64,000 nucleotides of DNA from Pirellulales bacterium (GTDB lineage: Bacteria; Planctomycetota; Planctomycetia; Pirellulales; JACPPG01), in contig DASXEJ010000019.1 of assembly GCA_036490175.1 (NCBI GenBank), forward strand, positions 1 to 64,000, in the 5' to 3' direction. Shown here in pieces: positions 1-64,000 of this stretch. Positions within the stretch are counted from its first letter, which is position 1. Each line of letters starts with the position of its first letter. The notes under the pieces are model-generated. The model saw nothing but the letters and a program-made list of their open reading frames with translations, was not told the origin of the DNA and did no database searches. The translations under genes were made by a program, and so were the position numbers.

Positions 1-255
1 CCCGCCGCTGCTGTCCTTCTCCAGAAATTTGAAATTGAAGAAATAGAAATCACATCTACCGGCCATCAGTTCGTCGCATTGCCATCGCGTCACGAGGCTC
101 TTTGATACCAAATAGTCTCCCAATGCTGCTAAATCAGAACCCCTTGATCGTGCCGCCCTCGATCCGGCCATAAACTCGCGAACGGAAGCGTTTAAGGTTT
201 CCGCCGCAATCAAGCGGCTGCTGACAACATGTTCCAGGAACGCATCAAGGTCCAC
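1..255 (-). CDS. Serine/threonine protein kinase, N-terminal part (cut by window edge)
   Basis: An 85-codon open frame runs off the left edge on the minus strand. Residues 47-66 contain 'DYLVSKSLVTRWQCDELMAG', which resembles the stretch preceding the kinase domain in many planctomycete Ser/Thr kinases (YLVKQGLLTRWQ..KLL.G). It is followed by 'FNFKFLEKDSSGG', which aligns with the first beta strand and the opening of the glycine-rich ATP loop (GKYKLLEKLGSGG). The call is therefore a Hanks-type kinase whose catalytic domain lies outside the window. The start is inferred as GTG at 253-255 (MDLDAFLEHV), because an in-frame TGA lies 33 bases upstream and no ATG lies between. The loop reads D-S-S-G-G rather than G-x-G-x-x-G, so it may be divergent. 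The alternative is chance similarity in a short frame. Confidence 0.6.
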   Translation of the reverse strand, partial: MDLDAFLEHVVSSRLIAAETLNASVREFMAGSRAARSRGSDLAALGDYLVSKSLVTRWQCDELMAGRCDFYFFNFKFLEKDSSGG

Positions 256-318
256 GGATACCGGTCCCCAGGTCCGAACGCCTACTCATGCCCTCATGAT
301 ACCCGGCCGGAGGGGCGA

Positions 319-552
319 TCAACTCATTTTTGCGGTATGGCGCGTTCCCAAGTAGGAGAGCCACGCAATGGGTTCTGCAAAAACTAGCATCAAGAGGCCG
401 CCCACTGCTTCGGTACCATAGCCCATTAGGTAGTTCATTGCGGTGTAACCCTCTGCAGGATTGAAAATCCCGTTCAAGCCGGGTAGGCCGTGGAGTATTC
501 CAATGATGCCAGCCGTTCTGACGATCAGTCCAAATATGTCACGAGCGTTCAT
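319..552 (-). CDS. Small membrane protein, 77 aa, function unknown
   Basis: The start is the ATG at 550-552, preceded by an ideal AGGAGG 6-7 bases upstream; the open frame continues to 774, but the extension is basic and lacks hydrophobic segments. The product has two hydrophobic stretches (about residues 5-20, 'IFGLIVRTAGIIGILHG', and 43-65, 'GGLLMLVFAEPIAWLSYLG'), suggesting a two-helix inner-membrane peptide. I do not recognise a named family. It sits just upstream of the kinase start on the same strand, with 63 bases between, so co-transcription is possible. Coding is supported mainly by the ribosome binding site and the hydrophobic pattern. Confidence 0.6.
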   Translation of the reverse strand: MNARDIFGLIVRTAGIIGILHGLPGLNGIFNPAEGYTAMNYLMGYGTEAVGGLLMLVFAEPIAWLSYLGTRHTAKMS

Positions 553-961
553 CGAAAGGCCTCCTGGGATGCGGTGGACAGAATCCTTTTGCTGGCCTAC
601 AGCTTGGCCACTACGTTCTTCTATCACAACTTCAACCGGGGCCAGCACGCAGTTAGGACCGCGCCAGCGGCCAACTCCAGGGTCACGAAGCACAAATGAA
701 CCGTCGAAGGTATGGTCGAGCCAATGCCGTTTAAGGTGGCCAAAACACGCGGCTCCAATCGACAGCGGCGGCAATTAATTTCCGACTGCCCCACGTCCGC
801 ATGATCCATAAGCTTGCATTTATGGATTAGGCGGCAGTACAATGCCGGCGGCTAACGGGGCCGCTCGCGACGTTGCTCTGTAAGGCGGTGTGGGTCACGG
901 ATAGATACCCAAGGTGACGCCCAAACCCGCCGCACTGTGCTAACACCTCAGGAGGCCGGCG
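553..961. other. Intergenic region between divergent genes
   Basis: No convincing gene is visible in these 409 bases. Several frames are open, but they disagree with one another and lack binding sites or recognisable motifs. The stretch must hold promoters for the small membrane protein (leftward) and the DUF1501 gene (rightward). It contains one clean inverted repeat at 804-827. Confidence 0.5.
804..827. repeat. Inverted repeat ATCCATAA-N8-TTATGGAT
   Basis: Two perfect 8-base arms (804-811 and 820-827) are separated by 8 bases. The site lies about 135 bases upstream of the DUF1501 start. No T tract follows on either strand, so an operator is more likely than a terminator. Confidence 0.45.
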
Positions 962-2227
962 ATGTTGACCTTTTTTGGACGGCGACGGCGGTTCTGTGAC
1001 GGGGTCTCGCGGCGAGATTTTCTCCGCGTCGGCGCACTTTCGGTCGGCGGCCTTTCTTTGGCCGACCTGCTGCGGCTGAAGGCCGAGGGGGCCGTCGGTC
1101 CCACGCCCGGCAAAAGCGTGATCATGGTCTTCCTGCACGGCGGGCCGCCGCACCTGGACATGTACGACATGAAGCCGCGCGCCCCGGTGGAATTCCGCGG
1201 CGAGTTCAATCCGATTAGCGGCAACGTGCCCGGCATGGATTGCTGCGAGCTGATGCCCCGGCAGGCCGGCATCATGGACAAGCTGGCAATCTTGCGCGGG
1301 CTGCACTTTGTTGAAGAACACAGTGCCCACTCGCTGTGGACCGGCTTCCCCGAGCGGATCAATCGGCCCGCGTTTGGCTCGGTGGTCAGTTACTTGAAGG
1401 GGAAGCAGGATGGGCTGCCGCCATATGTGAGCTTGATGAATCAACCGCTGTCCGAGAATCCCGCGTATTGCGGCACGCCGCATCGGCCGTTCGTGCCCAA
1501 CGGGCCGGGTTTGGAAGATTTGGGGCTGGCGGCCGGCATTTCCGTCGATCGGTTGAAGGGGAGGCAGCAGTTGCTCGGCGGACTCGACACGATCCGCCGC
1601 GAGGTCGACTACCGCGGCGCGCTGGCCGGCATCGATGCTTACACGGTCCGCGCGCTCGACATGGTGGCTTCCAGCAAAAGCCGCGAGGCGTTCGACCTGG
1701 ATAAAGAATCGCCCGCCGTGCGCGAGCGCTACGGCAAGGCGAACGAAGATTTCTTGCGCGCCCGGCGGCTAGTCGAGGCGGGAATTTCGGTAGTAACGCT
1801 GGTCGTGGGGGGCTGGGACACGCACAGCAATAATTTCAACTCGATGCGCAACCTGCTTCCCAAGCTCGACCAGGGGATGCACGCGCTAGTGAGCGATCTG
1901 CACGAGCGGGGCATGAATCGCGACGTGGCGGTGATCCTGTGGGGCGAGTTCGGCCGCACGCCGCGCGTCAACGCCACGGCCGGTCGCGACCATTGGCCGC
2001 GGGCCGGATTTGCGGTGATGGCCGGCGGCAGTTTTCAGACGGGCCAGGTCATCGGCGCTACCGACGCCCGCGGCGAAGCGGCCGTGGGCTTGTCGATGAA
2101 ATCGAGCCATGTGCTCGCGAGCCTGTACCAGCACATGGGCATCGACCCGGGGATCTCGATCCCCGATCACAACGGCCGTCCGACTTATCTGCTGGACGAG
2201 CGCGACCCGGTGCCGGGGTTGGTGTAG
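962..2227 (+). CDS. DUF1501 domain protein, Tat-exported
   Basis: A 421-residue member of the DUF1501 family, which has an alkaline-phosphatase/sulfatase-like fold, is greatly expanded in Planctomycetes and is of uncertain substrate. The N terminus carries a twin-arginine motif (S-R-R-D-F-L at about residues 17-22) and a hydrophobic stretch, so folded export through Tat is expected. Family landmarks are 'MVFLHGGPPHLDMYDMKP' near residue 55, 'GGWDTH' near 284 and 'WGEFGRTPRVN' near 327, where His, Asp and Glu probably bind metal. The ATG at 962 follows AGGAGG with a 6-base gap, which fixes the start. The usual partner, a DUF1549/DUF1553 cytochrome-like protein, is not adjacent. The gene stands alone, convergent with the lectin gene. 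Confidence 0.92.
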   Translation: MLTFFGRRRRFCDGVSRRDFLRVGALSVGGLSLADLLRLKAEGAVGPTPGKSVIMVFLHGGPPHLDMYDMKPRAPVEFRGEFNPISGNVPGMDCCELMPRQAGIMDKLAILRGLHFVEEHSAHSLWTGFPERINRPAFGSVVSYLKGKQDGLPPYVSLMNQPLSENPAYCGTPHRPFVPNGPGLEDLGLAAGISVDRLKGRQQLLGGLDTIRREVDYRGALAGIDAYTVRALDMVASSKSREAFDLDKESPAVRERYGKANEDFLRARRLVEAGISVVTLVVGGWDTHSNNFNSMRNLLPKLDQGMHALVSDLHERGMNRDVAVILWGEFGRTPRVNATAGRDHWPRAGFAVMAGGSFQTGQVIGATDARGEAAVGLSMKSSHVLASLYQHMGIDPGISIPDHNGRPTYLLDERDPVPGLV

Positions 2228-2247
2228 AGACTGTAGTAGAAGCCGCT

Positions 2248-2865
2248 TCACTGCGTGCGTGTGGTCGACGACCCGCGGCCGCGATACGCTAGCAAGCCGC
2301 CGACGGCCAGTACGACCGCGGTCGTTATCGAGGCCGGTTCGGGGACGAATTCCACGACGCCATTAAATGGAATGCCGATCGGATCGAGGGTTTGATTCGA
2401 CCAGTCGTTCCAAGCACCCGGATTGTGGAAATTCGGGTAGTACATGGCGACCCAGAACTCGGTTCCAAAGGCATTGTTTGGCTCGCCGCTATCCCAATTG
2501 GTGTACGTGATCGGCGCACCGCTGACCCAGAGGTAGTTGTCGGCCGGGTTCGCGGCGTTGATTTGCTGCGTCGGGTCGTAAAGACCGATCCAGAGCAGAT
2601 GTTGTTGGCCGCCATAGCCGCCGAACACGTCGAGCAAGAAGTTCTGCTGCTCTTGGTTGCCGATTGTTGCCAGGTGCCCGCCGAGAGCTTCTGCCTCCGC
2701 CTCTGAGTCGGCCCAATTCGCATTCGACAATAGTTGGTAACTATGCCCCGTCGCTGGATCGGAAATGACGGGACTGATGGGAATCACGCCTGCCGAGCTT
2801 GGTTGCGTGGCGGCACAGTAGATGACCGCCGATAGCGCTAAGAAAACGGGAACGCTTTTGAACAT
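2248..2865 (-). CDS. Secreted C-type lectin-domain protein with PEP-CTERM tail
   Basis: A 205-residue secreted protein. Residues 1-25 form a signal peptide (MFKSVPVFLALSAVIYCAA). The central part (about 40-175) is a C-type lectin domain: it begins 'GHSYQLL', contains 'WADSEAEAEALGGHLATI' and 'WIGLYD', then 'EPNN' and 'WNDWSN', the calcium and sugar site; EPN is the mannose-type triplet. The C terminus has 'VPEPAS', a hydrophobic stretch and an Arg-containing end (YRGRG), the PEP-CTERM sorting signal processed by exosortase. The start at 2865 is chosen over the frame's earlier extension to 3132 because the signal peptide begins there and the upstream part overlaps another small gene. Likely role: cell-surface or matrix carbohydrate binding. 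Confidence 0.88.
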   Translation of the reverse strand: MFKSVPVFLALSAVIYCAATQPSSAGVIPISPVISDPATGHSYQLLSNANWADSEAEAEALGGHLATIGNQEQQNFLLDVFGGYGGQQHLLWIGLYDPTQQINAANPADNYLWVSGAPITYTNWDSGEPNNAFGTEFWVAMYYPNFHNPGAWNDWSNQTLDPIGIPFNGVVEFVPEPASITTAVVLAVGGLLAYRGRGSSTTRTQ

Positions 2866-3092
2866 GTATCGAGCTCGCGGGGGTATTTCAGAGCTGTTTT
2901 GACGCGAGATTCGATTGTTGCTGCGGGCGGCAACCATGTCGAGAAAATTGCTAAAAGAGCAAAACGTGCGCAGGGGAGGCAATGGAGAGCCGCCCAAGTT
3001 GTGCCTAAAGCGGCATGGCGTAGAGGAGGGGACGCCCTGTGTCGTTGGGTGCTGCGTCGGCACTAAGTTGACAGGCGAGGAGCAGCCGCTGA

Positions 3093-3233
3093 TTACGTGC
3101 GGATCAGTGCAGCGGCGCGCTTTTGCGAGCACTGCGGGTGGACGCCGCCTGGGGAATAGGAGGGCTTGCCGCAGACCGGGCAGACCTTGCGGGGAACGCT
3201 CAGGACTTCGGGCTTGGGCTTCTTTTCACTCAT
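3093..3233 (-). CDS. 46-residue CxxC protein, planctomycete type
   Basis: This short gene reads MSEKKPKPEVLSVPRKVCPV and continues 'CGKPSYSPGGVHPQCSQKRA'. The C-P-V-C pair and the later H-P-Q-C suggest a single small zinc site of the zinc-ribbon kind, with a lysine-rich N terminus. I recall similar tiny proteins, annotated as hypothetical, in other planctomycetes, but I cannot confirm this here. The ATG is at 3231-3233 and the stop at 3093-3095; the binding site is weak. The gene overlaps, in another frame, the non-coding upstream extension of the lectin frame. Role unknown; a nucleic-acid- or ribosome-binding accessory is possible. Confidence 0.7.
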   Translation of the reverse strand: MSEKKPKPEVLSVPRKVCPVCGKPSYSPGGVHPQCSQKRAAALIRT

Positions 3234-3623
3234 GGCGTGATCCCCAGTGTTGCTCGGTCAGTGACGAAACTCGCCGCGGCAGATGGTGCTGATTCGCCGC
3301 GGCGCGGCAAACTCGCGGAATGTCTCACTTCAAGGCGTGGTGTGATCGGATCGAGGGCCGGCGCAGGATTCCGTTCCGCTCGGATCTATGGAGGGAGGCT
3401 CATGAAGTGTCGGCTGCACAAAAGTCAGCCTGCATAGATGGGAGGTAGTTACATTGTCGCCGCAAAGTACCGACGCCACAAGCGGCAATCGTCGGGTTGG
3501 GCGAGCATCTTGCTGGATCGCCAAGCGATTAGGCCCCTTTTTTCCGGTTAAGGCATGCTGGCGCCTGCGCTGCACGCGGGCAGGACGTGCGCGGATTAGC
3601 TCGGCGGTGTGATCGAACGGGTG
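3234..3623. other. Intergenic region, nothing recognised
   Basis: About 390 bases with no supportable gene. Open frames exist on both strands, but none has a binding site, motif or plausible composition. It lies upstream of the 46-residue protein gene and downstream of the gene ending at 3624, and presumably holds the promoter of the former. Confidence 0.4.
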
Positions 3624-4982
3624 TCATTTACCATCAATCGGCCAGCGAAACAGCAGTTCTTGGTCTGCGCCGGTCTCGGCATCGATCTTCGAATTCACAT
3701 CGTGCCACTTGCTGTGGAGAAGCAGGCCACGATCATCGAGCTTGTAAACAAAGGGCTCGCCCGAGGTGGCATCGAGCGGCACTTCCGTAATATATGACGG
3801 AGCGAGATCGGACAACTGCTCGGGAAAGCGGCCTTGATCGAGTCGATAGCGGGCTAGCGCCAAGGCAAGAATGCCGACCTGATTCGCGGCCGTGGTGCGT
3901 GCTCCTTCGCGTACGTATTGCACCAAGTGGCCGAGGAATTCCGGCAGCAGGTCGAAATCGAACGTCGACCGCCTCGGTGGGTAGGTCGGATGCTTCACAT
4001 CTTCTGTCTGAGCTACTACCACGGCCCACGGCTGTGCGGCGACATCGATCAATCGGCGCATGGCGTCGAGGTAGCGGACGGCCAGTTGCTGTTTGGTCGC
4101 ATAGTGAATGGCCGTGGTCAGATTGCCGCCGATGCGGAGGTTGTAGCCCATCGTCGTGGGATCGTCTGCCGAGACAATGCCTGCCACGCGATCACCGAGC
4201 AGGCCGATCTGCAAGCCTGGGCGGATGTCGACCGCTGCCAGCGCGACTTGCAACCGCTCGAGGTCTTGGGCGCTGAAATTGACTTGCGGCAGCAGGTGCT
4301 TCAGATTCCTGACGAACGCGCGCTGATTCGACATTCGCACGAGTTGCGAGACGGCCAGCGGATTGGATTCCAGCGATTGGGCGATCGTCAGGGCATCACA
4401 CAGCGAGTCCGTCGCGCCGGTCGCATCGCCATGCCGCGCTCGCAGATACCCTTCGAGAAGTAAGCAACGGACGATGCCACGCAGCGGGCTAACCCAGGGG
4501 ACCGATCCACCGTAACCCTCTTCGGCGTGCATGGGAAAATTCGCGCGGCCCCCGAGCGCGGCCGCCTGATGCCAGCGGGCGAAATCTTCGCGGCAGTCCA
4601 GCAGCAATTGTTCGGCAATGGGCAGCGCTTCCCACTCCCCGGCAAGCTCAGGGAGTTGTTGGTCCGAGTCGAATTGCGGTAACAACCGCAGCTTATCTCG
4701 GTACGCCTTCATCCAGGTTCGTTCGTCGGCCTGGTAGAGCGCGAAGCAATCCTTGTCGGGCGGGATCCGCGGACTGTTGGCGTACAACTCGTCCGGGGTG
4801 ACCGGTTCGCCGCGTGCGCGAATGGCAGCGAGCGCGGCCTGCACCTCGCTCGATTGCCACCACCACCAGACAACTGGTACGGCGATCGTCGCGACGGCGA
4901 CCGCGGCGGCCACGATCAGCACGATCCGCTTATTACGCGATGCGGTGGGCGTTTGGTTGTGGTCCACTGCGCGACCGAACAT
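3624..4982 (-). CDS. Single-pass membrane protein with GspG-like C-terminal region
   Basis: A 452-residue planctomycete protein of unknown function. One transmembrane helix lies at residues 19-43 (IVLIVAAAVAVATIAVPVVW, followed by WWWW), and a long, mostly helical extracytoplasmic part follows. Near the C terminus, 'ILALALARYRLDQGRFPEQL' followed by 'VPLDATSGEPFVYKLDDRG' resembles the tail of type II secretion pseudopilins (LYRLDNGRYP...DPWG.PY.Y), a module seen in many planctomycete proteins. The protein at 13924-16128 has the same ending, so the two are paralogues in that region. The start at 4982 places the helix correctly. pcm lies 169 bases upstream on the same strand, so read-through is possible. 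I cannot assign a role. Confidence 0.72.
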   Translation of the reverse strand: MFGRAVDHNQTPTASRNKRIVLIVAAAVAVATIAVPVVWWWWQSSEVQAALAAIRARGEPVTPDELYANSPRIPPDKDCFALYQADERTWMKAYRDKLRLLPQFDSDQQLPELAGEWEALPIAEQLLLDCREDFARWHQAAALGGRANFPMHAEEGYGGSVPWVSPLRGIVRCLLLEGYLRARHGDATGATDSLCDALTIAQSLESNPLAVSQLVRMSNQRAFVRNLKHLLPQVNFSAQDLERLQVALAAVDIRPGLQIGLLGDRVAGIVSADDPTTMGYNLRIGGNLTTAIHYATKQQLAVRYLDAMRRLIDVAAQPWAVVVAQTEDVKHPTYPPRRSTFDFDLLPEFLGHLVQYVREGARTTAANQVGILALALARYRLDQGRFPEQLSDLAPSYITEVPLDATSGEPFVYKLDDRGLLLHSKWHDVNSKIDAETGADQELLFRWPIDGK

Positions 4983-5151
4983 AGGCCGGTTCCGGGGCGG
5001 CTTGCGCCAGAGAAAAATAGAGTCAGATTAATTGTCAACGATGGATTACGGCTGTGCCAGAGATTTCGCGTTCGCCACGGCCGAACGCGGGGAATCCCAC
5101 TACGATCACCACGCCAGTAACGTTGCCCAGTCCCGATCCGCGAGGGCTCTG

Positions 5152-5802
5152 TTAACTCTCATGCGTACCTCCACCAACCAACGGCACGAAGCGGCACTTT
5201 GTCAATTCCAGGCGGTGGTATGTCTCGCCGTGGCGCTCGATGCGCTCGAGCGTCTGGCCGCTGGGGCTACCGAGAGGTATGGCTAATCGGCCGCCCTCGG
5301 CCAGTTGATTCAGCAGGGCAGGGGGGCAGGTCGTGGTAGCCGCGGCAACCAGAATGCCCCGGTAGGGCGCCTCGTCTGGCCACCCCTGCGTGCCGTCGCC
5401 GACCAACAATTTGACGTTCTGATAGTTCAGCTCTGTTAGAACGCGGCCGGCCCGCGCCGAAAGTTCAGCATGTAATTCCAGCGAGATCACGCGTGCGGCC
5501 AACTCAGCCAGGATGGCGGTTTGATAACCGCTGCCGGTGCCGATATCGAGGACGGTTTCATGGCCCGCGAGTTCGAGCGCCTCGCTCATCATGGCCACGA
5601 TCAGGGGCTGGCTGATGGTTTGCTCGCAGTCGATGGCCAAAGCGCGATTGGCGTAGGCATCGGCCAGTCGCGCGACATTGACGAAGCGCTCGCGCGGCAC
5701 ACGGCTCATCGCGTCCAGCACACGGCGATCACGAATGCCGTGCCGCTCGAGGTCGCGGACCATGCGCAATCGCGCAAGATGGACTTCGCTGTCTGGAGGC
5801 AT
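5152..5802 (-). CDS. pcm: Protein-L-isoaspartate O-methyltransferase
   Basis: A 216-residue cytoplasmic repair enzyme that transfers a methyl group from S-adenosylmethionine to L-isoaspartyl residues in aged proteins. Family marks: 'VPRERFV' near residue 34, 'ISQPLIVAMM' near 62 (substrate region), the SAM-binding motif 'VLDIGTGSGYQTAILAELA' near 84, 'GDGTQGWP' near 135 and 'AIPLGSPSGQ' near 175. The length matches the family (205-220). recJ ends 97 bases upstream on the same strand, so the two may be co-transcribed. Confidence 0.96.
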   Translation of the reverse strand: MPPDSEVHLARLRMVRDLERHGIRDRRVLDAMSRVPRERFVNVARLADAYANRALAIDCEQTISQPLIVAMMSEALELAGHETVLDIGTGSGYQTAILAELAARVISLELHAELSARAGRVLTELNYQNVKLLVGDGTQGWPDEAPYRGILVAAATTTCPPALLNQLAEGGRLAIPLGSPSGQTLERIERHGETYHRLELTKCRFVPLVGGGTHES

Positions 5803-5898
5803 ACGCGGGGTCTCGCCATCGACAGAGTCGCCAGTTGCTTGCTCTCAGGCAACTGTGCCACAGGCGGCCGTGCCGCAATCGCCTTTTGATGTCGCTGG

Positions 5899-7677
5899 CT
5901 ATCGCGGCGTGGCCGCGGCCAATTCGGTGACAGATTTTTCTGCCGCGCGCCAATCGGCCACGTGCAATTCTACCGTGCGGCGGCCGCGAAATTCGTTGAT
6001 CACGGGCCGAAACGCAATCGATATAGGGCCTGGGCATTGCGCCATCGGCTCGGCCCAATCGCCGCCGCCAAACGCTACGCCGCGCAGACTTGTTTTGGCC
6101 TGGGCCAACTTCATCGACAGGTGCCGTTCGCCCCCTCCCATGCGCTTGGGGGGCTCGGCCAGCGTAATGCCCGTGGCACATAGCATGGGACGAGGATTGG
6201 ATTGGCCGAAGGGAGCCAAACGTTCGATCTGTTCGACGGTGGCCAGCGTCAATTCGGAAAGATACACCTCGGCATCGATCGATAGTTCCGCCACGCGCTG
6301 CTGCTGGGTGATCGTTTCGGCGGCGTAGTCGCAAAATTCGCTGCGAAAGGCCTCGACGTTTTGCTCGTTGATTTTCAGGCCGGCCGCCGCGGCGTGACCA
6401 CCATGGGTTAGCAGGTGTTGCGAGCACGCGACAAGCGCCTGACACACGTCAAAGCCGGGAATGCTGCGGGCTGATCCGGTGCCCGGCTTCACGCCGACTT
6501 CGTCCAGCGCGATCATCACGACCGGGCAATGGTGTCGGTCTGCCAGGCGGCCAGCGACGATGCCGATCACGCCCGGATGCCAGCCCCGTTCGGCCAGCAC
6601 CAGCGCCGCATCTTGCCCGGCGTCGAATTGCGCTTGAGCTTGCGCCCCGGCCGCGAGCAGAATGCTGCGCTCCAGGCTTTGGCGGCTGCCATTGAGCTGG
6701 TCGATGTATTCGGCCAGCATGTCGGCGCGCTCTTGCGAAGTAGTCATCAACAGCTCGACGGCCAGTTGTGCCTGGCCCAGTCGACCCGCCGCGTTCAGTC
6801 GTGGGGCGAGCGCGAAACCGATGTCCTCGGCATTGAGCGCCGGCTTGCGATCCAACTCGGCTCGTTTCATAAGCGCGGCCAGGCCCAGCACCGGCCGATC
6901 ACGCAGCGCGACCAGTCCGTGTTGCACAAGCACGCGGTTCTCGTCCACCAGCGGCACCACGTCGGCCACGGTCCCCAGTGCGGCCAGTCCCAATGCCGAT
7001 AGCAGGAACGAACGCATCCGGTCGTTCACCTTTTGGCCGCCACTGGCCTGCTTTGCCACCAGCCACGCCAGCTTGAACGCCACGCCGGCGCCGCTCAGTC
7101 CGGCAAAGGGATATCCTTGCCCAGGCAGGCCCGGATGAACGATCGCGGCGGCATCGGGCAGCACGGCGCCGGGCTGATGGTGATCCGTGATGATCAGATC
7201 GATCCCCAACTCGCGGGCGGCACGCGCCTCGTCGACGCTGGCGATGCCGCAGTCGACGGTGATTACCATCTTGGCCCCCTGGCGCGCGAGCGTGGCGAGC
7301 GCTTCCTGGTTCAGGCCATAGCCCTCTTCCAAGCGATGGGGGACGTAATAGCCGACGTTGGCGCCGAGCAACGTCAAGCATTGCCAGAGCAGGCTGGTGG
7401 CGGTCATGCCGTCGACGTCGTAATCGCCGTACACAATGATCCGCTGGCCGGACTGCACCGCGCGCAAAATCTGTTCGGCGGCACTCACGGCGCCGGGCAA
7501 TAGCTCGGGATCGCGCAGCGAAGAGAGCTTGGGTTCGAGAAAGTCGCGGGCTGAGTCCGGATCGCCGAGCCCTCGACAGATTAGCAGCCGGGCCACGACC
7601 GTGGGGAGGCGTGCGGCGCGCTCCAGGGCGCGAATCCGCTCCGAATCATGCGAGTGAATGCGCCACTGCTTCGGCAT
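5899..7677 (-). CDS. recJ: Single-stranded-DNA-specific exonuclease RecJ
   Basis: A 592-residue 5'-3' single-strand DNA exonuclease used in recombination and mismatch or base repair. The DHH phosphoesterase core is clear: motif I 'YGDYDVDGMTATSLLWQ' near residue 82, 'TVDCGI' near 140, the DHH motif 'ITDHHQPG' near 162 and 'GLSGAGVAFKLAW' near 192. The DHHA1 domain ('HPGVIGIVAGRLADRH' near 370 and 'GGHAAAAGL' near 428) and a C-terminal OB fold follow. The metal-binding Asp and His residues of motifs I and III are present, so the enzyme should be active. The length is normal. It lies between pcm and rpmG on the same strand. Confidence 0.97.
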   Translation of the reverse strand: MPKQWRIHSHDSERIRALERAARLPTVVARLLICRGLGDPDSARDFLEPKLSSLRDPELLPGAVSAAEQILRAVQSGQRIIVYGDYDVDGMTATSLLWQCLTLLGANVGYYVPHRLEEGYGLNQEALATLARQGAKMVITVDCGIASVDEARAARELGIDLIITDHHQPGAVLPDAAAIVHPGLPGQGYPFAGLSGAGVAFKLAWLVAKQASGGQKVNDRMRSFLLSALGLAALGTVADVVPLVDENRVLVQHGLVALRDRPVLGLAALMKRAELDRKPALNAEDIGFALAPRLNAAGRLGQAQLAVELLMTTSQERADMLAEYIDQLNGSRQSLERSILLAAGAQAQAQFDAGQDAALVLAERGWHPGVIGIVAGRLADRHHCPVVMIALDEVGVKPGTGSARSIPGFDVCQALVACSQHLLTHGGHAAAAGLKINEQNVEAFRSEFCDYAAETITQQQRVAELSIDAEVYLSELTLATVEQIERLAPFGQSNPRPMLCATGITLAEPPKRMGGGERHLSMKLAQAKTSLRGVAFGGGDWAEPMAQCPGPISIAFRPVINEFRGRRTVELHVADWRAAEKSVTELAAATPR

Positions 7678-7786
7678 ATCGTCCTGACGAGCATCGAGCG
7701 GCGGTTTGTTCCTTGGCGCCGTGACCTAAAGCAATAGCAGGCTGCGTCCAAGCGGCGGCCCGAAGTAGAGCCCTGGCCGCCCGCAG

Positions 7787-7824
7787 GCGGTAGCTGTTGG
7801 CTAGCCCACGCCGGCAGCTACCGC
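7787..7824. repeat. Long hairpin overlapping the end of rpmG
   Basis: Arms GCGGTAGCTG (7787-7796) and CAGCTACCGC (7815-7824) are perfect 10-base complements, with an inner GGC/GCC pair. The right arm covers the last codon and stop of rpmG, so the hairpin forms at the 3' end of its mRNA. There is no T tract. It may act as a terminator or be a copy of a dispersed intergenic palindrome. Confidence 0.55.
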
Positions 7825-7985
7825 TTCTTCTTCTCGACGTGCAAGGTGTGCTTGCGCAGCCGTGGGCTGTACTTCAGCAGCTTGAGCTTCTCGCCGCCGG
7901 TCTTGCGGCGGACCGTATAGTTCAGGTCCCCCGTCTCCTCGCAGGCGAGAAAGACGACTTCGACCTTTTTCTTACTTTTGCCCAT
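7818..7985 (-). CDS. rpmG: 50S ribosomal protein L33
   Basis: A 55-residue basic ribosomal protein of the large subunit. It begins [20 protein letters not shown] and ends '[19 protein letters not shown]'. The phrase '[18 protein letters not shown]' is the L33 signature (LELKKYCPRCRKHTLHKE). The two CxxC zinc pairs of the zinc-binding form are lost: only one Cys remains, and CPRC has become SPRL. This is therefore the zinc-independent (C-minus) type. The start is ATG at 7983-7985. It lies 140 bases upstream of recJ, on the same strand. Confidence 0.95.
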
Positions 7986-8292
7986 CGGATCACTCGTCTC
8001 CCGAATTTCCAGGCATTCACGATTTTGTCAGGGGGTCGATTCTACCCGGAAAGGGGCCAGTACCGCCAGCCCTGGGAAATAGCGGGTGGCGGCCTAAAAA
8101 TGAGCTGGTCCGGGTCTCGCGGACATCCCAGCCTACGATCACCAAAAGCTCATGGCGATGACCCAAGAGAGACGCCGTTCGCATCCACGTGGCAGTTGTG
8201 AGCAAGGGGTAGGTTTAAAGCCGCGACCCTATGAAATCGTTCGGGACTTGTTGAAAGTTCGACGGCGGCACAATGCGAGTCGGGGCGCCCTT
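7986..8292. other. Intergenic region upstream of rpmG
   Basis: About 307 bases with no supported gene; a 62-codon frame on the minus strand has no motif. The region should contain the rpmG promoter and the end of the transcript arriving from 8293. Confidence 0.4.
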
Positions 8293-9201
8293 CTACGGCG
8301 CGTCGTAAACCTTGATCGTACAGTCGGGGAGCAACGCCTCAGCCGATCCGACATCAATGTCTTTCAAAGAGTCGTTGCTGATCAGCCATGTTGCCCAGTC
8401 ATTCTTGGCACCCATAAGGCGCCACGTAACCGGCGTCTTTACCTGATCGCACAATATAATCCAGGAGTGGCTTGGGTTTGGTTGCCCTCTAAGGCTGCGC
8501 AGGTGGTCAATAAGTTCATTCCTTTGACGAACCTGATGCGCATTCCACCCCAGCCACAGGGCCAAGAGCGTAACCATCGAGAACATCGTCCCAAGCCCGA
8601 ACTGGTACCAGCGGCGCGTGTGTTTAGCGGTTTGCGACATTATTGAATTGTATCGCGGGCTGCGAAGGCAGGCACTCCGGGCATCCTCGATGTCTACGGT
8701 CGCGCTCGCCGAAGCGGCAGTTCTTGAAACCAGAGACTCGACCACTTTTTCCGGAATTCCTGCCGTCTCGCCATAAAGATCGAGGACGATTGGTTCTTCG
8801 CCCGTCGCAGGATAAATAACGATCAGTGGCGGATACTTGCGACCCAAAGCCGATAATTCGGCTTCGACATCGAGACCAAAAGGCGTGCAGTCCATTTGCA
8901 GCGGAACAGCTTTCGTCTTACGCAATGCCCTGCGGACTTTCGGTGTGTCGACGTAGTGTTCCAGCATTTTCTGAATGACATCCCAATCGGCAGTGAAACT
9001 GGCGAGAACGTCGTGTCCCTCAGCGTGATATTGCCGCATCGCGGCACGCGAGAAGGGCTGCCATGGGATCGTCCGCCAACGTTTCTCGTCCAAATAGTGC
9101 GACCAGAGCCAAGTGGCAACTGCCACGAAGGCGATCGTGACGATCAGCGTCCGCAACGAAAATCGAAACCGGCGGCGGACATGCTTGGGTGCTGGGGGCA
9201 T
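8293..9201 (-). CDS. Fusion of a redox-dead thioredoxin-like protein with a second anchored module
   Basis: A 302-residue open frame made of two units. Unit 1 (residues 1-187) begins with the anchor 'KHVRRRFRFSLRTLIVTIAF'. It then matches the C-terminal thioredoxin domain of DsbD proteins: 'VLASFTADWDVIQKMLEHYV' near residue 65, then 'VPLQMDCT' and 'PPLIVIYPATGEEP'. The catalytic WCxxCK is W-D-V-I-Q-K here, so both active Cys are lost and redox activity is not expected. Unit 2 begins with a Met at 8638-8640 and repeats the anchor ('KHTRRWYQFGLGTMFSMVTL'), with a 70-residue tail of unknown role. The bases before this Met look like a gene spacer, so two former genes may have fused by loss of a stop. 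It starts 17 bases after the LRR gene. Confidence 0.72.
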   Translation of the reverse strand: MPPAPKHVRRRFRFSLRTLIVTIAFVAVATWLWSHYLDEKRWRTIPWQPFSRAAMRQYHAEGHDVLASFTADWDVIQKMLEHYVDTPKVRRALRKTKAVPLQMDCTPFGLDVEAELSALGRKYPPLIVIYPATGEEPIVLDLYGETAGIPEKVVESLVSRTAASASATVDIEDARSACLRSPRYNSIMSQTAKHTRRWYQFGLGTMFSMVTLLALWLGWNAHQVRQRNELIDHLRSLRGQPNPSHSWIILCDQVKTPVTWRLMGAKNDWATWLISNDSLKDIDVGSAEALLPDCTIKVYDAP

Positions 9202-9218
9202 GGACGCTGCTCGGCCGA

Positions 9219-10355
9219 TTACGGTGTGGTAGGAGCAGGACGGACGGAGAAGTCAGAAAATATCTTGCAATTTGGTAGGGCCGCTTGAAGTAGCTTGACT
9301 TGCTCTTCGCTGACGGGCGTCCCTTGGACGTGAAGCTCGGTCAGGTTCTTAAGATTTGCGAGCGGCGTTAGGTCGCTGACTTGTGTGTCGTCGAGCCAAA
9401 GCCGTCCGAAGTTCGTGAGATTAGCTAGTGGTGAAAGGTCGCTGACCGCTGTTCCTTGGACGTGAAGGTCGCCGAGAAGTTTCAGCGCAGCTAGAGGAGC
9501 GAGGTCGGTAACTTTCGTCCGATCGGCGTACAAAACTTGCAAGTACGGAACGCTGGCAAGGGGAACGAGGTCGCTGATCGGCGTGTCCTCGCATTCTATC
9601 TGCCATACATTCTTGAGCCCGGCCAGCGGCGAGAGGTCGCTGACTTGCGTGCCACGGAACGAAAGGCGCTCTAAGTTCACGAGCCCGGCCAGCGCGGACA
9701 GGTTACTGACCGGCGTGTTGCCTAGGGTAAGGGTATCCAGGCTCTTGAGCCCTGAGAGCGGTGTGAGGTCGTGGACCGGGGATCTGTTGAGCTTAAGTGT
9801 GTCCAAGTGCGTTAGTCCGACGAGAGGCGATAGATCGCTGACGTGAGTGCCTTCGACGTCGAGCCTTTCTAGGAGGACCAGCGCGGCAACGGGCGTTAGG
9901 TCGCTCACTTGGCTATCGTTAAGAAACAGAGCAGATAGGTTCGTTAGTGCTGCCACCGACGATAGGTCGCTGACCTGCGTCTCCTCGACGCTGAGCATTT
10001 CGAGGTTTCTCAGCGCAGAGAGCGCCGAGAGGTCGCTCAATGAGGGATTTTGATTTGCAAGTACGGCTTCGACTCTTGGCCCGCAGATGGCCGACAACGT
10101 CCTACGCCACCAGGAAGGTTCTAACAATCTCCCTGACGAATCAAACGCAGAGGGCTGGTCAAACCGGCCGACGAATCGAATGTCGACGTTCTCGTATTTG
10201 GTTTTTAGCTGCTCAACAATCTGAAGTTCGTGTCGGGATTGGGCGCGTTCGTACGAGACCCATACCAAAGGCAGGCTTACGACGGTGATAAGAACGAACA
10301 GCGATCGCAGGCTGTAGGAAAACCAGCGGCGGGTGTGTTCGGGGACTGGGGACAT
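9219..10355 (-). CDS. Membrane-anchored leucine-rich-repeat protein
   Basis: The start at 10353-10355 gives 378 residues; the frame stays open to 10907, but that extension overlaps the vanZ-like gene in another frame. Residues 1-45 hold the anchor 'EHTRRWFSYSLRSLFVLITV'. Residues from about 115 to the end contain about ten 22-residue leucine-rich repeats of the internalin/SDS22 type, with the unit pattern NLexLxlxxTxVSDLsPLaxL, closed by 'LLQAALPNCKIF'. Such repeats form a curved binding surface, so protein-protein contact at the membrane or outside it is expected. The gene is packed between the VanZ gene (11 bases upstream) and the thioredoxin-like fusion (17 bases downstream). Confidence 0.87.
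   Translation of the reverse strand: MSPVPEHTRRWFSYSLRSLFVLITVVSLPLVWVSYERAQSRHELQIVEQLKTKYENVDIRFVGRFDQPSAFDSSGRLLEPSWWRRTLSAICGPRVEAVLANQNPSLSDLSALSALRNLEMLSVEETQVSDLSSVAALTNLSALFLNDSQVSDLTPVAALVLLERLDVEGTHVSDLSPLVGLTHLDTLKLNRSPVHDLTPLSGLKSLDTLTLGNTPVSNLSALAGLVNLERLSFRGTQVSDLSPLAGLKNVWQIECEDTPISDLVPLASVPYLQVLYADRTKVTDLAPLAALKLLGDLHVQGTAVSDLSPLANLTNFGRLWLDDTQVSDLTPLANLKNLTELHVQGTPVSEEQVKLLQAALPNCKIFSDFSVRPAPTTP
9288..10014 (-). repeat. Tandem 66-bp repeats encoding leucine-rich repeats
   Basis: About eleven consecutive units of 66 bases, each encoding one 22-residue leucine-rich repeat; the last is a degenerate cap. The phrase corresponding to V-S-D-L-[ST]-P-L-A recurs with near-identical DNA in many units. 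Limits are approximate. The repeats suggest growth and shrinkage by recombination. Confidence 0.75.
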
Positions 10356-10366
10356 GAAAGCAGTCG

Positions 10367-10858
10367 TTAGCCAATGGTTCTCGGCGTGGAGTTGTCGATG
10401 GCGAGTTCGCGATTCTTTATCCAATTGAACAGCGTCACAGCACCGACTCCGAGAGAGTCGATCAGCACGTCCAAGATCGTCCCTTCTCGACTTGGGACAA
10501 ACGTCTGGTGAAATTCGTCGCTCGCCGCGAATATCACAGCGATGATGCCGGCCGTGAGAGCGTTTCGTCGTTTGTGCGACGGTCGCCAGGAGTTCAATAG
10601 CAGGACAAGCGCGGCTGTCAGAATCGCGAATTCCGTGGCGTGCCAGCTCTTCACGACGGCAAACCAGGCAATTCCCCAAAAAACCTCGAACCGCTCCAAC
10701 AGCTTCCGACCGAATACCGATTCGACTGCGGCGAATAGCTGATCCATGCTTACGACCGTACAAGATGTCGCGAAAATCAGCCCTGCCCAAAATAGGATAA
10801 ATGCCACTTGGAACCGGAACCAGTTGCGGGCGTGCTTGGGGGCTTGGGACCTGGACAT
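10367..10858 (-). CDS. VanZ-family membrane protein
   Basis: A 163-residue integral membrane protein with four hydrophobic segments. The VanZ signature is present: 'SWHATEFAILTAAL' near residue 70 and 'SDEFHQTFVPSREGTILDVL' near 112 (family pattern DEhxQxfvpgRxgsxxDv). VanZ was named for low-level teicoplanin resistance, but most family members have no proven role. The N terminus (MSRSQAPKHARNWFRF) is the same lead-in seen in the neighbouring unrelated proteins. The stop is 11 bases before the LRR gene start, so the two are probably in one transcript. The start ATG is at 10856-10858. Confidence 0.86.
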   Translation of the reverse strand: MSRSQAPKHARNWFRFQVAFILFWAGLIFATSCTVVSMDQLFAAVESVFGRKLLERFEVFWGIAWFAVVKSWHATEFAILTAALVLLLNSWRPSHKRRNALTAGIIAVIFAASDEFHQTFVPSREGTILDVLIDSLGVGAVTLFNWIKNRELAIDNSTPRTIG

Positions 10859-10876
10859 TTCTTCTACCCTGGCGTG

Positions 10877-11151
10877 TTATGTTTCTGACGCCGCGCCCTC
10901 GCCCCAAGCAAGAAACGTATCCAGAATCTGTTCAAGCCTGGTCTCGTCACCTGCCCCGTACCAAACTCCATCTTCAACACGGCAACGTAACCACCGCGGA
11001 TCCGACTGGAATCCAGCGGCGTCAACATTTTCGGGAATCGGCGGAAATCTGCGGTCGACGATTGGCGCTTCAGCCAGATCGATTGTGACCCATCAGCCTG
11101 GATTGTGGCAACTCTCAATCGAAATGCCGTAGCGATGTTCGCGCACTCCAT
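10877..11151 (-). pseudogene. Short coding remnant upstream of the VanZ gene, probably frameshifted
   Basis: From 11092 down to the stop at 10877-10879, a 71-codon frame has protein-like composition ('APIVDRRFPPIPENVDAAGF', 'VEDGVWYGAGDETRLEQILD', 'TFLAWGEGAASET') but no start codon, because a TGA at 11093-11095 precedes it. In an adjacent frame an ATG at 11149-11151 opens 'MECANIATAFRLRVATIQAD', which could be the matching N terminus if one base were restored near 11090. It ends 18 bases before the VanZ start. This is either a decayed gene of the cluster or a sequencing frameshift. I do not recognise the family. Confidence 0.35.
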
Positions 11152-11574
11152 TGCAGTGTCTGGCAAACCAAGACGCCGCGCGAGCGCGGCCCTAGATTAG
11201 TTGCATCGGAATCGGCCGAGGGCCTGCTCGATCACCGCGTTCGCGAGCTTGCGGTACGCACTCCAGCCCGGCTCCCTCTGTACTTGGTTTGCCCGACTCG
11301 CCGGCGGCGGAATGTCCGCCACTGTGGCGACTATTTAATTGTTGCTGGTCCCCGGGGGGATTGATGGGCCTATTTTCCGGAATTGCCGCTGTAAACGGGC
11401 CCGCTGCACGATTTGTTGCATATCCTCGGGTATCATGTACCGTAGGTAGTGGAGCGGGGTGCGCTTAGATCGCGGTCACGTCGACGCATCACCCGGTCGA
11501 ATCACTACGACTTACGACCGCAAATATCCGCGAGTTGCGACTGCCTGTCGCGCCCCTGTCTGCACGTGAGGGGA
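11152..11574. other. Intergenic region between divergent genes
   Basis: About 420 bases without a convincing gene. A minus-strand frame near 11190-11310 looks weakly protein-like ('GWSAYRKLANAVIEQALGRF') but stops and has no start, so it may be more of the decayed gene at 10877-11151. The right part must hold the promoter for the gene at 11575. No clear promoter elements stand out. Confidence 0.4.
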
Positions 11575-13392
11575 ATGGAACCGAGTATGGCCGACCAGCC
11601 ATCGCCGAATGCGCGCCAGAAGCTGGCAAGTTCCGCGGCGACTACCGCCAGCGGCGGCGCGGACGGCGCGGTAGCACAGCCCTCGGCCACTGCCACGTCG
11701 GGCGTATCAGCTACAGGAGCCGCAGGTACACCGACGGCGAACACACCAACGACCGGCGCTGCGCCGACCGCCACGACGAAGACCGATACCGCGAAGGCCG
11801 GCGCTGCGCCCGCGAGCGAGAAAGCTGACAAAGCTGCAGCCAGCCAACCTGCCGACAAAAGCCAGCCCACCGAGAAGAAAAAATCCGCCGCGCCGGCTGA
11901 TCCCGCAGGGGATGATCGGGTCGGACGATTTGCCTGGATGACGGTCGTGCCCAGTTGGCTCGTGAGCCTGTTGGTGCACATGTCGATACTGCTGTTACTG
12001 GCGTTGATCGTCGAGCCGGTGAAATTGACAAAGCAGCTCGTCGATCTCGTGGCGACGGATGCCCCCATCGGAGAGCAGGTGGATCAGATCGTGACTTCGG
12101 ATCTGCCGCCCGGCGCGACTGACTTGGGGCAGACCGAAGGCCTTGCCGACGCACTCATTGTCTCGGCCGAAGCAGACGGTATGGATATTTCGACGTTCAA
12201 CGAACTGCCCGCCGCGCCGGGGGGCCCTGGCGAAATGACCAACATCGGATTGGAAGCTTCGCAGGTGCTCGACCTGGGCAAGGCGCTTGGTGGTGGCGGA
12301 GGCGCGGGCGGAGCGGCCAACGATAGCGGATTGTCGGGCCGCGGTGACGCATCGCGCAAAGCACTCGCGCTCGAGCGTGGTGGCTCGGAGGGAAGCGAGA
12401 ACGCCGTGGGATTGGGATTAACCTGGCTCGCCCATCATCAAAACCCTGACGGCAGTTGGAGCTTCAATCATCGCAAAGGGCCCTGCCAGGGGCGCTGCGG
12501 AAATCCGGGCCGGCTGGAAAACGGCGATATCGCGGCCACGGCCATCGCCTTGTTGCCGTTTCTGGGTGCCGGTCAAACCCATTTGCAAGGAAGCTACAAG
12601 AAGAACGTGCAAGCCGGCCTGTATTATCTCGTGAATCGCATGCACATCGGGCCTGATGGCGGCGACCTCTCGTACGATCAGGGCGTGATGTACGGTCACG
12701 GCCTGGCGTCGATCGCACTGTGCGAAGCCTACGGCATGACCAAGGATACCGGGCTGGCCGAGCCGGCGCAGCAGGCGATCAATTTCATCGTCTACGCGCA
12801 GGATCCGGTCGGGGGTGGCTGGCGCTACACGCCTCATCAGCCGGGTGATACCTCGGTGCTGGGCTGGCAGTTGATGGCGCTCAAGAGTGCGCACATGGCC
12901 TATTTGAATGTGCCGCCCAAGACGATCAAAGGAGCCGTGAACTTTCTCAACTCGGTGCAAGCTGAAAGCGGCGCCACCTACGGCTATGTGAATCCGGGGC
13001 GCGGGCCGGCCACCACCGCGATCGGCCTGTTGTGCCGGATGTATCTGGGTTGGAAGCATGACGAGCCGGCGCTCGAGCGCGGCGTGCAGTTGCTGGGCGG
13101 TCAGGGGCCTTCAGACCGCAACATGTACTACAACTATTACGCGACGCAGGTCATGCACCACTACGAGGGAGAGCAGTGGACAAAGTGGAACGCCAAAATG
13201 CGCGACTACCTGGTGAACTCGCAGATTCGCGCCGGCCACGAACGAGGAAGCTGGTTCTTGGGGGGCGATCATAGCGCCGAGCAGGGGGGCCGTCTCTACA
13301 CGACCTCGATGGCGACCATGACCCTGGAAGTCTACTACCGCCACCTGCCGATCTATCGCAAAGACAGCACAATGTCTGAGTTCGACGAATAG
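11575..13392 (+). CDS. Membrane-anchored prenyltransferase/squalene-oxidase-repeat protein
   Basis: 605 residues from the ATG at 11575, preceded by GTGAGGGGA. Layout: a low-complexity Ala/Thr/Pro/Lys-rich cytoplasmic segment (residues 1-115), one TonB-like transmembrane helix ('WLVSLLVHMSILLLLALIVE' near 122-141), a linker with a Gly-rich patch (GGGGGAGGA near 245), then an alpha/alpha-toroid domain from about 275 to the end. The toroid has the repeat marks 'NPDGSWSF', 'GDIAATAIALLPFLGAG', 'GGGWRYTPHQPGD' and 'GYVNPGRGPATTAIGLL', as in squalene cyclases and prenyltransferase beta subunits. The cyclase DxDD motif is not visible, so it is probably a binding domain rather than a terpene enzyme. 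Such proteins are common in planctomycetes; their function is unknown. Confidence 0.85.
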   Translation: MEPSMADQPSPNARQKLASSAATTASGGADGAVAQPSATATSGVSATGAAGTPTANTPTTGAAPTATTKTDTAKAGAAPASEKADKAAASQPADKSQPTEKKKSAAPADPAGDDRVGRFAWMTVVPSWLVSLLVHMSILLLLALIVEPVKLTKQLVDLVATDAPIGEQVDQIVTSDLPPGATDLGQTEGLADALIVSAEADGMDISTFNELPAAPGGPGEMTNIGLEASQVLDLGKALGGGGGAGGAANDSGLSGRGDASRKALALERGGSEGSENAVGLGLTWLAHHQNPDGSWSFNHRKGPCQGRCGNPGRLENGDIAATAIALLPFLGAGQTHLQGSYKKNVQAGLYYLVNRMHIGPDGGDLSYDQGVMYGHGLASIALCEAYGMTKDTGLAEPAQQAINFIVYAQDPVGGGWRYTPHQPGDTSVLGWQLMALKSAHMAYLNVPPKTIKGAVNFLNSVQAESGATYGYVNPGRGPATTAIGLLCRMYLGWKHDEPALERGVQLLGGQGPSDRNMYYNYYATQVMHHYEGEQWTKWNAKMRDYLVNSQIRAGHERGSWFLGGDHSAEQGGRLYTTSMATMTLEVYYRHLPIYRKDSTMSEFDE

Positions 13393-13551
13393 CCTCCACG
13401 ACGCGCCGGCAGGCAGGGCGCGACGAATGTCAGGCGAACGGCCCCTCCGGATGCGCGGCAGCCCGCATGTTTGATCAACAATTCTGTTGACGGCTTGCGC
13501 GCCCATTGCTATGTTACGCATAGTATGTGACACAAATCGTCGAGGTGTGCC

Positions 13552-13905
13552 ATGCGGATCGAACGGGAACTGATGCGTGGGGCCGGGCCGGTCGCCGTGC
13601 TGAAGCTGCTCGAAGGGGGCTCGAAGTACGGCTACGAGATGGTGGAAACACTGGCGCGCGATTCGGACGGCGTGTTGGACATGGGGCAGGCGACTCTCTA
13701 TCCCCTTTTGTACAACCTGGAAGCCCAGGGGTTGGTCAAAGGGGAGTGGCGCGAGTCGGAATCGGCGCGACCCCGCAAGTACTACGCGTTAACGGCCAAG
13801 GGGAAGAAGCGTCTGGCGCATGACGTCGAACAGTGGCGCGCGGTCGCCCGTGCCATGCGCGGCCTGGGGGTTTTGCAGCCTGGCCTCGGTGGCGCTACCG
13901 GTTGA
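13552..13905 (+). CDS. PadR-family transcriptional regulator
   Basis: A 117-residue winged-helix regulator. The PadR pattern is complete: 'LMRGAGPVAVLKLLEGGSKY' then 'GYEMVETLARDSDGVLDMGQ', 'TLYPLLYNLEAQGLVKGEW' and 'RPRKYYALTAKGKKRL'. A short C-terminal helix gives the dimer contact. The next gene (13924) begins 18 bases downstream and encodes a membrane protein with HAAS-like helices, the usual partner arrangement for small PadR proteins, so the pair probably acts together. An imperfect dyad (GTTACGCATAGTATGTGAC, 13512-13530) just upstream could be its own operator. The start ATG lies in 'GAGGTGTGCCATG'. Confidence 0.95.
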   Translation: MRIERELMRGAGPVAVLKLLEGGSKYGYEMVETLARDSDGVLDMGQATLYPLLYNLEAQGLVKGEWRESESARPRKYYALTAKGKKRLAHDVEQWRAVARAMRGLGVLQPGLGGATG

Positions 13906-13923
13906 AAGGGAGCGGCGACGGCG

Positions 13924-16128
13924 ATGCGCGATTTCTACGATCCAACGCCACGCTGCGGATGGCTCGCCCGGGCGTACGACACGCCGGTGAGTGATGCCTT
14001 TCATGGAGAGCTTACGGCGCGGCTTGATGCGCGGCGCGTGATTGCCGCGGCCGGTTTGCCGGCCCCGCTACCTGGTCTGATCTATGCCGTGGTCCGTCGT
14101 AGCCGATTGCGGCGCGGTGAGCGGCTGGATGTGGCCCGCGAATTGATCGCGCATTTCAATCGTCAACTGGCGACCGGCCGTTCGGCCGCCGAGCTGGCCG
14201 GAGATTTCGGCCTGCCAGACCAGATGGCCAGCCTGATTCGGCAAACTATGGTTGGTCGGCGCCGTCCGTTGTGGAACCGGCGCGCGACGAAGGACGAGCA
14301 GTGCGGACTATTTGCCGTCGGGCTGCCGGCGGCACTCTCGGCTGTGGTCGAGACGGTGGTGCGCAGCAGCCGCCTGTGGCGGCGCGAAAAGCTGGACGTG
14401 GCCCGTGAGCTGACGGCGCACTTTGCCGATGGCCTGGCGGCCGGACGCGCGCCCGACGAGCTAACTCGCGATTTCGGCCCCGTAGAGCAGGCGGCGCAGC
14501 TGATCCGTCAGGCAAAGATCCGCAACCGTTCGTTTGTCTGGCATTGCCGGCGGATGGCCCTGCGTGCTCTGGCAATCACGTTGTTCGTCGCGTTGATCGC
14601 GTACGGGCTGTTGGCCGCGCGATTCTATTTTGCTTCACCCGCGGTTGCGCACAACTATTGGCAGGATATCAACGCGGCCCGCCAGGCCGGCGAATCGGAC
14701 GCTGCCTGGCCGCTTTATCGCCAGGCGATCATCAAGCTCGGCGATCCTCAGGACAAAGTGGCCAACCTGATGGCCGATCCCCTCTGGGCTGATTGGGTCG
14801 ATCAAGGCCCTGCCGGCGAGCATTGGTCGCGCATCGTGGCCATCGTCGAGCGTTATCAAGATTCGATCAAGCTCGCCCGCGAAGCCGCCGAAAAGCCGCA
14901 AATGGGTTACCTGTTGGGCAACCCGGAAGATCGCAAGGCGTATCTGGCGGCGCACGCCGATTGGCTGGCCAAGGCGAAACCGCAGTCTGCCGATGCTAAT
15001 ACAGAGTTGGTCGGCGCGCACTTGGACGGTGTGCAGAATCTACGCGACGTGGCGCGCTTGCTGTGGGCTGACGCGCGTGTGGCGGCCGTGGCCGGGGAAG
15101 GTGATCGCGTGGTTGAGGACATTGTGGCGTCGCTGGCCATGGCCGCGCAAATCTATCAGCCGCGCAGCTTCTTGGTCGAGCAATTGGTCTCGCTGGCCAT
15201 TTTCGACACGACGCTGGACAAGTTGGCAGCGATTCTGGCCGAAACGCCGGAAGTACTGAGTGACGGACAATTGCGCGATTTGGCGCACGCTATCGCGGCC
15301 TATCGCGATGATGCCCTGGTGATGGACTTCACCGCTGAACACGATATCGTTGATGACATTTTGCAGCGAACCTTCACCGATGATGGTCATGGCGACGGGC
15401 GCGTTACGCCGGCTGCCTGGGTTTGGCTGGAGCAGTTCGGAGATTTGCGACCTGCGCTTCATGGCGAAGCGACGCTGCGGACCACGCTGCGAACGACGAT
15501 GTTGCAGCCAGGCTTGTCGGCTGTCATTGCCAGTCGCGCCCAGATGCGAGAGATGATTCAGTCGCTGGCCAACGAGCAGGCGGCTGATCACGTGGGGCCA
15601 CCGTGGCTTTGGAATACCGAGAAGATTAATGCCACGAATGACCGCATGCGGCAACTATCTGCGGGACGGCTCGAACAGTTGCGTTACTTTTTGCCGACCT
15701 TGCTGATGCCTGCGACCACCCAGGTCTACATCGCTGCCGAGCGCGCGATTCAGGTGCGTGATGACGTCGAAGTGGCCTTGGCGCTCGAGCTTTATCATCG
15801 TCGTCATGGCGACTGGCCGGCGAGCCTCGACCAACTGGTGCCGGATTTGCTGCCAGCGGTGCCGCCTGACCGTTTTGACGGTCAACCGCTGCGCTATCTG
15901 GTCCGCGACGGCCGTCCGGTGCTGTACAGCGTGGGTGCCGACCGCGACGACGATCGAGGTCGTCCAACGGCGCTAGCGAGTAGCGCGATCCCGATCGAGT
16001 ATGGGCAACTCACGCCCGCATCACTCGCGCGTTACCAGACTCATGATCATGACGGCGATTGGATTCTCTGGCCGCCGCTGCCGCCAGAGAAGCCCCAGCC
16101 GGAGTCACCGCCGAGTGAAGAGGATTAG
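13924..16128 (+). CDS. Membrane protein with two HAAS-like modules and a GspG-like tail
   Basis: 734 residues. Two homologous helical modules occupy about residues 30-105 and 130-205; each contains R-x-E-[RK]-L-D-V-A-R-E-L-x-A-H-F followed by 'GR..AEL..DFG'. This is the HAAS/DUF1700-like layout found next to PadR regulators. A transmembrane helix follows ('MALRALAITLFVALIAYGLL' near 215-234), then a 480-residue extracytoplasmic part ending in 'LALELYHRRHGDWPASLDQL' and 'PLRYLVRDGRPVLYSVG', which matches the C terminus of the protein at 3624-4982. It lies 18 bases after padR. Likely role (inference): the helical modules sense or sequester the PadR partner, with the outer domain as input. The internal duplication is clear; the outer function is unknown. 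Confidence 0.78.
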   Translation: MRDFYDPTPRCGWLARAYDTPVSDAFHGELTARLDARRVIAAAGLPAPLPGLIYAVVRRSRLRRGERLDVARELIAHFNRQLATGRSAAELAGDFGLPDQMASLIRQTMVGRRRPLWNRRATKDEQCGLFAVGLPAALSAVVETVVRSSRLWRREKLDVARELTAHFADGLAAGRAPDELTRDFGPVEQAAQLIRQAKIRNRSFVWHCRRMALRALAITLFVALIAYGLLAARFYFASPAVAHNYWQDINAARQAGESDAAWPLYRQAIIKLGDPQDKVANLMADPLWADWVDQGPAGEHWSRIVAIVERYQDSIKLAREAAEKPQMGYLLGNPEDRKAYLAAHADWLAKAKPQSADANTELVGAHLDGVQNLRDVARLLWADARVAAVAGEGDRVVEDIVASLAMAAQIYQPRSFLVEQLVSLAIFDTTLDKLAAILAETPEVLSDGQLRDLAHAIAAYRDDALVMDFTAEHDIVDDILQRTFTDDGHGDGRVTPAAWVWLEQFGDLRPALHGEATLRTTLRTTMLQPGLSAVIASRAQMREMIQSLANEQAADHVGPPWLWNTEKINATNDRMRQLSAGRLEQLRYFLPTLLMPATTQVYIAAERAIQVRDDVEVALALELYHRRHGDWPASLDQLVPDLLPAVPPDRFDGQPLRYLVRDGRPVLYSVGADRDDDRGRPTALASSAIPIEYGQLTPASLARYQTHDHDGDWILWPPLPPEKPQPESPPSEED

Positions 16129-16164
16129 CCTCCACAGTGATGACTAGCAATCCGAACCCGGCTC

Positions 16165-17208
16165 TTAATTGCCGGGCGCGGCGATTGGATTGACCGGCTG
16201 GCCAACATCCTGTATTCCGAGTGCGCACGGCCCCCAGACGAATGATTGGCCCATACCGACGAGTACTCGTCCCTCCAATTTTTGTAAAACCTTGCGCACC
16301 TCAACGTGCACTTCCGGAGTCTGACGGATGGCAATGATGCGGTGAGATAGGTGCGGCGGCGCATCGCCGGCGACGTCGTACGGGATCCACGTTACTGCAC
16401 ACAGTGAACCGTCTCCTCCTTGCGTGCTCCAGCTTTCGGGGGCAACAAGCGTCGAAATGGCTTTTGTAGCATCCTCATTTGAGATGCGTTGCAGGGTATA
16501 AGCGACAACCCGAAACTCGTCCGACGTCACCTCGGACGAGCCGGACACATTTGTTGAAAGTCTGTCCGTCTTCTTCGGCGGAACGGAACGAAGTCGCGAC
16601 AGCAGATCCGTGATATTCTCGTGGACGTCGGCCCTCTGGCTCACAACAAGGACTTCGCCAAACGGAACGATCGATCCTGGGCCGCCGTTTTCGTCCCACG
16701 AATCGGGGTGCACCACAGAGGTGATTGCCTCGATCAGTTGGGTCATCGCGGCTCGGCTGCTACTTCCGCGGTCGAGCAAATCCGCAACGTCGTATGTATT
16801 CATAATTAAGACCTCGTCGGCCTTTTCCTTGGTGGTGATCAATAGCACGTCGTCCTTGATCGTGTACGTCAGATCGAATTCCTCCAGGATCAACTTCAGG
16901 CCCGAGGCGAGCCGGATCGGCTTGCGGATCGATTTGGTGACGGGCGACGACGGATCGATGGCCGCGTCGGTCAGCCCCTTGTTGTCGAGGATCATGACAA
17001 TGTCGTGCTTGTTGGCGAGATAGTCGACGACATCCGATAGCGGCGTGTCTGCGAAATCGAACACGGTCGGCCCGCGCAGGGCCCGTTCGAGCGAGGCCCG
17101 CGCCGTGGCGGCGATATGCGGCTCCGGCGGCGCGTCGGCCGCGACGGCACGGATGGAACAGGCGAGAATCACGACCGGCGCAGCAACCAACATGACAAGA
17201 CGTGACAT
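16165..17208 (-). CDS. Secretin N-domain-like exported protein without a pore domain
   Basis: 347 residues from the ATG at 17206-17208, with GGGAGG just upstream and a signal peptide at residues 1-25 (MSRLVMLVAAPVVILACSIR). Residues 45-130 resemble the secretin/TonB short N-terminal domain ('FDFADTPLSDVVDYLANKHD' to 'LTYTIKDDVLLITTKEKAD'). Two further homologous modules follow (about 135-205 and 230-325), each with 'I..vV.P.SW...GG.GS' and a 'VVSQRADVHENI'-like end, as in secretin N1/N2 domains. No pore-forming secretin domain follows. The pore-like domain is in the gene immediately upstream (17394-18614), so the two may work as a split secretin. Confidence 0.72.
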   Translation of the reverse strand: MSRLVMLVAAPVVILACSIRAVAADAPPEPHIAATARASLERALRGPTVFDFADTPLSDVVDYLANKHDIVMILDNKGLTDAAIDPSSPVTKSIRKPIRLASGLKLILEEFDLTYTIKDDVLLITTKEKADEVLIMNTYDVADLLDRGSSSRAAMTQLIEAITSVVHPDSWDENGGPGSIVPFGEVLVVSQRADVHENITDLLSRLRSVPPKKTDRLSTNVSGSSEVTSDEFRVVAYTLQRISNEDATKAISTLVAPESWSTQGGDGSLCAVTWIPYDVAGDAPPHLSHRIIAIRQTPEVHVEVRKVLQKLEGRVLVGMGQSFVWGPCALGIQDVGQPVNPIAAPGN

Positions 17209-17393
17209 GGCGGCCTCCCCTGGGCTCGAAGCGGTTCGCAAAATTGTATAGCGCGAGCGAATGCTCGGCGGGCCGTTCCGGCAGCCCGACACTAGCGCAT
17301 GCTAATCCTGGCACTGATGGACTGCAATGAAAATTGCCCGAGGCGTGCTTCTGTTCATTCGCACGGTTGGGCAAGCCAACTGTGTCACCCGTT

Positions 17394-18614
17394 TTAATGC
17401 CGTAGCGTTTCGGGGGCGGCGGCTGTTTCGGGTCGCGTGGGCGCGGGGGACAGAGCCGGGTCGATCGATTGGGGAGTGACCAGAACGAGTCGCTTGAAGA
17501 GATGTACCGTTTCCGCTTCATCGGAAGTTGTGTTGCAGGTGCCTGGGGCCGCGTCTGTGAGGGACACGTGCATCACCAGATCGCCGAGGGGTATTCGCCA
17601 ACGAACGGGTCGCGCCCGCTTTTCCGCCAGTCCCGCACAGACGAAGGTCTCGCCCACCCGCGCCTGGAATCGCGTATTGATCTGACTGACCTTGAGCGCC
17701 GGGATCTGGTAGTCGCCGATTTTGAGAAGTCGTGAGGTATCCAATTCGGACAAGGACGACCAAATGTCGATCTGCACACGTCCGTCGGCCAGCACTTGCG
17801 GCGTGAACTCAACCTCGGTGCCATAGTTTTTCATGGTGATGTTTGTCCCGCCTGCGCCACTGGGAACGGGGAACTGCCCGCCGCTAAGAAATGTGGCGCG
17901 TCGGCCGTTATAGGCAACAAGGTTCGGCTCGCAGACGACCGTGGCAATCTCCTGCTGTTCGAGCATGTCGAGCAGCGCGTGCAGCCGATGGTTCTGTGGT
18001 ATGACGCCCAGCGAAGAATGCCCAGGCGCGGCCTGCGGTTGGCCGTCGGTCGGTGCGAGCAGATTCTCGATCAGGGGACGATCGTCGATCGCCTTCTCAA
18101 CACTATCGCCGGGCGTAACGATGGGGCGAAAATCGAATCCCACGTGACGCAGCTTCGTGACGTCGATATCTATGACTTTCAATTTTACCAGGACCGCCGG
18201 GATAGCGCCGGTCTCAGCCCGCAAACGATCGACCTCGGCTTGTAGCGTCTGCAACTCGGCGAGCTTTTTTTCCAACTGATGTCGGGCCGTTTGCTCTTCA
18301 CGCGCAATCTCTTCGCGGACGCTGTCGGCCGCCGAAGAAGCGCCGGCTGCTTCCAGCTTTTCCAAAGCCGCACGCAGCAGATCGAGCCGGGTCGGAGGAG
18401 TCGTGGGGGAAACTGCCGGGGCGTGAGCCGGAATCGGCTGCGGTACCGCGGCATATTGCGTCCGGGCGGTCAGCCGTTGGAATGTCGGCAGCGGCATGGC
18501 CGGTATTTGTGCCGGGGTAGGGACTTCGGCCGGAGCGCCACGCGGCTCGTCGGCCGAGGCCATGCCGACGGCGGCCATTGCGATCAAACCGAGCACGGCT
18601 GTCATGAATCGCAT
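17394..18614 (-). CDS. Secretin-domain (type II/III secretion-like) exported protein
   Basis: 406 residues from the ATG at 18612-18614, with AAGGAG upstream. Residues 1-22 are a signal peptide (MRFMTAVLGLIAMAAVGMAS). A coiled coil lies near residues 80-135 ('LEKKLAELQTLQAEVDRLRA'). The C-terminal half is the secretin beta domain: 'ALLDMLEQQEIATVVCEPNL' near 210, 'FLSGGQFPVP' near 240, 'NYGTEVEFTPQVLADGRVQI' near 260 and 'FVCAGLAEKRARP' near 320. No N0-N3 domains precede it; those are in the next gene. The usual end of the beta domain is modified. Role: probably an outer-membrane multimer or a planctomycete variant of it. The two genes are separated by 185 bases. Confidence 0.82.
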   Translation of the reverse strand: MRFMTAVLGLIAMAAVGMASADEPRGAPAEVPTPAQIPAMPLPTFQRLTARTQYAAVPQPIPAHAPAVSPTTPPTRLDLLRAALEKLEAAGASSAADSVREEIAREEQTARHQLEKKLAELQTLQAEVDRLRAETGAIPAVLVKLKVIDIDVTKLRHVGFDFRPIVTPGDSVEKAIDDRPLIENLLAPTDGQPQAAPGHSSLGVIPQNHRLHALLDMLEQQEIATVVCEPNLVAYNGRRATFLSGGQFPVPSGAGGTNITMKNYGTEVEFTPQVLADGRVQIDIWSSLSELDTSRLLKIGDYQIPALKVSQINTRFQARVGETFVCAGLAEKRARPVRWRIPLGDLVMHVSLTDAAPGTCNTTSDEAETVHLFKRLVLVTPQSIDPALSPAPTRPETAAAPETLRH

Positions 18615-19122
18615 GGCGAGCTCCTTAGGCAAGAGACTTTACCGCAGGCCGCAAACCGTTTGGGGGCTGGCTGGCACCGGGCGAGCAAAGTGAGACCATT
18701 CGTAGAAACGGTCCATGCAGGCGGCACGGTATGTACCACCGTCGGCCAGCGAGCGTCAACGACAGTCTGTTTGAAACAAGATTCGGGAGGCGTTTTCTGG
18801 CCCATGCGCCAAAGGCCGCCGCGACGGGGGCTTGCGCGCCGGGTCGCCGTGCCGGCGGTACGCCGATGCCGATTCTAGGGATTTGGACCCGCAGTTCGAG
18901 ACACCGCAGAGAGGATTGCCGGCCGGAAACGGGCCGGCAGCGACCTAGAATTGGGGGATTCGGCGCACCAGGCGAAAAAACGGCGGATGCCTGTACGCTA
19001 GCGGACGGCTGCAGGGCAGAGTTCCTTCCCGGGCTTTGCGGCCACCGTTATAGTCTGGTGGAATACGTGGGGAGTCGAGGGTTTGCGGAAGCAGGTCGTT
19101 AGCCTTTTGCAATGAAGTTCTC
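18615..19122. other. Divergent promoter region of secretin and propeller genes
   Basis: 508 bases between divergently transcribed operons, with no supported gene. It must contain both promoters. The notable content is a nested inverted-repeat structure at 18872-18951. Confidence 0.55.
18872..18951. repeat. Nested inverted repeats in the divergent region
   Basis: Outer arms ATTCTAGG (18872-18879) and CCTAGAAT (18944-18951) are perfect complements. Inside them, GCCGGCC (18918-18924) and GGCCGGC (18932-18938) form a strong GC stem with a 7-base loop. No T tract follows. Candidates are a protein-binding site shared by the two operons, or a structured leader of the rightward transcript, 172 bases before its start codon. 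Confidence 0.45.
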
Positions 19123-21405
19123 ATGATCAATTTTGCACGCGTCAGTTTTCGCAGCGTTACACAGTTCGGCCCCTCGTTCTGGGCTTGCTGCGCAGGGACG
19201 ACCGGACCGGCGCGAACGGATCGCCGCATTGTTGCGATCGTCGCTGCGCTGTTATCGGTCTGGACCCTCAATGCAAGCTCTGCCTGTGCCGCCGAAGAGT
19301 TGGCTGGCTGGCAAGGGATGCGGATCGTTAAGCAAGAGGGCTCGCCCAATCGGTTCTTCGCCGCCGATCTGGCCGGTAACGGATTGCAACAGTTGATCGT
19401 CATCAACACGCGCATGTCGCGGTTGGACATCTATCGCTGGCTCGCGCCGGCGGAACGGCAGACCCCGTCGACCCCGGATGCCGAACGACCGAACGAGCTG
19501 CCCGGTAACCCCGACTGGAAACGGACCGAATTGGCACTCGACGAAGTGCCGGCCGATGCACTGGCCCGCGACCTGGACGGCGACGGTAAGCCGGAACTAG
19601 TGATACTGACAGCTCCGTCAAACAAGGTCTTGCTCTTCAAGTCGACCGGCACGGATGAATGGAAGCGGACCGCTTCCTGGGACTTGCTGCCGGGAGCCAG
19701 CGCGGGCAAGCAGGAGCTGCTGTTGTTGCGCGAGCGCACGCCGGGCGAGTTCGAACTGTTCGTCAGTTGCGAGCAAGGTATTCAAACGTTGCTGTTGCAA
19801 CCCGGCGCGAGGCCCACCTGGCTCAGCCCGCGCGAACGGCGAGGGCGCCTCGGCTGGCGGTTTGTCGATCTCGACGGCGACGGCGATCTCGATTTGTGGG
19901 AATGGTCGCAGACGCCGAAGCAAACCATACGCTGGTACGAGAATCGCGATGGCAAGCTGATGTCCGCGCAAGTGCTATACGATCAGGCGGCTGTCGGTGC
20001 GCGGGCGCTGCCGGTAGCCGGCGCACAGGCCGAACTCTTGCTGCTGGGTGGCGTGCAAGAAGGCTTACTGCGACGTTACGCGTTGGGGCGTGGCGAAGAA
20101 AGCGATCTTGGCCGCCAAGAATCGCTTCCCATGCCTGGTGGACCGAAGGCACTGTGGACCGGCATGATGCTTGCTGGCAAGCCGGCGCTAGTGGCCGTCG
20201 ACGCTGGACAGCCTCGCCTGCGCGTGCAACCCGTCGGCGAGAACGGCTGGCAGGCCGAAGAGACGTTCCCATTGATCAGCAACGTGCGCGGCCTGGCCGC
20301 GGCGCAGGCGCAACCGGGCAAGCTGCTGTTGTGGGTCAAAGATGCCACCGATTTGTATAGCAGCGTGTGGGAAAACAACCGCATGACCTATCCGGCCGCC
20401 ATGCCGCAATCGGCCGACGTTACCGATCGCACGATTCTGGCGCTCGACTCTGTGGGGACGACCGTCTGGTGGGTGCAGCGCGTCGGCGCCGATCTGGATT
20501 TATACGTATGGGAGAAGGAACAAGCGGAGCCTGTGCGGACGCGCTTCACAGGACAGGGAGCCAAGGCCGAAAAGGTGGTCTGGCTGGGGGGCAAGCGTGT
20601 GCTGGTGCAACCCGCATACAGCAATACCCTGAAGCTGCTTAGCGTCGACGATGACGGCAAAGTTACTTCGCGTGAGCCGGCGAATCTGGTGAAAGTCGAC
20701 CTCGGCGAATTCGGCATCTACAACTACGGAGGCCGGCCGCGATTGGGCCGATTGACCGATGGCGTACTGCAATGGCTCAATGAAGATATGCAGCCGACCG
20801 ATCAGGTCATGCTGCCCGACGGTCAGAAGATCGCCAGCTTTGTGCCTTTGCCCGACGGCACGGCGTGGGCGCTGGAGCAGGGGGGCGCGTTCGTTCATTT
20901 CCTGAAGCCCGACGAAGCGGGCATCCTGCGCGTGGCGCGCACCATCAGACCGCCGGGCGGCAGCCAGTTGTTGCTCGACCCTGTGCTCGGATTGATGCTG
21001 GTCGATCAGGAGAGCATCGTGCGACTCGGCAAGGGGCGTCCCTGGGAATTGGTACTGAAAGACAGCTTCGATGGCCGCGTAGGCCGACCGAGCGGAGTGA
21101 AGGAACCCGCCATCCACCGCCTGGCCACGACCGACGTAACCGGCGACGGGCAAGAGGATGTTGTCTTGTTCGATGATGCACGTCATCAACTGACTGTGCT
21201 CTGCCGTGGCGAAAAGGGGCTCGATGCGCTTGGCTCGTGGAAGGTATTCGACGATCGCACCTACCCCTATGGCGGCAAAGAAGAACAGCAGGTCGGTGAA
21301 CCGCGAGGCGTGATCGGCTTTGACGCCGATGGCGACCACGTACAGGATTTGGCGCTATTGTGCCAGGACCGCTTGATTATCTATATCGCTCGGGAGGCGC
21401 AATAA
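19123..21405 (+). CDS. Secreted FG-GAP/VCBS-type beta-propeller protein
   Basis: 760 residues. An N-terminal signal sequence with a long n-region ends near residue 55 ('IVAIVAALLSVWTLNASSAC' then AAEE). The rest is mostly beta repeats with calcium-binding D-x-D-G-D loops: 'DLDGDGKPELVIL' near 150, 'DLDGDGDLDLWEW' near 247, 'DVTGDGQEDVVLF' near 670 and 'DADGDHVQDLALL' near 735. These are FG-GAP/VCBS units, so a seven- or eight-bladed extracellular propeller is likely. It is the first gene of a tight three-gene operon: its stop is 2 bases before the protease start, and the protease binding site (GGGAGG) lies inside its last codons. Role: probably surface binding or scaffold. Confidence 0.8.
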   Translation: MINFARVSFRSVTQFGPSFWACCAGTTGPARTDRRIVAIVAALLSVWTLNASSACAAEELAGWQGMRIVKQEGSPNRFFAADLAGNGLQQLIVINTRMSRLDIYRWLAPAERQTPSTPDAERPNELPGNPDWKRTELALDEVPADALARDLDGDGKPELVILTAPSNKVLLFKSTGTDEWKRTASWDLLPGASAGKQELLLLRERTPGEFELFVSCEQGIQTLLLQPGARPTWLSPRERRGRLGWRFVDLDGDGDLDLWEWSQTPKQTIRWYENRDGKLMSAQVLYDQAAVGARALPVAGAQAELLLLGGVQEGLLRRYALGRGEESDLGRQESLPMPGGPKALWTGMMLAGKPALVAVDAGQPRLRVQPVGENGWQAEETFPLISNVRGLAAAQAQPGKLLLWVKDATDLYSSVWENNRMTYPAAMPQSADVTDRTILALDSVGTTVWWVQRVGADLDLYVWEKEQAEPVRTRFTGQGAKAEKVVWLGGKRVLVQPAYSNTLKLLSVDDDGKVTSREPANLVKVDLGEFGIYNYGGRPRLGRLTDGVLQWLNEDMQPTDQVMLPDGQKIASFVPLPDGTAWALEQGGAFVHFLKPDEAGILRVARTIRPPGGSQLLLDPVLGLMLVDQESIVRLGKGRPWELVLKDSFDGRVGRPSGVKEPAIHRLATTDVTGDGQEDVVLFDDARHQLTVLCRGEKGLDALGSWKVFDDRTYPYGGKEEQQVGEPRGVIGFDADGDHVQDLALLCQDRLIIYIAREAQ

Positions 21406-21407
21406 TA

Positions 21408-22412
21408 ATGCGACGACGGAATTTCCTTTGCCTGGTACTACTCTGTGTTGGCGGTACAGCCAACGCGGCCGACCGTGTGACCGTCACGCTGGTCGGAGGC
21501 GCAAAAATCACGGCTGAACTACTGCGCGAGAACGATCAGGGGCTGGTGCTGGACCTGGGGCACGACGTGCTGCAGATTCCGGCGAAGCGCCTGTTGGGCA
21601 TCGACCGCGGCGCGACCCAGACGGCCGAGCAGTCGCACCAGGACCGCGGCATCTTCGTCACCGGTCGTGCTGCGCCGGCCGACGTTCCGGAACTCGTAAA
21701 GCGCTGCGGCGACGCCGTGGTGATGGTCAAGACGGCCGTCGGCCAAGGGAGCGGCTTCGTCATCAGTGCCAAAGGGCATCTGATCACGAACTATCACGTC
21801 GTCGAGGGTGAAACAAAAATCTCGGTCACCTACTTCAAGCTGACCTCCCAGGGATACGAAAAACACGAACTAAAGAAGGTCCGCATCTTGGCGCTGCAGC
21901 CGCTGCGGGATATCGCGCTGTTGCAGCTTGATGTCGGGGAGCTGGCCGGCGAAATGCCCGTGCCGGTGCTGATTGACGATCGCGACGATTTGCGCGTGGG
22001 GGACGTGGTATTCGCCATCGGCAATCCGTTGGGATTGGAGCGTACCGTTACCCAAGGGATCGTCAGCTCAACCAGCCGTACGATCGGCCACCTGCGACTG
22101 ATCCAGACCGACGCGGCTATCAATCCGGGCAATAGCGGCGGACCGCTATTCAATTTGCGGGGTGAAGTAGTTGGTATCGCCTGTGCAGGTGCCACGATGT
22201 TCGACGGCTTGGCTTTCGGCATCCCGGCGAGCGATTTGATCGAGTTTCTTACACATCGCGATGCCTACCTGTATGACGCGTCGCAACCGCAAAACGGCAT
22301 TACGTATCTGCCGCCTCCCTCACGCGAGGCCGCCGCGGCCGCCCTGCGCCGTGATGGTGAACAGCAAGCCCAAAAAACTGAACCCAACGCTGGTACGAAA
22401 GGTCGGCCATGA
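21408..22412 (+). CDS. HtrA-like trypsin-family serine protease, no PDZ domain
   Basis: 334 residues from the ATG at 21408; the longer frame from 21360 overlaps the upstream gene. Residues 1-19 are a signal peptide (MRRRNFLCLVLLCVGGTAN). A short SH3-like beta region (about 22-70) precedes the protease domain. The catalytic triad is visible: His in 'LITNYHVVEG' near residue 130, Asp in 'LRDIALLQLD' near 168 and Ser in 'NPGNSGGPLF' near 245. A PDZ domain is absent: the chain ends about 40 residues after the catalytic domain in a low-complexity tail. Expected role: periplasmic or surface proteolysis. Its stop overlaps the next start (ATGA at 22409-22412), so the two are translationally coupled. 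Confidence 0.92.
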   Translation: MRRRNFLCLVLLCVGGTANAADRVTVTLVGGAKITAELLRENDQGLVLDLGHDVLQIPAKRLLGIDRGATQTAEQSHQDRGIFVTGRAAPADVPELVKRCGDAVVMVKTAVGQGSGFVISAKGHLITNYHVVEGETKISVTYFKLTSQGYEKHELKKVRILALQPLRDIALLQLDVGELAGEMPVPVLIDDRDDLRVGDVVFAIGNPLGLERTVTQGIVSSTSRTIGHLRLIQTDAAINPGNSGGPLFNLRGEVVGIACAGATMFDGLAFGIPASDLIEFLTHRDAYLYDASQPQNGITYLPPPSREAAAAALRRDGEQQAQKTEPNAGTKGRP

Positions 22413-24466
22413 ATATTCGCGTTCGTCTGTCCCTTGTTGCCCTGAGTTTGCTGCTAGTTGCCGGCCTGTTGCCACGAGTCGTGCCGGCCGCCGAGGCGAT
22501 GCAGCCGTCTTACCAGTGCTTGCCCGAAGAGACGGTATTCGTCATTCGTGTGCCTGAGGGGCTGAAGTTCGTCGATGCTTTTCGTAGCCAGACCAAGCTG
22601 GGCAGCGTGCTCTTGAGCCCGAAACGCTTTGAAGGCATCGTAAACCTGATTCGCGAACAGGCTGCCGAGGGGTTGACGCAATTCTCAGAATCGTTGGCGA
22701 AATACAATCTGAAAATCGAGGACTTTCCCAAGCTCTTCGACAAAGAAGTTGGCTTTGCCCTGGTGCTCGAGCCGCGCCGCGGAAAATATCCCCTCGTCGT
22801 CGGCCTGACTTGGGCTGAGCCCGATTCCGATCTTGGGCAGCGGCTGTTGGCTGCCTTGGCGCAAGCCGTTGACGAAGGCAAGGGGGAGCCGGGCGCCGTG
22901 CGCAGGCTTGATCTCGACGTGGATGGGCAGCAGGTCATGCAACTCACGTTGCCCGAGCGCGGACCGGCGACGTCGCCCAGTCTGGATGTCGACGAGCTGC
23001 GCGATCTGGACGACGATCAGATTCAGGCCAAGCTCGAAGAGCAACGCCGCAAAGCGGCCGAGGGGAAGCAGGTCGAGATCGATCAAACGCACATCTTTCT
23101 GGCACGAGTCGGGGACCGATTGTTGGTGGCTAATACCTTCGGGCAGTCCGAAGGCGAAGTCCGTGCGCTGCTGGCCGACGACCCGGACAAAGCGATCGAT
23201 TTACCCCTGATCACCGGTGCCGAGGAAGCCAAGGGAGTATTCATTCGTTTTCTCAAAGCGCATTCCGCTCCGCCCACCGGCTTGACGCCCCGCATCATGT
23301 CGACCCCGGGGCTAGCCGCAGCGTTACCCGACGGCGTAACTGGGGTGGAAGTGCTGTTCTCGGTCGACCCGCTGATCAAGCTGGCGGCCGATGCCGACAG
23401 CCAGACGACGATGCGCGTGCTGAAGACTCTGGGGCTCGATCGCGTGGGCCCAGGCGCTTTCCGGCTGGCGCTGGACCGTGGCGCGATGCGGATGGGCCTG
23501 TTCGTCGCGGCTCCCAGCCCGCGCCAGGGCCTGCTCACGCTGCTTGACCAGCCCACATTTTTGGGCGATCCGCCCGCCTGGGTTCCGTCCAGCGTGTTGG
23601 GATTCGGGCAATTGAGTTTTGATCTGGGCAAGGCCTACACGCTGGTGCGCGATGTGATGGTGCGCGAAGGGGGCGACCAGGTGCAGAGCGCCATCGAGCA
23701 GGTCGAGCAACAAATCGGATCTGTCACGCAGAATGACGTGGCAACACTCCTGTCGTCGGTCGGGCAGAATCATTATTTTCTGTCGTTCCCGTCCACGATG
23801 GAGAAAGTCGCCGCGGGCAAGGACGTCGAAGTCTCGGCCCCGTCGTCCCGGCAGGGATTCGTCTGGCAACTGAAGGACGAGGCGCCTTGGAAACGCTTAA
23901 TTCAATTGGGTGCCGGTTTCGCCGCACTCACCGACGGGGCGGTGACAGCCGCCGAGGAGCAAGGCTTTACGGGCCTGAGGCTGAACGTTGAAGACACGTT
24001 CAGCGGAGGCATCTTCGTGGGTCATGGGTTCATGGTGCTGGGCATCGGCCCGGACGTGCTCGAGCCGCTGATGTCGGCCTTACGTAACCCGCCCGAGGGC
24101 GCCGCCGCGCTCCGCCAAGGGGACCTGGTCAGCCGTGCCGGGGCGCTGCTGCCGGCCGAGCAGTGCATCTATTTCCATGTCACCGACTTCGAGAAGTACT
24201 TGAAGACGATGCGGCAGACGATTTCCTCGCTGTTCGACCTGTCGAACACGCTGGGAAATGTCTCGCAACCTCTCAGTGGCCCTGGCGGTGTTATCGAAGC
24301 GGCGCCGGGCGCCAAGGCCGATGATTCGAAGTTTGCCGAGAAGATGAAGGAATTACTCCCCACGGACGAAGAGCTCGAAGGGACGGCCGGAGTGAGCGTT
24401 GGGCGGTTGATCATTAACGACCACGGCTTGACCTACCGCGGCGCGATGGAACTGCCGCCGCAGTAG
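22409..24466 (+). CDS. Large secreted protein of unknown function
   Basis: 685 residues with a signal peptide at 1-28 (MNIRVRLSLVALSLLLVAGL, cleavage near PAAEA). The mature part is mixed alpha/beta without a motif I recognise. It contains 'LPEETVFVIRVPEGLKFVDA' near residue 38, a phrase typical of a planctomycete family in which similar openings recur, and a charged linker 'EEQRRKAAEGKQVEIDQTHI' near 210. The start overlaps the protease stop by four bases, so it is the third gene of the operon and may be a substrate, chaperone or partner of the protease. The operon ends here; the next gene is convergent. Confidence 0.7.
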   Translation: MNIRVRLSLVALSLLLVAGLLPRVVPAAEAMQPSYQCLPEETVFVIRVPEGLKFVDAFRSQTKLGSVLLSPKRFEGIVNLIREQAAEGLTQFSESLAKYNLKIEDFPKLFDKEVGFALVLEPRRGKYPLVVGLTWAEPDSDLGQRLLAALAQAVDEGKGEPGAVRRLDLDVDGQQVMQLTLPERGPATSPSLDVDELRDLDDDQIQAKLEEQRRKAAEGKQVEIDQTHIFLARVGDRLLVANTFGQSEGEVRALLADDPDKAIDLPLITGAEEAKGVFIRFLKAHSAPPTGLTPRIMSTPGLAAALPDGVTGVEVLFSVDPLIKLAADADSQTTMRVLKTLGLDRVGPGAFRLALDRGAMRMGLFVAAPSPRQGLLTLLDQPTFLGDPPAWVPSSVLGFGQLSFDLGKAYTLVRDVMVREGGDQVQSAIEQVEQQIGSVTQNDVATLLSSVGQNHYFLSFPSTMEKVAAGKDVEVSAPSSRQGFVWQLKDEAPWKRLIQLGAGFAALTDGAVTAAEEQGFTGLRLNVEDTFSGGIFVGHGFMVLGIGPDVLEPLMSALRNPPEGAAALRQGDLVSRAGALLPAEQCIYFHVTDFEKYLKTMRQTISSLFDLSNTLGNVSQPLSGPGGVIEAAPGAKADDSKFAEKMKELLPTDEELEGTAGVSVGRLIINDHGLTYRGAMELPPQ

Positions 24467-24564
24467 GCCGCAACTCGCTCAGACGCTGCTGTAGATATCC
24501 GACTGCTTTTTTGCGCGCGGTGGAAGCGCCGGATTGTGCTGAGGGTTTCACCCCCTCACCCTGA

Positions 24565-24585
24565 CCTCTCCCCTTAGGGGAGAGG
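24565..24585. terminator. Palindrome CCTCTCCCC-TTA-GGGGAGAGG between convergent genes
   Basis: A perfect 9-base stem with a 3-base loop. It lies between the ends of the secreted-protein operon (24466) and prpC (24674), so it could stop both transcripts. No T tract is present. The surrounding text (CACCCCCTCACCCTGACCTCTCCCC) resembles a repeat that I recall between genes in many bacterial genomes, so it may be a dispersed element. Confidence 0.55.
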
Positions 24586-24673
24586 AGTTGGGGCGTCGCA
24601 CGATCGAAGCACATAGGTGCCGTGCGCGTCGGAGTGCCGTGCGGGACGGCTCGTGATCTATTCCGCTTGATTG

Positions 24674-25792
24674 CTATCGCTTGTCGACGGGCTTCCAGCT
24701 GCGCGTGGCTGATCCGATGTACCTGGCTCGCGGGCGGATCAGTCGGTTGTTGTCGGCCTGTTCGATGACATGGGCGCTCCAGCCCGATACGCGGCTGATG
24801 ACGAACAGCGGCGTGTACAGGAAGATCGGCAGGCCCATGTAGTGGTACAGCCGGGCGCTGGGCCAATCGAGGTTCGGCGGCAGCTTCTTCTCGCCGGTGA
24901 CGATCCGCTCGATCGTCTCGGCCATCTTTTCCATATCCTCGTTGTGCGTCTCGACGGCCAGTTCTTGGCAGAGCGTCTTGAGATACTTGGCGCGTGGGTC
25001 GCCCGTTTTATAGACGCGGTGGCCGAAGCCCATGATTAGCTGCTTGGCGGCGAACGCTTTGCGGACCCAGGCTTCGGCCTTGTCGGCCGAACCGACCTCC
25101 TGCAAAACTTCCAGCACGCGTTCGTTGGCTCCGCCGTGCAGCGGGCCTTTGAGCGCGCCGATGGCGCCGGTGATCGCCGAGTGCAAGTCGGCCCGCGTAG
25201 ATGTGATCACGCGTGCGGCGAAGGTCGAGGCGTTGTATTCGTGTTCGGCGTAGAGGATCAACGAGATATCCATCGCCTTGGTCCAGCGCTCTGAAGGCTT
25301 CTCGCCGCGCAGCATCCACAGCACGTTGCCGGCCAGCGACAGAGTAGGATCCGGCTTGACGGGCTCGTCTCCTCCCGTGAGGCGATGCCGAGCCGCCATG
25401 ATCACCGGCAGTTGCGCGAGCAGACGTTCGGCCTTGCGCAGATTGGCATCGTGGCTATTGTCATCCGTGTCGGGATCCCAGTGAGCCAGCAGGCTGCAGC
25501 CAGTCCGCATCACATCCATGCTCGATGCATGGGCCGGAATCTTGCGCAACACGTCGATGATCTCGGCAGGCACGCCAGCGCCGCGCGCCATCCGCTTCTT
25601 GAACTCTGCCAGGTCGTCGCCGCTGGGAAGTTCGCCGTACAGAATCAGGTAGGCGGTCTCTTCGAACGTTGAGTTCGTCGCCAGGTCCTCGACCGAGTAG
25701 CCCCGGTAGTGCAACCCTTCGTCAACGTTGCTGATGCCGGTTTCGCCGGCGATTACGCCTTCCAGGCCCGGACTGTAGACGGCTTCACTCAT
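24674..25792 (-). CDS. prpC: 2-Methylcitrate synthase / citrate synthase type II
   Basis: 372 residues from the ATG at 25790-25792. The family marks are 'LPSGDDLAEFKKRMARG', 'MDVMRTGCSLLAHWDPD', the catalytic regions 'GPLHGGANERVLEVL' (His near 220), 'GFGHRVYKTGDPRAKYL' (His near 257) and 'PPNLDWPSARLYHYMGLP' (Asp near 308). The length and sequence fit the short citrate synthase/methylcitrate synthase class rather than the long Gram-negative form. Its start overlaps the methylisocitrate lyase stop by 4 bases, which favours methylcitrate synthase: propionyl-CoA plus oxaloacetate giving 2-methylcitrate. Bifunctional citrate synthase activity cannot be excluded. Confidence 0.88.
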   Translation of the reverse strand: MSEAVYSPGLEGVIAGETGISNVDEGLHYRGYSVEDLATNSTFEETAYLILYGELPSGDDLAEFKKRMARGAGVPAEIIDVLRKIPAHASSMDVMRTGCSLLAHWDPDTDDNSHDANLRKAERLLAQLPVIMAARHRLTGGDEPVKPDPTLSLAGNVLWMLRGEKPSERWTKAMDISLILYAEHEYNASTFAARVITSTRADLHSAITGAIGALKGPLHGGANERVLEVLQEVGSADKAEAWVRKAFAAKQLIMGFGHRVYKTGDPRAKYLKTLCQELAVETHNEDMEKMAETIERIVTGEKKLPPNLDWPSARLYHYMGLPIFLYTPLFVISRVSGWSAHVIEQADNNRLIRPRARYIGSATRSWKPVDKR

Positions 25793-26673
25793 GAATTCGC
25801 CTCGTGATGAAAGTAGGCCCGGTCGCGGGCTTCGTATCCAGTGTATCCGAGTAGATCGTAGAGTTCTTGTCGCGATTGCATGCGGTCGAGCAGGCCCTGC
25901 TGCGTGCCTGTTCCCGCGATCACGGCCAGCGCGTCGGTAACGGCCTTCATCGCTACGCGCAGCAGCGTGACAGGCAATAGCACGCCTGCATAGCCCAGCT
26001 GTTGCAAATCGGCCAGCGGCAACAGCGGGCTCTGACCAAACTCGGTCATGTTGGCCACCAGCGGCGCGCGAATGGTGTGAGCGAATTGTTCGAATTCGGC
26101 GATGGTGCCGAGCGCCTCGGGAAAAATCCAATCGGCGCCCGCGTCCAGATAGCGATGCGCCCGGTCGAGCGCCGCATCCATGCCGTGTACGCCGCGGGCG
26201 TCGGTGCGGGCCAGGATGATGACGTCGCTGTTGCCACGCGCGGCGACCGCGGCGCGGAGCTTGGAACACATTTCGGCCGGTTCGACCAGCGTTTTGCCCG
26301 ACAGGTGTCCGCAGCGTTTCGGCAGCCGCTGATCTTCGAGCTGGATGGCCGCGGCTCCGGCGGCGATCAGTTCGGTCACGGTGCGTTCGACGTTCACGGC
26401 TTCGCCAAAGCCGGTGTCGGCGTCGACGATCAGCGGAATCGATACGGAACGAGTCAGCCGGGTCGTCTCGTTGGCTAGTTCCGAGAGCGTGAACAGCCCG
26501 ATATCGGGTAGCGCCAGCGCTCCGGCGGAAAATGCGGCACCAGACAGATACATGGCGCGGAAGCCGGCCCGCTCGATCAGCTTGGCGGCCAGCGCGTCGA
26601 AGGCGCCCGGAATAAGGATCGTCGATTCCTTGACCGCGTCACGCAGCAATGTGCCAGGAGAGATCGAGGCCAC
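25789..26673 (-). CDS. prpB: 2-Methylisocitrate lyase
   Basis: 294 residues from a GTG at 26671-26673, preceded by GGAAGG; the frame is open to 26934, but that extension has no family similarity. E. coli PrpB has 296 residues. Marks: 'IPGAFDALAAKLIERAGF', 'IVDADTGFGEAVNVERTV' near 85, 'IQLEDQRLPKRCGHLSGKTL' near 112 with the catalytic KRCGH, and 'ILARTDARGVHGMDAALDRA' near 155. It cleaves 2-methylisocitrate to pyruvate and succinate. It is the first gene of a two-gene operon with prpC. prpD (or acnD/prpF) is missing from the window, so the dehydration steps must be encoded elsewhere. Confidence 0.92.
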   Translation of the reverse strand: MASISPGTLLRDAVKESTILIPGAFDALAAKLIERAGFRAMYLSGAAFSAGALALPDIGLFTLSELANETTRLTRSVSIPLIVDADTGFGEAVNVERTVTELIAAGAAAIQLEDQRLPKRCGHLSGKTLVEPAEMCSKLRAAVAARGNSDVIILARTDARGVHGMDAALDRAHRYLDAGADWIFPEALGTIAEFEQFAHTIRAPLVANMTEFGQSPLLPLADLQQLGYAGVLLPVTLLRVAMKAVTDALAVIAGTGTQQGLLDRMQSRQELYDLLGYTGYEARDRAYFHHEANS

Positions 26674-26871
26674 GAAGCAACCTTCCAGCGAAACGGGGAA
26701 AGCGAGCACGCCCGCTTGCCGGAATATAGGGAGCGACGGCTCCCTTCCGCAAGGGGCGCGGCGGGCAACGGCCCTGACGGACGACCTATCGTTAGCGTTA
26801 GAATATGACTCGTCCCTGCGGCAATCGCTGATCGTGCAGGGTTCGCCTGTTAAAGGAAACGAGTCCTCAAA

Positions 26872-28443
26872 GTGTCGGCCGCCGCGATGCACGAAGAACC
26901 TCCCCATGGACAGCAGCCGAACCGATGGGGGCATTGCGCGGAAATCGCGCTCGTATTTCTGGTGTTCGCGTTATACGCCGGTTGGCCGATCCCCGAGCCG
27001 AACGAACCCTATTACCTGGCTAAGGCCAAGCACCACTGGGATCCGTCCTGGATCGATCACGACTTCTTTCTCGACTCGGCCGATTCGCATTGGACCTTTT
27101 ACGTCACCGTGGGCTGGCTGAGCCGTTGGCTCTCGCTACCGACCATGGCGCTGGCGGGGCGCGTCGTCACCTGGTTGCTCTTGGCCTGTGCCTGGCAGCG
27201 ATTGAGTTGGGCCCTGGTCCCCAGGCGCGGCGCTGCGCTACTTTCGGCCGCGTTGCTGGTGGCCTTGAACGAGAACTTTCAAATGGCGGGCGAATGGGTT
27301 GTCGGGGGTTTCGAGGCCAAGGGACTAGCCTATGCGCTGGTGTTTGCCGCCTTGGCCGAGCTGGTGCGCGGCCGCTGGAATGCAACCTGGGCGCTGCTGG
27401 GCGGGGCCGTTGCGTTTCATGTGCTGGTCGGCGGCTGGACGATGGTCGCCGTGGCGTTCTGTTGGCTGGCATCCGGCGCCGCGCGACCGCGGCTGCTATC
27501 CATGCTGCCAGGTCTTGCCCTGGGGGCGATTCTCTCATTGGCCGGCCTGATTCCGGCGCTGGCATTGAACTGGGGCGCAGATCCCGATGTGGTGCGCAGT
27601 GCGAACGCCATCTACTCGTTCGAGCGCTTGCCGCATCACCTGTCGTTTTTCGATTTTCCGAGCCGTTTCAAAATTCGATTCGCCTTCTTGGTCCTTGTGT
27701 GGGGATGGCTGTCGCAGTTTTTTGCCACGAGCCCTGGGCGACTGCGTTTGCGCCGCGTGGTCAATGCTTCGTTGGCCGTGGCGGGAGTGGGCATTGGCAT
27801 CAGCTTGGCGCGCGATTATCGACCCGAATTGGCCGCCAGCTTGTTGCGCTATTATTGGTTTCGCTTGGCCGACGCATTTGTTCCCTTGGGTGTCGCCACG
27901 GGCGCTACGATGGTGGCATTTCAACTGGGCAACATTCGGCCGCGCTGGCGCGTGGCGGCGCCGGTGATGCTTGCCCTGATCGCGACGTGGCTGTTGGAAC
28001 CTCAACTTGCGGCGCGGATCGCGCCCGAGGCGCCGCGTGCCGACAAGCCGGGCAAAACCGCGAACCTGGCCGATTGGCGCGACGCCTGCGATTGGATTGC
28101 CGCGCACACACCGGTCGAGGCAACCTTTCTCACTCCGCGTACTGCCCAAACCTTCAAGTGGTACGCGGGGCGGAGTGAGGTCGCCACCTGGAAAGACTTG
28201 CCGCAGGATGCCGACAGCATCGTCGCCTGGCGCCGGCGGTTGGAAGATCTGTACGGCACGGGCGATTCGTCCGAACCGTGGTACGATAGCCTGGCCGAGA
28301 TCGACGTCGCACGCTTGCGCCGCGTCGGCGAGAAATACGGGGCAAGGTTCATTGTCTGCGAGTCGGACCCACCGCTCGATTTGCCCTGCTTGTATCGCAA
28401 CTCGACGTACGCCGTGTACGAGCTTGGACCTGGGACGAAATGA
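26872..28443 (+). CDS. Multi-pass membrane protein, DUF6798/GT-C-like
   Basis: 523 residues with about ten transmembrane segments between residues 25 and 390, then a C-terminal soluble domain. The early loop 'PEPNEPYYLAKAKHHWDPSW' with acidic residues after the first helix resembles the first luminal loop of GT-C glycosyltransferases. The tail contains 'LADWRDACDWIAAHTPVEAT', 'FLTPRTAQTFKWYAGRSEVA' and 'WKDLPQDADSIVAW', which I associate with the planctomycete family DUF6798. Role unknown; lipid-linked sugar transfer is a guess. The stop overlaps the Nudix start (ATGA, 28440-28443). Its promoter lies in the 198 bases shared with divergent prpB. Confidence 0.65.
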   Translation: MSAAAMHEEPPHGQQPNRWGHCAEIALVFLVFALYAGWPIPEPNEPYYLAKAKHHWDPSWIDHDFFLDSADSHWTFYVTVGWLSRWLSLPTMALAGRVVTWLLLACAWQRLSWALVPRRGAALLSAALLVALNENFQMAGEWVVGGFEAKGLAYALVFAALAELVRGRWNATWALLGGAVAFHVLVGGWTMVAVAFCWLASGAARPRLLSMLPGLALGAILSLAGLIPALALNWGADPDVVRSANAIYSFERLPHHLSFFDFPSRFKIRFAFLVLVWGWLSQFFATSPGRLRLRRVVNASLAVAGVGIGISLARDYRPELAASLLRYYWFRLADAFVPLGVATGATMVAFQLGNIRPRWRVAAPVMLALIATWLLEPQLAARIAPEAPRADKPGKTANLADWRDACDWIAAHTPVEATFLTPRTAQTFKWYAGRSEVATWKDLPQDADSIVAWRRRLEDLYGTGDSSEPWYDSLAEIDVARLRRVGEKYGARFIVCESDPPLDLPCLYRNSTYAVYELGPGTK

Positions 28444-29129
28444 CCATGACCGATGACGTGCCAGGCGATGCCGCAGACGATTTACCTTTGTGGCTTGGCC
28501 ACAGATTGCAACAACCGCTGCCGCCCGAATCGGTGCGCGCCGCGTTTGCTCCTTCGCTCAGCTATGGGCGCCATTTTGGTCCGCCTGGCCATGACGCCCG
28601 TAGCGCCGCGGTGTTGGTCCTGCTATATCGGCGCGACGGCCAGTGGCTGGTCCCGTTCACGGTGCGTCCCGACACGATGGCGGACCATGCCGGGCAAGTC
28701 AGTTTTCCCGGTGGGATGGTCGAGTCGGGCGAAACGACACGCGACGGGGCGTTGCGCGAATTGGAAGAAGAGTTGGGCGTAGCGCGCGATTCGGTCGAAG
28801 TATTGGGCAGCCTGTCGCCGATGTTTTTGTTTGTCAGCAATTTTCGGATTACCCCCTGGGTCGCCGTCGCACGCGCTCCGATTGCATTTCGTCCTTGCGA
28901 TCGCGAGGTGGCCGAGGTGCTCGAAGTGCCGGTGGCGCACATGATGAACTCGGCCAACTACGGTGTACATCATCATCAGCGCGGCGAGTTGCGGTTCTCG
29001 GCCCCGTATCTTGGCTGGCACCAATATCACGTGTGGGGCGCCACGTGCATCATCCTGGCGGAACTGGTGGCGATCCTTTCGGAAGGACAGGCCGCGAGCT
29101 TCGCCTACGGTCACGACAGGCGACCTTAG
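28440..29129 (+). CDS. Nudix hydrolase, CoA-pyrophosphatase-like
   Basis: 229 residues. The Nudix box is exact: 'GGMVESGETTRDGALRELEEELGV' fits GX5EX7REUXEEXGU, split here as 'GGMVESGETTRDGALRE' then 'LEEELGV' near residues 95-118. The preceding 'VSFPGGMVE' and following 'LGSLSPMFLFVSNFRITPWV' are as in the CoA diphosphatase (NudL) subgroup, which hydrolyses CoA and its oxidised forms. The first 45 residues are an N-terminal extension. It is translationally coupled to the membrane protein upstream. Confidence 0.9.
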   Translation: MTMTDDVPGDAADDLPLWLGHRLQQPLPPESVRAAFAPSLSYGRHFGPPGHDARSAAVLVLLYRRDGQWLVPFTVRPDTMADHAGQVSFPGGMVESGETTRDGALRELEEELGVARDSVEVLGSLSPMFLFVSNFRITPWVAVARAPIAFRPCDREVAEVLEVPVAHMMNSANYGVHHHQRGELRFSAPYLGWHQYHVWGATCIILAELVAILSEGQAASFAYGHDRRP

Positions 29130-29271
29130 TTGTCACGCGCCATGTTGCCGCAGAAGCGCGCAATGGCGGGTGAACGGCCCGGGGTTCCAGAGATGCGGAC
29201 TGGTCCGGTTATGCGGTTGCGAGAGGCGAATTCCCCTGCGCCCCGCTCTTAACCGAAAGCCATGATTGAGG

Positions 29272-30453
29272 ATGAGCCAGGCGCCACAAACTCCGCAATA
29301 CGAGCTGACTCGACTTCAGTCGGTCGACGAGCTTAGGTCGATCGCCGCCGCTTGGGACGAACTATGGTGGCGTAGCGAGGGCTTGTTTCCCACGGCACGG
29401 GCCGCGACCGTCGCGCAATGTGCCGCACAGTTCGCGCAGGGTGAGCGCGTCTGTGCGCTGGTGGTTAGTCGGGGCGATCGGCTGTTGGCGGCGTTGCCAC
29501 TGGTGGGCGCGCGCGTCAAACACGTATTGCCCGTGGGGGGATTGGCAGGTAACGCCTGGACGCCGGCAGGGGACCTGCTGTTGGATCCCGACTGCGACGT
29601 GCCCAGCGTGCTCGATACGCTTGTAAGCGGAGTGGCCGGGTTGCCCTGGCCGCTGGTATGGTTGGAAGCCGCGATGATGGATTCTGCGCGGTGGATTGGA
29701 TTGCACGAAGCGCTGGGTCGCGCCGGGTTGATGTCATTTGTGCAAGATCGATTTGCCGTGGCACGCTGCGGCATCGACCGGTATTGGGAGAGCTATCAAC
29801 GTGGCCGTTCGCGCAACTTGCGGCGCGCCATGCGCCGTGCGACGCGTGCCGCTGAGCAGTTCGGCGAGATTGGTTTCGAACTGCACACGCCCGCCGCCAC
29901 GGACAAAGTCAACCGCCTGCTACGCCGCGGGTTCGAAGTTGAAGACTCGAGTTGGAAGGGGGAGGCCGGCAGCTCGGTGTTGAGCAATCCCGGCATGTTT
30001 GATTTCTTTGCGCACCAAGCCCAACAGTTGGCCACGTGGGGGCAATTGGCGGTCTCCCTGCTGACGATCAACGGTGAAGCCATCGCCTTCGAGTATGCCC
30101 TGGCCGCCAAGGGGGCATATGCCCCGGTGAAGGTGGGTTACGATCCGCGCTTCAGCGAGGTGAAGCCGGGACAGCTGCTGCGCTGGCATTTGCTGCGCAC
30201 GCTGCACACCGAGGGGCGATGGTCGGGCGTGGACTTTGTGGGGCCGATTTCGCACGCCACGGCCCGTTGGTCGACCACTACCTATCGGCTGTGCCGTATG
30301 GTCATCGCGCCGCCGCGGTTCTCCAGTCGCCTGTTGCTGGCCGGCTACCGGATGGCTAAGTATCGCGGCAACGTCAGCGAGACGATTAGTGAACCGGCAT
30401 TGCTAGCGGAGGATCGCAGCGAACCCGCCTTCGCTGCGACGAGTGCCGACTAG
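29272..30453 (+). CDS. GNAT acetyltransferase, CelD/BcsL family
   Basis: 393 residues from the ATG at 29272; a TTG two codons earlier is also possible. The marks are those of the FemAB/CelD-like GNAT group: 'VDELRSIAAAWDELW' at the start, 'CGIDRYWESYQRGRSRNLRR' near 170, 'GFEVEDSSWKGEAGSSVLSN' near 220, 'INGEAIAFEYALAAKGAYAP' near 268 and 'KVGYDPRFSEVKPGQLLRWH' near 292. These enzymes acylate sugars or peptides of the cell surface or exopolysaccharide. The gene lies 142 bases after the Nudix gene. Confidence 0.86.
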   Translation: MSQAPQTPQYELTRLQSVDELRSIAAAWDELWWRSEGLFPTARAATVAQCAAQFAQGERVCALVVSRGDRLLAALPLVGARVKHVLPVGGLAGNAWTPAGDLLLDPDCDVPSVLDTLVSGVAGLPWPLVWLEAAMMDSARWIGLHEALGRAGLMSFVQDRFAVARCGIDRYWESYQRGRSRNLRRAMRRATRAAEQFGEIGFELHTPAATDKVNRLLRRGFEVEDSSWKGEAGSSVLSNPGMFDFFAHQAQQLATWGQLAVSLLTINGEAIAFEYALAAKGAYAPVKVGYDPRFSEVKPGQLLRWHLLRTLHTEGRWSGVDFVGPISHATARWSTTTYRLCRMVIAPPRFSSRLLLAGYRMAKYRGNVSETISEPALLAEDRSEPAFAATSAD

Positions 30454-30571
30454 TCGGACCGTGTGCCCCACTCGATCGGGGGCATGGTCTTTCGCCGTGC
30501 GTGTCGATACATTTCTGCCAGGGTGGTTCGCATCCTAGCCATTTTCTGCCGTATTAGATTTCTGTTAATTC

Positions 30572-31261
30572 ATGAATTCCGCCCCTAACCCACAGGCCGT
30601 CGTATTCGATCTCGACGGACTGATGTTCAATACCGAAGAACTGTACCAGGACGTGGGCGCCGAGATGCTCAGGCGTCGTGGACACGAGTTTGGCCCCGAT
30701 TTGCTCGACGCGATGATGGGGCGCCCGAACCGCGTGGCGCTGCAAATCATGATCGACTGGCACGACCTCGCGGCTACGGTCGAGGACCTGACCCGCGAGA
30801 CGGCCGAAATCTTTCCGCCGATTCTCGACACCCGGCTGACTCCGATGCCAGGACTACTAGAACTGCTCGCGGCGCTCGAGCAGCACGGCATTCCCAAGGC
30901 CATTGCCACCAGCAGTGGCAAGCGTTTTGTCGACGACGTGCTGTCGCGGTTTGCACTTGCGCCACGCTTCGACTTCATTTTGACCGCGGAAAGCGTCACC
31001 GAAGGGAAGCCTCATCCCGAGGTTTATCAAAAAGCCGCCGCGGGCTTTCACCTCACTCCCCCGCAGATGGCGGTGCTGGAAGACAGCGCCAATGGCTGCC
31101 GCGCCGCCGTGGCGGCGGGGGCGCGGGTGGTGGCAGTGCCAGGAGGGCACAGTGCGCAGCACGACTTTACCGGCGCCGAATTCATAGCGCAAACCCTTGG
31201 CGATCCGCGGATTTACACGCTGTTGGGCCTGGGACAGCCCGAGACGGGACGCTCGTCTTGA
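30572..31261 (+). CDS. HAD-family phosphatase, beta-phosphoglucomutase-like
   Basis: 229 residues. The HAD motifs are: I, 'VVFDLDGLMFNTEELY' (nucleophile Asp near residue 12); II, 'IATSSGKR' (Ser/Thr near 112); III, 'EGKPHPEVYQKAA' (Lys near 145); IV, 'VLEDSANGCRAAVAAGARVV' near 167. A four-helix cap lies after motif I. It fits the subfamily IA hydrolases that act on sugar phosphates. The substrate is unknown. A hairpin directly follows the stop. Confidence 0.9.
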   Translation: MNSAPNPQAVVFDLDGLMFNTEELYQDVGAEMLRRRGHEFGPDLLDAMMGRPNRVALQIMIDWHDLAATVEDLTRETAEIFPPILDTRLTPMPGLLELLAALEQHGIPKAIATSSGKRFVDDVLSRFALAPRFDFILTAESVTEGKPHPEVYQKAAAGFHLTPPQMAVLEDSANGCRAAVAAGARVVAVPGGHSAQHDFTGAEFIAQTLGDPRIYTLLGLGQPETGRSS

Positions 31262-31312
31262 CGCTAGCGGACTAGCGTTGCTAGACTCCGCGACCCGTTC
31301 GAGGAGACGGGT
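31261..31312 (+). terminator. Two hairpins after the HAD gene
   Basis: ACGCTAG-CGGA-CTAGCGT (31261-31278) is a perfect 7-base stem that begins with the last base of the stop codon. ACCCGT-N8-ACGGGT (31293-31312) follows. Neither has a T tract, so factor-dependent or stem-only termination is implied. Confidence 0.5.
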
Positions 31313-31498
31313 GGCCGTGGGTCTCATCGAATCCGGTGTGGCTCGCGTGGATAGCAGGGCCTGACACGCGTTTTTCTGAGCGGATGTACCGCCGGGTCGT
31401 CCCTCGAGAAGGGGAACCGGGGCGTATGATCGCGGCCCGCGACGCCTTGGCCCAGACACGAAGAAACCATTTTCGAGCCCACCAACGAGGTGCCTTTG

Positions 31499-32248
31499 AT
31501 GTCGAGGACGATCGCGATCGTGCAGCCCCGCCTGGCAAAGCCGGGAGCCAAATCAAACTATACGCGCAAGCTGGGGGGCCAATCGCTGCTGGAGCGCGTC
31601 GTGCGACGTGTTACCGATTGCGAGCGCCTGGAACGAGTTGCCGTGGTGATTAGCGAACGGTCCGAAGACGAAGCCGTATTCGACCTGGTGCCGCGTGACG
31701 TGGCCGTGTTTGTCAGCCAGAAGCGCGATGCCTTGGGCCAGGTCTGCGACGCGATCGACCACTTCCGGCCGGATTCTGTGGTGTGTGTGTCGGCCGATCA
31801 TCCCTGCGTCGATCCGGTGTTCGTCGATCGACTTGTAGCGACTGCCACCGAGCAGCCCACCTGTGACTATATCAGCTACAGCTCCCGCGATGGGCAGCCG
31901 GCCATCCAATCGTCGTTGGGCGTGTTCGCCGAATGGTGCCGAGCCAGCGCGCTGTTGCGCGCGGATCGCTCAGCAACTGCTACGGCAGATCGCGACCAGG
32001 TGACCCGCTATTTGTATTCACATCCCGAGATCTTTGGCGTGCGCTTGATTCCGGTGCCGGCCGAGTTGGATCGCGACGACCTGCGGCTCACCGTGGCGCA
32101 CGACGAAGATTGGGAGCACTTGCACACGATCTACGATGCCTTGGGCCCAGATCGATTCGACTGGCGCGGAATCGCCGATCTGTTGCACCAGCATCCTTCG
32201 GTAAGGGAACGGATGGCGCACTTGAACCGAGAGCCGGTCGCGCCGTGA
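31499..32248 (+). CDS. Cytidylyltransferase-like nucleotidyltransferase (SpsF/KdsB-type)
   Basis: 249 residues from the ATG at 31499, preceded by CGAGG. The fold marks of sugar-nucleotide transferases are visible: 'RKLGGQSLLERVVRRVTDCE' near 25, 'VVISERSEDEAVF' near 48, 'VFVSQKRDALGQVCDAIDHF' near 70, 'VVCVSADHPCVDPVFVDRLV' near 96 (the Asp binds metal) and 'RLTVAHDEDWEHL' near 200. The 'RLTVDxxxDxxLi' phrase is typical of SpsF-like enzymes. The N-terminal R-x-G-S-x-R signature is altered (RLAKPGAKSNYTRK). Role: probably activates a sugar acid for surface polysaccharide. It is followed by a HAD gene, which may supply the phosphatase. Confidence 0.8.
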   Translation: MSRTIAIVQPRLAKPGAKSNYTRKLGGQSLLERVVRRVTDCERLERVAVVISERSEDEAVFDLVPRDVAVFVSQKRDALGQVCDAIDHFRPDSVVCVSADHPCVDPVFVDRLVATATEQPTCDYISYSSRDGQPAIQSSLGVFAEWCRASALLRADRSATATADRDQVTRYLYSHPEIFGVRLIPVPAELDRDDLRLTVAHDEDWEHLHTIYDALGPDRFDWRGIADLLHQHPSVRERMAHLNREPVAP

Positions 32249-32435
32249 GTGATTTGCTTGCCGAGAGGGAATTCGGCAGGGACGATGCAGACAGAGCCGG
32301 ATGTTCGCAGGGGCGACGTCGGCTCCTAACGAATCACAGCCCGAATTAGGGTTCGAGAAACGAGAGGCGGCAACCGCGGCAAGCGGCCTTTATGAGGGTC
32401 CTTGTTAGCGCACCCGGCATGGAAAGGATTCCACG

Positions 32436-33281
32436 ATGGGCGCGGAAATCGATTTGTTTACGTCGTATGTCACTGGCGGCCTGGCGGTGCGCAGCGCGCC
32501 GTTGGTATCTTTGCCAGATTCCCCAATCAATGCGCCACGTATGGCGCTTTCGCGGCATGACGCCGAGGATTCCGGCGCTGGCCCCTCCGAATTCTCGACG
32601 AAGGTCGTGCTGGTTGACGTCGAAGATGTGCTCTACGATGCCTCGGCCTGGCAACGCTGGCTGGGGCAACTCTTTGCCCCGCTGACGCCGCGCACCCTGG
32701 AGTCGGAATTCCAACGACATTGGCAGGCGGAGTATCTGCCGGCCGTGTATCGCGGCCAGCAAGAGTTTCACGCGGCATTTGCCCGTTGCCTGAGTACGCT
32801 CGGGCTAACCGCTGGTCATGTCGAAGAGATCGTCGCGGCCAGTCGGGCGCAGCGCCGTCGCGACGCGGGGGCGCGGCGGCTGTATCCCGGCACTCGTTCG
32901 ACATTGAGCCAGTTGAAATCCGCGGGCATCACTTGCGGCGTCCTTACCAACACGGACCGAACCGCGGCCGCGTTGCGTCAGGATCTTGCCAAGTTGGGGC
33001 TGGCCGACGCGTTCGACGACTATTTCACTTCGGTCGATATGCAGGCTCACCTGCCTCATGCACCCTGTTTTGATCATGCTTTGCAAGTCTTGAACGTTCC
33101 GGCGGCCGACGTGTTGTTTGTCAGCCACGACATTCGCGAACTGCAAGGCGCGCAAGCTGCGGGCTGCCAAGCAGTGGCGTTCAACGCGCGCCCGTGCGCG
33201 GCTGCCATCCCCAAGATCGATCGATTCGACGGGGTTTTGAAGCTGGCTGTACCGGCCGAAGTGGCGCGCGTCGCAACCTAA
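32436..33281 (+). CDS. HAD-family hydrolase with unusual motif I
   Basis: 281 residues. Motif I is 'VVLVDVEDVLYDASAWQRWL' near residue 57, so the usual DxDGTL is D-V-E-D-V-L. The nucleophile Asp is kept, but the general acid Asp is replaced by Glu. Motif II is 'GVLTNTDRT' near 170, motif III probably 'PHAPCFDHAL' near 208 (the usual Lys is not obvious), and motif IV 'VLFVSHDIRELQGAQAAGCQ' near 227. The first 50 residues are an extra N-terminal segment without recognised features. AAGGA lies 7 bases before the ATG. The changed residues suggest altered or weak phosphatase activity. Confidence 0.8.
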   Translation: MGAEIDLFTSYVTGGLAVRSAPLVSLPDSPINAPRMALSRHDAEDSGAGPSEFSTKVVLVDVEDVLYDASAWQRWLGQLFAPLTPRTLESEFQRHWQAEYLPAVYRGQQEFHAAFARCLSTLGLTAGHVEEIVAASRAQRRRDAGARRLYPGTRSTLSQLKSAGITCGVLTNTDRTAAALRQDLAKLGLADAFDDYFTSVDMQAHLPHAPCFDHALQVLNVPAADVLFVSHDIRELQGAQAAGCQAVAFNARPCAAAIPKIDRFDGVLKLAVPAEVARVAT

Positions 33282-33354
33282 CATGCCCATTGAAATCGGT
33301 GGCGACCCTGCTGACAGGAATGGGTTGCCGATCACCAGGGAAGGAATCATCAAG

Positions 33355-33579
33355 ATGTCGCCTACCATATGCGACCCCGACGATCACGACGTGCAGACCG
33401 TCCGTCGCCAGCCGATGTCGCGGCGGTTTCGCCAGGTAGGACCAACTGGCCCCTATCGCGCCAAAGATGGCGCCGAGCCTGTCCTGCCATTGCCCCGCTG
33501 GACCTTTTGGGCACTGTTGGGCTGGTCGGTCGGCATGGCCACGATATACACGGCCATACTGGCGGGCTGGTGGGAGTAA
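33355..33579 (+). CDS. Small membrane protein, 74 aa
   Basis: The start at 33355 follows GGAAGGAATC with good spacing; the frame is open from 33283, so a 98-residue form is possible. A charged N-terminal part (MSPTICDPDDHDVQTVRRQP) is followed by one transmembrane helix near the C terminus ('WTFWALLGWSVGMATIYTAI'). I do not recognise a family. It lies 73 bases after the HAD gene. Confidence 0.55.
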   Translation: MSPTICDPDDHDVQTVRRQPMSRRFRQVGPTGPYRAKDGAEPVLPLPRWTFWALLGWSVGMATIYTAILAGWWE

Positions 33580-33601
33580 GGGAACTGACGAAGGCGTAAT
33601 A

Positions 33602-33714
33602 ATGAAAGATGAAGGGGAAGAAAGTCGCCTGTGCCCTGAAGCCGTGGGCGACCTTGAACTTGGCAAGACCGTTGCCGGCATTCATCGTTCAGAATTCATC
33701 ATTCATCGTTGATT
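33602..33714. repeat. Possible dispersed intergenic repeat between convergent genes
   Basis: The stretch has short echoing words (ATGAAAGATGAAGGGG; TTCATCGTTCAGAATTCATC; ATTCATCGTTGA) of the ATGAATGATGAATT type, which I recall from intergenic spacers of many planctomycete genomes. A 36-codon frame (MKDEGEESRLCPEAVGDLEL) also fits but looks spurious. It covers the end of the small membrane gene region and the tail of the PTPS-like gene. Confidence 0.35.
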
Positions 33715-34190
33715 TCCCAAACGCCCCATTGGCCGTCGCATTCGTCGACGGCGACTGACATTCTCTTCGGTCGCGTGCCGGTCCGCTTCTGCAATTCGTC
33801 GAGAAGTTTGTGGCCAATGTACTGGGCCAGCAACTCGGCGGTGGTGTTGGCGACCGGCAGCAGCACGCAATCCTCGCGAGGAAATAGCCAGCGACGCTCC
33901 TCGAAGGTAACCTCGACACTCGTCGGCCCGGCCGCGACCTTGATTTTGGGATGATCGGTCGGCAGTAGCATGTGATGGTCGAGCACTTCGACGATTTGCC
34001 GCAGCGCATCGCGGACTGCGATGAAATCGACCACGTAATGGTTTTCATCCAGCGTGCCGTGAACTTCGGCAGCCACTTTATAGTTATGGCCGTGTAATCG
34101 CTCGCAAATATTGCCGGCGAACGTGATAAAGTGCGCCGCGCTGAAAACCAGCGATTCCTTGGCAATGCGGACGTGGAATTTCTCGCTCAC
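33699..34190 (-). CDS. queD: 6-Pyruvoyl-tetrahydropterin synthase / QueD-like enzyme
   Basis: 163 residues from a GTG at 34188-34190; the frame is open to 34550, but that part overlaps the neighbouring gene. Family marks: 'FSAAHFITFAGNICERLHGH' near residues 15-34, with zinc ligands His in AAHF and HGH and the catalytic Cys in C-E-R-L-H-G-H, then 'NYKVAAEVHG' and 'VVDFIAVRDALRQIVEVLDH' near 52. It converts dihydroneopterin triphosphate to 6-carboxy- or 6-pyruvoyl-tetrahydropterin. It begins 11 bases after the stop of the CitG-like gene, so the two form an operon. The pairing is unusual for queuosine genes and may point to pterin-linked C1 metabolism. Confidence 0.9.
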   Translation of the reverse strand: MSEKFHVRIAKESLVFSAAHFITFAGNICERLHGHNYKVAAEVHGTLDENHYVVDFIAVRDALRQIVEVLDHHMLLPTDHPKIKVAAGPTSVEVTFEERRWLFPREDCVLLPVANTTAELLAQYIGHKLLDELQKRTGTRPKRMSVAVDECDGQWGVWEINDE

Positions 34191-34201
34191 GATGGGACTC
34201 G

Positions 34202-35080
34202 TCAGGATGCGTAAAAGTTGAGCGGCGTCTCGATTATGCCTTCGCGAAGCGCGGCAAACAAACCGGCTGTAATCAGGTCGGCCGACGTGCCAGGATTGCG
34301 GCGATGTCCGTCGGCACGCAGCCAGAAGTCCAGATCCGCCAGCGCCTCGTGATAAGCGGTTTCCCCCGGCTGCCCGGCGGCCAGCACGCGTTGGGCACCA
34401 CGGGTTGCCTGCGCGGCGATCGGCTGGCCGCACTTGCGCGCGATCAGGCTGTCGGGATGCTGGCTCAACAAGCGCAGGTGCGTGTGAACGATCGTATCGG
34501 CCAAGGGCCACAAGGCCTGCACCCCGGCTTGCAACTCGGGCAGGACGCACTCAAAGATTTCCGCGAAATTGTTGGCGTATTGTCGCGCAACCAGGTCACG
34601 CTCGGCAGCCAGTCGCATTGCATACAACAGGTCGCTAGGGGGTGGGTCGGTGATGTCGGCCTCGTCGACTTTTCCCAGGCCACCGGGCATTGCCAGACGA
34701 ATGGCTTCGTAAACGCCTTGCGCGTCGGCCGGATCGAGACGTGTTAAGATGGCGCGCACACCTGTGCGTAGCGATTCCTGTCGAGGGACCATTGCCAACG
34801 GCACGAGAAGCAGCACGGCCCCAAGGTTGGTGTTCGTGCCGACAGCCCGTCGGGTGGCGCCGATGGCCTCGCGCACGCAGGGTCCCAACCGTCCTCCCGC
34901 GGCGGCATCCGCCAGGGCCGGCGCGATCGCCAGCGCGCTGGTCGCGAAATCGAGATACGTGAGATCTTCGAAGTCGGCGCCGCGATGTACATTGCCCGGC
35001 TTGGGCGCCGTAGCTTCGAGCAGGCAAGCCAATCCGCCCCACTGTCCAACCTGCTGCGGCCAATGATTGCTGTTCGACAA
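34202..35080 (-). CDS. Triphosphoribosyl-dephospho-CoA synthase-like protein (CitG/MdcB family)
   Basis: 292 residues. Family marks: 'LEATAPKPGNVHRGADFEDL' near residue 21, 'GGRLGPCVREAIGATRRAVG' near 62, 'TNTNLGAVLLLVPLAMVPR' near 82 and 'PGGLGKVDEADITDPP' near 130. In citrate or malonate decarboxylase systems this enzyme makes the prosthetic-group precursor from ATP and dephospho-CoA, but no such decarboxylase is in the window. CitG-like genes also occur beside pterin genes in bacterial tetrahydromethanopterin clusters, and here the next gene is PTPS-like. A role in C1-cofactor synthesis is therefore an alternative. It is the first gene of the pair. Confidence 0.85.
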   Translation of the reverse strand: MSNSNHWPQQVGQWGGLACLLEATAPKPGNVHRGADFEDLTYLDFATSALAIAPALADAAAGGRLGPCVREAIGATRRAVGTNTNLGAVLLLVPLAMVPRQESLRTGVRAILTRLDPADAQGVYEAIRLAMPGGLGKVDEADITDPPPSDLLYAMRLAAERDLVARQYANNFAEIFECVLPELQAGVQALWPLADTIVHTHLRLLSQHPDSLIARKCGQPIAAQATRGAQRVLAAGQPGETAYHEALADLDFWLRADGHRRNPGTSADLITAGLFAALREGIIETPLNFYAS

Positions 35081-35358
35081 AACCGAGTGTCCCTTTACCC
35101 CAGAACTTAGTCGCAGTGCGCCTTGCGCCGCATACGCTGTGGAATCACGTCGACCTCGTGTTCCATGGATTTGGTCAATATACCTGCCGTCGATCGGGCG
35201 GTAAGATGGGCCTGACGGCAGGACGCGACTGGCTGTATGGCCTGCGTCGGCCCCCGGGAGCGTTTTTTCTTGCGTCGGAGCGGCATCGCAGCTGGCGGCC
35301 TCCCGGCAAAAATCTAGGATTTAGCATCATCTGGGGTAGCGCCGAGAGCGAGGATATC

Positions 35359-37551
35359 GTGATCGAACAGGCATTTTTAGCGGACCATTTTCTCAATCGC
35401 GAGTTGAGCTGGTTGGAGTTCAACGCGCGAGTGCTGGAAGAGGCCGCTGACGAAACCAATCCGCTCTTCGAGCGTGTAAAGTTCCTGTCGATCTTCAGCT
35501 CGAATCTCGACGAGTTTTTCATGATCCGGGTCGCGGGGCTGCGCGAGCAGGCGTTTGGCGATCTGGCTCCGCAGGACTATTCGCCCGACGGCATGCGTCC
35601 GATCAATCAGTTGCAGCGGATCGCGGCGCGGACGCAGGAACTGGTCGCGGCGCAGTACCGTTGCTGGAACGATTCAGTGCGCCCGGCGCTGGCCGAGCAG
35701 GGATTCCGTCTGCTCAAGCACGAAGAGCTGAACGACGAGCAGCGAGGCATGCTCGACAAGTTTTTTGCCGAGCGCGCCTTTCCGATTCTTACGCCCATGG
35801 CCGTCGACCCGGCCCATCCCAGCCCGCGCTATCACAACCGCTCGTTGTACCTGGCCGCGATCTTGGATCGGCGCACTGGGTTGGGGCCGGCGCACCTGTT
35901 TGCCGTGGTGCAGTTGCCGCAAGTTTTGCCACGGCTGGTAACGCTCGGCCAGGGAGACGACCTGCAATTTATGCTGCTGGAAGACGCGATTTCGGCGCGT
36001 TTGCCAGAGCTCTTTGGCGGCTTCGACGTGCTGTCCAGCACGACCTTTCGTATCACCCGCGACAGCGACGTGGAGTTGCTGGAACAAGAATCCGACGACA
36101 TGCTGCGGCTGATCGAAAAGCGCCTCCGCGAGCGTGCCCGAGGACAGGCTGTGCGCCTGGAGGTGGCCGCCGACGTCAGCGACGATTTGATCCGTATGAT
36201 CGTCGAGCCGGAGGAAATCAAGGACGGAGACGCGAGCGCCGAGTCTTACAGCGAACTGTACCGGGTGTCTGGTCCGTTGGACCTGACAGCCATGACCGAA
36301 TTGCTGCGTGTGCCAGGACGCGAGCATTTGCGCGACGTGCCGTTCACGCCCCGTCCGCCCCGGGGGCGCGGGGGACGCGGCAGCGAGGATTTGTTCACGT
36401 CGATTCGCCGGCAGGACATCCTGGTTCATCACCCGTTCGATTCCTTCGAGCCGGTGGTGGAGTTCGTCAACCGTGCCGCGACCGATCCAAATGTGCTGGC
36501 CATCAAGCAGACGCTCTATCGCACGAGCGGCGATTCCCCGGTGACCCGTGCCCTCATGGCGGCGGCCGAGAACGGCAAACACGTTACGGCCCTTGTGGAG
36601 CTGAAGGCCCGCTTTGACGAGGCCAACAATGTCAGCTGGTCGCGGCAGTTGGAGAGGGCCGGGGTACACGTCGTGTTCGGCTTCCTCGACCTCAAGACAC
36701 ATTGCAAGTTGTCACTAGTTGTCCGCCAAGAGGGGAACGTCGTGCGACGATACGTTCACCTGGGAACGGGCAACTACAACCCCACGACCGCGCTGCTGTA
36801 TACCGACCTGGGATTGTTCACGGCTCAGGAGGATATCGCGGCCGATGCCTCGGCCCTATTCAACCTGCTGACCGGTTATTCGCAGGGGCATCAATGGCGG
36901 AAGCTGGTGGTCGCCCCGGGCGATCTGCACCGGCGCACGATCGAATTGGTCGACGAACAAACGCGCCGTGCCCGGGCGGGCCGATCGTCGCGGATTTTCG
37001 CCAAGCTCAACGCGCTGGTGGATTATCGCGTGATCGAGTCGTTGTACCGTGCCAGCCAGGCCGGTGTGCCGATCGACCTGGTGGTGCGCGGCATCTGTTG
37101 CCTGCGGCCGGGCATGCCGGGTATTTCGGAGAACATTCGCGTCCGCAGCATTGTGGACCGTTTTCTCGAACACAGCCGCTTGTACGTTTTTGGCCCAGAC
37201 GAGGAGGCGGAGATCTTGCTGGCCAGCGCCGACTGGATGCCACGAAATTTCTATCGTCGCGTCGAGGTCATGTTTCCGATCGAGTCGCCCAATGCCCGCG
37301 AGCGGATCTTGCAGGAGATTTTGCCGGCCTATCTGCGCGACAACGTCAAAGCGCGCATCCTGCGTGCCGACGGTACACACTACCGCGCCCCGCGCGGTCC
37401 CGACGAAATACGCCACCGTTGCCAGGAAGAATTGCTGCACGGGCGGCTGGGTGGCATATCGCCAGTCTCGGAATCGGCCACTCCCACGTTAGCCGAGCCG
37501 CACGTCGAAAACGGCGCGCACAAGCCGGGCAGCGAAGCGGCCCGCCTGTAG
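35359..37551 (+). CDS. ppk1: Polyphosphate kinase 1
   Basis: 730 residues from a GTG at 35359, preceded by GCGAGGATATC. The longer frame from 35116 adds 81 residues with no family similarity. PPK1 marks: 'NRELSWLEFNARVLEEA' near the start, 'FLSIFSSNLDEFFMIRVAGL' near 45, 'HHPFDSFEPVVEFV' near 358, 'VLAIKQTLYRTSGDSPVTRA' near 378, 'ELKARFDEANNVSWSRQLER' near 414 and 'RRYVHLGTGNYNP' near 464, whose His is the phosphorylated residue. A second conserved region is 'ADWMPRNFYRRVE' near 623. It reversibly polymerises ATP gamma-phosphate into polyphosphate. It is a single gene, convergent with the ABC operon. Confidence 0.97.
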   Translation: MIEQAFLADHFLNRELSWLEFNARVLEEAADETNPLFERVKFLSIFSSNLDEFFMIRVAGLREQAFGDLAPQDYSPDGMRPINQLQRIAARTQELVAAQYRCWNDSVRPALAEQGFRLLKHEELNDEQRGMLDKFFAERAFPILTPMAVDPAHPSPRYHNRSLYLAAILDRRTGLGPAHLFAVVQLPQVLPRLVTLGQGDDLQFMLLEDAISARLPELFGGFDVLSSTTFRITRDSDVELLEQESDDMLRLIEKRLRERARGQAVRLEVAADVSDDLIRMIVEPEEIKDGDASAESYSELYRVSGPLDLTAMTELLRVPGREHLRDVPFTPRPPRGRGGRGSEDLFTSIRRQDILVHHPFDSFEPVVEFVNRAATDPNVLAIKQTLYRTSGDSPVTRALMAAAENGKHVTALVELKARFDEANNVSWSRQLERAGVHVVFGFLDLKTHCKLSLVVRQEGNVVRRYVHLGTGNYNPTTALLYTDLGLFTAQEDIAADASALFNLLTGYSQGHQWRKLVVAPGDLHRRTIELVDEQTRRARAGRSSRIFAKLNALVDYRVIESLYRASQAGVPIDLVVRGICCLRPGMPGISENIRVRSIVDRFLEHSRLYVFGPDEEAEILLASADWMPRNFYRRVEVMFPIESPNARERILQEILPAYLRDNVKARILRADGTHYRAPRGPDEIRHRCQEELLHGRLGGISPVSESATPTLAEPHVENGAHKPGSEAARL

Positions 37552-37621
37552 CAGCGCGCTAGTGGTCGATTTGCTGAGAAAGAACATTCACGGCCGGGGG
37601 TGGCACGCCTACCCGGCGGCG

Positions 37622-38800
37622 TTATTGACGCGAGAAGAGCACCTTCAGCAATTGCTCCTTGAGCGATGCGCTGGCATCGATCACGGCCTGGAATTCATCC
37701 TTGTTTAGCGTGCAGAGCGTAAGCTCCTCGCGGGCCGTGACCGTGGCGTTGCGCGGCGCGCCGCTGAGCAAGGCCGCTTCACCAAAGAAATCTCCTTGAT
37801 CGAGCGTGGCCAGCGTGCGGCTGTGTTGCGATCCATCGGTGGCGGTGACCGTGGCGGTACCGGAGCGGATCAAATAGAACTTGTCCCCCGGATCACCTTG
37901 ACGCACGATGACGGTGCCGGCCGGATGCGTTTCGAGCTTCATCTTGTCGGCGACTTCGGTCAACGTGCGCGGAGTCAACGAGGCGAATAGCGACGATTTG
38001 CGCAAGAACTCGCAGATCACCGCGGCCTCGCTCACCACGACGTCCGAAATCACGCGGCCGTCGACCATGTTCACGATACGGTCGGCCACGTCGAGGATGC
38101 GGTTGTCGTGCGTCACGATCAAAATCGTGGCCAACTCTTCCTTGGCGATTTTCTTGAGCAACTCGACCACGTCGCGTCCCGATTGCTTGTCGAGCGCGGC
38201 CGTCGGCTCGTCGGCCAGAATCAGTTTCGGGTGGTTCGCCAGGGCGCGGGCGATCGCGACCCGCTGTCGTTGACCACCGGAAAGCGACTCGGGCTTATAG
38301 TCCAGGCGGTGCCCCAGTCCCAGCGCCTGCAGCAGCTCGGCGGCCCGCTCTTCGGACTCTTCGCGGGCGAGCGACTTTAGCTCCAAAGCCATGCGCACAT
38401 TTTGACGAGCCGTGAGCGATTCAAATAAATTATGAGCTTGAAAGATGAAGCCGATATCGCGGCGCACTTCGGCCAACGCGCGGTCGTCGAGGCCGGCCAA
38501 CTCGTTGCCCATCACCTGTACGCTGCCATCTTGCACGGTGCGCAGCGCGCCGACCAGCGTCAGCAGCGTCGTTTTGCCCGAGCCCGACGGGCCCGTCATG
38601 ATCACGATCTCGCCACGGGACAGTTCCAGGTCGTTGTCGTAAAGGACTTGTTTGCGCAGCTCGCCGGAACCGTAGGTGTGATTCAGATCCTCGATCCGCA
38701 CGCACAAGTTGTTGTCGCTATCCGATCCGCGCAGAGCGGGATGGACCCGCGTGGCGGATCGCAGCGGCTGGCCGTTTTGTTTCTTGCGGCGGAATCGCAT
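37622..38800 (-). CDS. devA: DevA-type ABC transporter ATPase fused to a cyclic-nucleotide-binding domain
   Basis: 392 residues. Residues 35-255 are the ATPase: Walker A 'MTGPSGSGKTTLLTLVGALR', Q-loop 'GFIFQAHNLFES', signature 'LSGGQRQRVAIARALANHPK', Walker B 'LILADEPTAALD' and H-loop 'LIVTHDN'. Residues about 262-392 are a cNMP-binding (CRP-like) domain: 'LRKSSLFASLTPRTLTEVAD', 'GTVIVRQGDPGDKFYLIRSG' and 'LDQGDFFGEAALLSGAPRNA', where the Glu and Arg of the phosphate cassette (FGEAALL...R) are present. Nucleotide control of export, or a retained sensor, is suggested. It is the last gene of the operon that starts at 42548. Confidence 0.93.
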   Translation of the reverse strand: MRFRRKKQNGQPLRSATRVHPALRGSDSDNNLCVRIEDLNHTYGSGELRKQVLYDNDLELSRGEIVIMTGPSGSGKTTLLTLVGALRTVQDGSVQVMGNELAGLDDRALAEVRRDIGFIFQAHNLFESLTARQNVRMALELKSLAREESEERAAELLQALGLGHRLDYKPESLSGGQRQRVAIARALANHPKLILADEPTAALDKQSGRDVVELLKKIAKEELATILIVTHDNRILDVADRIVNMVDGRVISDVVVSEAAVICEFLRKSSLFASLTPRTLTEVADKMKLETHPAGTVIVRQGDPGDKFYLIRSGTATVTATDGSQHSRTLATLDQGDFFGEAALLSGAPRNATVTAREELTLCTLNKDEFQAVIDASASLKEQLLKVLFSRQ

Positions 38801-38915
38801 AGTTGGTTGTTCTATGATCGGTGGAGTACGTCAACGCGCTAATTCATTGTTCGTTGCCGATGCTGTGGATATCTGCTCGCCGATGGAGCGTGAAGTGTTC
38901 TCAGGGTAACACACG

Positions 38916-40070
38916 TCAGAACAACTCCGCCGGGTCGGCCTGAAAGACGCGTCTCAGTGCCAGGCAGCCTGAGACAATGCACATGGCCAAAGTCAAAAAC
39001 AGGACGCCCAGTACCCGCGGCGCCGTCAAGTTTAACAGCAGTCCGGTTAGCCAACCGAGCACGCCGTACAGCGCAGCCGCTGCCACGATGCCCGGCACGA
39101 AGCCAAAGGCCGACAGCCACAACGATTCTTGCAACACGACCGAGACAAAGTAGCTGTTGTGATATCCGATGGCCTTGAGCGTGGCGAACTCGGCCATATG
39201 ATCGTCGACGTCGGCGTACAAGATTTGATAGCAGATCACGACCCCCACAATAAATCCCATGACGGTCCCCAGGCCGAATATGAAGCCAATCGGGGTGCTG
39301 TGCTGCCAAAACGCCAACTCCTGATCGATAAACTGCTGCCGGGTTTGCACGCGTACGTCGTCCGGCAGTGCCTGGCGAACCTGTGCCAGCGCGTCCGCCA
39401 AAGGGATGCCGGGGCGCACCTTCAACAGGCCCACATCGACGTCGGCCAGCTTGTCGTGCAACGACCCTGGCAGACTGAAATAGTCCCGATATTGCTGCGA
39501 ACTGATTACACAATTGCCGTCGTTGGCAAAATCCGTCCCCAATTCGAACGTACCGACGATGCGCGTGGCGTGGTCCGAGAGCTCGATCTTGTCGCCGATC
39601 TGCGGGCTGCCATAGTCTCCCTTCGAGCGGCGGTCGACGGCCAGCGTTCCGGGAGCAATGATGGCCGTGGCGTCGAAGTCCGAGAGCAGCAGCACCGGCT
39701 CGGCCGGATCGAAGGCCAAGACGCGGATGGGATGCCCTTGCCCGGTGGCGGGATTCTTCCAAATGGATTGCGCCGTTTCGATGTACAGCGGCCAGGCCGA
39801 CTCGATCGCCGCGCAGCCGCGGGCTTGCGCCAGACGCCGTCGGCTGAAGGTCTCCTTGACGGACACCGTATAGCGCGCGGCACTTGTGATTACCAGATCG
39901 GCATTCATCCGTTGGTGCAAGGCGACGGTGCTATCGAACAGGGCGTTGCGAAAGCCCAATTGCATGAACATCAGTACCACTGCAAAGCCGATCCCACACA
40001 CGGCGATCATCAACCGACGCGGTTGATGCACCAGGTTCTTCCAAGCCAGCGGTATGCGAGAGTTGCGCAC
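38916..40070 (-). CDS. devC: DevC-type ABC transporter permease (second)
   Basis: 384 residues. FtsX/MacB-like permease of the DevC family: an N-terminal helix ('MIAVCGIGFAVVLMFMQLGF' near residue 20), a large periplasmic domain (about 45-260) and three C-terminal helices ('GFIFGLGTVMGFIVGVVICY', 'SLWLSAFGFVPGIVAAAALY' and 'GVLFLTLAMCIVSGCLALRR'). The phrases 'MAEFATLKAIGYHNSYFVSV' and 'ADPAELF' at the end are typical. It shares the latter with the neighbouring permease (SADPADLF), so the two are paralogues and probably form a heterodimer. It lies 104 bases after the first permease and 115 before the ATPase. Confidence 0.92.
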   Translation of the reverse strand: MRNSRIPLAWKNLVHQPRRLMIAVCGIGFAVVLMFMQLGFRNALFDSTVALHQRMNADLVITSAARYTVSVKETFSRRRLAQARGCAAIESAWPLYIETAQSIWKNPATGQGHPIRVLAFDPAEPVLLLSDFDATAIIAPGTLAVDRRSKGDYGSPQIGDKIELSDHATRIVGTFELGTDFANDGNCVISSQQYRDYFSLPGSLHDKLADVDVGLLKVRPGIPLADALAQVRQALPDDVRVQTRQQFIDQELAFWQHSTPIGFIFGLGTVMGFIVGVVICYQILYADVDDHMAEFATLKAIGYHNSYFVSVVLQESLWLSAFGFVPGIVAAAALYGVLGWLTGLLLNLTAPRVLGVLFLTLAMCIVSGCLALRRVFQADPAELF

Positions 40071-40174
40071 GTCAGTAGTCAGACGTTAGTGATGAATGGT
40101 CAGGTGCGACGTATATCTGAACCCGGGTCTCTGCCGCCCCTTCGCTAGCAGGGCGGGACGACTCAATGACGTAA

Positions 40175-41305
40175 CTAAAACAAATCTGCCGGGTCGGCCG
40201 AGTTGACTTTCGCCATCGAGGCCAAACCTGATAGTCCGCACATGACTACGGACAACAGCAGCACTCCACAGGCGCGGGTCAGTGTCATCTCGATCGGGAT
40301 GTGCGTCATGCGCTCAGTCAATTGATAGAGCATCTCGGCAAGCAACAGGCCAGGCAGGAATCCGGCCAGGGCCAGAATCAACGCCTGTTGCAATACGAGC
40401 CAAGACAGATATTGCCGCGAATAGCCCATCGCCTTCAGCGTGGCGAATTCCGCCAGGCGGCTGGAAATGTCACTCGACAAAACCTGGTAGACGATCGACG
40501 TTCCCACCAGTAGCGCCACCAGCACGCCCAGTCCGAAAATGATGCCGACCGAAGTTTTGGTCATCCAATGCCGGCGCTCGTGGGCGGCAATTTCGTCGCG
40601 GGTCATTACGTGTACGTCGCGCGGCAGAATGCTGCGCAGTTCGGCAGCCACGGCGTCGGGATCCGTGCCCGGGGCGAGCCGTACCAGCCCCAGGCTGATC
40701 TCGCCGGGTTTGCGAAACGGAAGCAGGCGAAAAAACGTGGCGTTGCTCGCCAGCAAGGCACCATCGGCGCTAAAGCCGGTGCCGAGCGCGAAATCACCTG
40801 TGACGTGGACCGAGCGGCGCCCCACTTCCGTCGTTACGCCCGCCTGCTTTGGACCAAACTCCGAGCGCGACAAGCGATCGACCAGCACGGTATCGGCCTT
40901 GCCAAGCTGCTCTTGCTGATCCGCGACCTCGGGGAGTGCAATCACGCGATCGCGTGGGTCGAAGGCCATCAGCAAGATCCCGCGCCGCTGGCCCGTCTCT
41001 ACATTGCGCCACAGCTGAAAGCCAATATTCAGGCCGCTCGTGCCTGTCACACCGGGCAGGGACGCCGCCTGCGTCAAACGCGAACGGGGTATCGTCGAGG
41101 CTTTGGAAAGGTGCAAGTATTCTGGCGAGGCCAGCAGCAGATCGAAATCGAGATGATCGTAAATCCGCGTGGCGGTCTGACGTACGGATGCCAGAAAGCC
41201 CAGCTGCAGAAGGACCAGCACGACCGCGAACGCTACCCCGGCCACGGCCACGCTCGAACGGGCCCTCTGGTGAAGCAGATTGAGCCATGCCAGAGGTGTT
41301 TTCAT
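40175..41305 (-). CDS. devC: DevC-type ABC transporter permease (first)
   Basis: 376 residues from the ATG at 41303-41305 (MKTPLAWLNLLHQ); the frame is open to 41473, but the extension overlaps the adaptor gene. Topology as in the second permease: helix at 20-40 ('SVAVAGVAFAVVLVLLQLGF'), periplasmic domain, then three helices ('VGIIFGLGVLVALLVGTSIV' and others), ending 'VNSADPADLF'. It has 'LAEFATLKAMGYSRQYLSWL', the DevC/FtsX phrase. Adaptor, two permeases and ATPase follow in the order B-C-C-A, so one heterodimeric exporter is likely. Confidence 0.92.
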   Translation of the reverse strand: MKTPLAWLNLLHQRARSSVAVAGVAFAVVLVLLQLGFLASVRQTATRIYDHLDFDLLLASPEYLHLSKASTIPRSRLTQAASLPGVTGTSGLNIGFQLWRNVETGQRRGILLMAFDPRDRVIALPEVADQQEQLGKADTVLVDRLSRSEFGPKQAGVTTEVGRRSVHVTGDFALGTGFSADGALLASNATFFRLLPFRKPGEISLGLVRLAPGTDPDAVAAELRSILPRDVHVMTRDEIAAHERRHWMTKTSVGIIFGLGVLVALLVGTSIVYQVLSSDISSRLAEFATLKAMGYSRQYLSWLVLQQALILALAGFLPGLLLAEMLYQLTERMTHIPIEMTLTRACGVLLLSVVMCGLSGLASMAKVNSADPADLF

Positions 41306-41363
41306 GCGGATCGCTGCGCCGCGCGCGGCGCGACCGATTTGTTCCTCGCCGAGGTGCCGATCA

Positions 41364-42548
41364 TTAATCATGTTCCTTGGCGCTGGCCTGAGCCGCACCG
41401 GCCGGCGGTGCGGTGTCGATGACCACATCGACTTGTAGATCGACCAAACCGGCGGCCTCTTGACTGTCATCAAGACGAATCCGCGCCAGCACCACCCGCG
41501 CGTCCGCCGCAGCGGTGGGGTCGAGGCTCATGACCTCGTTCTTGGCCACGGTCGTGCCGACGCTTTCGATCGTTCCCCGCAAGGGCTCAGTCAGGGCGTC
41601 GCTCGTTACCGTGGCTTGTTGGCCCGGGCGCACGAACCGGACGTCGGTTTCGTAGATCTCGGCCGTAGCATACATGTGTTCGATGTCCCCCAACTGCAAG
41701 ATGGGGCGGGGGCCGATGGTCTCGCCGGCTTGCGTCATGATCCGCAGGACGCGCCCATCGCGCGGCGCCCGGACCACAGCCAGTTCTACTTTTTGCGCGG
41801 CCGTGGCCAGTCCCTTTTCCAGCGATTCGAGCTGCACGGCGGCTTGCAGCCGCGCTTGATTTGCCTTGGCGGTTTCCAGCCGTGCCGTGGCCTCGCGCTG
41901 GTGTACCTCGCGCGAGCCTTCCAGCTTGGCCAATTGGGCCCGCGAGCTGTTGAGTTCGGCCTTGGCCTGCTCCGCGACTAGCTGCTGATGGTCTCGCTCT
42001 TGCTCCGAGACGACCTCGCCAGCGGCTGTGAGCCGCTCGAGATCGCGCGCGGCAACACGCGCGCTCAGCTCGGCGGCCTCGATCTTTGCCCGCAGCGCTT
42101 TGGCGTCGAGCTCGGCAAATGGGAGTTGGTCGAGCGCGGTTTGGGCCTCGGTCAACAGGGCCGCGCCGTAATCTTGCTCGGCGTGGCCGCGCGCTTTGGC
42201 TTCGGCCAACTGAATCTCGGCCAGTTGCCGTTCACTGATGCGGAGGGGATAGCTACCTAAAAACGCTAGCTCCTGCCCCTTCTTCACCTGATCTCCCTCG
42301 GCAACGACGAGCCGGTCGATACGTTCGCCGGCGGTGCCCCCGACCGCGATCACTCCGCCCTGCGGTTCCAAACGGCCGAGTGCGGCCACGGTACTGCGCG
42401 TTCTCGATTCCTGTCGGGTCCCCGCTGTCGTCTTGCCCGTGTCTGTCTGTGATGCGCCGTCGCGTCGCGATCGGAACGCAAACGCCGCCGCCATGACGGC
42501 CGCCAGCACGAATGCGACGCCGATCAGGTTCCGAGTGGCTTGCGGCAT
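41364..42548 (-). CDS. devB: DevB-type membrane-fusion (HlyD-family) adaptor
   Basis: 394 residues. One N-terminal membrane helix ('LIGVAFVLAAVMAAAFAF' at 8-25), then 'TVAALGRLEPQGGVIAVGGT' (the DevB-type opening with the A-L-G-R-L-E-P phrase), the barrel-sandwich motif 'IDRLVVAEGDQVKKGQELAF', a long alpha-hairpin of coiled coil (about 100-250, rich in Ala, Glu and Gln) and a beta domain 'VRAPRDGRVLRIMTQAGETI'. It links the inner-membrane exporter to an outer-membrane TolC-type channel. No TolC gene is adjacent; a TolC-like lipoprotein is encoded at 57793-59061. First gene of the operon. Confidence 0.93.
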   Translation of the reverse strand: MPQATRNLIGVAFVLAAVMAAAFAFRSRRDGASQTDTGKTTAGTRQESRTRSTVAALGRLEPQGGVIAVGGTAGERIDRLVVAEGDQVKKGQELAFLGSYPLRISERQLAEIQLAEAKARGHAEQDYGAALLTEAQTALDQLPFAELDAKALRAKIEAAELSARVAARDLERLTAAGEVVSEQERDHQQLVAEQAKAELNSSRAQLAKLEGSREVHQREATARLETAKANQARLQAAVQLESLEKGLATAAQKVELAVVRAPRDGRVLRIMTQAGETIGPRPILQLGDIEHMYATAEIYETDVRFVRPGQQATVTSDALTEPLRGTIESVGTTVAKNEVMSLDPTAAADARVVLARIRLDDSQEAAGLVDLQVDVVIDTAPPAGAAQASAKEHD

Positions 42549-43032
42549 AGAGCTTTCCGAGGTGAAGGGGGGTAATTGGCAGAATAGTCAACCTGTTGAA
42601 TGGCCGCAACGCGGGATCGACTTGCGCGTGCCCGCCAGATGGTGAGACGACTCCACCGAATTGGTGATGCGAGGCCCTTGGCAGCTTCCGCTGCCGCGGA
42701 TTCGTCGCGGGCAGCCGCAGATTTGGGGGCTTAGTGGGGTCGACGACGCGACGGCGATACGAAGGACTTTTGTCCCAAGCGACCCGCGCTTTGACCGTGC
42801 TCGCTCGCTGGTCTTCTTTAGACCTTTAATCGTCGGAGCGGCTGACGAATCGACGCAGCGTCCGTTGCAACCGTGCGCGGGTACTTAGGCCAATAAGACC
42901 TGCTTGGTCTTCGCTACGCCGCTTTCCCGTTGCGCCTGTCGGCGGCACGGCTGCAGGCTGCAACCATGGCTCAACGAAGCGTGGCCAACGGTGCAGCGGC
43001 ATGACAGTCGCTTTGGAGGCCGGGAATAGCTC

Positions 43033-43137
43033 TCACTGTCTCGGTGAGCAATCATCACGCTGGTGAAACGGCATCTAACTTGTTTTCTTATATATGTTTA
43101 GATGACGCGCGCTAAAGTCGTATCACCAGCCTGGTGA
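43033..43137. promoter_or_regulatory. Three related dyads, likely upstream activator sites
   Basis: Sites: TCACTGTCTCGGTGA (43033-43047), TCATCACGCTGGTGA (43052-43066) and TCACCAGCCTGGTGA (43123-43137). The third is a perfect 7-1-7 palindrome; site 2 matches it at 12 of 15 positions and site 1 at 10. All keep TCA at one end and GGTGA at the other. Their centres are about 190, 171 and 100 bases before the -24 element, the normal range for enhancer sites of NtrC-type activators. The activator is not identified here. Confidence 0.6.
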
Positions 43138-43228
43138 ATCGTGCGGAACAGGAGGCATGGCGCGATTGGCGCTGTAAGTCCTTTCGTTCGGGAGGGATCG
43201 GCCGCACAGATTGCCCGTCTTCTCATGC

Positions 43229-43244
43229 TGGCACGCCGCTTGCT
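43229..43244 (+). promoter_or_regulatory. Sigma-54 (RpoN) promoter
   Basis: TGGCACG-CCGC-TTGCT matches the -24/-12 consensus (YTGGCACG-N4-TTGCW) at every defined position, including the preceding C and the following T-rich bases. It points right, toward the receiver-like gene whose start is 214 bases downstream. The dyads at 43033-43137 are placed as enhancers. This is the clearest promoter in the window. Confidence 0.8.
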
Positions 43245-43457
43245 TTTAGAAACGCCGGTCCAGATCAGGCAACCTCGGTAGTGGTGCTTGTTCTGGCAGT
43301 TTGCATGGTCGAGTCACGGAGGCGGCTTTCGACGTGCAGGCTGGGGGTGTCATGACCCTTTCGGAGTCACAGCAGGGAGGCTCAGCAACTGCGTAACCGG
43401 TGCCGACCGGATCGCGGGTTGTCGATCTAAATCCACTCGGCTGAGTACGACACCAAG

Positions 43458-43967
43458 ATGCAACCTTATAGAGACGCCATTATCGCACCTGACAAGGTGC
43501 GAACCACAGTGGCAGTGCGTGCAATTGAGTCTGTCGAATGCCTGGTCGTCGCCACCGATGAGGGGCGACGCGAAAACCTGGGGTTCGTTGCGCGCGAAGG
43601 AGGATGGAACGTCACGCTCTGTCGCGAGCCTGCCGAGGCAATTGCCCAGGCGCGCCAGCGGCTGCTGCAAATGGCCATTGTGGACCTGAGTGGTTCAGTC
43701 GCCAGCGATTCGGCAAGTTACCGCTTTCTGGTTGAGCAGTTGGCATGCACCAGCCGCATGCTGCTTCTGGTTTGCGGCAATGTCGACGACACCCGTGAAG
43801 AAGTTTGGGCACGACATCTGGGCGTATGGATGTACTTGCCAGGCGCGATCGACGGAGCGGATTTGGTCGGCCTGTGCGTGGCAGCGAGAGAGACGGTCGA
43901 ACGTATGTCCGCCCTTAACCGGCAGCGGGCGCTGTCCGTAGACCGCAAGACGAATCAATCGAGATGA
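43458..43967 (+). CDS. Degenerate receiver-like (CheY-like) protein
   Basis: 169 residues. Residues about 23-140 have the secondary-structure rhythm of a response-regulator receiver: 'VECLVVATDEGRRENLGFVA' (beta1-alpha1), 'REGGWNVTLCREPAEAIAQA' (beta2-alpha2), 'RLLQMAIVDLSG' (beta3), 'RMLLLVCGNVD' (beta4) and 'WMYLPGAIDGADLVGLCVAA' (beta5-alpha5). The acidic pair after beta1 is replaced by T-D-E, beta3 keeps one Asp ('IVDLSG'), and the switch Lys after beta5 is missing (YLPGA). Phosphorylation is therefore doubtful. No output domain is fused. It is the first gene after the sigma-54 promoter. The ATG at 43458 has only a weak binding site. Confidence 0.72.
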   Translation: MQPYRDAIIAPDKVRTTVAVRAIESVECLVVATDEGRRENLGFVAREGGWNVTLCREPAEAIAQARQRLLQMAIVDLSGSVASDSASYRFLVEQLACTSRMLLLVCGNVDDTREEVWARHLGVWMYLPGAIDGADLVGLCVAARETVERMSALNRQRALSVDRKTNQSR

Positions 43968-44001
43968 GTTACGAGTCTTAGTTTTACTTCCAGTGAGTGG
44001 A

Positions 44002-44062
44002 GAAGGCCTCGGATATGACCCATGTCCGCGGCCTTCAGTATTGCAAAGACGGCTTGGCCGTC
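44002..44062 (+). terminator. Two hairpins between the receiver gene and the basic-protein gene
   Basis: GAAGGCC (44002-44008) pairs with GGCCTTC (44030-44036), extended inward by CGGA/TCCG. Then GACGGC-TTG-GCCGTC (44048-44062) forms a second perfect stem. No T tract follows. They may end the receiver transcript or be a structured 5' leader of the small basic gene, which starts 24 bases later. Confidence 0.5.
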
Positions 44063-44085
44063 TGCACATCAGAAAGGAAAGCAGC

Positions 44086-44265
44086 ATGCAGTCCTACAGC
44101 AACGCGACCCCGGATTACAGCGCCGACAACGAGTTCGATCATGGACGCCGTAGCGCAGACAAATCGCCGTCGCGTACCCGCCGCTCGACGGCCCGACGTT
44201 TGGTGACGAAGTCCTCGTCGTTCAACGGTATGCACCGTCGCCGTAATAAGCATTGGAACTGGTAA
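44086..44265 (+). CDS. 59-residue basic protein ending HRRRNKHWNW
   Basis: Start ATG at 44086 with AAAGGAAA upstream; the open frame from 43993 is too long by 31 codons and crosses the hairpins. The N-terminal third is polar ('MQSYSNATPDYSADNEFDHG'), the rest strongly basic (about 14 Arg/Lys) and ends 'FNGMHRRRNKHWNW'. I recall similar tiny proteins with 'NGxHRRRNKxW' ends in planctomycetes. Such composition suggests RNA or DNA binding. It lies 118 bases after the receiver gene, on the same strand, possibly under the same sigma-54 promoter. Confidence 0.72.
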   Translation: MQSYSNATPDYSADNEFDHGRRSADKSPSRTRRSTARRLVTKSSSFNGMHRRRNKHWNW

Positions 44266-44399
44266 GGCGCCCCGCAGCGCTGGTTACCTTTCCGGTGGTC
44301 CGTGGCACACCCGCACGTGGCTTGCCCTATCCAGGGGTATGGCGGTCATAAGGCCGAGAGTGTCTTGCGGATGCGCAATAATAATCGAGAGAGAGATTG

Positions 44400-44482
44400 G
44401 CGATAACGTAGGCCGCGCTGGGCCAGCGCAGTCTACGTTGTCGCTATACAATTCTCCACGGCCCATTGCTTCGGACCGTGGA
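44400..44482. terminator. Strong double hairpin between convergent genes
   Basis: GCGATAACGTAG (44400-44411) pairs with CTACGTTGTCGC (44433-44444) over 12 positions with one T-G wobble. An inner stem GCGCT/AGCGC (44415-44419 and 44425-44429) completes a 45-base hairpin. A second stem TCCACGG/CCGTGGA lies at 44455-44461 and 44476-44482. The region lies between the ends of the genes at 44265 and 44524 and would fold on both strands, so it looks like a bidirectional terminator. A small RNA is possible. Confidence 0.55.
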
Positions 44483-44523
44483 ACGCTGTCGCACGGGGGG
44501 CGGCGGCAACGGGCGACGGCAGT

Positions 44524-46779
44524 CTATTTTGCCGCTCGGTCGAGGAAGGCGCGAAAATCTTGCAATGCGCCCCTATCCAGCCCCTCGGCCGGATGTTCCA
44601 GCAACCAATCGGCGTCTGCTACGGCGCCAGCACGGTCTCCGTTCTGCGAGCGGAGCATGGCGCGGTCGAATCGCGCCCGGTGGGCCTCGGGTGAGATGGC
44701 CAACAAGGCATCCAGATAGCGCAGCACGGCGCGGTTGTCGCCGCTCATGCCGGCCACTTCTTTCAGGTTGTAGAGGATCCGCACCACGATCGCGCGCTTG
44801 GTCGTCGCCTTTTGTTGCTCTTCGGTTAGCGGCGCACGCGTGGCGGCCAATACCCGCCGGCCGGCTTCCTCTGGACTGACCACCTGGCCGCCATCGAAGA
44901 CGTCGATCAGCCGACTTTCGCCGCCAGTTGGTACATACCGCACGACGAAATGACCGGGCAGGCCGACTCCTTCGACGTGCAACGACAAACGGCGGGCCAA
45001 CTCCATGTAGACGATCGACAACGTGATAGGTAACCCTTCGCGATCGTCCAAAACTTCGTTGACGTAGCTGTTCGCACGGTGGTAGTAGTCACCGCGACTG
45101 CCGTGGAAGCCGCTTTCGTCGAAGAAAAACTTGTTCAGCGCGGAAAAACGGGCGGCTTCGTCTGGCATCTCTCCCGATTTCGCCGTAACGTCAGCAGCCA
45201 TGCGATCGAGTTGACGACGATAGCTCTCAACATCGATCTCGTCGTTGTCCAATCGCGCGATTGCCAATGCCGCGGCGAGCAGGTCGATCGATTCTTCTGG
45301 TTGGTCAAGCACCTTGAGCAATTCGGCATGGGCATGCACCTGGCGTAGCGAATCGCTCAGGCGGCGCAGCTGCTCGGCCTGATGCGACAACGCCTCGGCG
45401 CGATCCGTCAGCGCCGCGGTTGTCACCGCCGAGTTTTCAGCCAGCTGTTCGGCCAAGGCGATGCCAGGATGGCTATCGGCCGGCATCTCGTCGAGCAGTC
45501 GATCGATGCGTGCCACGGCTTCGGCCGAAGGTGCCGGTGCCGTTAGTTCCCGGCCCACGCGAAAACCCTTGAACTCGGCATGCGTCTCGCGAAATTTGGC
45601 AAAACCGACTTTGCCCGTGGTTGCTGTCGAGACGTGGGTCGTGATCACTTCGTGACCATTGACGCGGCAGACGATCCGTTGCGGCTCGACGCGCACGTGC
45701 AGCGTGTTCCACTCGCCCGCCTTATAGAACGGGCTTGCTTGTTGCGCGAGGATGGTCCAATTCAACACGTCCGGACCGTCGAAACGCGTCAGCCGCATGG
45801 TGCCGGCCGTGGGATAGAAGCCGTAGTGCTTGTCGCCGCCATCGGCGCCGAAAACCAATCCGGCGGCGCCGGCCTCGTCGTCGAGCCGTACGGTCGCGGT
45901 CAGTTCGAAAGGAACATCCGGAGGGGCCTGCGATGACAAGCAAAGCGAGCGACCGCCGAATCCGTCTCCTTCGCCGTCGACCAACACGCGGGCTCCGCGT
46001 GCGTGCCAGTTGGCGCCGAATACCGGCGTCCATTCGGCCGCGTCGAGGGCGCCTTGCTTCACCCAGCGATCGATGGGCACCGGGTTGGGACGCGCCAAAA
46101 GGGGCTTCAGGTCGTTGATGCCGACGGCGAAACCCAGATTGTTGGTTACCAGCGACTTCAGCGTCAGAATGCCGCCGACGTGACCTTGCATATCGACCAA
46201 GGGACCGCCGCTGTTGCCCGGCTCGACGGCGATGGCTAGCTGAATCATTTTTCGGCCGTCGATCTCGCGCTGCCCTGATACGACTCCCGCCACAACGCTG
46301 TGTCGCAGCCCCATGGGATTGCCAAGTGCGACGACAGCTTGTCCGGGGCGCAAAAATTCGGAATCCGCCAGCTTTAGCGGCGTCAGTCCTGTTGCGTCGA
46401 CCCGCAGAATGGCCAGATCGAGGAAGCGATCCGATGCATGTACGCTCGTTACTTCGTGCCGCTTGCCATCAGCCATTTGCACCGTGATCGGCCGACCTTC
46501 GCCGATGACGTGCAGATTTGTGGCGATCAATCCGTCGGCCGACACGACAAAGCCCGAGCCCAAACCATGCTTGCGGCCGTCACGGCCACCAACGGTGATC
46601 ACGGCCAGCGAGGGCCGAGCGCGCTGATAGACGTCCTCGACGGACTTGCGCGTGCCAGTCTCGCGCTCGCTAGTGGCCTCGGGTTTTGCTTCGTCGGCGA
46701 ATATGCCGGCCGGCGCGAAGCTCGCAATGCACAGCGCCAACATGGAAAAAACTGTTACGCGCTGCGACGCAATGGACAT
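44524..46779 (-). CDS. Fusion: HtrA-like protease + DUF1080-like lectin domain + SirB1 transglutaminase-like domain
   Basis: 751 residues. Signal peptide at 1-28. Residues about 50-235 are a trypsin-like domain: His 'IATNLHVIGEG', Asp 'FLDLAILRVD' and Ser 'EPGNSGGPLVDMQG', all present. Residues about 260-410 form a jelly-roll of the DUF1080/laminin-G kind ('KHYGFYPTAGTMRLTRFDGP', 'GEWNTLHVRVEPQRIVCRVN', 'GKVGFAKFRETHAEFKGFRV'). Residues about 415-500 are helical. Residues about 545-685 match the SirB1/transglutaminase-like core ('REGLPITLSIVYMELARRLS', 'VEGVGLPGHFVVRYV'), whose usual Cys is not evident, followed by TPR-like helices. It may bind carbohydrate or peptidoglycan and cut partners in the envelope. 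Fusion of the three is unusual. Confidence 0.8.
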   Translation of the reverse strand: MSIASQRVTVFSMLALCIASFAPAGIFADEAKPEATSERETGTRKSVEDVYQRARPSLAVITVGGRDGRKHGLGSGFVVSADGLIATNLHVIGEGRPITVQMADGKRHEVTSVHASDRFLDLAILRVDATGLTPLKLADSEFLRPGQAVVALGNPMGLRHSVVAGVVSGQREIDGRKMIQLAIAVEPGNSGGPLVDMQGHVGGILTLKSLVTNNLGFAVGINDLKPLLARPNPVPIDRWVKQGALDAAEWTPVFGANWHARGARVLVDGEGDGFGGRSLCLSSQAPPDVPFELTATVRLDDEAGAAGLVFGADGGDKHYGFYPTAGTMRLTRFDGPDVLNWTILAQQASPFYKAGEWNTLHVRVEPQRIVCRVNGHEVITTHVSTATTGKVGFAKFRETHAEFKGFRVGRELTAPAPSAEAVARIDRLLDEMPADSHPGIALAEQLAENSAVTTAALTDRAEALSHQAEQLRRLSDSLRQVHAHAELLKVLDQPEESIDLLAAALAIARLDNDEIDVESYRRQLDRMAADVTAKSGEMPDEAARFSALNKFFFDESGFHGSRGDYYHRANSYVNEVLDDREGLPITLSIVYMELARRLSLHVEGVGLPGHFVVRYVPTGGESRLIDVFDGGQVVSPEEAGRRVLAATRAPLTEEQQKATTKRAIVVRILYNLKEVAGMSGDNRAVLRYLDALLAISPEAHRARFDRAMLRSQNGDRAGAVADADWLLEHPAEGLDRGALQDFRAFLDRAAK

Positions 46780-46981
46780 TAAGCAGCTCCTCGATCAAAA
46801 GTCATAGACCAAATGCGGCAGGCGTCATGCGGCACGCTCCGCACGGTTTGACACCTGGTGGACGCGTCTCCATGATAGGAGGCCGCCAGGCGAATGGCAA
46901 AAAACCTCGCGTGGCGCTAGGGGACTGGCAGCTGAATCGACGGCAAATCTTCGATTGTCGGCACTTCGCCGATGCGCAGCA

Positions 46982-48397
46982 ATGACGAATGAACTTTGTT
47001 GGATGCCCGCCTTGGATCTGGCCGCGGCCATTCGCGCGCGGCGGGTGTCGCCCGTCGAGTTGGTCGAAGCAGTCCTCGCACAGGTAGACCGGCTTAATCC
47101 GCACTTGACCGCGATTGTCACCCGCACCGACGAACTGGCCCACCAGCAAGCCCGCCAGGCTGAAGAAGCTGTCATGCGAGGGGACGAGCTGCCGCCTCTG
47201 TGGGGCGTGCCGATTACGATCAAGGACCTGCACCTGACCGAGGGCATTCGCACGACGATGGGCTCGAAGTTGTTCGAGCAGTTCGTGCCCGACCACGATC
47301 AGCCGATCGTGGAACGATTCAAACGAGCCGGCGCGATCATCTTGGGAAAGACGAACACCTCGGAATTCGGTCTCATTCCGCTAGCTGCTAACGCATTGTT
47401 TGGCGATTCGAACAATCCCTGGGACGGACGCTTTAATACAGGCGGTTCTAGCGGTGGCGCGGCTGCTGCCGTGGCCTGCGGCATGGGGCCGTTGGCCACC
47501 GCCAGTGACGGTGGCGGATCGATCCGCATTCCGGCCACCTTTTGCGGCGTCTTTGGTTTGAAGCCGCAGATGGGGCGCGTGCCGCACCTCCCTTTTCCAC
47601 GCGGCTGGGAGTCGCTGTCGCATCAGGGGGTTCTGTCGCGCACTGTGCGTGATACGGCGCTGGCGCTCGACGTGCTCGCAGGGCCGCACCCGCTCGACCG
47701 TTGGAGTTTACCGGCGACCGGGCGCAGCTTTTTGTCGGCCTGCACGGGCGAGGCGCGCGGCTTGCGTCTGGCTTGGGCGCCCCGTTTGGGCGATTTGCCG
47801 GTCGAGCCCGAAGTGCTGGCCGTCTGTCAGCAGGCTGCCGAGCGTTTCGAGCAACTCGGCTGTCGGGTGACGCCTTTGGATTTGGATTTGCCCGATCTGG
47901 GGCCCGCGCAGCAAACAATCGTGCTATGCGAGGCGGCGGTCGGCATGCAAGCCCGTCGCGCCGAATGGGAGCAATCGATTTTTCCTCCCACCCGCAAGAT
48001 GCTTCCCAACGCTGACAAGCTGACGTACTACGATCTGGTGCGCGCGCAGTGGGCTCGCGAGGAATACTGGGAAAAAATCTCGCCGGTGTTCGAACAATTC
48101 GACGCTTTGCTGACGCCTACCGCGCCGATCACGGCCCCGCTCAACGGCACGTTGGGGCCGAAGGTGATCGAAGGGCGCACGGTGCGACCATTGTCATGGT
48201 TGGGGCACGTGGTTCCAGCCAACATGACATGGCAGCCGGCGGCCAGTATGCCCGTGGGTTTTGACAGTCAAAGCTTGCCAATCGGTTTGCAGATCATGGG
48301 TCGGCAACACGACGAATGGACCCTGTTGCAACTGGCCAGCGCCTATGAAGCAGCGTTTCCGTGGGCCGATCGAAAACCGCCGCTGGCATTGCCCTGA
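46982..48397 (+). CDS. Amidase (amidase-signature family)
   Basis: 471 residues from the ATG at 46982; an in-frame TTG at 46955 is less likely. The Ser-cisSer-Lys triad is visible: Lys in 'VPITIKDLHLTEG' near 80, cis-Ser in 'SDGGGSIRIPATFCGVFGLK' near 178 and Ser nucleophile in 'NTGGSSGGAAAAVACG' near 155. The C-terminal part ('LPIGLQIMGRQHDEWTLLQL') is also canonical. It hydrolyses an amide bond; the substrate is unknown. A role as a GatA subunit is less likely because no gatB/C is adjacent. It is divergent from the protease-fusion gene. Confidence 0.94.
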   Translation: MTNELCWMPALDLAAAIRARRVSPVELVEAVLAQVDRLNPHLTAIVTRTDELAHQQARQAEEAVMRGDELPPLWGVPITIKDLHLTEGIRTTMGSKLFEQFVPDHDQPIVERFKRAGAIILGKTNTSEFGLIPLAANALFGDSNNPWDGRFNTGGSSGGAAAAVACGMGPLATASDGGGSIRIPATFCGVFGLKPQMGRVPHLPFPRGWESLSHQGVLSRTVRDTALALDVLAGPHPLDRWSLPATGRSFLSACTGEARGLRLAWAPRLGDLPVEPEVLAVCQQAAERFEQLGCRVTPLDLDLPDLGPAQQTIVLCEAAVGMQARRAEWEQSIFPPTRKMLPNADKLTYYDLVRAQWAREEYWEKISPVFEQFDALLTPTAPITAPLNGTLGPKVIEGRTVRPLSWLGHVVPANMTWQPAASMPVGFDSQSLPIGLQIMGRQHDEWTLLQLASAYEAAFPWADRKPPLALP

Positions 48398-48502
48398 GCA
48401 GTTTGCTTGTGCCCCAGGATTTCTGCGTAAGCTGCGACATCTGCGGATGGATCTTTTCGGGTTCGGCAGTTCGGCCATTTTTATCGCAAGGAGCATTGCT
48501 TG

Positions 48503-49567
48503 ATGAAAACGTTGCGGATCGCGGTTTATCCCGGCGATGGAATCGGACCCGAAGTCATCCGGCAGGCGGTGCGCGTATTGAGGGCCGTCGAAGCGCGGCA
48601 GAAAGACTGGTCACTGGAGCTGACCGAGTTTCCGTGGGGTGCCGCGTATCACCGGCAAACCGGCCGAGTGGTGCCGGAGGACTTTCTCGAGGTGCTGCGG
48701 CCGTTCGATGCGATTCTTTTGGGCGCGGTGGGTTGGCCGGCGGAATTGCCCGACCATGTCACGCTCGCGCCCTTGGTCACCTTGCGTCAGCGCTTCGATC
48801 AATATGCCTGCGTGCGGCCGGCCAAGCTCTTTGCCGGGCTGCGGGGTCTGCTTGCCGACAAAGGGCCGGCCGATATCGACCTGGTCGTGGTGCGCGAAAA
48901 CTCGGAAGGGGAATATGTCGATAATGGCGGTCGGGTGCGCCGCGGCACGTCGGATGAGTATGCCGTGCAGACGGCAATTCACACCCGTCGCGGGATCGAG
49001 CGGGTTTTGCGCTTCGGATATGAGCTGGCGCGGACGCGTAGGAACAAGCTGACGATGATCACCAAGAGCAACGCCCAGCGGCACGCTTACGTGCTCTGGG
49101 ACGACGTGCTGGACGAGGTGTCGCCGCAGTTCCCTGACGTGAGCACCGACAAGCAGCATGCCGACGCCGCGGCTATGAACTTGGTGCGCCGGCCGGAAAC
49201 GTTCGACGTGATCGTGGCCTCGAATCTGTTCGGCGATATTCTGACGGACCTGGCCGGCACGATCGCCGGTGGGCTGGGGTTGGCTCCCAGCACCAACACC
49301 AACCCAGAACGAAAGTTTCCCAGCATGTTCGAACCGGTACACGGCTCGGCCCCCGACATTGCAGGGCAGGGAATCGCAAATCCGATCGCCGCCGTACTGA
49401 GCGCCGCCATGATGATGGATTGGCTGGGGGCGGCGGCTGCGGGGAATCATCTGCGCGGCGCCGTCGAACGGACGCTTGCCGCCGGACACAAGACGGTCGA
49501 CCTGGGCGGGCGGCTATCGACCGAGGCGATGGGAGACTTATTGGTCGCCGCCGTCGAGCAGGCGTAG
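48503..49567 (+). CDS. Isocitrate/isopropylmalate-family dehydrogenase, D-malate/tartrate type
   Basis: 354 residues from the ATG at 48503 with AAGGAG 9 bases before it. Marks: 'YPGDGIGPEVIRQAV' at the N terminus, 'LGAVGWPAELPDHVTLAPLV' near 75, 'TLRQRFDQYACVRPAKLFAG' near 95, 'VVVRENSEGEYVDNGGRVRR' near 130 and 'NLFGDILTDLAGTIAGGLGL' near 240, with the NAD-region 'FEPVHGSAPDIAGQGIANPI' near 275. The R-Q-x-F-D-Q-Y and G-S-A-P-D-I-A-G phrases fit tartrate/D-malate dehydrogenases better than leuB. It oxidises and decarboxylates a 2-hydroxy acid using NAD. It lies between the amidase and the cupin gene. Confidence 0.88.
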   Translation: MKTLRIAVYPGDGIGPEVIRQAVRVLRAVEARQKDWSLELTEFPWGAAYHRQTGRVVPEDFLEVLRPFDAILLGAVGWPAELPDHVTLAPLVTLRQRFDQYACVRPAKLFAGLRGLLADKGPADIDLVVVRENSEGEYVDNGGRVRRGTSDEYAVQTAIHTRRGIERVLRFGYELARTRRNKLTMITKSNAQRHAYVLWDDVLDEVSPQFPDVSTDKQHADAAAMNLVRRPETFDVIVASNLFGDILTDLAGTIAGGLGLAPSTNTNPERKFPSMFEPVHGSAPDIAGQGIANPIAAVLSAAMMMDWLGAAAAGNHLRGAVERTLAAGHKTVDLGGRLSTEAMGDLLVAAVEQA

Positions 49568-49634
49568 CAGCGCGGCAAATGATCGTCTACCATGTCGAAC
49601 AGTCTCTGATCTCGCGCTCTGCGGAGAATTCACA

Positions 49635-50390
49635 ATGTCGGCAATCACTCGACGCCAGTTTGCCCGCGATTCGTTGGGCACCCTGCTGACCATGTCTCTC
49701 TTGGAGACTGTGTTCCAACATGAATTGCTGGGTCAGGAGGTGCGGCCCGCCGCGGCCGGTTGGCTGCGCGACATCGAGCAGTTGGGCCAGGACCTGAAAG
49801 GGCAGAAGCTCGAACAACTTGTCTGGCAGCAGAAGGTCGAAGAGCTGTTTAGTAAGGTGCCGCTGGCGGACATTTTGGCGCTGATTGATTTCGATCGCTT
49901 GGCGAGCGGTGTGAAGTTTGTCGACAACGGCGCGCTCAGCATGCGCTTCAAGTTTCCTGAGGTCGAAGGCGTCCCCAAGAATCTGGTCTATGGGAAGCAA
50001 ATCTTCGCGCTCAAGAAAGACCGCTCGGTCGTGCCGCATGGGCATAACAACATGGCTACCGCCTTTTTGATTCTGAAAGGGGATCTGCGCGGCCGGCACT
50101 ACGATCGCCTGAAGGACGAGGCCGATCATTACATCATTCGCCCGACGGTCGATCGCACATTCGTGCCGGGCGAATGTTCGACCGTGTCGGACTACAAAGA
50201 CAACGTCCACTGGTTCAAGGCGATCACCGAGCCGGCGTTCATATTCAACCTGCACGTGCTGCAGGTGAATCCGGACAATCGCGAGCCGACAGGCCGGCTG
50301 TATCTCGATCCCGAGGGGGAAAAGCTGGCCGACGGTTTGATTCGTGCACGGCAATTAAGCTATGACGAAGTTCATAAGCTGTACGGGTAG
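49635..50390 (+). CDS. Exported cupin-fold protein with Tat-like signal
   Basis: 251 residues from the ATG at 49635; GGAG is 8 bases upstream, and the longer open frame from 49476 overlaps the dehydrogenase. The N terminus has 'TRRQFARDSLGTLLTMSLLE', a twin-arginine-type signal. The core shows a cupin pattern: 'SVVPHGHNNMATAFLILKGD' near 132 (metal ligands His-x-His), 'GRHYDRLKDEADHYIIRPTV' and a later 'DNVHWFKAI' His. Such proteins bind a metal ion and often are dioxygenases. The substrate is unknown. It lies 68 bases after the dehydrogenase and may be co-transcribed. Confidence 0.74.
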   Translation: MSAITRRQFARDSLGTLLTMSLLETVFQHELLGQEVRPAAAGWLRDIEQLGQDLKGQKLEQLVWQQKVEELFSKVPLADILALIDFDRLASGVKFVDNGALSMRFKFPEVEGVPKNLVYGKQIFALKKDRSVVPHGHNNMATAFLILKGDLRGRHYDRLKDEADHYIIRPTVDRTFVPGECSTVSDYKDNVHWFKAITEPAFIFNLHVLQVNPDNREPTGRLYLDPEGEKLADGLIRARQLSYDEVHKLYG

Positions 50391-50422
50391 TCGCGCCGCC
50401 GGCCGAGGTGCAGCGGGTTGCG

Positions 50423-51409
50423 CTACCGAATGCCCTGCTCTTGGAACCACTGCCAGGCATCTCGGGCGGTCTCTTTGACCGGCCTTTGATAGTAGCCGAG
50501 CTCACGCTGGGCACGCACACTACTATAGTTTTTTGGCAATCGGCCTAAATCCACGGCGGCCGAGTTGACCTCGGGCTCGTGGCCGGTGACGCGTCCGACG
50601 ACATTCCCTACGCGTCCGGCGATCATTTGCATGAGAGGACCCGCGCGCATGAGCGGGCGGCGCACGCCACAAATGTCGGCGAATATGCGACAGGCTTCAA
50701 TCCATTCCATGGTCTTGCCGGCCAGTAGATAGCGTCGGCCCGTGGCACCGCTGTCGCGTGCCGCCAGGATTCCTGTTGCCACGTCGCGCACATCGCACAG
50801 GCTCAACCAACCGCGGGGCGCGAAGACCGTCGCGCCGCGAGCGACGGCCAACAGCAGTCGCCCCGACGAGGGTTTCCAGTCCCAAGGACCGAGCATGAAA
50901 GCCGGATTCACGACGACCGCGTCCAGCCCCTGGCTGATCTCGTCATCGACAACGCCTTCCGCCGCGCGTTTGGTGACCACATACGGCACCTGGGGTCCGC
51001 CGGCAAACGGTGTGTCTTCGTCAGTCGGATGCCTGAGCGAGCAGCGACCGAATACGTCGGTGCTGGAAATGTGAATCATCCGTGCAGCGAATTCTCGGCA
51101 GGCGATGGCGACATTTCTTGTCCCGCCGACGTTTATCTCCTCGTAATGCTCTGGGTGTGCCCAGCCGACATTCACGTGCGCGGCGCAGTGAATTACGGTC
51201 GTCGTTCCGCGACAGGCCTGGCGTACCGCTGCCTCGTCACGCACATCTCCGGCGTAAACATCGACGTTCAGTCCTGCCAGTGGCCGGCGATCGGTCGTGC
51301 CCCGCGCGAGCACGCGCACGGCTTCGCCACGCGATAGCAATAATCGCACCACATTGTTACCAACCAGGCCCGTGGCGCCCGTAACGAGCGTCACCCGATT
51401 CGAGCTCAT
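50423..51409 (-). CDS. NAD-dependent epimerase/dehydratase, HpnA-like extended SDR
   Basis: 328 residues from the ATG at 51407-51409, preceded by GGAGAG. Rossmann motif 'VTLVTGATGLVGNNVVRLLL' at the N terminus, 'CAAHVNVGWAHPEHYEEINV' near 82, 'MIHISSTDVFG' near 117 and catalytic 'YVVTKRAAEGV' (Tyr and Lys) near 148. The G-D-V-R-D phrase near 60 follows the family. It resembles dihydroflavonol reductase/HpnA-type sugar epimerases, associated with hopanoid or isoprenoid modification. The gene is followed by a convergent cupin. Substrate unknown. Confidence 0.9.
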   Translation of the reverse strand: MSSNRVTLVTGATGLVGNNVVRLLLSRGEAVRVLARGTTDRRPLAGLNVDVYAGDVRDEAAVRQACRGTTTVIHCAAHVNVGWAHPEHYEEINVGGTRNVAIACREFAARMIHISSTDVFGRCSLRHPTDEDTPFAGGPQVPYVVTKRAAEGVVDDEISQGLDAVVVNPAFMLGPWDWKPSSGRLLLAVARGATVFAPRGWLSLCDVRDVATGILAARDSGATGRRYLLAGKTMEWIEACRIFADICGVRRPLMRAGPLMQMIAGRVGNVVGRVTGHEPEVNSAAVDLGRLPKNYSSVRAQRELGYYQRPVKETARDAWQWFQEQGIR

Positions 51410-51508
51410 GGATTGCAACTCTCCGTCGATCGGCGGGGAAATCGTGGCCAGGATAGCTTGCGGTTGTGGGGCGAGAAACGTGGGCGAGCGGTCGCCTGCT
51501 CGTGAGCG

Positions 51509-52744
51509 TTATGCTCCGTTCGTAGCGGCGGGTGCGGTGATGTCGTAATACGTGCTATACACCGCGCAGGCCCGGCGTGCCAATTCGTCCTCGTCGAGAC
51601 GCTGGCCCGCGAACCGTGCCAGAGACATGCCGGACATATCCAATGTGGGCTCGCCGGCGTCGATCCATTCGGCCAGATACTTGCCGACGCCTCCGCCCCC
51701 CGATACGCCGTGGGCACAGAATCCGCAGGCGGTCCATAAGCCGCGCACCGCGGCAAGCGGGCCGAGTAGGAAGCCACCATCGGGCGTGAACGACTCCAAT
51801 CCGCACACCGAACGCGTTAGCGGGCTCGCAGCCACGGCGGGCACGCGCCGGCCGGCGGCGTCCAACAGAACTTTGAAGTGCGCGGCGTCGAACGTCTGCA
51901 CGGTCGGGTTTTCCGACTGCGGAATCGGCGTGCGAAACGGTCGCGGGTTCTTCTCGTAGCCGCCGACAATCAGCGCGTCATCTTTTTGGCGCACGTAAAC
52001 CAGGTTGTCGGGATCGCGCAGGTTCGGCAATAGTTTCTCGCTGACCGTCGCCACGGGCGCCGTCTCGACGTATTGGTGTTCCATGGGCACTAGCGGAATC
52101 GACACACCGGCCAATCGCCCAATGACAGGGGACCAGATGCCGGCCGCGATCACCAGTGTTTCGGTCTCGACCGGACCACGCATCGTCTGGATGCCGTGGA
52201 TGGTTCCCTTCGCAACGTCGACCGCCGTGACGCGCGTCTGTGGCTCGAATTGCACGCCGAGGGCGCGGGCATCGCGAATCATGGCCCCCGCCAGCACGGG
52301 TGCGGCGGCCGATCCATCTGTCGGCATCAACAGGGCGCCCTCGACGCCAACCGGATTCATCAGCGGGAACAGCTTGGCGGTTTCGACGGCTGAAAGCAGA
52401 TGTGTCTCCAGCCCACATTGGTCGGCGAATGCCTTTTGGCGGCGTAGCTCGGCCAAGCGCTCGGTCGACGAGGCCAATCGCAGACTGCCGACTTCGGAGA
52501 AGCCTGGCACGCCGTCGAGCTGCAAGCCACGATACAGCGAGACGCTCGCTGCGAGCAGGCGCGTCAGACTGACGCTCGCGCGAAGTTGACCGATCAAGCC
52601 CGGAGCGTGCGAGGTGGTGCCGCTGACGAGCGCGCCTTGCTCGACGACCAGCACGTCCTTGCGGCCCAATTGTGCCAGGTGCAACGCGATGCTGGCCCCC
52701 GCAATACCACCGCCGATGATGACGATTTCAGCGCGAGACTGCAT
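51509..52744 (-). CDS. FAD-dependent oxidoreductase (DAO family, dimethylglycine/sarcosine-dehydrogenase-like)
   Basis: 411 residues from the ATG at 52742-52744, with AGGATC upstream. FAD-binding motif 'AEIVIIGGGIAGASIALHLA' at the N terminus, then 'VLVVEQGALVSGTTSHAPGL' with the GTT-x-H phrase of the dimethylglycine and sarcosine dehydrogenases (the His there carries covalent FAD). 'MPTDGSAAAPVLAGAMIRDA', 'IAAGIWSPVIGRLAGVSIPL' and 'LESFTPDGGFLLGPLAAVRG' follow. The C-terminal aminomethyltransferase-like domain of full dimethylglycine dehydrogenase is absent, so this is the short form. It probably demethylates an N-methyl amine. A choline-kinase-like gene lies just upstream on the same strand. 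Confidence 0.88.
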   Translation of the reverse strand: MQSRAEIVIIGGGIAGASIALHLAQLGRKDVLVVEQGALVSGTTSHAPGLIGQLRASVSLTRLLAASVSLYRGLQLDGVPGFSEVGSLRLASSTERLAELRRQKAFADQCGLETHLLSAVETAKLFPLMNPVGVEGALLMPTDGSAAAPVLAGAMIRDARALGVQFEPQTRVTAVDVAKGTIHGIQTMRGPVETETLVIAAGIWSPVIGRLAGVSIPLVPMEHQYVETAPVATVSEKLLPNLRDPDNLVYVRQKDDALIVGGYEKNPRPFRTPIPQSENPTVQTFDAAHFKVLLDAAGRRVPAVAASPLTRSVCGLESFTPDGGFLLGPLAAVRGLWTACGFCAHGVSGGGGVGKYLAEWIDAGEPTLDMSGMSLARFAGQRLDEDELARRACAVYSTYYDITAPAATNGA

Positions 52745-52858
52745 GGTGATCCTGCTTGACGTTTCGTGGTCGACCCGCGTGTTACATGCCGAGGCACGGC
52801 GAGGTTTCAAATTTAATCGTTTGCGGCGAAGTTCGGAAGGAGCCCGCCGGGCACCGGC

Positions 52859-53719
52859 TCAATCCTGGGCCTGCAAAAAGAATCGCCCCAGGTGCTCGCG
52901 CGCGTAGCTTGTAAAATCGAAGTCCAGTTGCGAGATACCCGCCTGGGCAAAACCCCACATAGCCTCGCGTAGTGCGGAGACCCTACGCATAGCACGCAAC
53001 CGCGCGAGCTCCGTCGGTTGTTCGCGGCCGAAGTACAGACGAAGCAATTGCTGCTCCTGGCTTGCGTCCAGTCGATGGTTTTCGGCGAAGTTGCCCAGAT
53101 CGAAGAAGCGGTCCCCCATGCCGGCGTACTCCCAATCGATGATACGGATGGTCGTGCCGTCGTCGATCAGGTTGCCGGGCAAAAGATCGTTGTGGCAGGG
53201 ACACGCAGCCGAGGACGTGGCCACGCGCTTTTCAAGCATCTTCAGCTCGGCAATCGCTTGCGGCACTTCAGGCGGCAGCGATACGGCGCGTGCTATGGCC
53301 AGATTGTGATAATCGTCGATCGTCAGAAAGGCTGAGAATTCGCCCGGCACCGGCGGCGCGGCGTGTAGGCGCGCTATCGCCGCGACGGCGCGCTGCAAGA
53401 CGTCGTCGCGGCGAGCGCTATCGACCGACAATACCTGGCCGGCCAAAAATCGCGTCAGCAGCGCGCAATGCTCTGGCAGATAGGCGACAACCTCGGCGCC
53501 CACGCCCGCGGCGGCCGCGGCAACCGCGCAGGCATGTTCCCGATCGCGATCGATGCCAAGCTGAGCGGTATTCTGCCCAGCGATCCGCAAAACATACGTG
53601 GCGCCGCCCGTTTCCACACGGAAGTTATGATTCGTGATTCCCCCCGATAACGGTGTCACCGTCGCGGGGCCGGCTAGTTCGGGAATCTTGCCGAGGATGG
53701 ACTCGATGTCGGACGGCAC
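52859..53719 (-). CDS. Choline/ethanolamine-kinase-like phosphotransferase
   Basis: 286 residues from a GTG at 53717-53719; a longer frame starts in a repeat at about 53750. Kinase-like marks: 'LSGGITNHNFRVETGGATYV' near 25 (nucleotide loop), 'YLPEHCALLTRFLAGQVLSV' near 78, 'CPCHNDLLPGNLIDDGTTIR' near 172 (catalytic HND motif) and 'IIDWEYAGMGDRFFDLGNFA' near 192 (metal-binding D-W-E). These match choline/ethanolamine kinases, which phosphorylate the amino alcohol with ATP. Together with the neighbouring DAO-family gene, it suggests use of choline-derived amines. The two are separated by 114 bases. Confidence 0.88.
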   Translation of the reverse strand: MPSDIESILGKIPELAGPATVTPLSGGITNHNFRVETGGATYVLRIAGQNTAQLGIDRDREHACAVAAAAAGVGAEVVAYLPEHCALLTRFLAGQVLSVDSARRDDVLQRAVAAIARLHAAPPVPGEFSAFLTIDDYHNLAIARAVSLPPEVPQAIAELKMLEKRVATSSAACPCHNDLLPGNLIDDGTTIRIIDWEYAGMGDRFFDLGNFAENHRLDASQEQQLLRLYFGREQPTELARLRAMRRVSALREAMWGFAQAGISQLDFDFTSYAREHLGRFFLQAQD

Positions 53720-53728
53720 GGGGAGGGG

Positions 53729-53760
53729 TTCACCACGGAGACACTGAGGCACAGAGAAAG
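53729..53760. repeat. Dispersed 'ACCACGGAGACACTGAGGCACAGAG' repeat
   Basis: This 32-base stretch reads TTCACCACGGAGACACTGAG then GCACAGAGAAAG. I recall near-identical text in intergenic spacers of many environmental bacterial genomes, including planctomycetes. It lies upstream of the kinase-like gene and produces a spurious N-terminal extension in its frame. Confidence 0.55.
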
Positions 53761-53816
53761 AATAGGGAGCTTAAAGTGCAGGTATTCGTTTAAGCAAATG
53801 CGGCATCACCGCTATT

Positions 53817-56009
53817 TTATTTTACTAGTGGTTTTGCGAGATCCACGATCCACTCTTCTAGCAGGCGGACGGCCGCGGTGTCGACAACGCTCGAGCTCAG
53901 GGGGGGCATCCGGCCGCGTTCCGTTCGTGAAATGCGATTGAGCACCAGCGATCGCTCTGGGGCACCAGGCACCAGCAGAAGCCCTGCGGCGATGCCGAAC
54001 TTGTCGTGCAGCGCGGGCTCGTTCACAAGATTCATCTTGTCGAGCGGAGTGGTGAATTCCATTTCCAGCCGGGCGTTGCCTCCACCGGCAATAACATGGC
54101 AGTGCGCGCAGTTGGCATGCAAATAACTGCGGGCACGCGCGTCGACGGTGGCGGACGTGTCGAGCGGGTCGACCAAGGCGACCATCTCGGGCGGGCGCCG
54201 GGGAAGCGGATCGCGGAAAACGCCTAGGCGTTCGAATACGACGAGTTGATTCTCTTCGACCTCGCCATAGCGGTGCTTGCGGTTCATCTGGGGCATCGCG
54301 AGACCCAGTACGTAGTTGGCCGCGCGAGTGTGGCAAACCATGCACTCGGCGCGACTGGGAAAGTGCCACGTCTGCTCGCGCGGATTGCTGGCTTCCTGAT
54401 CCATGACTTGTAGCACGCGATCACGTCCAGTGGCCGGCACCAACTCGGCGTCGGTCTGCTCGTCGTTCCACTCGTAAGAGTAGCCGGACCATTCTCCTTG
54501 CTCGCGCACCAGCAGCCGCGTTTCCAGTCGCCGGCGCGAGTGGGGATCTCCCGGTTGCATCTCGAAGGAAAATGTCTTCACCGCCACGGCCCCATCCGAG
54601 AAGTTCCAACCGTGGGCCTCGGTGAATTGAATTTGGCCGTTCTCTGGCAGCGAGATAAGCCGCTCTTTCTTGGCACCGTCTGACCACAACGGTGAATTAA
54701 CGGAATAAGGGATCACACCCGCCGCCGGCAGATGGTCGGCGACCGACGCGAAAAGCCCGGTTTCGCTCAGTCGCCTTGGAAAAGGTCTGTCCGTCGCGGG
54801 AGCTTCGTTTGCCGTTAGCTCGTAAATGCCCCCTACATAATCGACAATCAGCAACTCGCCCTCGGCATCCGCGCCGAAGCTTGCGATTTGTAGCGCCGTA
54901 TCGGCTAACTCGCGGTGCCAGGTGATGTGCTGACCGTTGAAGCGAATGCCCCAAATCCGGCCCGTGGCGTAGTCTCCGTAGACGTATGCTCCGCGCAAAT
55001 CGGGAAACCGTTGGCCATAGTAAACGTGACCACCGGTGATCGAGCGCGCTTCGGAATGTGGATGAGCGATGACCGGAGCCACGACGGGCGTGGGACCCTG
55101 CTTGCGCAGCGGCTGAAACGGCAGGTCTCCCTCGGTGATACTCCAGCCATAGTTACCGCCGCGCGTGATCACGTCGATCATTTCGCGCCAGTCCTGTCCG
55201 ACGTCGCCGACCCACAAGCGACCGGAATCGCGGTCAAACGAGATCCGCCAGGGATTGCGCAACCCATAGGCCCAGATCTCGCCCCGGGCTCCGGTAGTAT
55301 TGACGAAGGGATTGTCAGGCGGGATGGCATAGCTGCGATCGGCGTCACTGGCATGTACGTCGATCCGTAAGATGCCCGACGGCAGATCGCTCAGGTCCTG
55401 CCCGGTGAGATTGGTATCGGAGTCCGAAGTGCCATCCCCGGACGAGATATATAAAAGTCCGTCAGGACCAAAGGCTAGATCGCCGCCGTTATGGCCGTTG
55501 GACTCCCATTCCAGAACGACGCGCTGCGTGGCCGGGTTGCAGCACCGCGGGGTGTCGCCGCGGACTTCGTATCGGGCAATCCTGTTGCGCTTTACCTTGG
55601 CGTCTCGCGGACCATTACTGAACACATAGACGAAATGGTTTTCGGCATAGCCAGGGTCAAACGTCAGACTGTAGGTTTCTTCACCTACGTCGAGAAACAC
55701 ATCCGCGCGTTCGACGTCCGCTTGGTTGGCGAAGGCCAGCACTTGACCACGCTGCTCGATGACCAGCAGCTGCTTCGTTACAGGGTCGTGCGTGAGGAAC
55801 AACGGCTGACTTAGGGGTAATCGTTCGAAGACGCGCCGCAGCCGGTAGGGAAGTGGCGGGTCGGGCGTGCCCACCACGTGAGAAGTGGTCCAAGGGACGC
55901 GCGTTTGCGTGTCGAACGGTTGTGCTAGCTGTTGCTCGGCAGAAGCAGCGCACGCGACAAGAATACCGGCCGCCGCGATGAACCCAACGATTGTCACACC
56001 AACGCGCAT
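53817..56009 (-). CDS. Soluble sugar dehydrogenase (PQQ type) fused to a diheme cytochrome domain
   Basis: 730 residues from the ATG at 56007-56009; the frame is open to 56348, but that part is non-coding and overlaps the next promoter. Signal peptide at 1-25 (MRVGVTIVGFIAAAGILVAC). Residues about 50-400 are a six-bladed propeller of the aldose sugar dehydrogenase/GDH-B family: 'NGHNGGDLAFGPDGLLYISS', 'GEIWAYGLRNPWRISFDRDS', 'GGNYGWSITEGDLPFQ'. Residues about 425-725 resemble the SO2930-type diheme cytochrome ('YSVNSPLWSDGAKKERLISL', 'NFSDGAVAVKTFSFEMQPGD'), with heme motifs CMVCH and CAHCH. The fusion can pass electrons from sugar oxidation to the c-type hemes in the periplasm. Confidence 0.88.
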   Translation of the reverse strand: MRVGVTIVGFIAAAGILVACAASAEQQLAQPFDTQTRVPWTTSHVVGTPDPPLPYRLRRVFERLPLSQPLFLTHDPVTKQLLVIEQRGQVLAFANQADVERADVFLDVGEETYSLTFDPGYAENHFVYVFSNGPRDAKVKRNRIARYEVRGDTPRCCNPATQRVVLEWESNGHNGGDLAFGPDGLLYISSGDGTSDSDTNLTGQDLSDLPSGILRIDVHASDADRSYAIPPDNPFVNTTGARGEIWAYGLRNPWRISFDRDSGRLWVGDVGQDWREMIDVITRGGNYGWSITEGDLPFQPLRKQGPTPVVAPVIAHPHSEARSITGGHVYYGQRFPDLRGAYVYGDYATGRIWGIRFNGQHITWHRELADTALQIASFGADAEGELLIVDYVGGIYELTANEAPATDRPFPRRLSETGLFASVADHLPAAGVIPYSVNSPLWSDGAKKERLISLPENGQIQFTEAHGWNFSDGAVAVKTFSFEMQPGDPHSRRRLETRLLVREQGEWSGYSYEWNDEQTDAELVPATGRDRVLQVMDQEASNPREQTWHFPSRAECMVCHTRAANYVLGLAMPQMNRKHRYGEVEENQLVVFERLGVFRDPLPRRPPEMVALVDPLDTSATVDARARSYLHANCAHCHVIAGGGNARLEMEFTTPLDKMNLVNEPALHDKFGIAAGLLLVPGAPERSLVLNRISRTERGRMPPLSSSVVDTAAVRLLEEWIVDLAKPLVK

Positions 56010-56201
56010 CGCATTATTCCGTGGTCTCGGCCAGCCATGAGCACTGGGCGCATGATACCGGCGGACCAGGCCTGGACCAAGCACGCAGGCATCGCTGCAG
56101 GGCCTTTGGGCCTGCCTGCGGTGGCACAAGCGGCATGCTAACCTTGGTGGTAGGCTCCGGTTTCCGGCCGGACCCGGATTGTTGAGTGCCACGAGGTTTT
56201 C

Positions 56202-57737
56202 ATGCGTCGATTCGTTTTCATAATTGTCTGCACGATGGCATGCGTGGCGATTGCGCCGGCCCGTTGTGCGCAGGCAGCCAGTGGCGGTGAGCTGCGCATC
56301 AACGTCGTCGATGCCGACACGCGCGAGCCGATCGCTTGCCGCATGCATTTAAAGAATGGCAAAGGGGTCGCGCAGAAGGCGGCGCGAATGCCCTTCTGGA
56401 ACGATCATTTCGTCTTTCCCGGCGAACTCAAACTGAAGTTGCCCAGAGGGGAGTACTCGTTCGAACTCGAGCGTGGGCCTGAGTATCTCGATCGCAAAGG
56501 CCATTTCACAATTAATGACTATGCCGACGACGAGCAAGTGATCGATCTCAAGCGCGCCGTCAACATGGCCGACGAGGGATGGTGGTCGGGCGATCTACAC
56601 ATTCATCGCACCGAGAAAGACATTCGCCTGCTGATGCAGGCGGAGGATCTGCACGTGGCCCCGTTGATCACCTGGTGGAATGACAAAAATCCCTGGCAAG
56701 GAAAGCCGCTTCCCACCGAGCCGGTGGTCCGATTCGACGAAAACCGCATTTACGATCTGCTCGGGGGCGAAGACGAACGAGGCGGGGGCGCCTTATTGTT
56801 CTTCAACCTGGCGACGCCGCTGGAAATTGCCGGAGCCGCGCGCGATTATCCGCCGTCGACCAAATTCTTACTGGCCGCGCGGCAACAAGGGCGGGCCTGG
56901 ATCGATATTGAAAAGCCGTTTTGGTGGGACGTACCTATCTGGCTTGCCAGCGGCAAGGTCGATTCGATCGGCCTGGCCAACAATCACATGCACCGCGACG
57001 ACATGCTCACCAACGAAGCCTGGGGCAAGCCGCGCGATCGTGGTCGCTTTCGCGATCCGCACGGCAATGGCCAATGGTCCGAAGAGATCTACTACCATGT
57101 GCTCAACAGCGGGCTGCGAATCCCTCCTTCGGCCGGCAGTGCCTCGGGGGTGGCGCCCAATCCGGTGGGGTATAACCGCGTGTACGTGTGGGTGGACAAG
57201 AAGGACTTTAGCTACGAGGCCTGGTGGGAAGCGTTCAAGATGGGACGAGTCGTTGTCACCAATGGCCCATTGATTCGTCCCTTGGCGAACAATCGCTTGC
57301 CCGGACATGTGTTCACCGGAGCGACGGGCGAGGAACTAGACATCGAGATCACGTTGAACCTGGCAACCCGCGATCCGATCAGCTATCTGGACATCGTCAA
57401 AGACGGGCGCGTCGTTCAGAGCGTGCGCCTGGACGAAGTGGCCAAGACCGGGCATTTGCCGCCGGTGCATTTCACGGAAAGCGGTTGGGTCTTGGTGCGG
57501 GCCGTGACGGACGTCGACAAAACGTACCGATTTGCGTCAACCGCCCCGTGGTACGTTGAAATCGGCGAGCGACCAAGAATCAGCAAAGGCTCGGCCCAAT
57601 TCTTTCTCGACTGGATGAACGAATTCACCGAGAAGCTGAAGTTCGAGGACCCGGTAGAACGCCGCGAAACTTTGAGATTTCATAACGCGGCCCGGCGATT
57701 CTGGGAACAACGCGTGGCCGACGCTAATGCCGATTAA
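56202..57737 (+). CDS. CehA/McbA-family metallohydrolase (PHP-like), secreted
   Basis: 511 residues with signal peptide at 1-27 (MRRFVFIIVCTMACVAIAPA). Residues about 28-110 are a beta domain ('LRINVVDADTREPIACRMHL'). The hydrolase domain follows with metal-binding 'GWWSGDLHIHRTEKDIRLLM' near 126, where D-L-H-x-H is the PHP-like first site. Later marks are 'LITWWNDKNPW', 'LANNHMHRDDM' near 262 and 'GRVVVTNGPLIRPLANN' near 348. CehA cleaves carbaryl; most family members have unknown substrates and are frequent in planctomycetes. It is divergent from the sugar dehydrogenase. Confidence 0.88.
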   Translation: MRRFVFIIVCTMACVAIAPARCAQAASGGELRINVVDADTREPIACRMHLKNGKGVAQKAARMPFWNDHFVFPGELKLKLPRGEYSFELERGPEYLDRKGHFTINDYADDEQVIDLKRAVNMADEGWWSGDLHIHRTEKDIRLLMQAEDLHVAPLITWWNDKNPWQGKPLPTEPVVRFDENRIYDLLGGEDERGGGALLFFNLATPLEIAGAARDYPPSTKFLLAARQQGRAWIDIEKPFWWDVPIWLASGKVDSIGLANNHMHRDDMLTNEAWGKPRDRGRFRDPHGNGQWSEEIYYHVLNSGLRIPPSAGSASGVAPNPVGYNRVYVWVDKKDFSYEAWWEAFKMGRVVVTNGPLIRPLANNRLPGHVFTGATGEELDIEITLNLATRDPISYLDIVKDGRVVQSVRLDEVAKTGHLPPVHFTESGWVLVRAVTDVDKTYRFASTAPWYVEIGERPRISKGSAQFFLDWMNEFTEKLKFEDPVERRETLRFHNAARRFWEQRVADANAD

Positions 57738-57792
57738 CGTCGATCCAGTCTGACACGAATGTCGTCTTCGCGCGGCTCACGACGATGCGTTC

Positions 57793-59061
57793 TCAGGGGC
57801 AGCACTCGGCCACGAGCAAGCCTTGCGATTGTTTGAGCCTGGCTTGGGCGATTTTCCAGGCGGCCACCTTTTCAATTACATCTCCTTCGGCTTGGATCAC
57901 GGCCAGGTGGGCGGCCGTTAGGTCGGCGAACGTCGCGCCGCTGGACTTGGCGCGGGCTTCGGCATCTCCACGCCGCGCGGTGAGATGGTCGAGGCTTTCC
58001 TTGGCGATGGCGATCTGCCGCAACCGCAGCTCGACCGTTTCCGCGGCCAGGCGGATTTCGGCTGCGACCTCTAGCTCGCGGTCGTGCGCATATTGGTTGA
58101 GCTGCCGGCGGCGCTCGGGCAACTCGCGCTCGGCGGTGTGCAGCTTGCGCAGCGCACCGACCAGCCCCAACAACCCTCCACAGCCGGAAGACTGCGGCGC
58201 CAAACCCAACAGCGGACTTACCTGCGCCAAGGCGGCCCGCGCGGCCGGTAATGAATCTTCGTCCAGGGTGCGGCGCAAGCGACGCAGCATGCTTAGCTCG
58301 GGGCGCATCGCCAGGCCGTTTTGTACGGCCTCATCGACGTCGATGCGCTCGACGACGACTTCCAACCGCTCGGTAGGCCAAATCCGCTCTTGCGGCGGCG
58401 TTGGTTCGAGACCGATAAGTTGCCAAAGTTGCGCGTTGAGTTGGCTGATCGCGCCGCCCAATTGCGCCTGCTGATCGCGGAGCTCGATTTCGCGGCGCAA
58501 GAACCGGTCGTCCTCCGCGGGCATTTTCAAACCTTGCTGTCGCAACCGCTCGATATTCGCCGTCGCCTGTCGCGTTTCGGCGAGGGCGCGAGTCACCAGA
58601 TCGATGCGGGCTTCGTTCTGCGCCAGCAAATAATAGGCGTTGAGTGCATCGCCGGCCGACCGGTTGCGGGCTTCGAGCGCCGCGGTGCGCAATACGTCAT
58701 AAGTCAGCGAGTTATCGGTGCGCGAGCAGCCGCCGCCTGCCGACTCGTTAGCGGCCAAGGCGCGCCGTTCGCCATCCAACAGGTTGCCCAGCTTCGAGGC
58801 CCGCGCGGCTAGGCATTGGCATTCGGCAGGACCCAGGGCGCGATAGTTGCCCGGCGGATGCGGAAAGCCGAGCACCTGGTCGACCTGCGGCAGACGCTTG
58901 ACCTGTGCGACGTCTACCTCGCGCGCGGTGCGATCAACAATTTCCAGGCCTTCGCTGGTGGGCGAGGCCTGAACGCCACGGCATCCCTGAACGTCGTGGC
59001 TTGCGCAGCCCCCAGCGCAGACCGCGATCCACAGGCAAGGAAGAAAAATCAGGGCGCGCAT
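57793..59061 (-). CDS. TolC-like outer-membrane lipoprotein
   Basis: 422 residues. The N terminus 'MRALIFLPCLWIAVCAGGCA' has a lipobox-like A-G-G-C, so a lipoprotein is likely. The chain is almost entirely helical and rich in Ala, Arg, Glu and Gln, with coiled-coil stretches near 160-190 and 330-410. Phrases such as 'NAYYLLAQNEARIDLVTRAL' and 'GATFADLTAAHLAVIQAEGD' fit the outer-membrane-efflux (TolC) helical repeat. The usual beta-barrel strands are hard to see, so it may be a truncated or adapter-like member. It could pair with the DevBCCA exporter, 15 kb away, but this is speculative. Confidence 0.65.
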   Translation of the reverse strand: MRALIFLPCLWIAVCAGGCASHDVQGCRGVQASPTSEGLEIVDRTAREVDVAQVKRLPQVDQVLGFPHPPGNYRALGPAECQCLAARASKLGNLLDGERRALAANESAGGGCSRTDNSLTYDVLRTAALEARNRSAGDALNAYYLLAQNEARIDLVTRALAETRQATANIERLRQQGLKMPAEDDRFLRREIELRDQQAQLGGAISQLNAQLWQLIGLEPTPPQERIWPTERLEVVVERIDVDEAVQNGLAMRPELSMLRRLRRTLDEDSLPAARAALAQVSPLLGLAPQSSGCGGLLGLVGALRKLHTAERELPERRRQLNQYAHDRELEVAAEIRLAAETVELRLRQIAIAKESLDHLTARRGDAEARAKSSGATFADLTAAHLAVIQAEGDVIEKVAAWKIAQARLKQSQGLLVAECCP

Positions 59062-59633
59062 GCGATCCTCGCGGAGCCGACCAGTCCGTAGTCACTTGTT
59101 TCATCGCCGTGCGCCTGCTGAGGGCTGGAACATTTATCTGGGTTCTGCCCAGCGTTCCGGATTCAAGGCGGTTGCCGATGGAAACAGTCGCGATGGCGTC
59201 GTGTTTGCGGGCGTGATAGTACGTGCGATGCGCGGTTGTACGGTCTGTGCCGGTGGTAGCGACCGCAAGTATCAGAGAAACATTGCCGGACGAAGAGACT
59301 CCTGGCTGCCCGTTTCATAGGCGCTGAGAGCGCCAATCGCATGACAGGGCTGAGACGCGTCGCTTCGTCGCAACGCCTTGGCACGGCCCGCGTAGTGGCG
59401 GCGACCTATAGTTCAGAATGGCTGCGCGGATTGTCGAGCATGGTCTCGCGAAGCCGTGGGTTACGCGTTGAACGCATGGTTCGGCGATCGGGGCCGGCAC
59501 GAACCAGCGCTGACGGTGCGCTGACCATGGATCGAATGTTCGCGTTCGTACCGAAGACGGCGAGACTGCGGGCGACGAGTCGTAAGTGTCGTTCGACAAG
59601 CTGAGTTTTAGAAAACCGACAAACGCGTGAACC
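59062..59633. other. Divergent intergenic region upstream of the GGDEF gene
   Basis: 572 bases without a supported gene. It holds promoters for the TolC-like and GGDEF genes. A small hairpin GGCGCT-GAG-AGCGCC lies at 59320-59334. No clear promoter or riboswitch-like fold was recognised. Confidence 0.5.
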
Positions 59634-61247
59634 ATGCTGCACCGGAAGGTCTTGATCGCCGACGACGATCCGGATATTCGCCGGCTCGTTGCGCATTGGC
59701 TCGAGGCGGCAGGCTACGACGTGCGACACGCCGTCGACGGCCGCGAGGCACTCGAAGCCGCGCATCGCGATTGCCCGCATTTTCTCATCACGGACTGGGA
59801 CATGCCTGGGCTGGACGGCATCGAGCTGTGCCGCTGTATCCGCGAGGAAACCTTTCCGCACTACATCTACACGGTGCTCTTGACCGCGCACCACAAAGTC
59901 GCGGACATGATCCTGGCCTTGGAGACCGGGGCCGACGACTTGCTGACCAAGCCGATTGTCGCAGCGGAACTGCTGGCCCGCCTGAGAGCCGGCGCCAGGG
60001 TGATCGAGTTAGAGAACCAGTTGGTACGATTGGCCGGTACCGATCCGTTGACGGCGGTCCCCAACCGCTGGGTATTCTTTGAACACTTCGAACGCGAGCT
60101 CGCCCGCGCACGGCGGTACGATTTGCCGTTGAGCTGCGTGCTGTGCGACATCGATTTCTTCAAGACGTTCAACGACACGCACGGTCACATCGTGGGGGAT
60201 ATCATCCTCAAGGCGTTTGCCCAGGTGCTCAACGCCCAGTGCCGAGCGAGCGACTATTTATGCCGCTACGGCGGCGAAGAATTCTGCATTCTGCTGCCCG
60301 ACACGGACGAGGCCGCGGCGATGGCTTGGGCGGAACGCATTCGCATTGCACTCCGCGATCTGGCGCTACCCTGCCGAGATCAGCATGTCACCATTACCGC
60401 CAGCTATGGTGTGGCCGCGCTGACCGAGGGGGTGACCAAGGCCGGCGATCTGCTAGATAACGCCGATGGTGCAATGCGGATTGCCAAACATACCGGCCGC
60501 GACCGCGTGGTGAGGTTCAGTGAGATATCCGGCGCCGATGGCGAAGCCGTGCTGGTGGGCGATTTCCGGACTCGGCTCAAGTGCGTTTCGGCGCGAGACG
60601 TCATGACGACGCCGGTTGCCTGCCTGACGAGCGACCAGCCCATAGGGGATGCCATCCATTTGTTCCTGCGCAGTCGCATTAGCTCTGCGCCGGTCGTAGC
60701 GAGTGATGGCCAATTGGTTGGCATCGTCTCGGAAAAGGACCTGCTTGCCGCGCCCGGGCGGGCCGACGTCTGGCGCGCTCCGGTGAGCGAAGTCATGAAG
60801 ACGAACGTCGTCTGCTACGACGAAGAAACGCCGGCGATTACGCTTTTCGACTTTCTCTGCCGCGTGACCATTCGCCGCCTGGTGATCGTCAAGCAGGGCG
60901 TGCCCACGGGCGTGGTCAGCAGAGCAGGTCTGCTGCGCTGGCTGACCAACGCCCAGACGACGGCCCTTGCAACTGCGGGATCTGCAAGCGATGCAGCGCA
61001 GTTACAGCGGATCATCTGTGGGTTGCGGCAGCATATCGCCGCACTCGAAGCCGACATTAGCGCGGCCGGCAGCAGCGTGTCCCTAGTGTCTAGCGCGACG
61101 AAAATCCAGGAACTGACGGCCGAGCTCTTGGCGTGCGCCGCGGAGCCGCACGGTGCCGCTGAAACGCCAACCACTTCGATGGCACCGCCGCCGCTAACGG
61201 CGGAGCAGTCGTCGCCGGACACGGATCACATGCTGCCCGTCACGTGA
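59634..61247 (+). CDS. Response regulator with GGDEF (diguanylate cyclase) and CBS-pair domains
   Basis: 537 residues. Receiver at 1-125: 'VLIADDDPDIRRLVAHWLEA' (acidic pocket), Asp in 'FLITDWDMPGLDGIELC' near 55 and Lys in 'GADDLLTKPI' near 105. GGDEF domain at about 135-300: 'DIDFFKTFNDTHGHIVGDII' and 'YGGEEFCILLPDTDEAAAMA', with an intact GGEEF active site and an R-A-S-D inhibitory (I) site exactly five residues before it. CBS pair at about 320-440: 'VSARDVMTTPVACLTSDQPI' and 'VSEVMKTNVVCYDEETPAIT'. The C-terminal 90 residues are Ala-rich with a coiled coil. It should make c-di-GMP under phosphorylation control with product inhibition; CBS domains may bind adenosyl nucleotides. Confidence 0.94.
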   Translation: MLHRKVLIADDDPDIRRLVAHWLEAAGYDVRHAVDGREALEAAHRDCPHFLITDWDMPGLDGIELCRCIREETFPHYIYTVLLTAHHKVADMILALETGADDLLTKPIVAAELLARLRAGARVIELENQLVRLAGTDPLTAVPNRWVFFEHFERELARARRYDLPLSCVLCDIDFFKTFNDTHGHIVGDIILKAFAQVLNAQCRASDYLCRYGGEEFCILLPDTDEAAAMAWAERIRIALRDLALPCRDQHVTITASYGVAALTEGVTKAGDLLDNADGAMRIAKHTGRDRVVRFSEISGADGEAVLVGDFRTRLKCVSARDVMTTPVACLTSDQPIGDAIHLFLRSRISSAPVVASDGQLVGIVSEKDLLAAPGRADVWRAPVSEVMKTNVVCYDEETPAITLFDFLCRVTIRRLVIVKQGVPTGVVSRAGLLRWLTNAQTTALATAGSASDAAQLQRIICGLRQHIAALEADISAAGSSVSLVSSATKIQELTAELLACAAEPHGAAETPTTSMAPPPLTAEQSSPDTDHMLPVT

Positions 61248-61294
61248 ACGGTTGCCTTTGCGGCGCCCCGCCAGGGGAACCGCCCCGTGGGCGA

Positions 61295-61612
61295 TTAGTG
61301 GTAGAAGGTGTCGCGGCTATCGACTTCGACCGTGTCGAGAAAAGCCGTGATCGGGTAACGCTGCATGCCCCCTTTGTGGACATAGTCCATGATCGCCTCG
61401 GCAACCTCGAGTGTGGTGATCATCTCGATCCGCACGCACGACCGATCGGGACTGCTGAACATGTCCTCGACCTGGCCGTGCTCGCCTTTGCCGAAGCAGT
61501 ACATGCCGTTGTAACCCTTGGCGCCCAGCTCGACGAATTTCGAGAGGAGCTCCTTGAGGAGCATACTCTCGGCAATGACGACGACACGTTTGGTCTCGAT
61601 TAACTTCGCCAT
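61295..61612 (-). CDS. sbtB: PII-like protein of the SbtB family
   Basis: 105 residues. The sequence has the ferredoxin-like PII plan: beta1 'KRVVVIAESMLLKELLSKFV', then a T-loop-like segment ('AKGYNGMYCFGKGEHGQVED'), 'SCVRIEMITTLEVAEAIMDY' and 'RYPITAFLDTVEV'. The gene lies just after sbtA, which defines the assignment: SbtB trimers bind AMP or cAMP and regulate the SbtA bicarbonate transporter. The C-terminal redox loop (CGPEGC) of many cyanobacterial SbtB proteins is absent; the chain ends 'DSRDTFYH'. The ATG at 61612 has GGAG about 11 bases upstream. Gap to sbtA: 151 bases. Confidence 0.87.
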   Translation of the reverse strand: MAKLIETKRVVVIAESMLLKELLSKFVELGAKGYNGMYCFGKGEHGQVEDMFSSPDRSCVRIEMITTLEVAEAIMDYVHKGGMQRYPITAFLDTVEVDSRDTFYH

Positions 61613-61763
61613 GATCTGTCGTCTCCTACGGGTGCCCGAGTCGTGACCGGCTCTCTATACGTTCCACGTGTCTTACGTTGATCCGGTGAGTACATTCTCA
61701 GCGGTAATTAAGCACAGCAGCACAACCCGCAATTACGCGGGTGGTAATCCATCCCCCGCGCGT

Positions 61764-62972
61764 TTAGGTGGCAATAAGCGGAAAAGAGTCCATGACTTTT
61801 TTGGCGATCAGCATATAAACCGGAATTCCGATCGTTACGTTGTAAGAGAAAGTGCATCCCAACGAGGCCGCCAGCGGCAGCGTGGGGCTGGCCTCGGGAA
61901 TCGCCAAGCGTTGCACCGCGGGTACGGCAATGTATGACGCAGCACCACACAAGACTGCGAACAACGTGTACGTGCCAAGTTCGAAGGGCTGGCCCAGGAA
62001 CATGCTGTAGCCGTGGGCAATGAAAATGCCAGCTGTCGCGAACACATTCGGCGCGATGATGGCAAAGAGGATGAACGGCCAGCCAGCGGTTTTGAGATCG
62101 ATCAGCCGCTTGCAAGCCGTCATGCCCATTTCCAGCAAAAACAGGCACAGCGCGCCCTGAAACAGTTGGACGAAAAGCGCATCATCTTGAACCGTGACTT
62201 TCTCGCCTTGCAAACGGCTGATAAAACCGATGAGGATGCCGCCGAACAGCAAAAACAGCCCAGGGTTCAGAAACACCTCGTGCAGCAGCGACCAGTTGAT
62301 GAACGAGGCGAAGCTGCCATTGGTCTTTTGGGATTTTGAGTGGCCCACGGCGGCATGCGCGGCGCTAGTGCCAGGCGACTCGTGTTTGTTGTCATTCTCT
62401 CCCTCGGCGGCAATGTCTGGCAACGGATGGAGACCATAACCCGCTTCGCCCGGCATGTTGCCGCGGGCATCCATTCCGGCGCGCCGCAGTCGCGAGACCA
62501 GAAACAGCGCGACCAGGCATCCAGGGATCTCCATGACGGCCAGCATGACCGGCATATACGCGGCGGCTCCGATCTTGGCTATCTCCAGCACGCCCTGGCA
62601 AGTGACAAACGTACCGGCCGAATCCGAACCGTAATATCCGGCCACCGTGGCCGCGTCGACCTGTCGCAGCTTGGTGAAATTTCGCAGGACGAGGTAGGCG
62701 ACGACGCCAATGATAAAATTGGTGATGAATCCAATGAGCATGAATCCGCCGGCGTGTAGAAATTCGGATCCAGATAGTTCCGCCAGTTCCTCTCCCCCTT
62801 TCCATCCAATGGAAATGAGCAGGTACATTGTCAGGCCCTGGTAGAGGACGTGCGGAAACTCGAAGGGAACCTTCAAGATCGGCACGCTGAAGCCCATGTA
62901 GAAGAACAGCAACAACGGCTTGAAAAGGTTGTGCGTAAAGTTCTCCCAGAACTCTTCTAGCATCGGCGGCAT
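61764..62972 (-). CDS. sbtA: Sodium-dependent bicarbonate transporter SbtA
   Basis: 402 residues with about ten transmembrane helices in two inverted halves. Family marks: 'FYMGFSVPILKVPFEFPHVL' near 24, 'ISIGWKGGEEL' near 52, 'YYGSDSAGTFVTCQGVLEIA' near 113, 'LLFGGILIGFISRLQGEKVT' near 240 and 'YIAVPAVQRLAIPEASPTLP' near 352. A long polar loop near residues 170-220 separates the halves. SbtA is a high-affinity Na/HCO3 symporter best known from cyanobacteria. It is followed by sbtB on the same strand. Confidence 0.92.
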   Translation of the reverse strand: MPPMLEEFWENFTHNLFKPLLLFFYMGFSVPILKVPFEFPHVLYQGLTMYLLISIGWKGGEELAELSGSEFLHAGGFMLIGFITNFIIGVVAYLVLRNFTKLRQVDAATVAGYYGSDSAGTFVTCQGVLEIAKIGAAAYMPVMLAVMEIPGCLVALFLVSRLRRAGMDARGNMPGEAGYGLHPLPDIAAEGENDNKHESPGTSAAHAAVGHSKSQKTNGSFASFINWSLLHEVFLNPGLFLLFGGILIGFISRLQGEKVTVQDDALFVQLFQGALCLFLLEMGMTACKRLIDLKTAGWPFILFAIIAPNVFATAGIFIAHGYSMFLGQPFELGTYTLFAVLCGAASYIAVPAVQRLAIPEASPTLPLAASLGCTFSYNVTIGIPVYMLIAKKVMDSFPLIAT

Positions 62973-63775
62973 GGCGAAACCTTAATGTGGGGCGGGCCAA
63001 GGCTGCTCGTAGATGGCGATCATTCTGGAATCTGCGAGCAGTACCCGAGACGGTAAACGGAGTGGACGATTTCTAATCTACAGCCACTGGCTGGGTTGCA
63101 GGGCTTAGAAATTCCCGTTCGGCGACGAAGCAGAAGGTGGTACGCGTAACGTGTGGTGCGCGAATGGGTTAGATTGTGACAAACACGGCAACTGTCGTCG
63201 ACAAAGACAAGCTCAACAAAGGCAGGCGCTGACCGAGACGTGCGGAATGCGCTGCGCCTGTTTCAATCATATGGCAGCCGACTGCAAACTTTCCTGCGGA
63301 CTGCGTGTGGGCCCGATAGGGATGCGCCGGCAAGAGACGGCAAGTCTTCGCGGCGCAGGCCCTCAGTGATCGCTGTCTGCCAAAGGTGTGTATTGGGCCA
63401 TTCGTCCCAACCTGGGTACTGGCATATGGTTACAAATCTGTAAACTAGTCGAAATTGGCCGCGCATTTGTCGTGGAACCACTCGACACTACGTCCAGGGC
63501 CGGCTCTTTTGACAGGTAGGCGACCTCGGCGCGACAGTCACGATCGGCATGATCGATTCGCGCTGCCAAGGCCCACGATGTAAACTGTACGTACCGGCGC
63601 AAGGCCGCGCCGCCTGCACAAGACGAATCAAGAGCGCAGGGCGCCCGGCCAGCGATCAGTAAGTTTGAACGGTGCTCTTAATGGCGGAAACGACAGCCTT
63701 CCGGATGGGAATTTGCTGCGTAGAACGTAAGAGCGCGGCGATCGAGTATCGTGGTCACTCCAGGAGGATTGGACC
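62973..63775. other. Divergent intergenic region upstream of sbtA
   Basis: 803 bases without a supported gene; the frames at 63151-63602 do not share motifs or start sites. It contains the sbtA promoter region with an 8-base inverted repeat at 63069-63112 and, at its right end, the AGGAGG site of the response-regulator gene at 63776. Confidence 0.5.
63069..63112. promoter_or_regulatory. Inverted repeat ATTTCTAA / TTAGAAAT upstream of sbtA
   Basis: Perfect 8-base arms at 63069-63076 and 63105-63112, 28 bases apart, centred about 118 bases before the sbtA start. The AT-rich arms contrast with the GC-rich surroundings, so a regulator site is plausible. Confidence 0.4.
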
Positions 63776-64000
63776 TTGAACGTTCTAGTGGTGGAAGACG
63801 ATCCCGTCATCGGCAAGGCACTGCGGCAGGGTTTTGTCGAAACCGGCAGTGAATGCGCCTGGGCCAAGGACGGACCTCGCGGCTTGGAAATGGCGAGCAG
63901 CCAGCAGTACGACGTCATCATCCTCGACTTGATGTTGCCGCGATTGCCGGGCCTCGAGGTGTTGAAGAAGTTGCGCGCGCAGGGGATCCAATCACCGGTG
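63776..64000 (+). CDS. Response regulator, N-terminal receiver (cut by window edge)
   Basis: 75 codons to the right edge. The start is a TTG at 63776-63778, preceded by AGGAGG with an 8-base gap; no ATG fits. The receiver is canonical: 'MNVLVVEDDPVIGKALRQGF' (acidic pair), Asp in 'YDVIILDLMLPRLPGLEVLK' (phosphorylation site near residue 51), then 'KLRAQGIQSPV' leading to beta4. The sequence resembles OmpR/PhoB-type regulators with a DNA-binding domain beyond the window. Its function cannot be named. Confidence 0.9.
   Translation, partial: MNVLVVEDDPVIGKALRQGFVETGSECAWAKDGPRGLEMASSQQYDVIILDLMLPRLPGLEVLKKLRAQGIQSPV

Follow-up and report, generated by a model that had tools for sequence, protein, structure and literature searches.

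A predicted sigma-54-dependent module with conserved enhancer dyads and a stand-alone receiver-like protein in the order Pirellulales

Introduction

In VpsR and FleQ, a degenerate N-terminal receiver is linked to a sigma-54-type AAA+ activator. The module described here resembles both systems in its components, but its receiver is a separate protein. PspF, which is controlled in trans by PspA, provides a model for an activator regulated by a partner protein.

A second point of comparison is the architecture of the activator. PspF-type (type Ic) enhancer-binding proteins are composed of AAA+ and HTH_8 domains without a signal domain (Francke 2011, PMC3162934). The candidate activator of the Pirellulales module is likewise composed of AAA+ and HTH_8 domains and lacks a signal domain; in contrast to PspF, it has different targets and scores 240.2 versus 443.6 bits on TIGR02974.

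PrsR/PrsK governs a sigma-54 regulon of proteobacterial PEP-CTERM genes and has been reported only in Proteobacteria; its motif comprises 17 nt, ends in TTTACA and lies about 63 nt before the promoter (Haft 2006, PMC1569441). The module in Pirellulales shares with it the combination of sigma-54 promoters and an upstream activator motif, as well as a tie to PEP-CTERM genes. However, the PrsR activator has a receiver domain and many PEP-CTERM targets per genome, whereas the candidate Pirellulales activator is bare and has one or two predicted targets, and the PrsR motif differs from the TCACC-N5-GGTGA dyads of the Pirellulales module. Our literature search, which had most subscription papers outside its reach, found no paper describing this module and no study of sigma-54 regulation in Pirellulales, and little published on the subject for planctomycetes.

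Results

Promoter and leader

The window, the whole stretch of 64,000 nucleotides analysed here, contains a predicted sigma-54 promoter followed by the genes of a receiver-like protein and a small basic protein. The promoter region comprises the following features, in window coordinates:

43033-43047, no strand: dyad D1, TCACTGTCTCGGTGA, 196 bp before the -24 element; putative distal activator-binding half of the enhancer
43052-43066, no strand: dyad D2, TCATCACGCTGGTGA, 177 bp before the -24 element; its position in the alignment is kept by congeners G001 and G003
43123-43137, no strand: dyad D3, TCACCAGCCTGGTGA, 106 bp before the -24 element; putative proximal activator site
43229-43244, + strand: sigma-54 (-24/-12) promoter, TGGCACGCCGCTTGCT; matches the consensus and is conserved in congeners and in the order, with an RpoN gene in the genome
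43257-43457, + strand: predicted untranslated leader of about 200 nt, its start placed from the -12 element

The initial annotation had matched TGGCACG-N4-TTGCT at 43229-43244 to the RpoN consensus. The fit to TGGCACG-N4-TTGCW (-24 GG / -12 GC element) is indeed exact, and the string is the sole match within the window, where 0.04 would be expected by chance. The -24/-12 element is kept in G001 and G003 and is conserved across the order. Promoters were scored with a weight matrix based on the published consensus, and the conclusion is independent of the details of the matrix. The genome encodes RpoN itself (PF04552, 4.6e-62).

The distance from the -12 element to the ATG is 213 nt at the window locus and 221 nt at a paralogous locus of the same genome (G000:C88). 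A search of the predicted leader against Rfam returned no match. Within this leader, GCAGGGAGGCT at 43372-43382 is invariant in three congeners, and a possible hairpin lies 3' of it in two of the three.

Dyads upstream of the promoter

Three 15-base dyads with TCA...GGTGA ends had been noted upstream of the promoter; their first bases lie 196, 177 and 106 bp ahead of the -24 element, and they share the form TCACC-N5-GGTGA. D3 alone is a perfect palindrome, its central base excepted, and its TCACCA-N3-TGGTGA is invariant in G000, G001 and G003. D1 and D2 are spaced by 19 bp in the window, as in relatives.

Across 30 receiver loci, corrected for orientation and with at most one mismatch allowed, we counted 50 dyads upstream of the gene, compared with 1 downstream and 1.0 in shuffled sequence, and the excess is specific to the 5-bp gap. 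Promoters were called at 36 named GTDB loci; of the dyads found there, 67 lie 100-240 bp and 1 lies 240-500 bp upstream of the promoter. Dyads 60-260 bp upstream had helped to select the promoter, which somewhat favours this contrast; the 50-versus-1 count is free of such a bias.

The geometry is usually constant, with D1 and D2 19-20 bp apart and D2 and D3 71 bp apart, or 82-84 bp in one subgroup. In most loci, the start of D3 precedes the -24 element by 105-119 bp, with a few loci deviating. The distances between D3 and the promoter cluster near 106, 116 and 127 bp, recurring roughly every 11 bp (p about 0.001 when compared with uniform distances, relatedness ignored). The initial annotation had proposed comparing this promoter in related planctomycetes, and promoter and dyads are kept both in the two congeners and order-wide. 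Comparison of these sequences thus shows the predicted promoter and dyads to be conserved throughout the order, with usually fixed spacing and helical phasing.

A second dyad-bearing locus in the genome

The perfect dyad TCACCA-N3-TGGTGA occurs at 2 places in the 7.58-Mb genome and at 0 in the reversed control, while the D1-D2 pair occurs at 1 place; the regulon was sought by pattern searches, which may be incomplete. Each copy lies ahead of a sigma-54 promoter, and the two predicted transcripts carry paralogous genes for small basic proteins. The second copy, at G000:C88, falls between two genes that we take, by eye, to be pyrE and yraN; downstream of it follow a strict sigma-54 site and the gene for a 59-aa paralog of the small basic protein. 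In G001, G003 and G004, a counterpart of this copy is conserved. Such dyads accompany none of the remaining five strict sigma-54 sites of the genome (0/5). Of the proposed search for further dyads and for NtrC-type activators next to them, the first part yielded this locus, but the candidate activator gene is unlinked to the dyads in this genome, and its product is no classical receiver-bearing NtrC.

A non-coding RNA had been suspected at G000:C88, where no long open reading frame was listed, and was ruled out by the 59-aa paralog in the alignment. A second sigma-54-like site, TGGCACCGCACTTGCA, is found upstream of the paralog's dyads (L074, G000:C88:43500-51500, positions 4523-4538, minus strand). 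It is conserved in four congeners and has no open reading frame directly behind it, and possibly drives a sigma-54-dependent RNA.

Candidate activator

In G036 and G047, the gene of a sigma-54 activator adjoins the dyad-bearing loci, and its ortholog is present in the genome of the window:

G000:C238:47390-48286, outside the window: candidate activator (enhancer-binding protein), ortholog of the gene beside the G036 and G047 dyad loci

Orthologs are 62-75% identical and are found in 43 of the 98 genomes of the main sample (the window's own genome, the same genus and the order; many are draft MAGs), with one copy in most. The protein of 331 residues contains a sigma-54 AAA+ domain from residue 26 onwards (PF00158, 1.3e-66) and a Fis-type helix-turn-helix (HTH_8, 1e-8). 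A domain search found no regulatory domain in it, nor in nearly all of its orthologs, which is the architecture of the PspF type (Ic). On NCBIfam equivalogs, among them PspF and PEP_resp_reg (TIGR02915; 258.5 versus 502.6 bits), it always scores well short of the cut-off. The candidate, which is the likely activator of the module, is an enhancer-binding protein without a sensing domain of its own.

Across the 98 genomes, 39 have both the activator and the receiver gene, 51 have neither and 8 are discordant, relatedness being ignored and the weak receiver matches of G030 and G079 left out of the count. The activator gene is directly upstream of the receiver locus, on the same strand, at 20 of the 38 loci examined; in the window's genome, the two are unlinked. 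The genome comparison shows that the candidate activator gene is co-inherited with the receiver gene and frequently adjacent to it. Dyads accompany 34 of 38 receiver loci in genomes with the activator, compared with 1 of 4 loci in genomes without it. The exceptions are four dyad-less loci in activator genomes and G029 (a MAG, 92% complete), where dyads are present and the activator was not found.

Receiver and activator matches fall in one open reading frame of G030, where the receiver match is weak (E 2.6e-4); this protein looks like an ordinary response-regulator activator and is not taken as support for a fusion. In G043, which has the activator and no receiver match, about 10 dyads are clustered near a contig end (L111, G043:C129:1-6000, positions 405-611) upstream of a sigma-54 site (351-366, minus strand). 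One receiver locus, in G025 (L271, G025:C67:4000-21000, position 9545), has neither TCACC-N5-GGTGA dyads nor the activator. A different palindrome, GGTAGAGCGCCTCTACC, lies there upstream of a strong sigma-54 site and adjoins a PEP-CTERM gene; this palindrome, GGTAGAG-N3-CTCTACC, was not found in the relative G049.

Receiver-like protein

The first gene behind the promoter encodes a protein with homologs in 45 of the 98 genomes:

43458-43967, + strand: receiver-like protein, 169 aa, with a long C-terminal helix

AlphaFold2 on 47 sequences predicts a receiver fold (mean pLDDT 88.8) followed by a C-terminal helix of 35 residues. The model has the alternating five-stranded alpha/beta fold of the CheY type, and its best matches among solved structures include the receivers of HupR, PleD, NtrC1 and NtrX; the HupR receiver superposes with Z 17.8 over 136 residues and an rmsd of 1.8. 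Sequence profile matches to the PDB reach 1e-4.

With residue equivalence to CheY read from the alignment of the beta-strands, D12/D13 correspond to A32/T33 and K109 to P128, in agreement with the earlier remark that the paired acidic residues and the switch Lys are missing. The phospho-acceptor Asp of beta3, unmentioned there, is kept as D76. In the family, it is retained in 45/47 members, the first position of the acidic pair is Ser in 39/47 and the second varies, the Thr position is Cys, and the switch Lys is replaced by Pro in 43/47. Of the residues of a canonical phospho-receiver (acidic pair, phospho-Asp, Thr/Ser and switch Lys), only the phospho-Asp remains.

The nearest Pfam family is VpsR (PF20161), matched at E<=0.1 by 14 of the 47 members (best 3.5e-6); the window's protein scores 12.4 bits against a cut-off of 23.7. 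Response_reg is matched by a single member. The VpsR matches, set against that single Response_reg match, suggest that the protein may be the detached regulatory domain of a VpsR-type activator.

Small basic protein and PEP-CTERM proteins

The tiny basic protein previously noted behind the receiver gene is confirmed:

44086-44265, + strand: small basic protein, 59 aa, pI 11.4, C-terminal NGMHRRRNKHWNW, predicted unfolded

Its C-terminus reads NG(I/M/L)HRRRNK(R/H)xxW across the family. AlphaFold2 gives no confident structure (pLDDT 61), and a Pfam search with the protein returned no family. Matches, some of them weak, are found in 49 of the 98 genomes and at 40 of 42 reference loci. The small-protein gene follows the receiver gene, and the two are conserved as a pair; G001 and G003 keep both of them. 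At one receiver locus of G029 (L114, G029:C91:8000-15000, positions 3292-5695) there are three genes for small basic proteins, and G012 (L113), of the same family, also has three.

At 11 loci, an in-frame fusion joins the small protein to the N-terminal end of a PEP-CTERM protein; Pfam confirmed one of these fusions (FGE-sulfatase plus PEP-CTERM). PEP-CTERM open reading frames lie near the receiver gene on the same strand at 13 of 42 loci, compared with about 2 expected, a rough figure derived from about 135 PEP-CTERM matches per 7.6 Mb in which the two counts used different detectors. No PEP-CTERM gene was found at the receiver locus in the window's genus. The window's genome has at least 135 PEP-CTERM matches, and with the perfect dyad at 2 places, dyads before most PEP-CTERM genes, as in a PrsR regulon, are not observed. 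Exact co-occurrence with exosortase, which is present in 82 of the 98 genomes, was not found either.

Distribution

Among 392 genomes spread evenly over the phylum, the receiver family was found in the window's own genome, together with one weak match (9.7e-9). The records behind the 53 named loci are all labelled as planctomycete, several of them as Pirellulales or as cultured Pirellulales genera. Among the cultured carriers of the module are Botrimarina hoheduenensis (L176) and Lacipirellula limnantheis (L197). The family seems to be confined largely to the order Pirellulales.

Discussion

Proposed mechanism and alternatives

The undescribed sigma-54-regulated module proposed in the initial annotation is supported by the conserved promoter, dyads and gene pair and by a co-occurring candidate activator. 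We consider it probable that a dedicated activator acting on the dyads drives the sigma-54 operon of the receiver-like and small basic proteins. The activator, consisting of AAA+ (GAFTGA) and Fis-type HTH domains only, would bind the three TCACC-N5-GGTGA dyads and, by looping, contact the RNA polymerase-sigma-54 complex at 43229-43244. ATP hydrolysis by the activator would then open the promoter of the operon. The paralogous small-protein gene at G000:C88 would be a second target of the same activator.

The role of the receiver-like protein is less certain. It may represent a VpsR-type regulatory domain that has become detached and tunes the activator by binding it in trans, as feedback or in response to a ligand, a reading to which we give nearly even chances. 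Nearly even chances also apply to the alternative that it is an output protein with no action on the activator, for example one that scaffolds or binds the small protein or the PEP-CTERM machinery. The face that is most conserved in it, E-x-W-x-R-x-x-G-x-W-x-Y-L-P, would allow binding to any partner, and its gene adjoins the small-protein gene in nearly all loci. Furthermore, the activator occurs without the receiver in G004, G043 and G092 (and in G002, where a contig end truncates the locus); the receiver is therefore not strictly required. Against an output role stand the activator's lack of any regulatory domain, a fold and C-terminal helix as in the receivers of sigma-54 activators, and the VpsR matches.

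If the protein does act on the activator, the module could be a naturally split VpsR-like sigma-54 activator, in which the receiver, encoded in the target operon, controls in trans an activator made up of AAA+ and HTH domains alone; we put this forward tentatively. More doubtful still, although possible, is that the small protein, itself unfolded, interacts with nucleic acid or membranes and serves as a partner of a PEP-CTERM surface protein. If the split-activator reading is true, the system would act throughout the order as the switch of a basic, unfolded small protein that feeds the PEP-CTERM surface system.

A different regulator, such as an NtrC-type response regulator or a repressor, could bind the dyads of a real sigma-54 promoter while the co-occurring activator serves other targets. 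The genome has about 20 matches to PF00158 among its enhancer-binding proteins, and the dyad core resembles other Fis-type HTH sites. However, presence, adjacency and the conservation of the recognition helix point to one activator: LLG(V/I)H(A/P)NT(L/M)TR is near-invariant in the orthologs and unlike the helices of six other activators of the genome. We therefore regard another regulator as improbable, and direct binding of the dyads by the candidate activator, as predicted from these sequence features, as very likely.

A chance sigma-54-like string near unrelated dyads can be set aside, since sequence, order and spacing are conserved across Pirellulales, although TGGCAYG-N4-TTGCW has 7 matches genome-wide versus 5 for the reversed control, so that the match alone is unexceptional, near chance, and it is the conservation that counts.

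The module offers a testable circuit across many families of one order, comprising a promoter, three enhancer sites of usually fixed geometry, an activator and its targets. It contains two undescribed protein families and may be an example, found in nature, of a sigma-54 activator whose receiver domain has become detached. It also suggests that sigma-54 and PEP-CTERM genes are linked in planctomycetes in a manner unrelated to PrsR.

Other genes in the window

On the minus strand at 37622-38800, the window encodes an ABC ATPase of the DevA/LolD type, located in a DevBCA-like exporter operon, which by eye seems to carry a C-terminal cyclic-nucleotide-binding domain. Also on the minus strand, at 44524-46779, a single protein combines trypsin-like protease, 3-keto-disaccharide hydrolase-like, transglutaminase-like and TPR regions.
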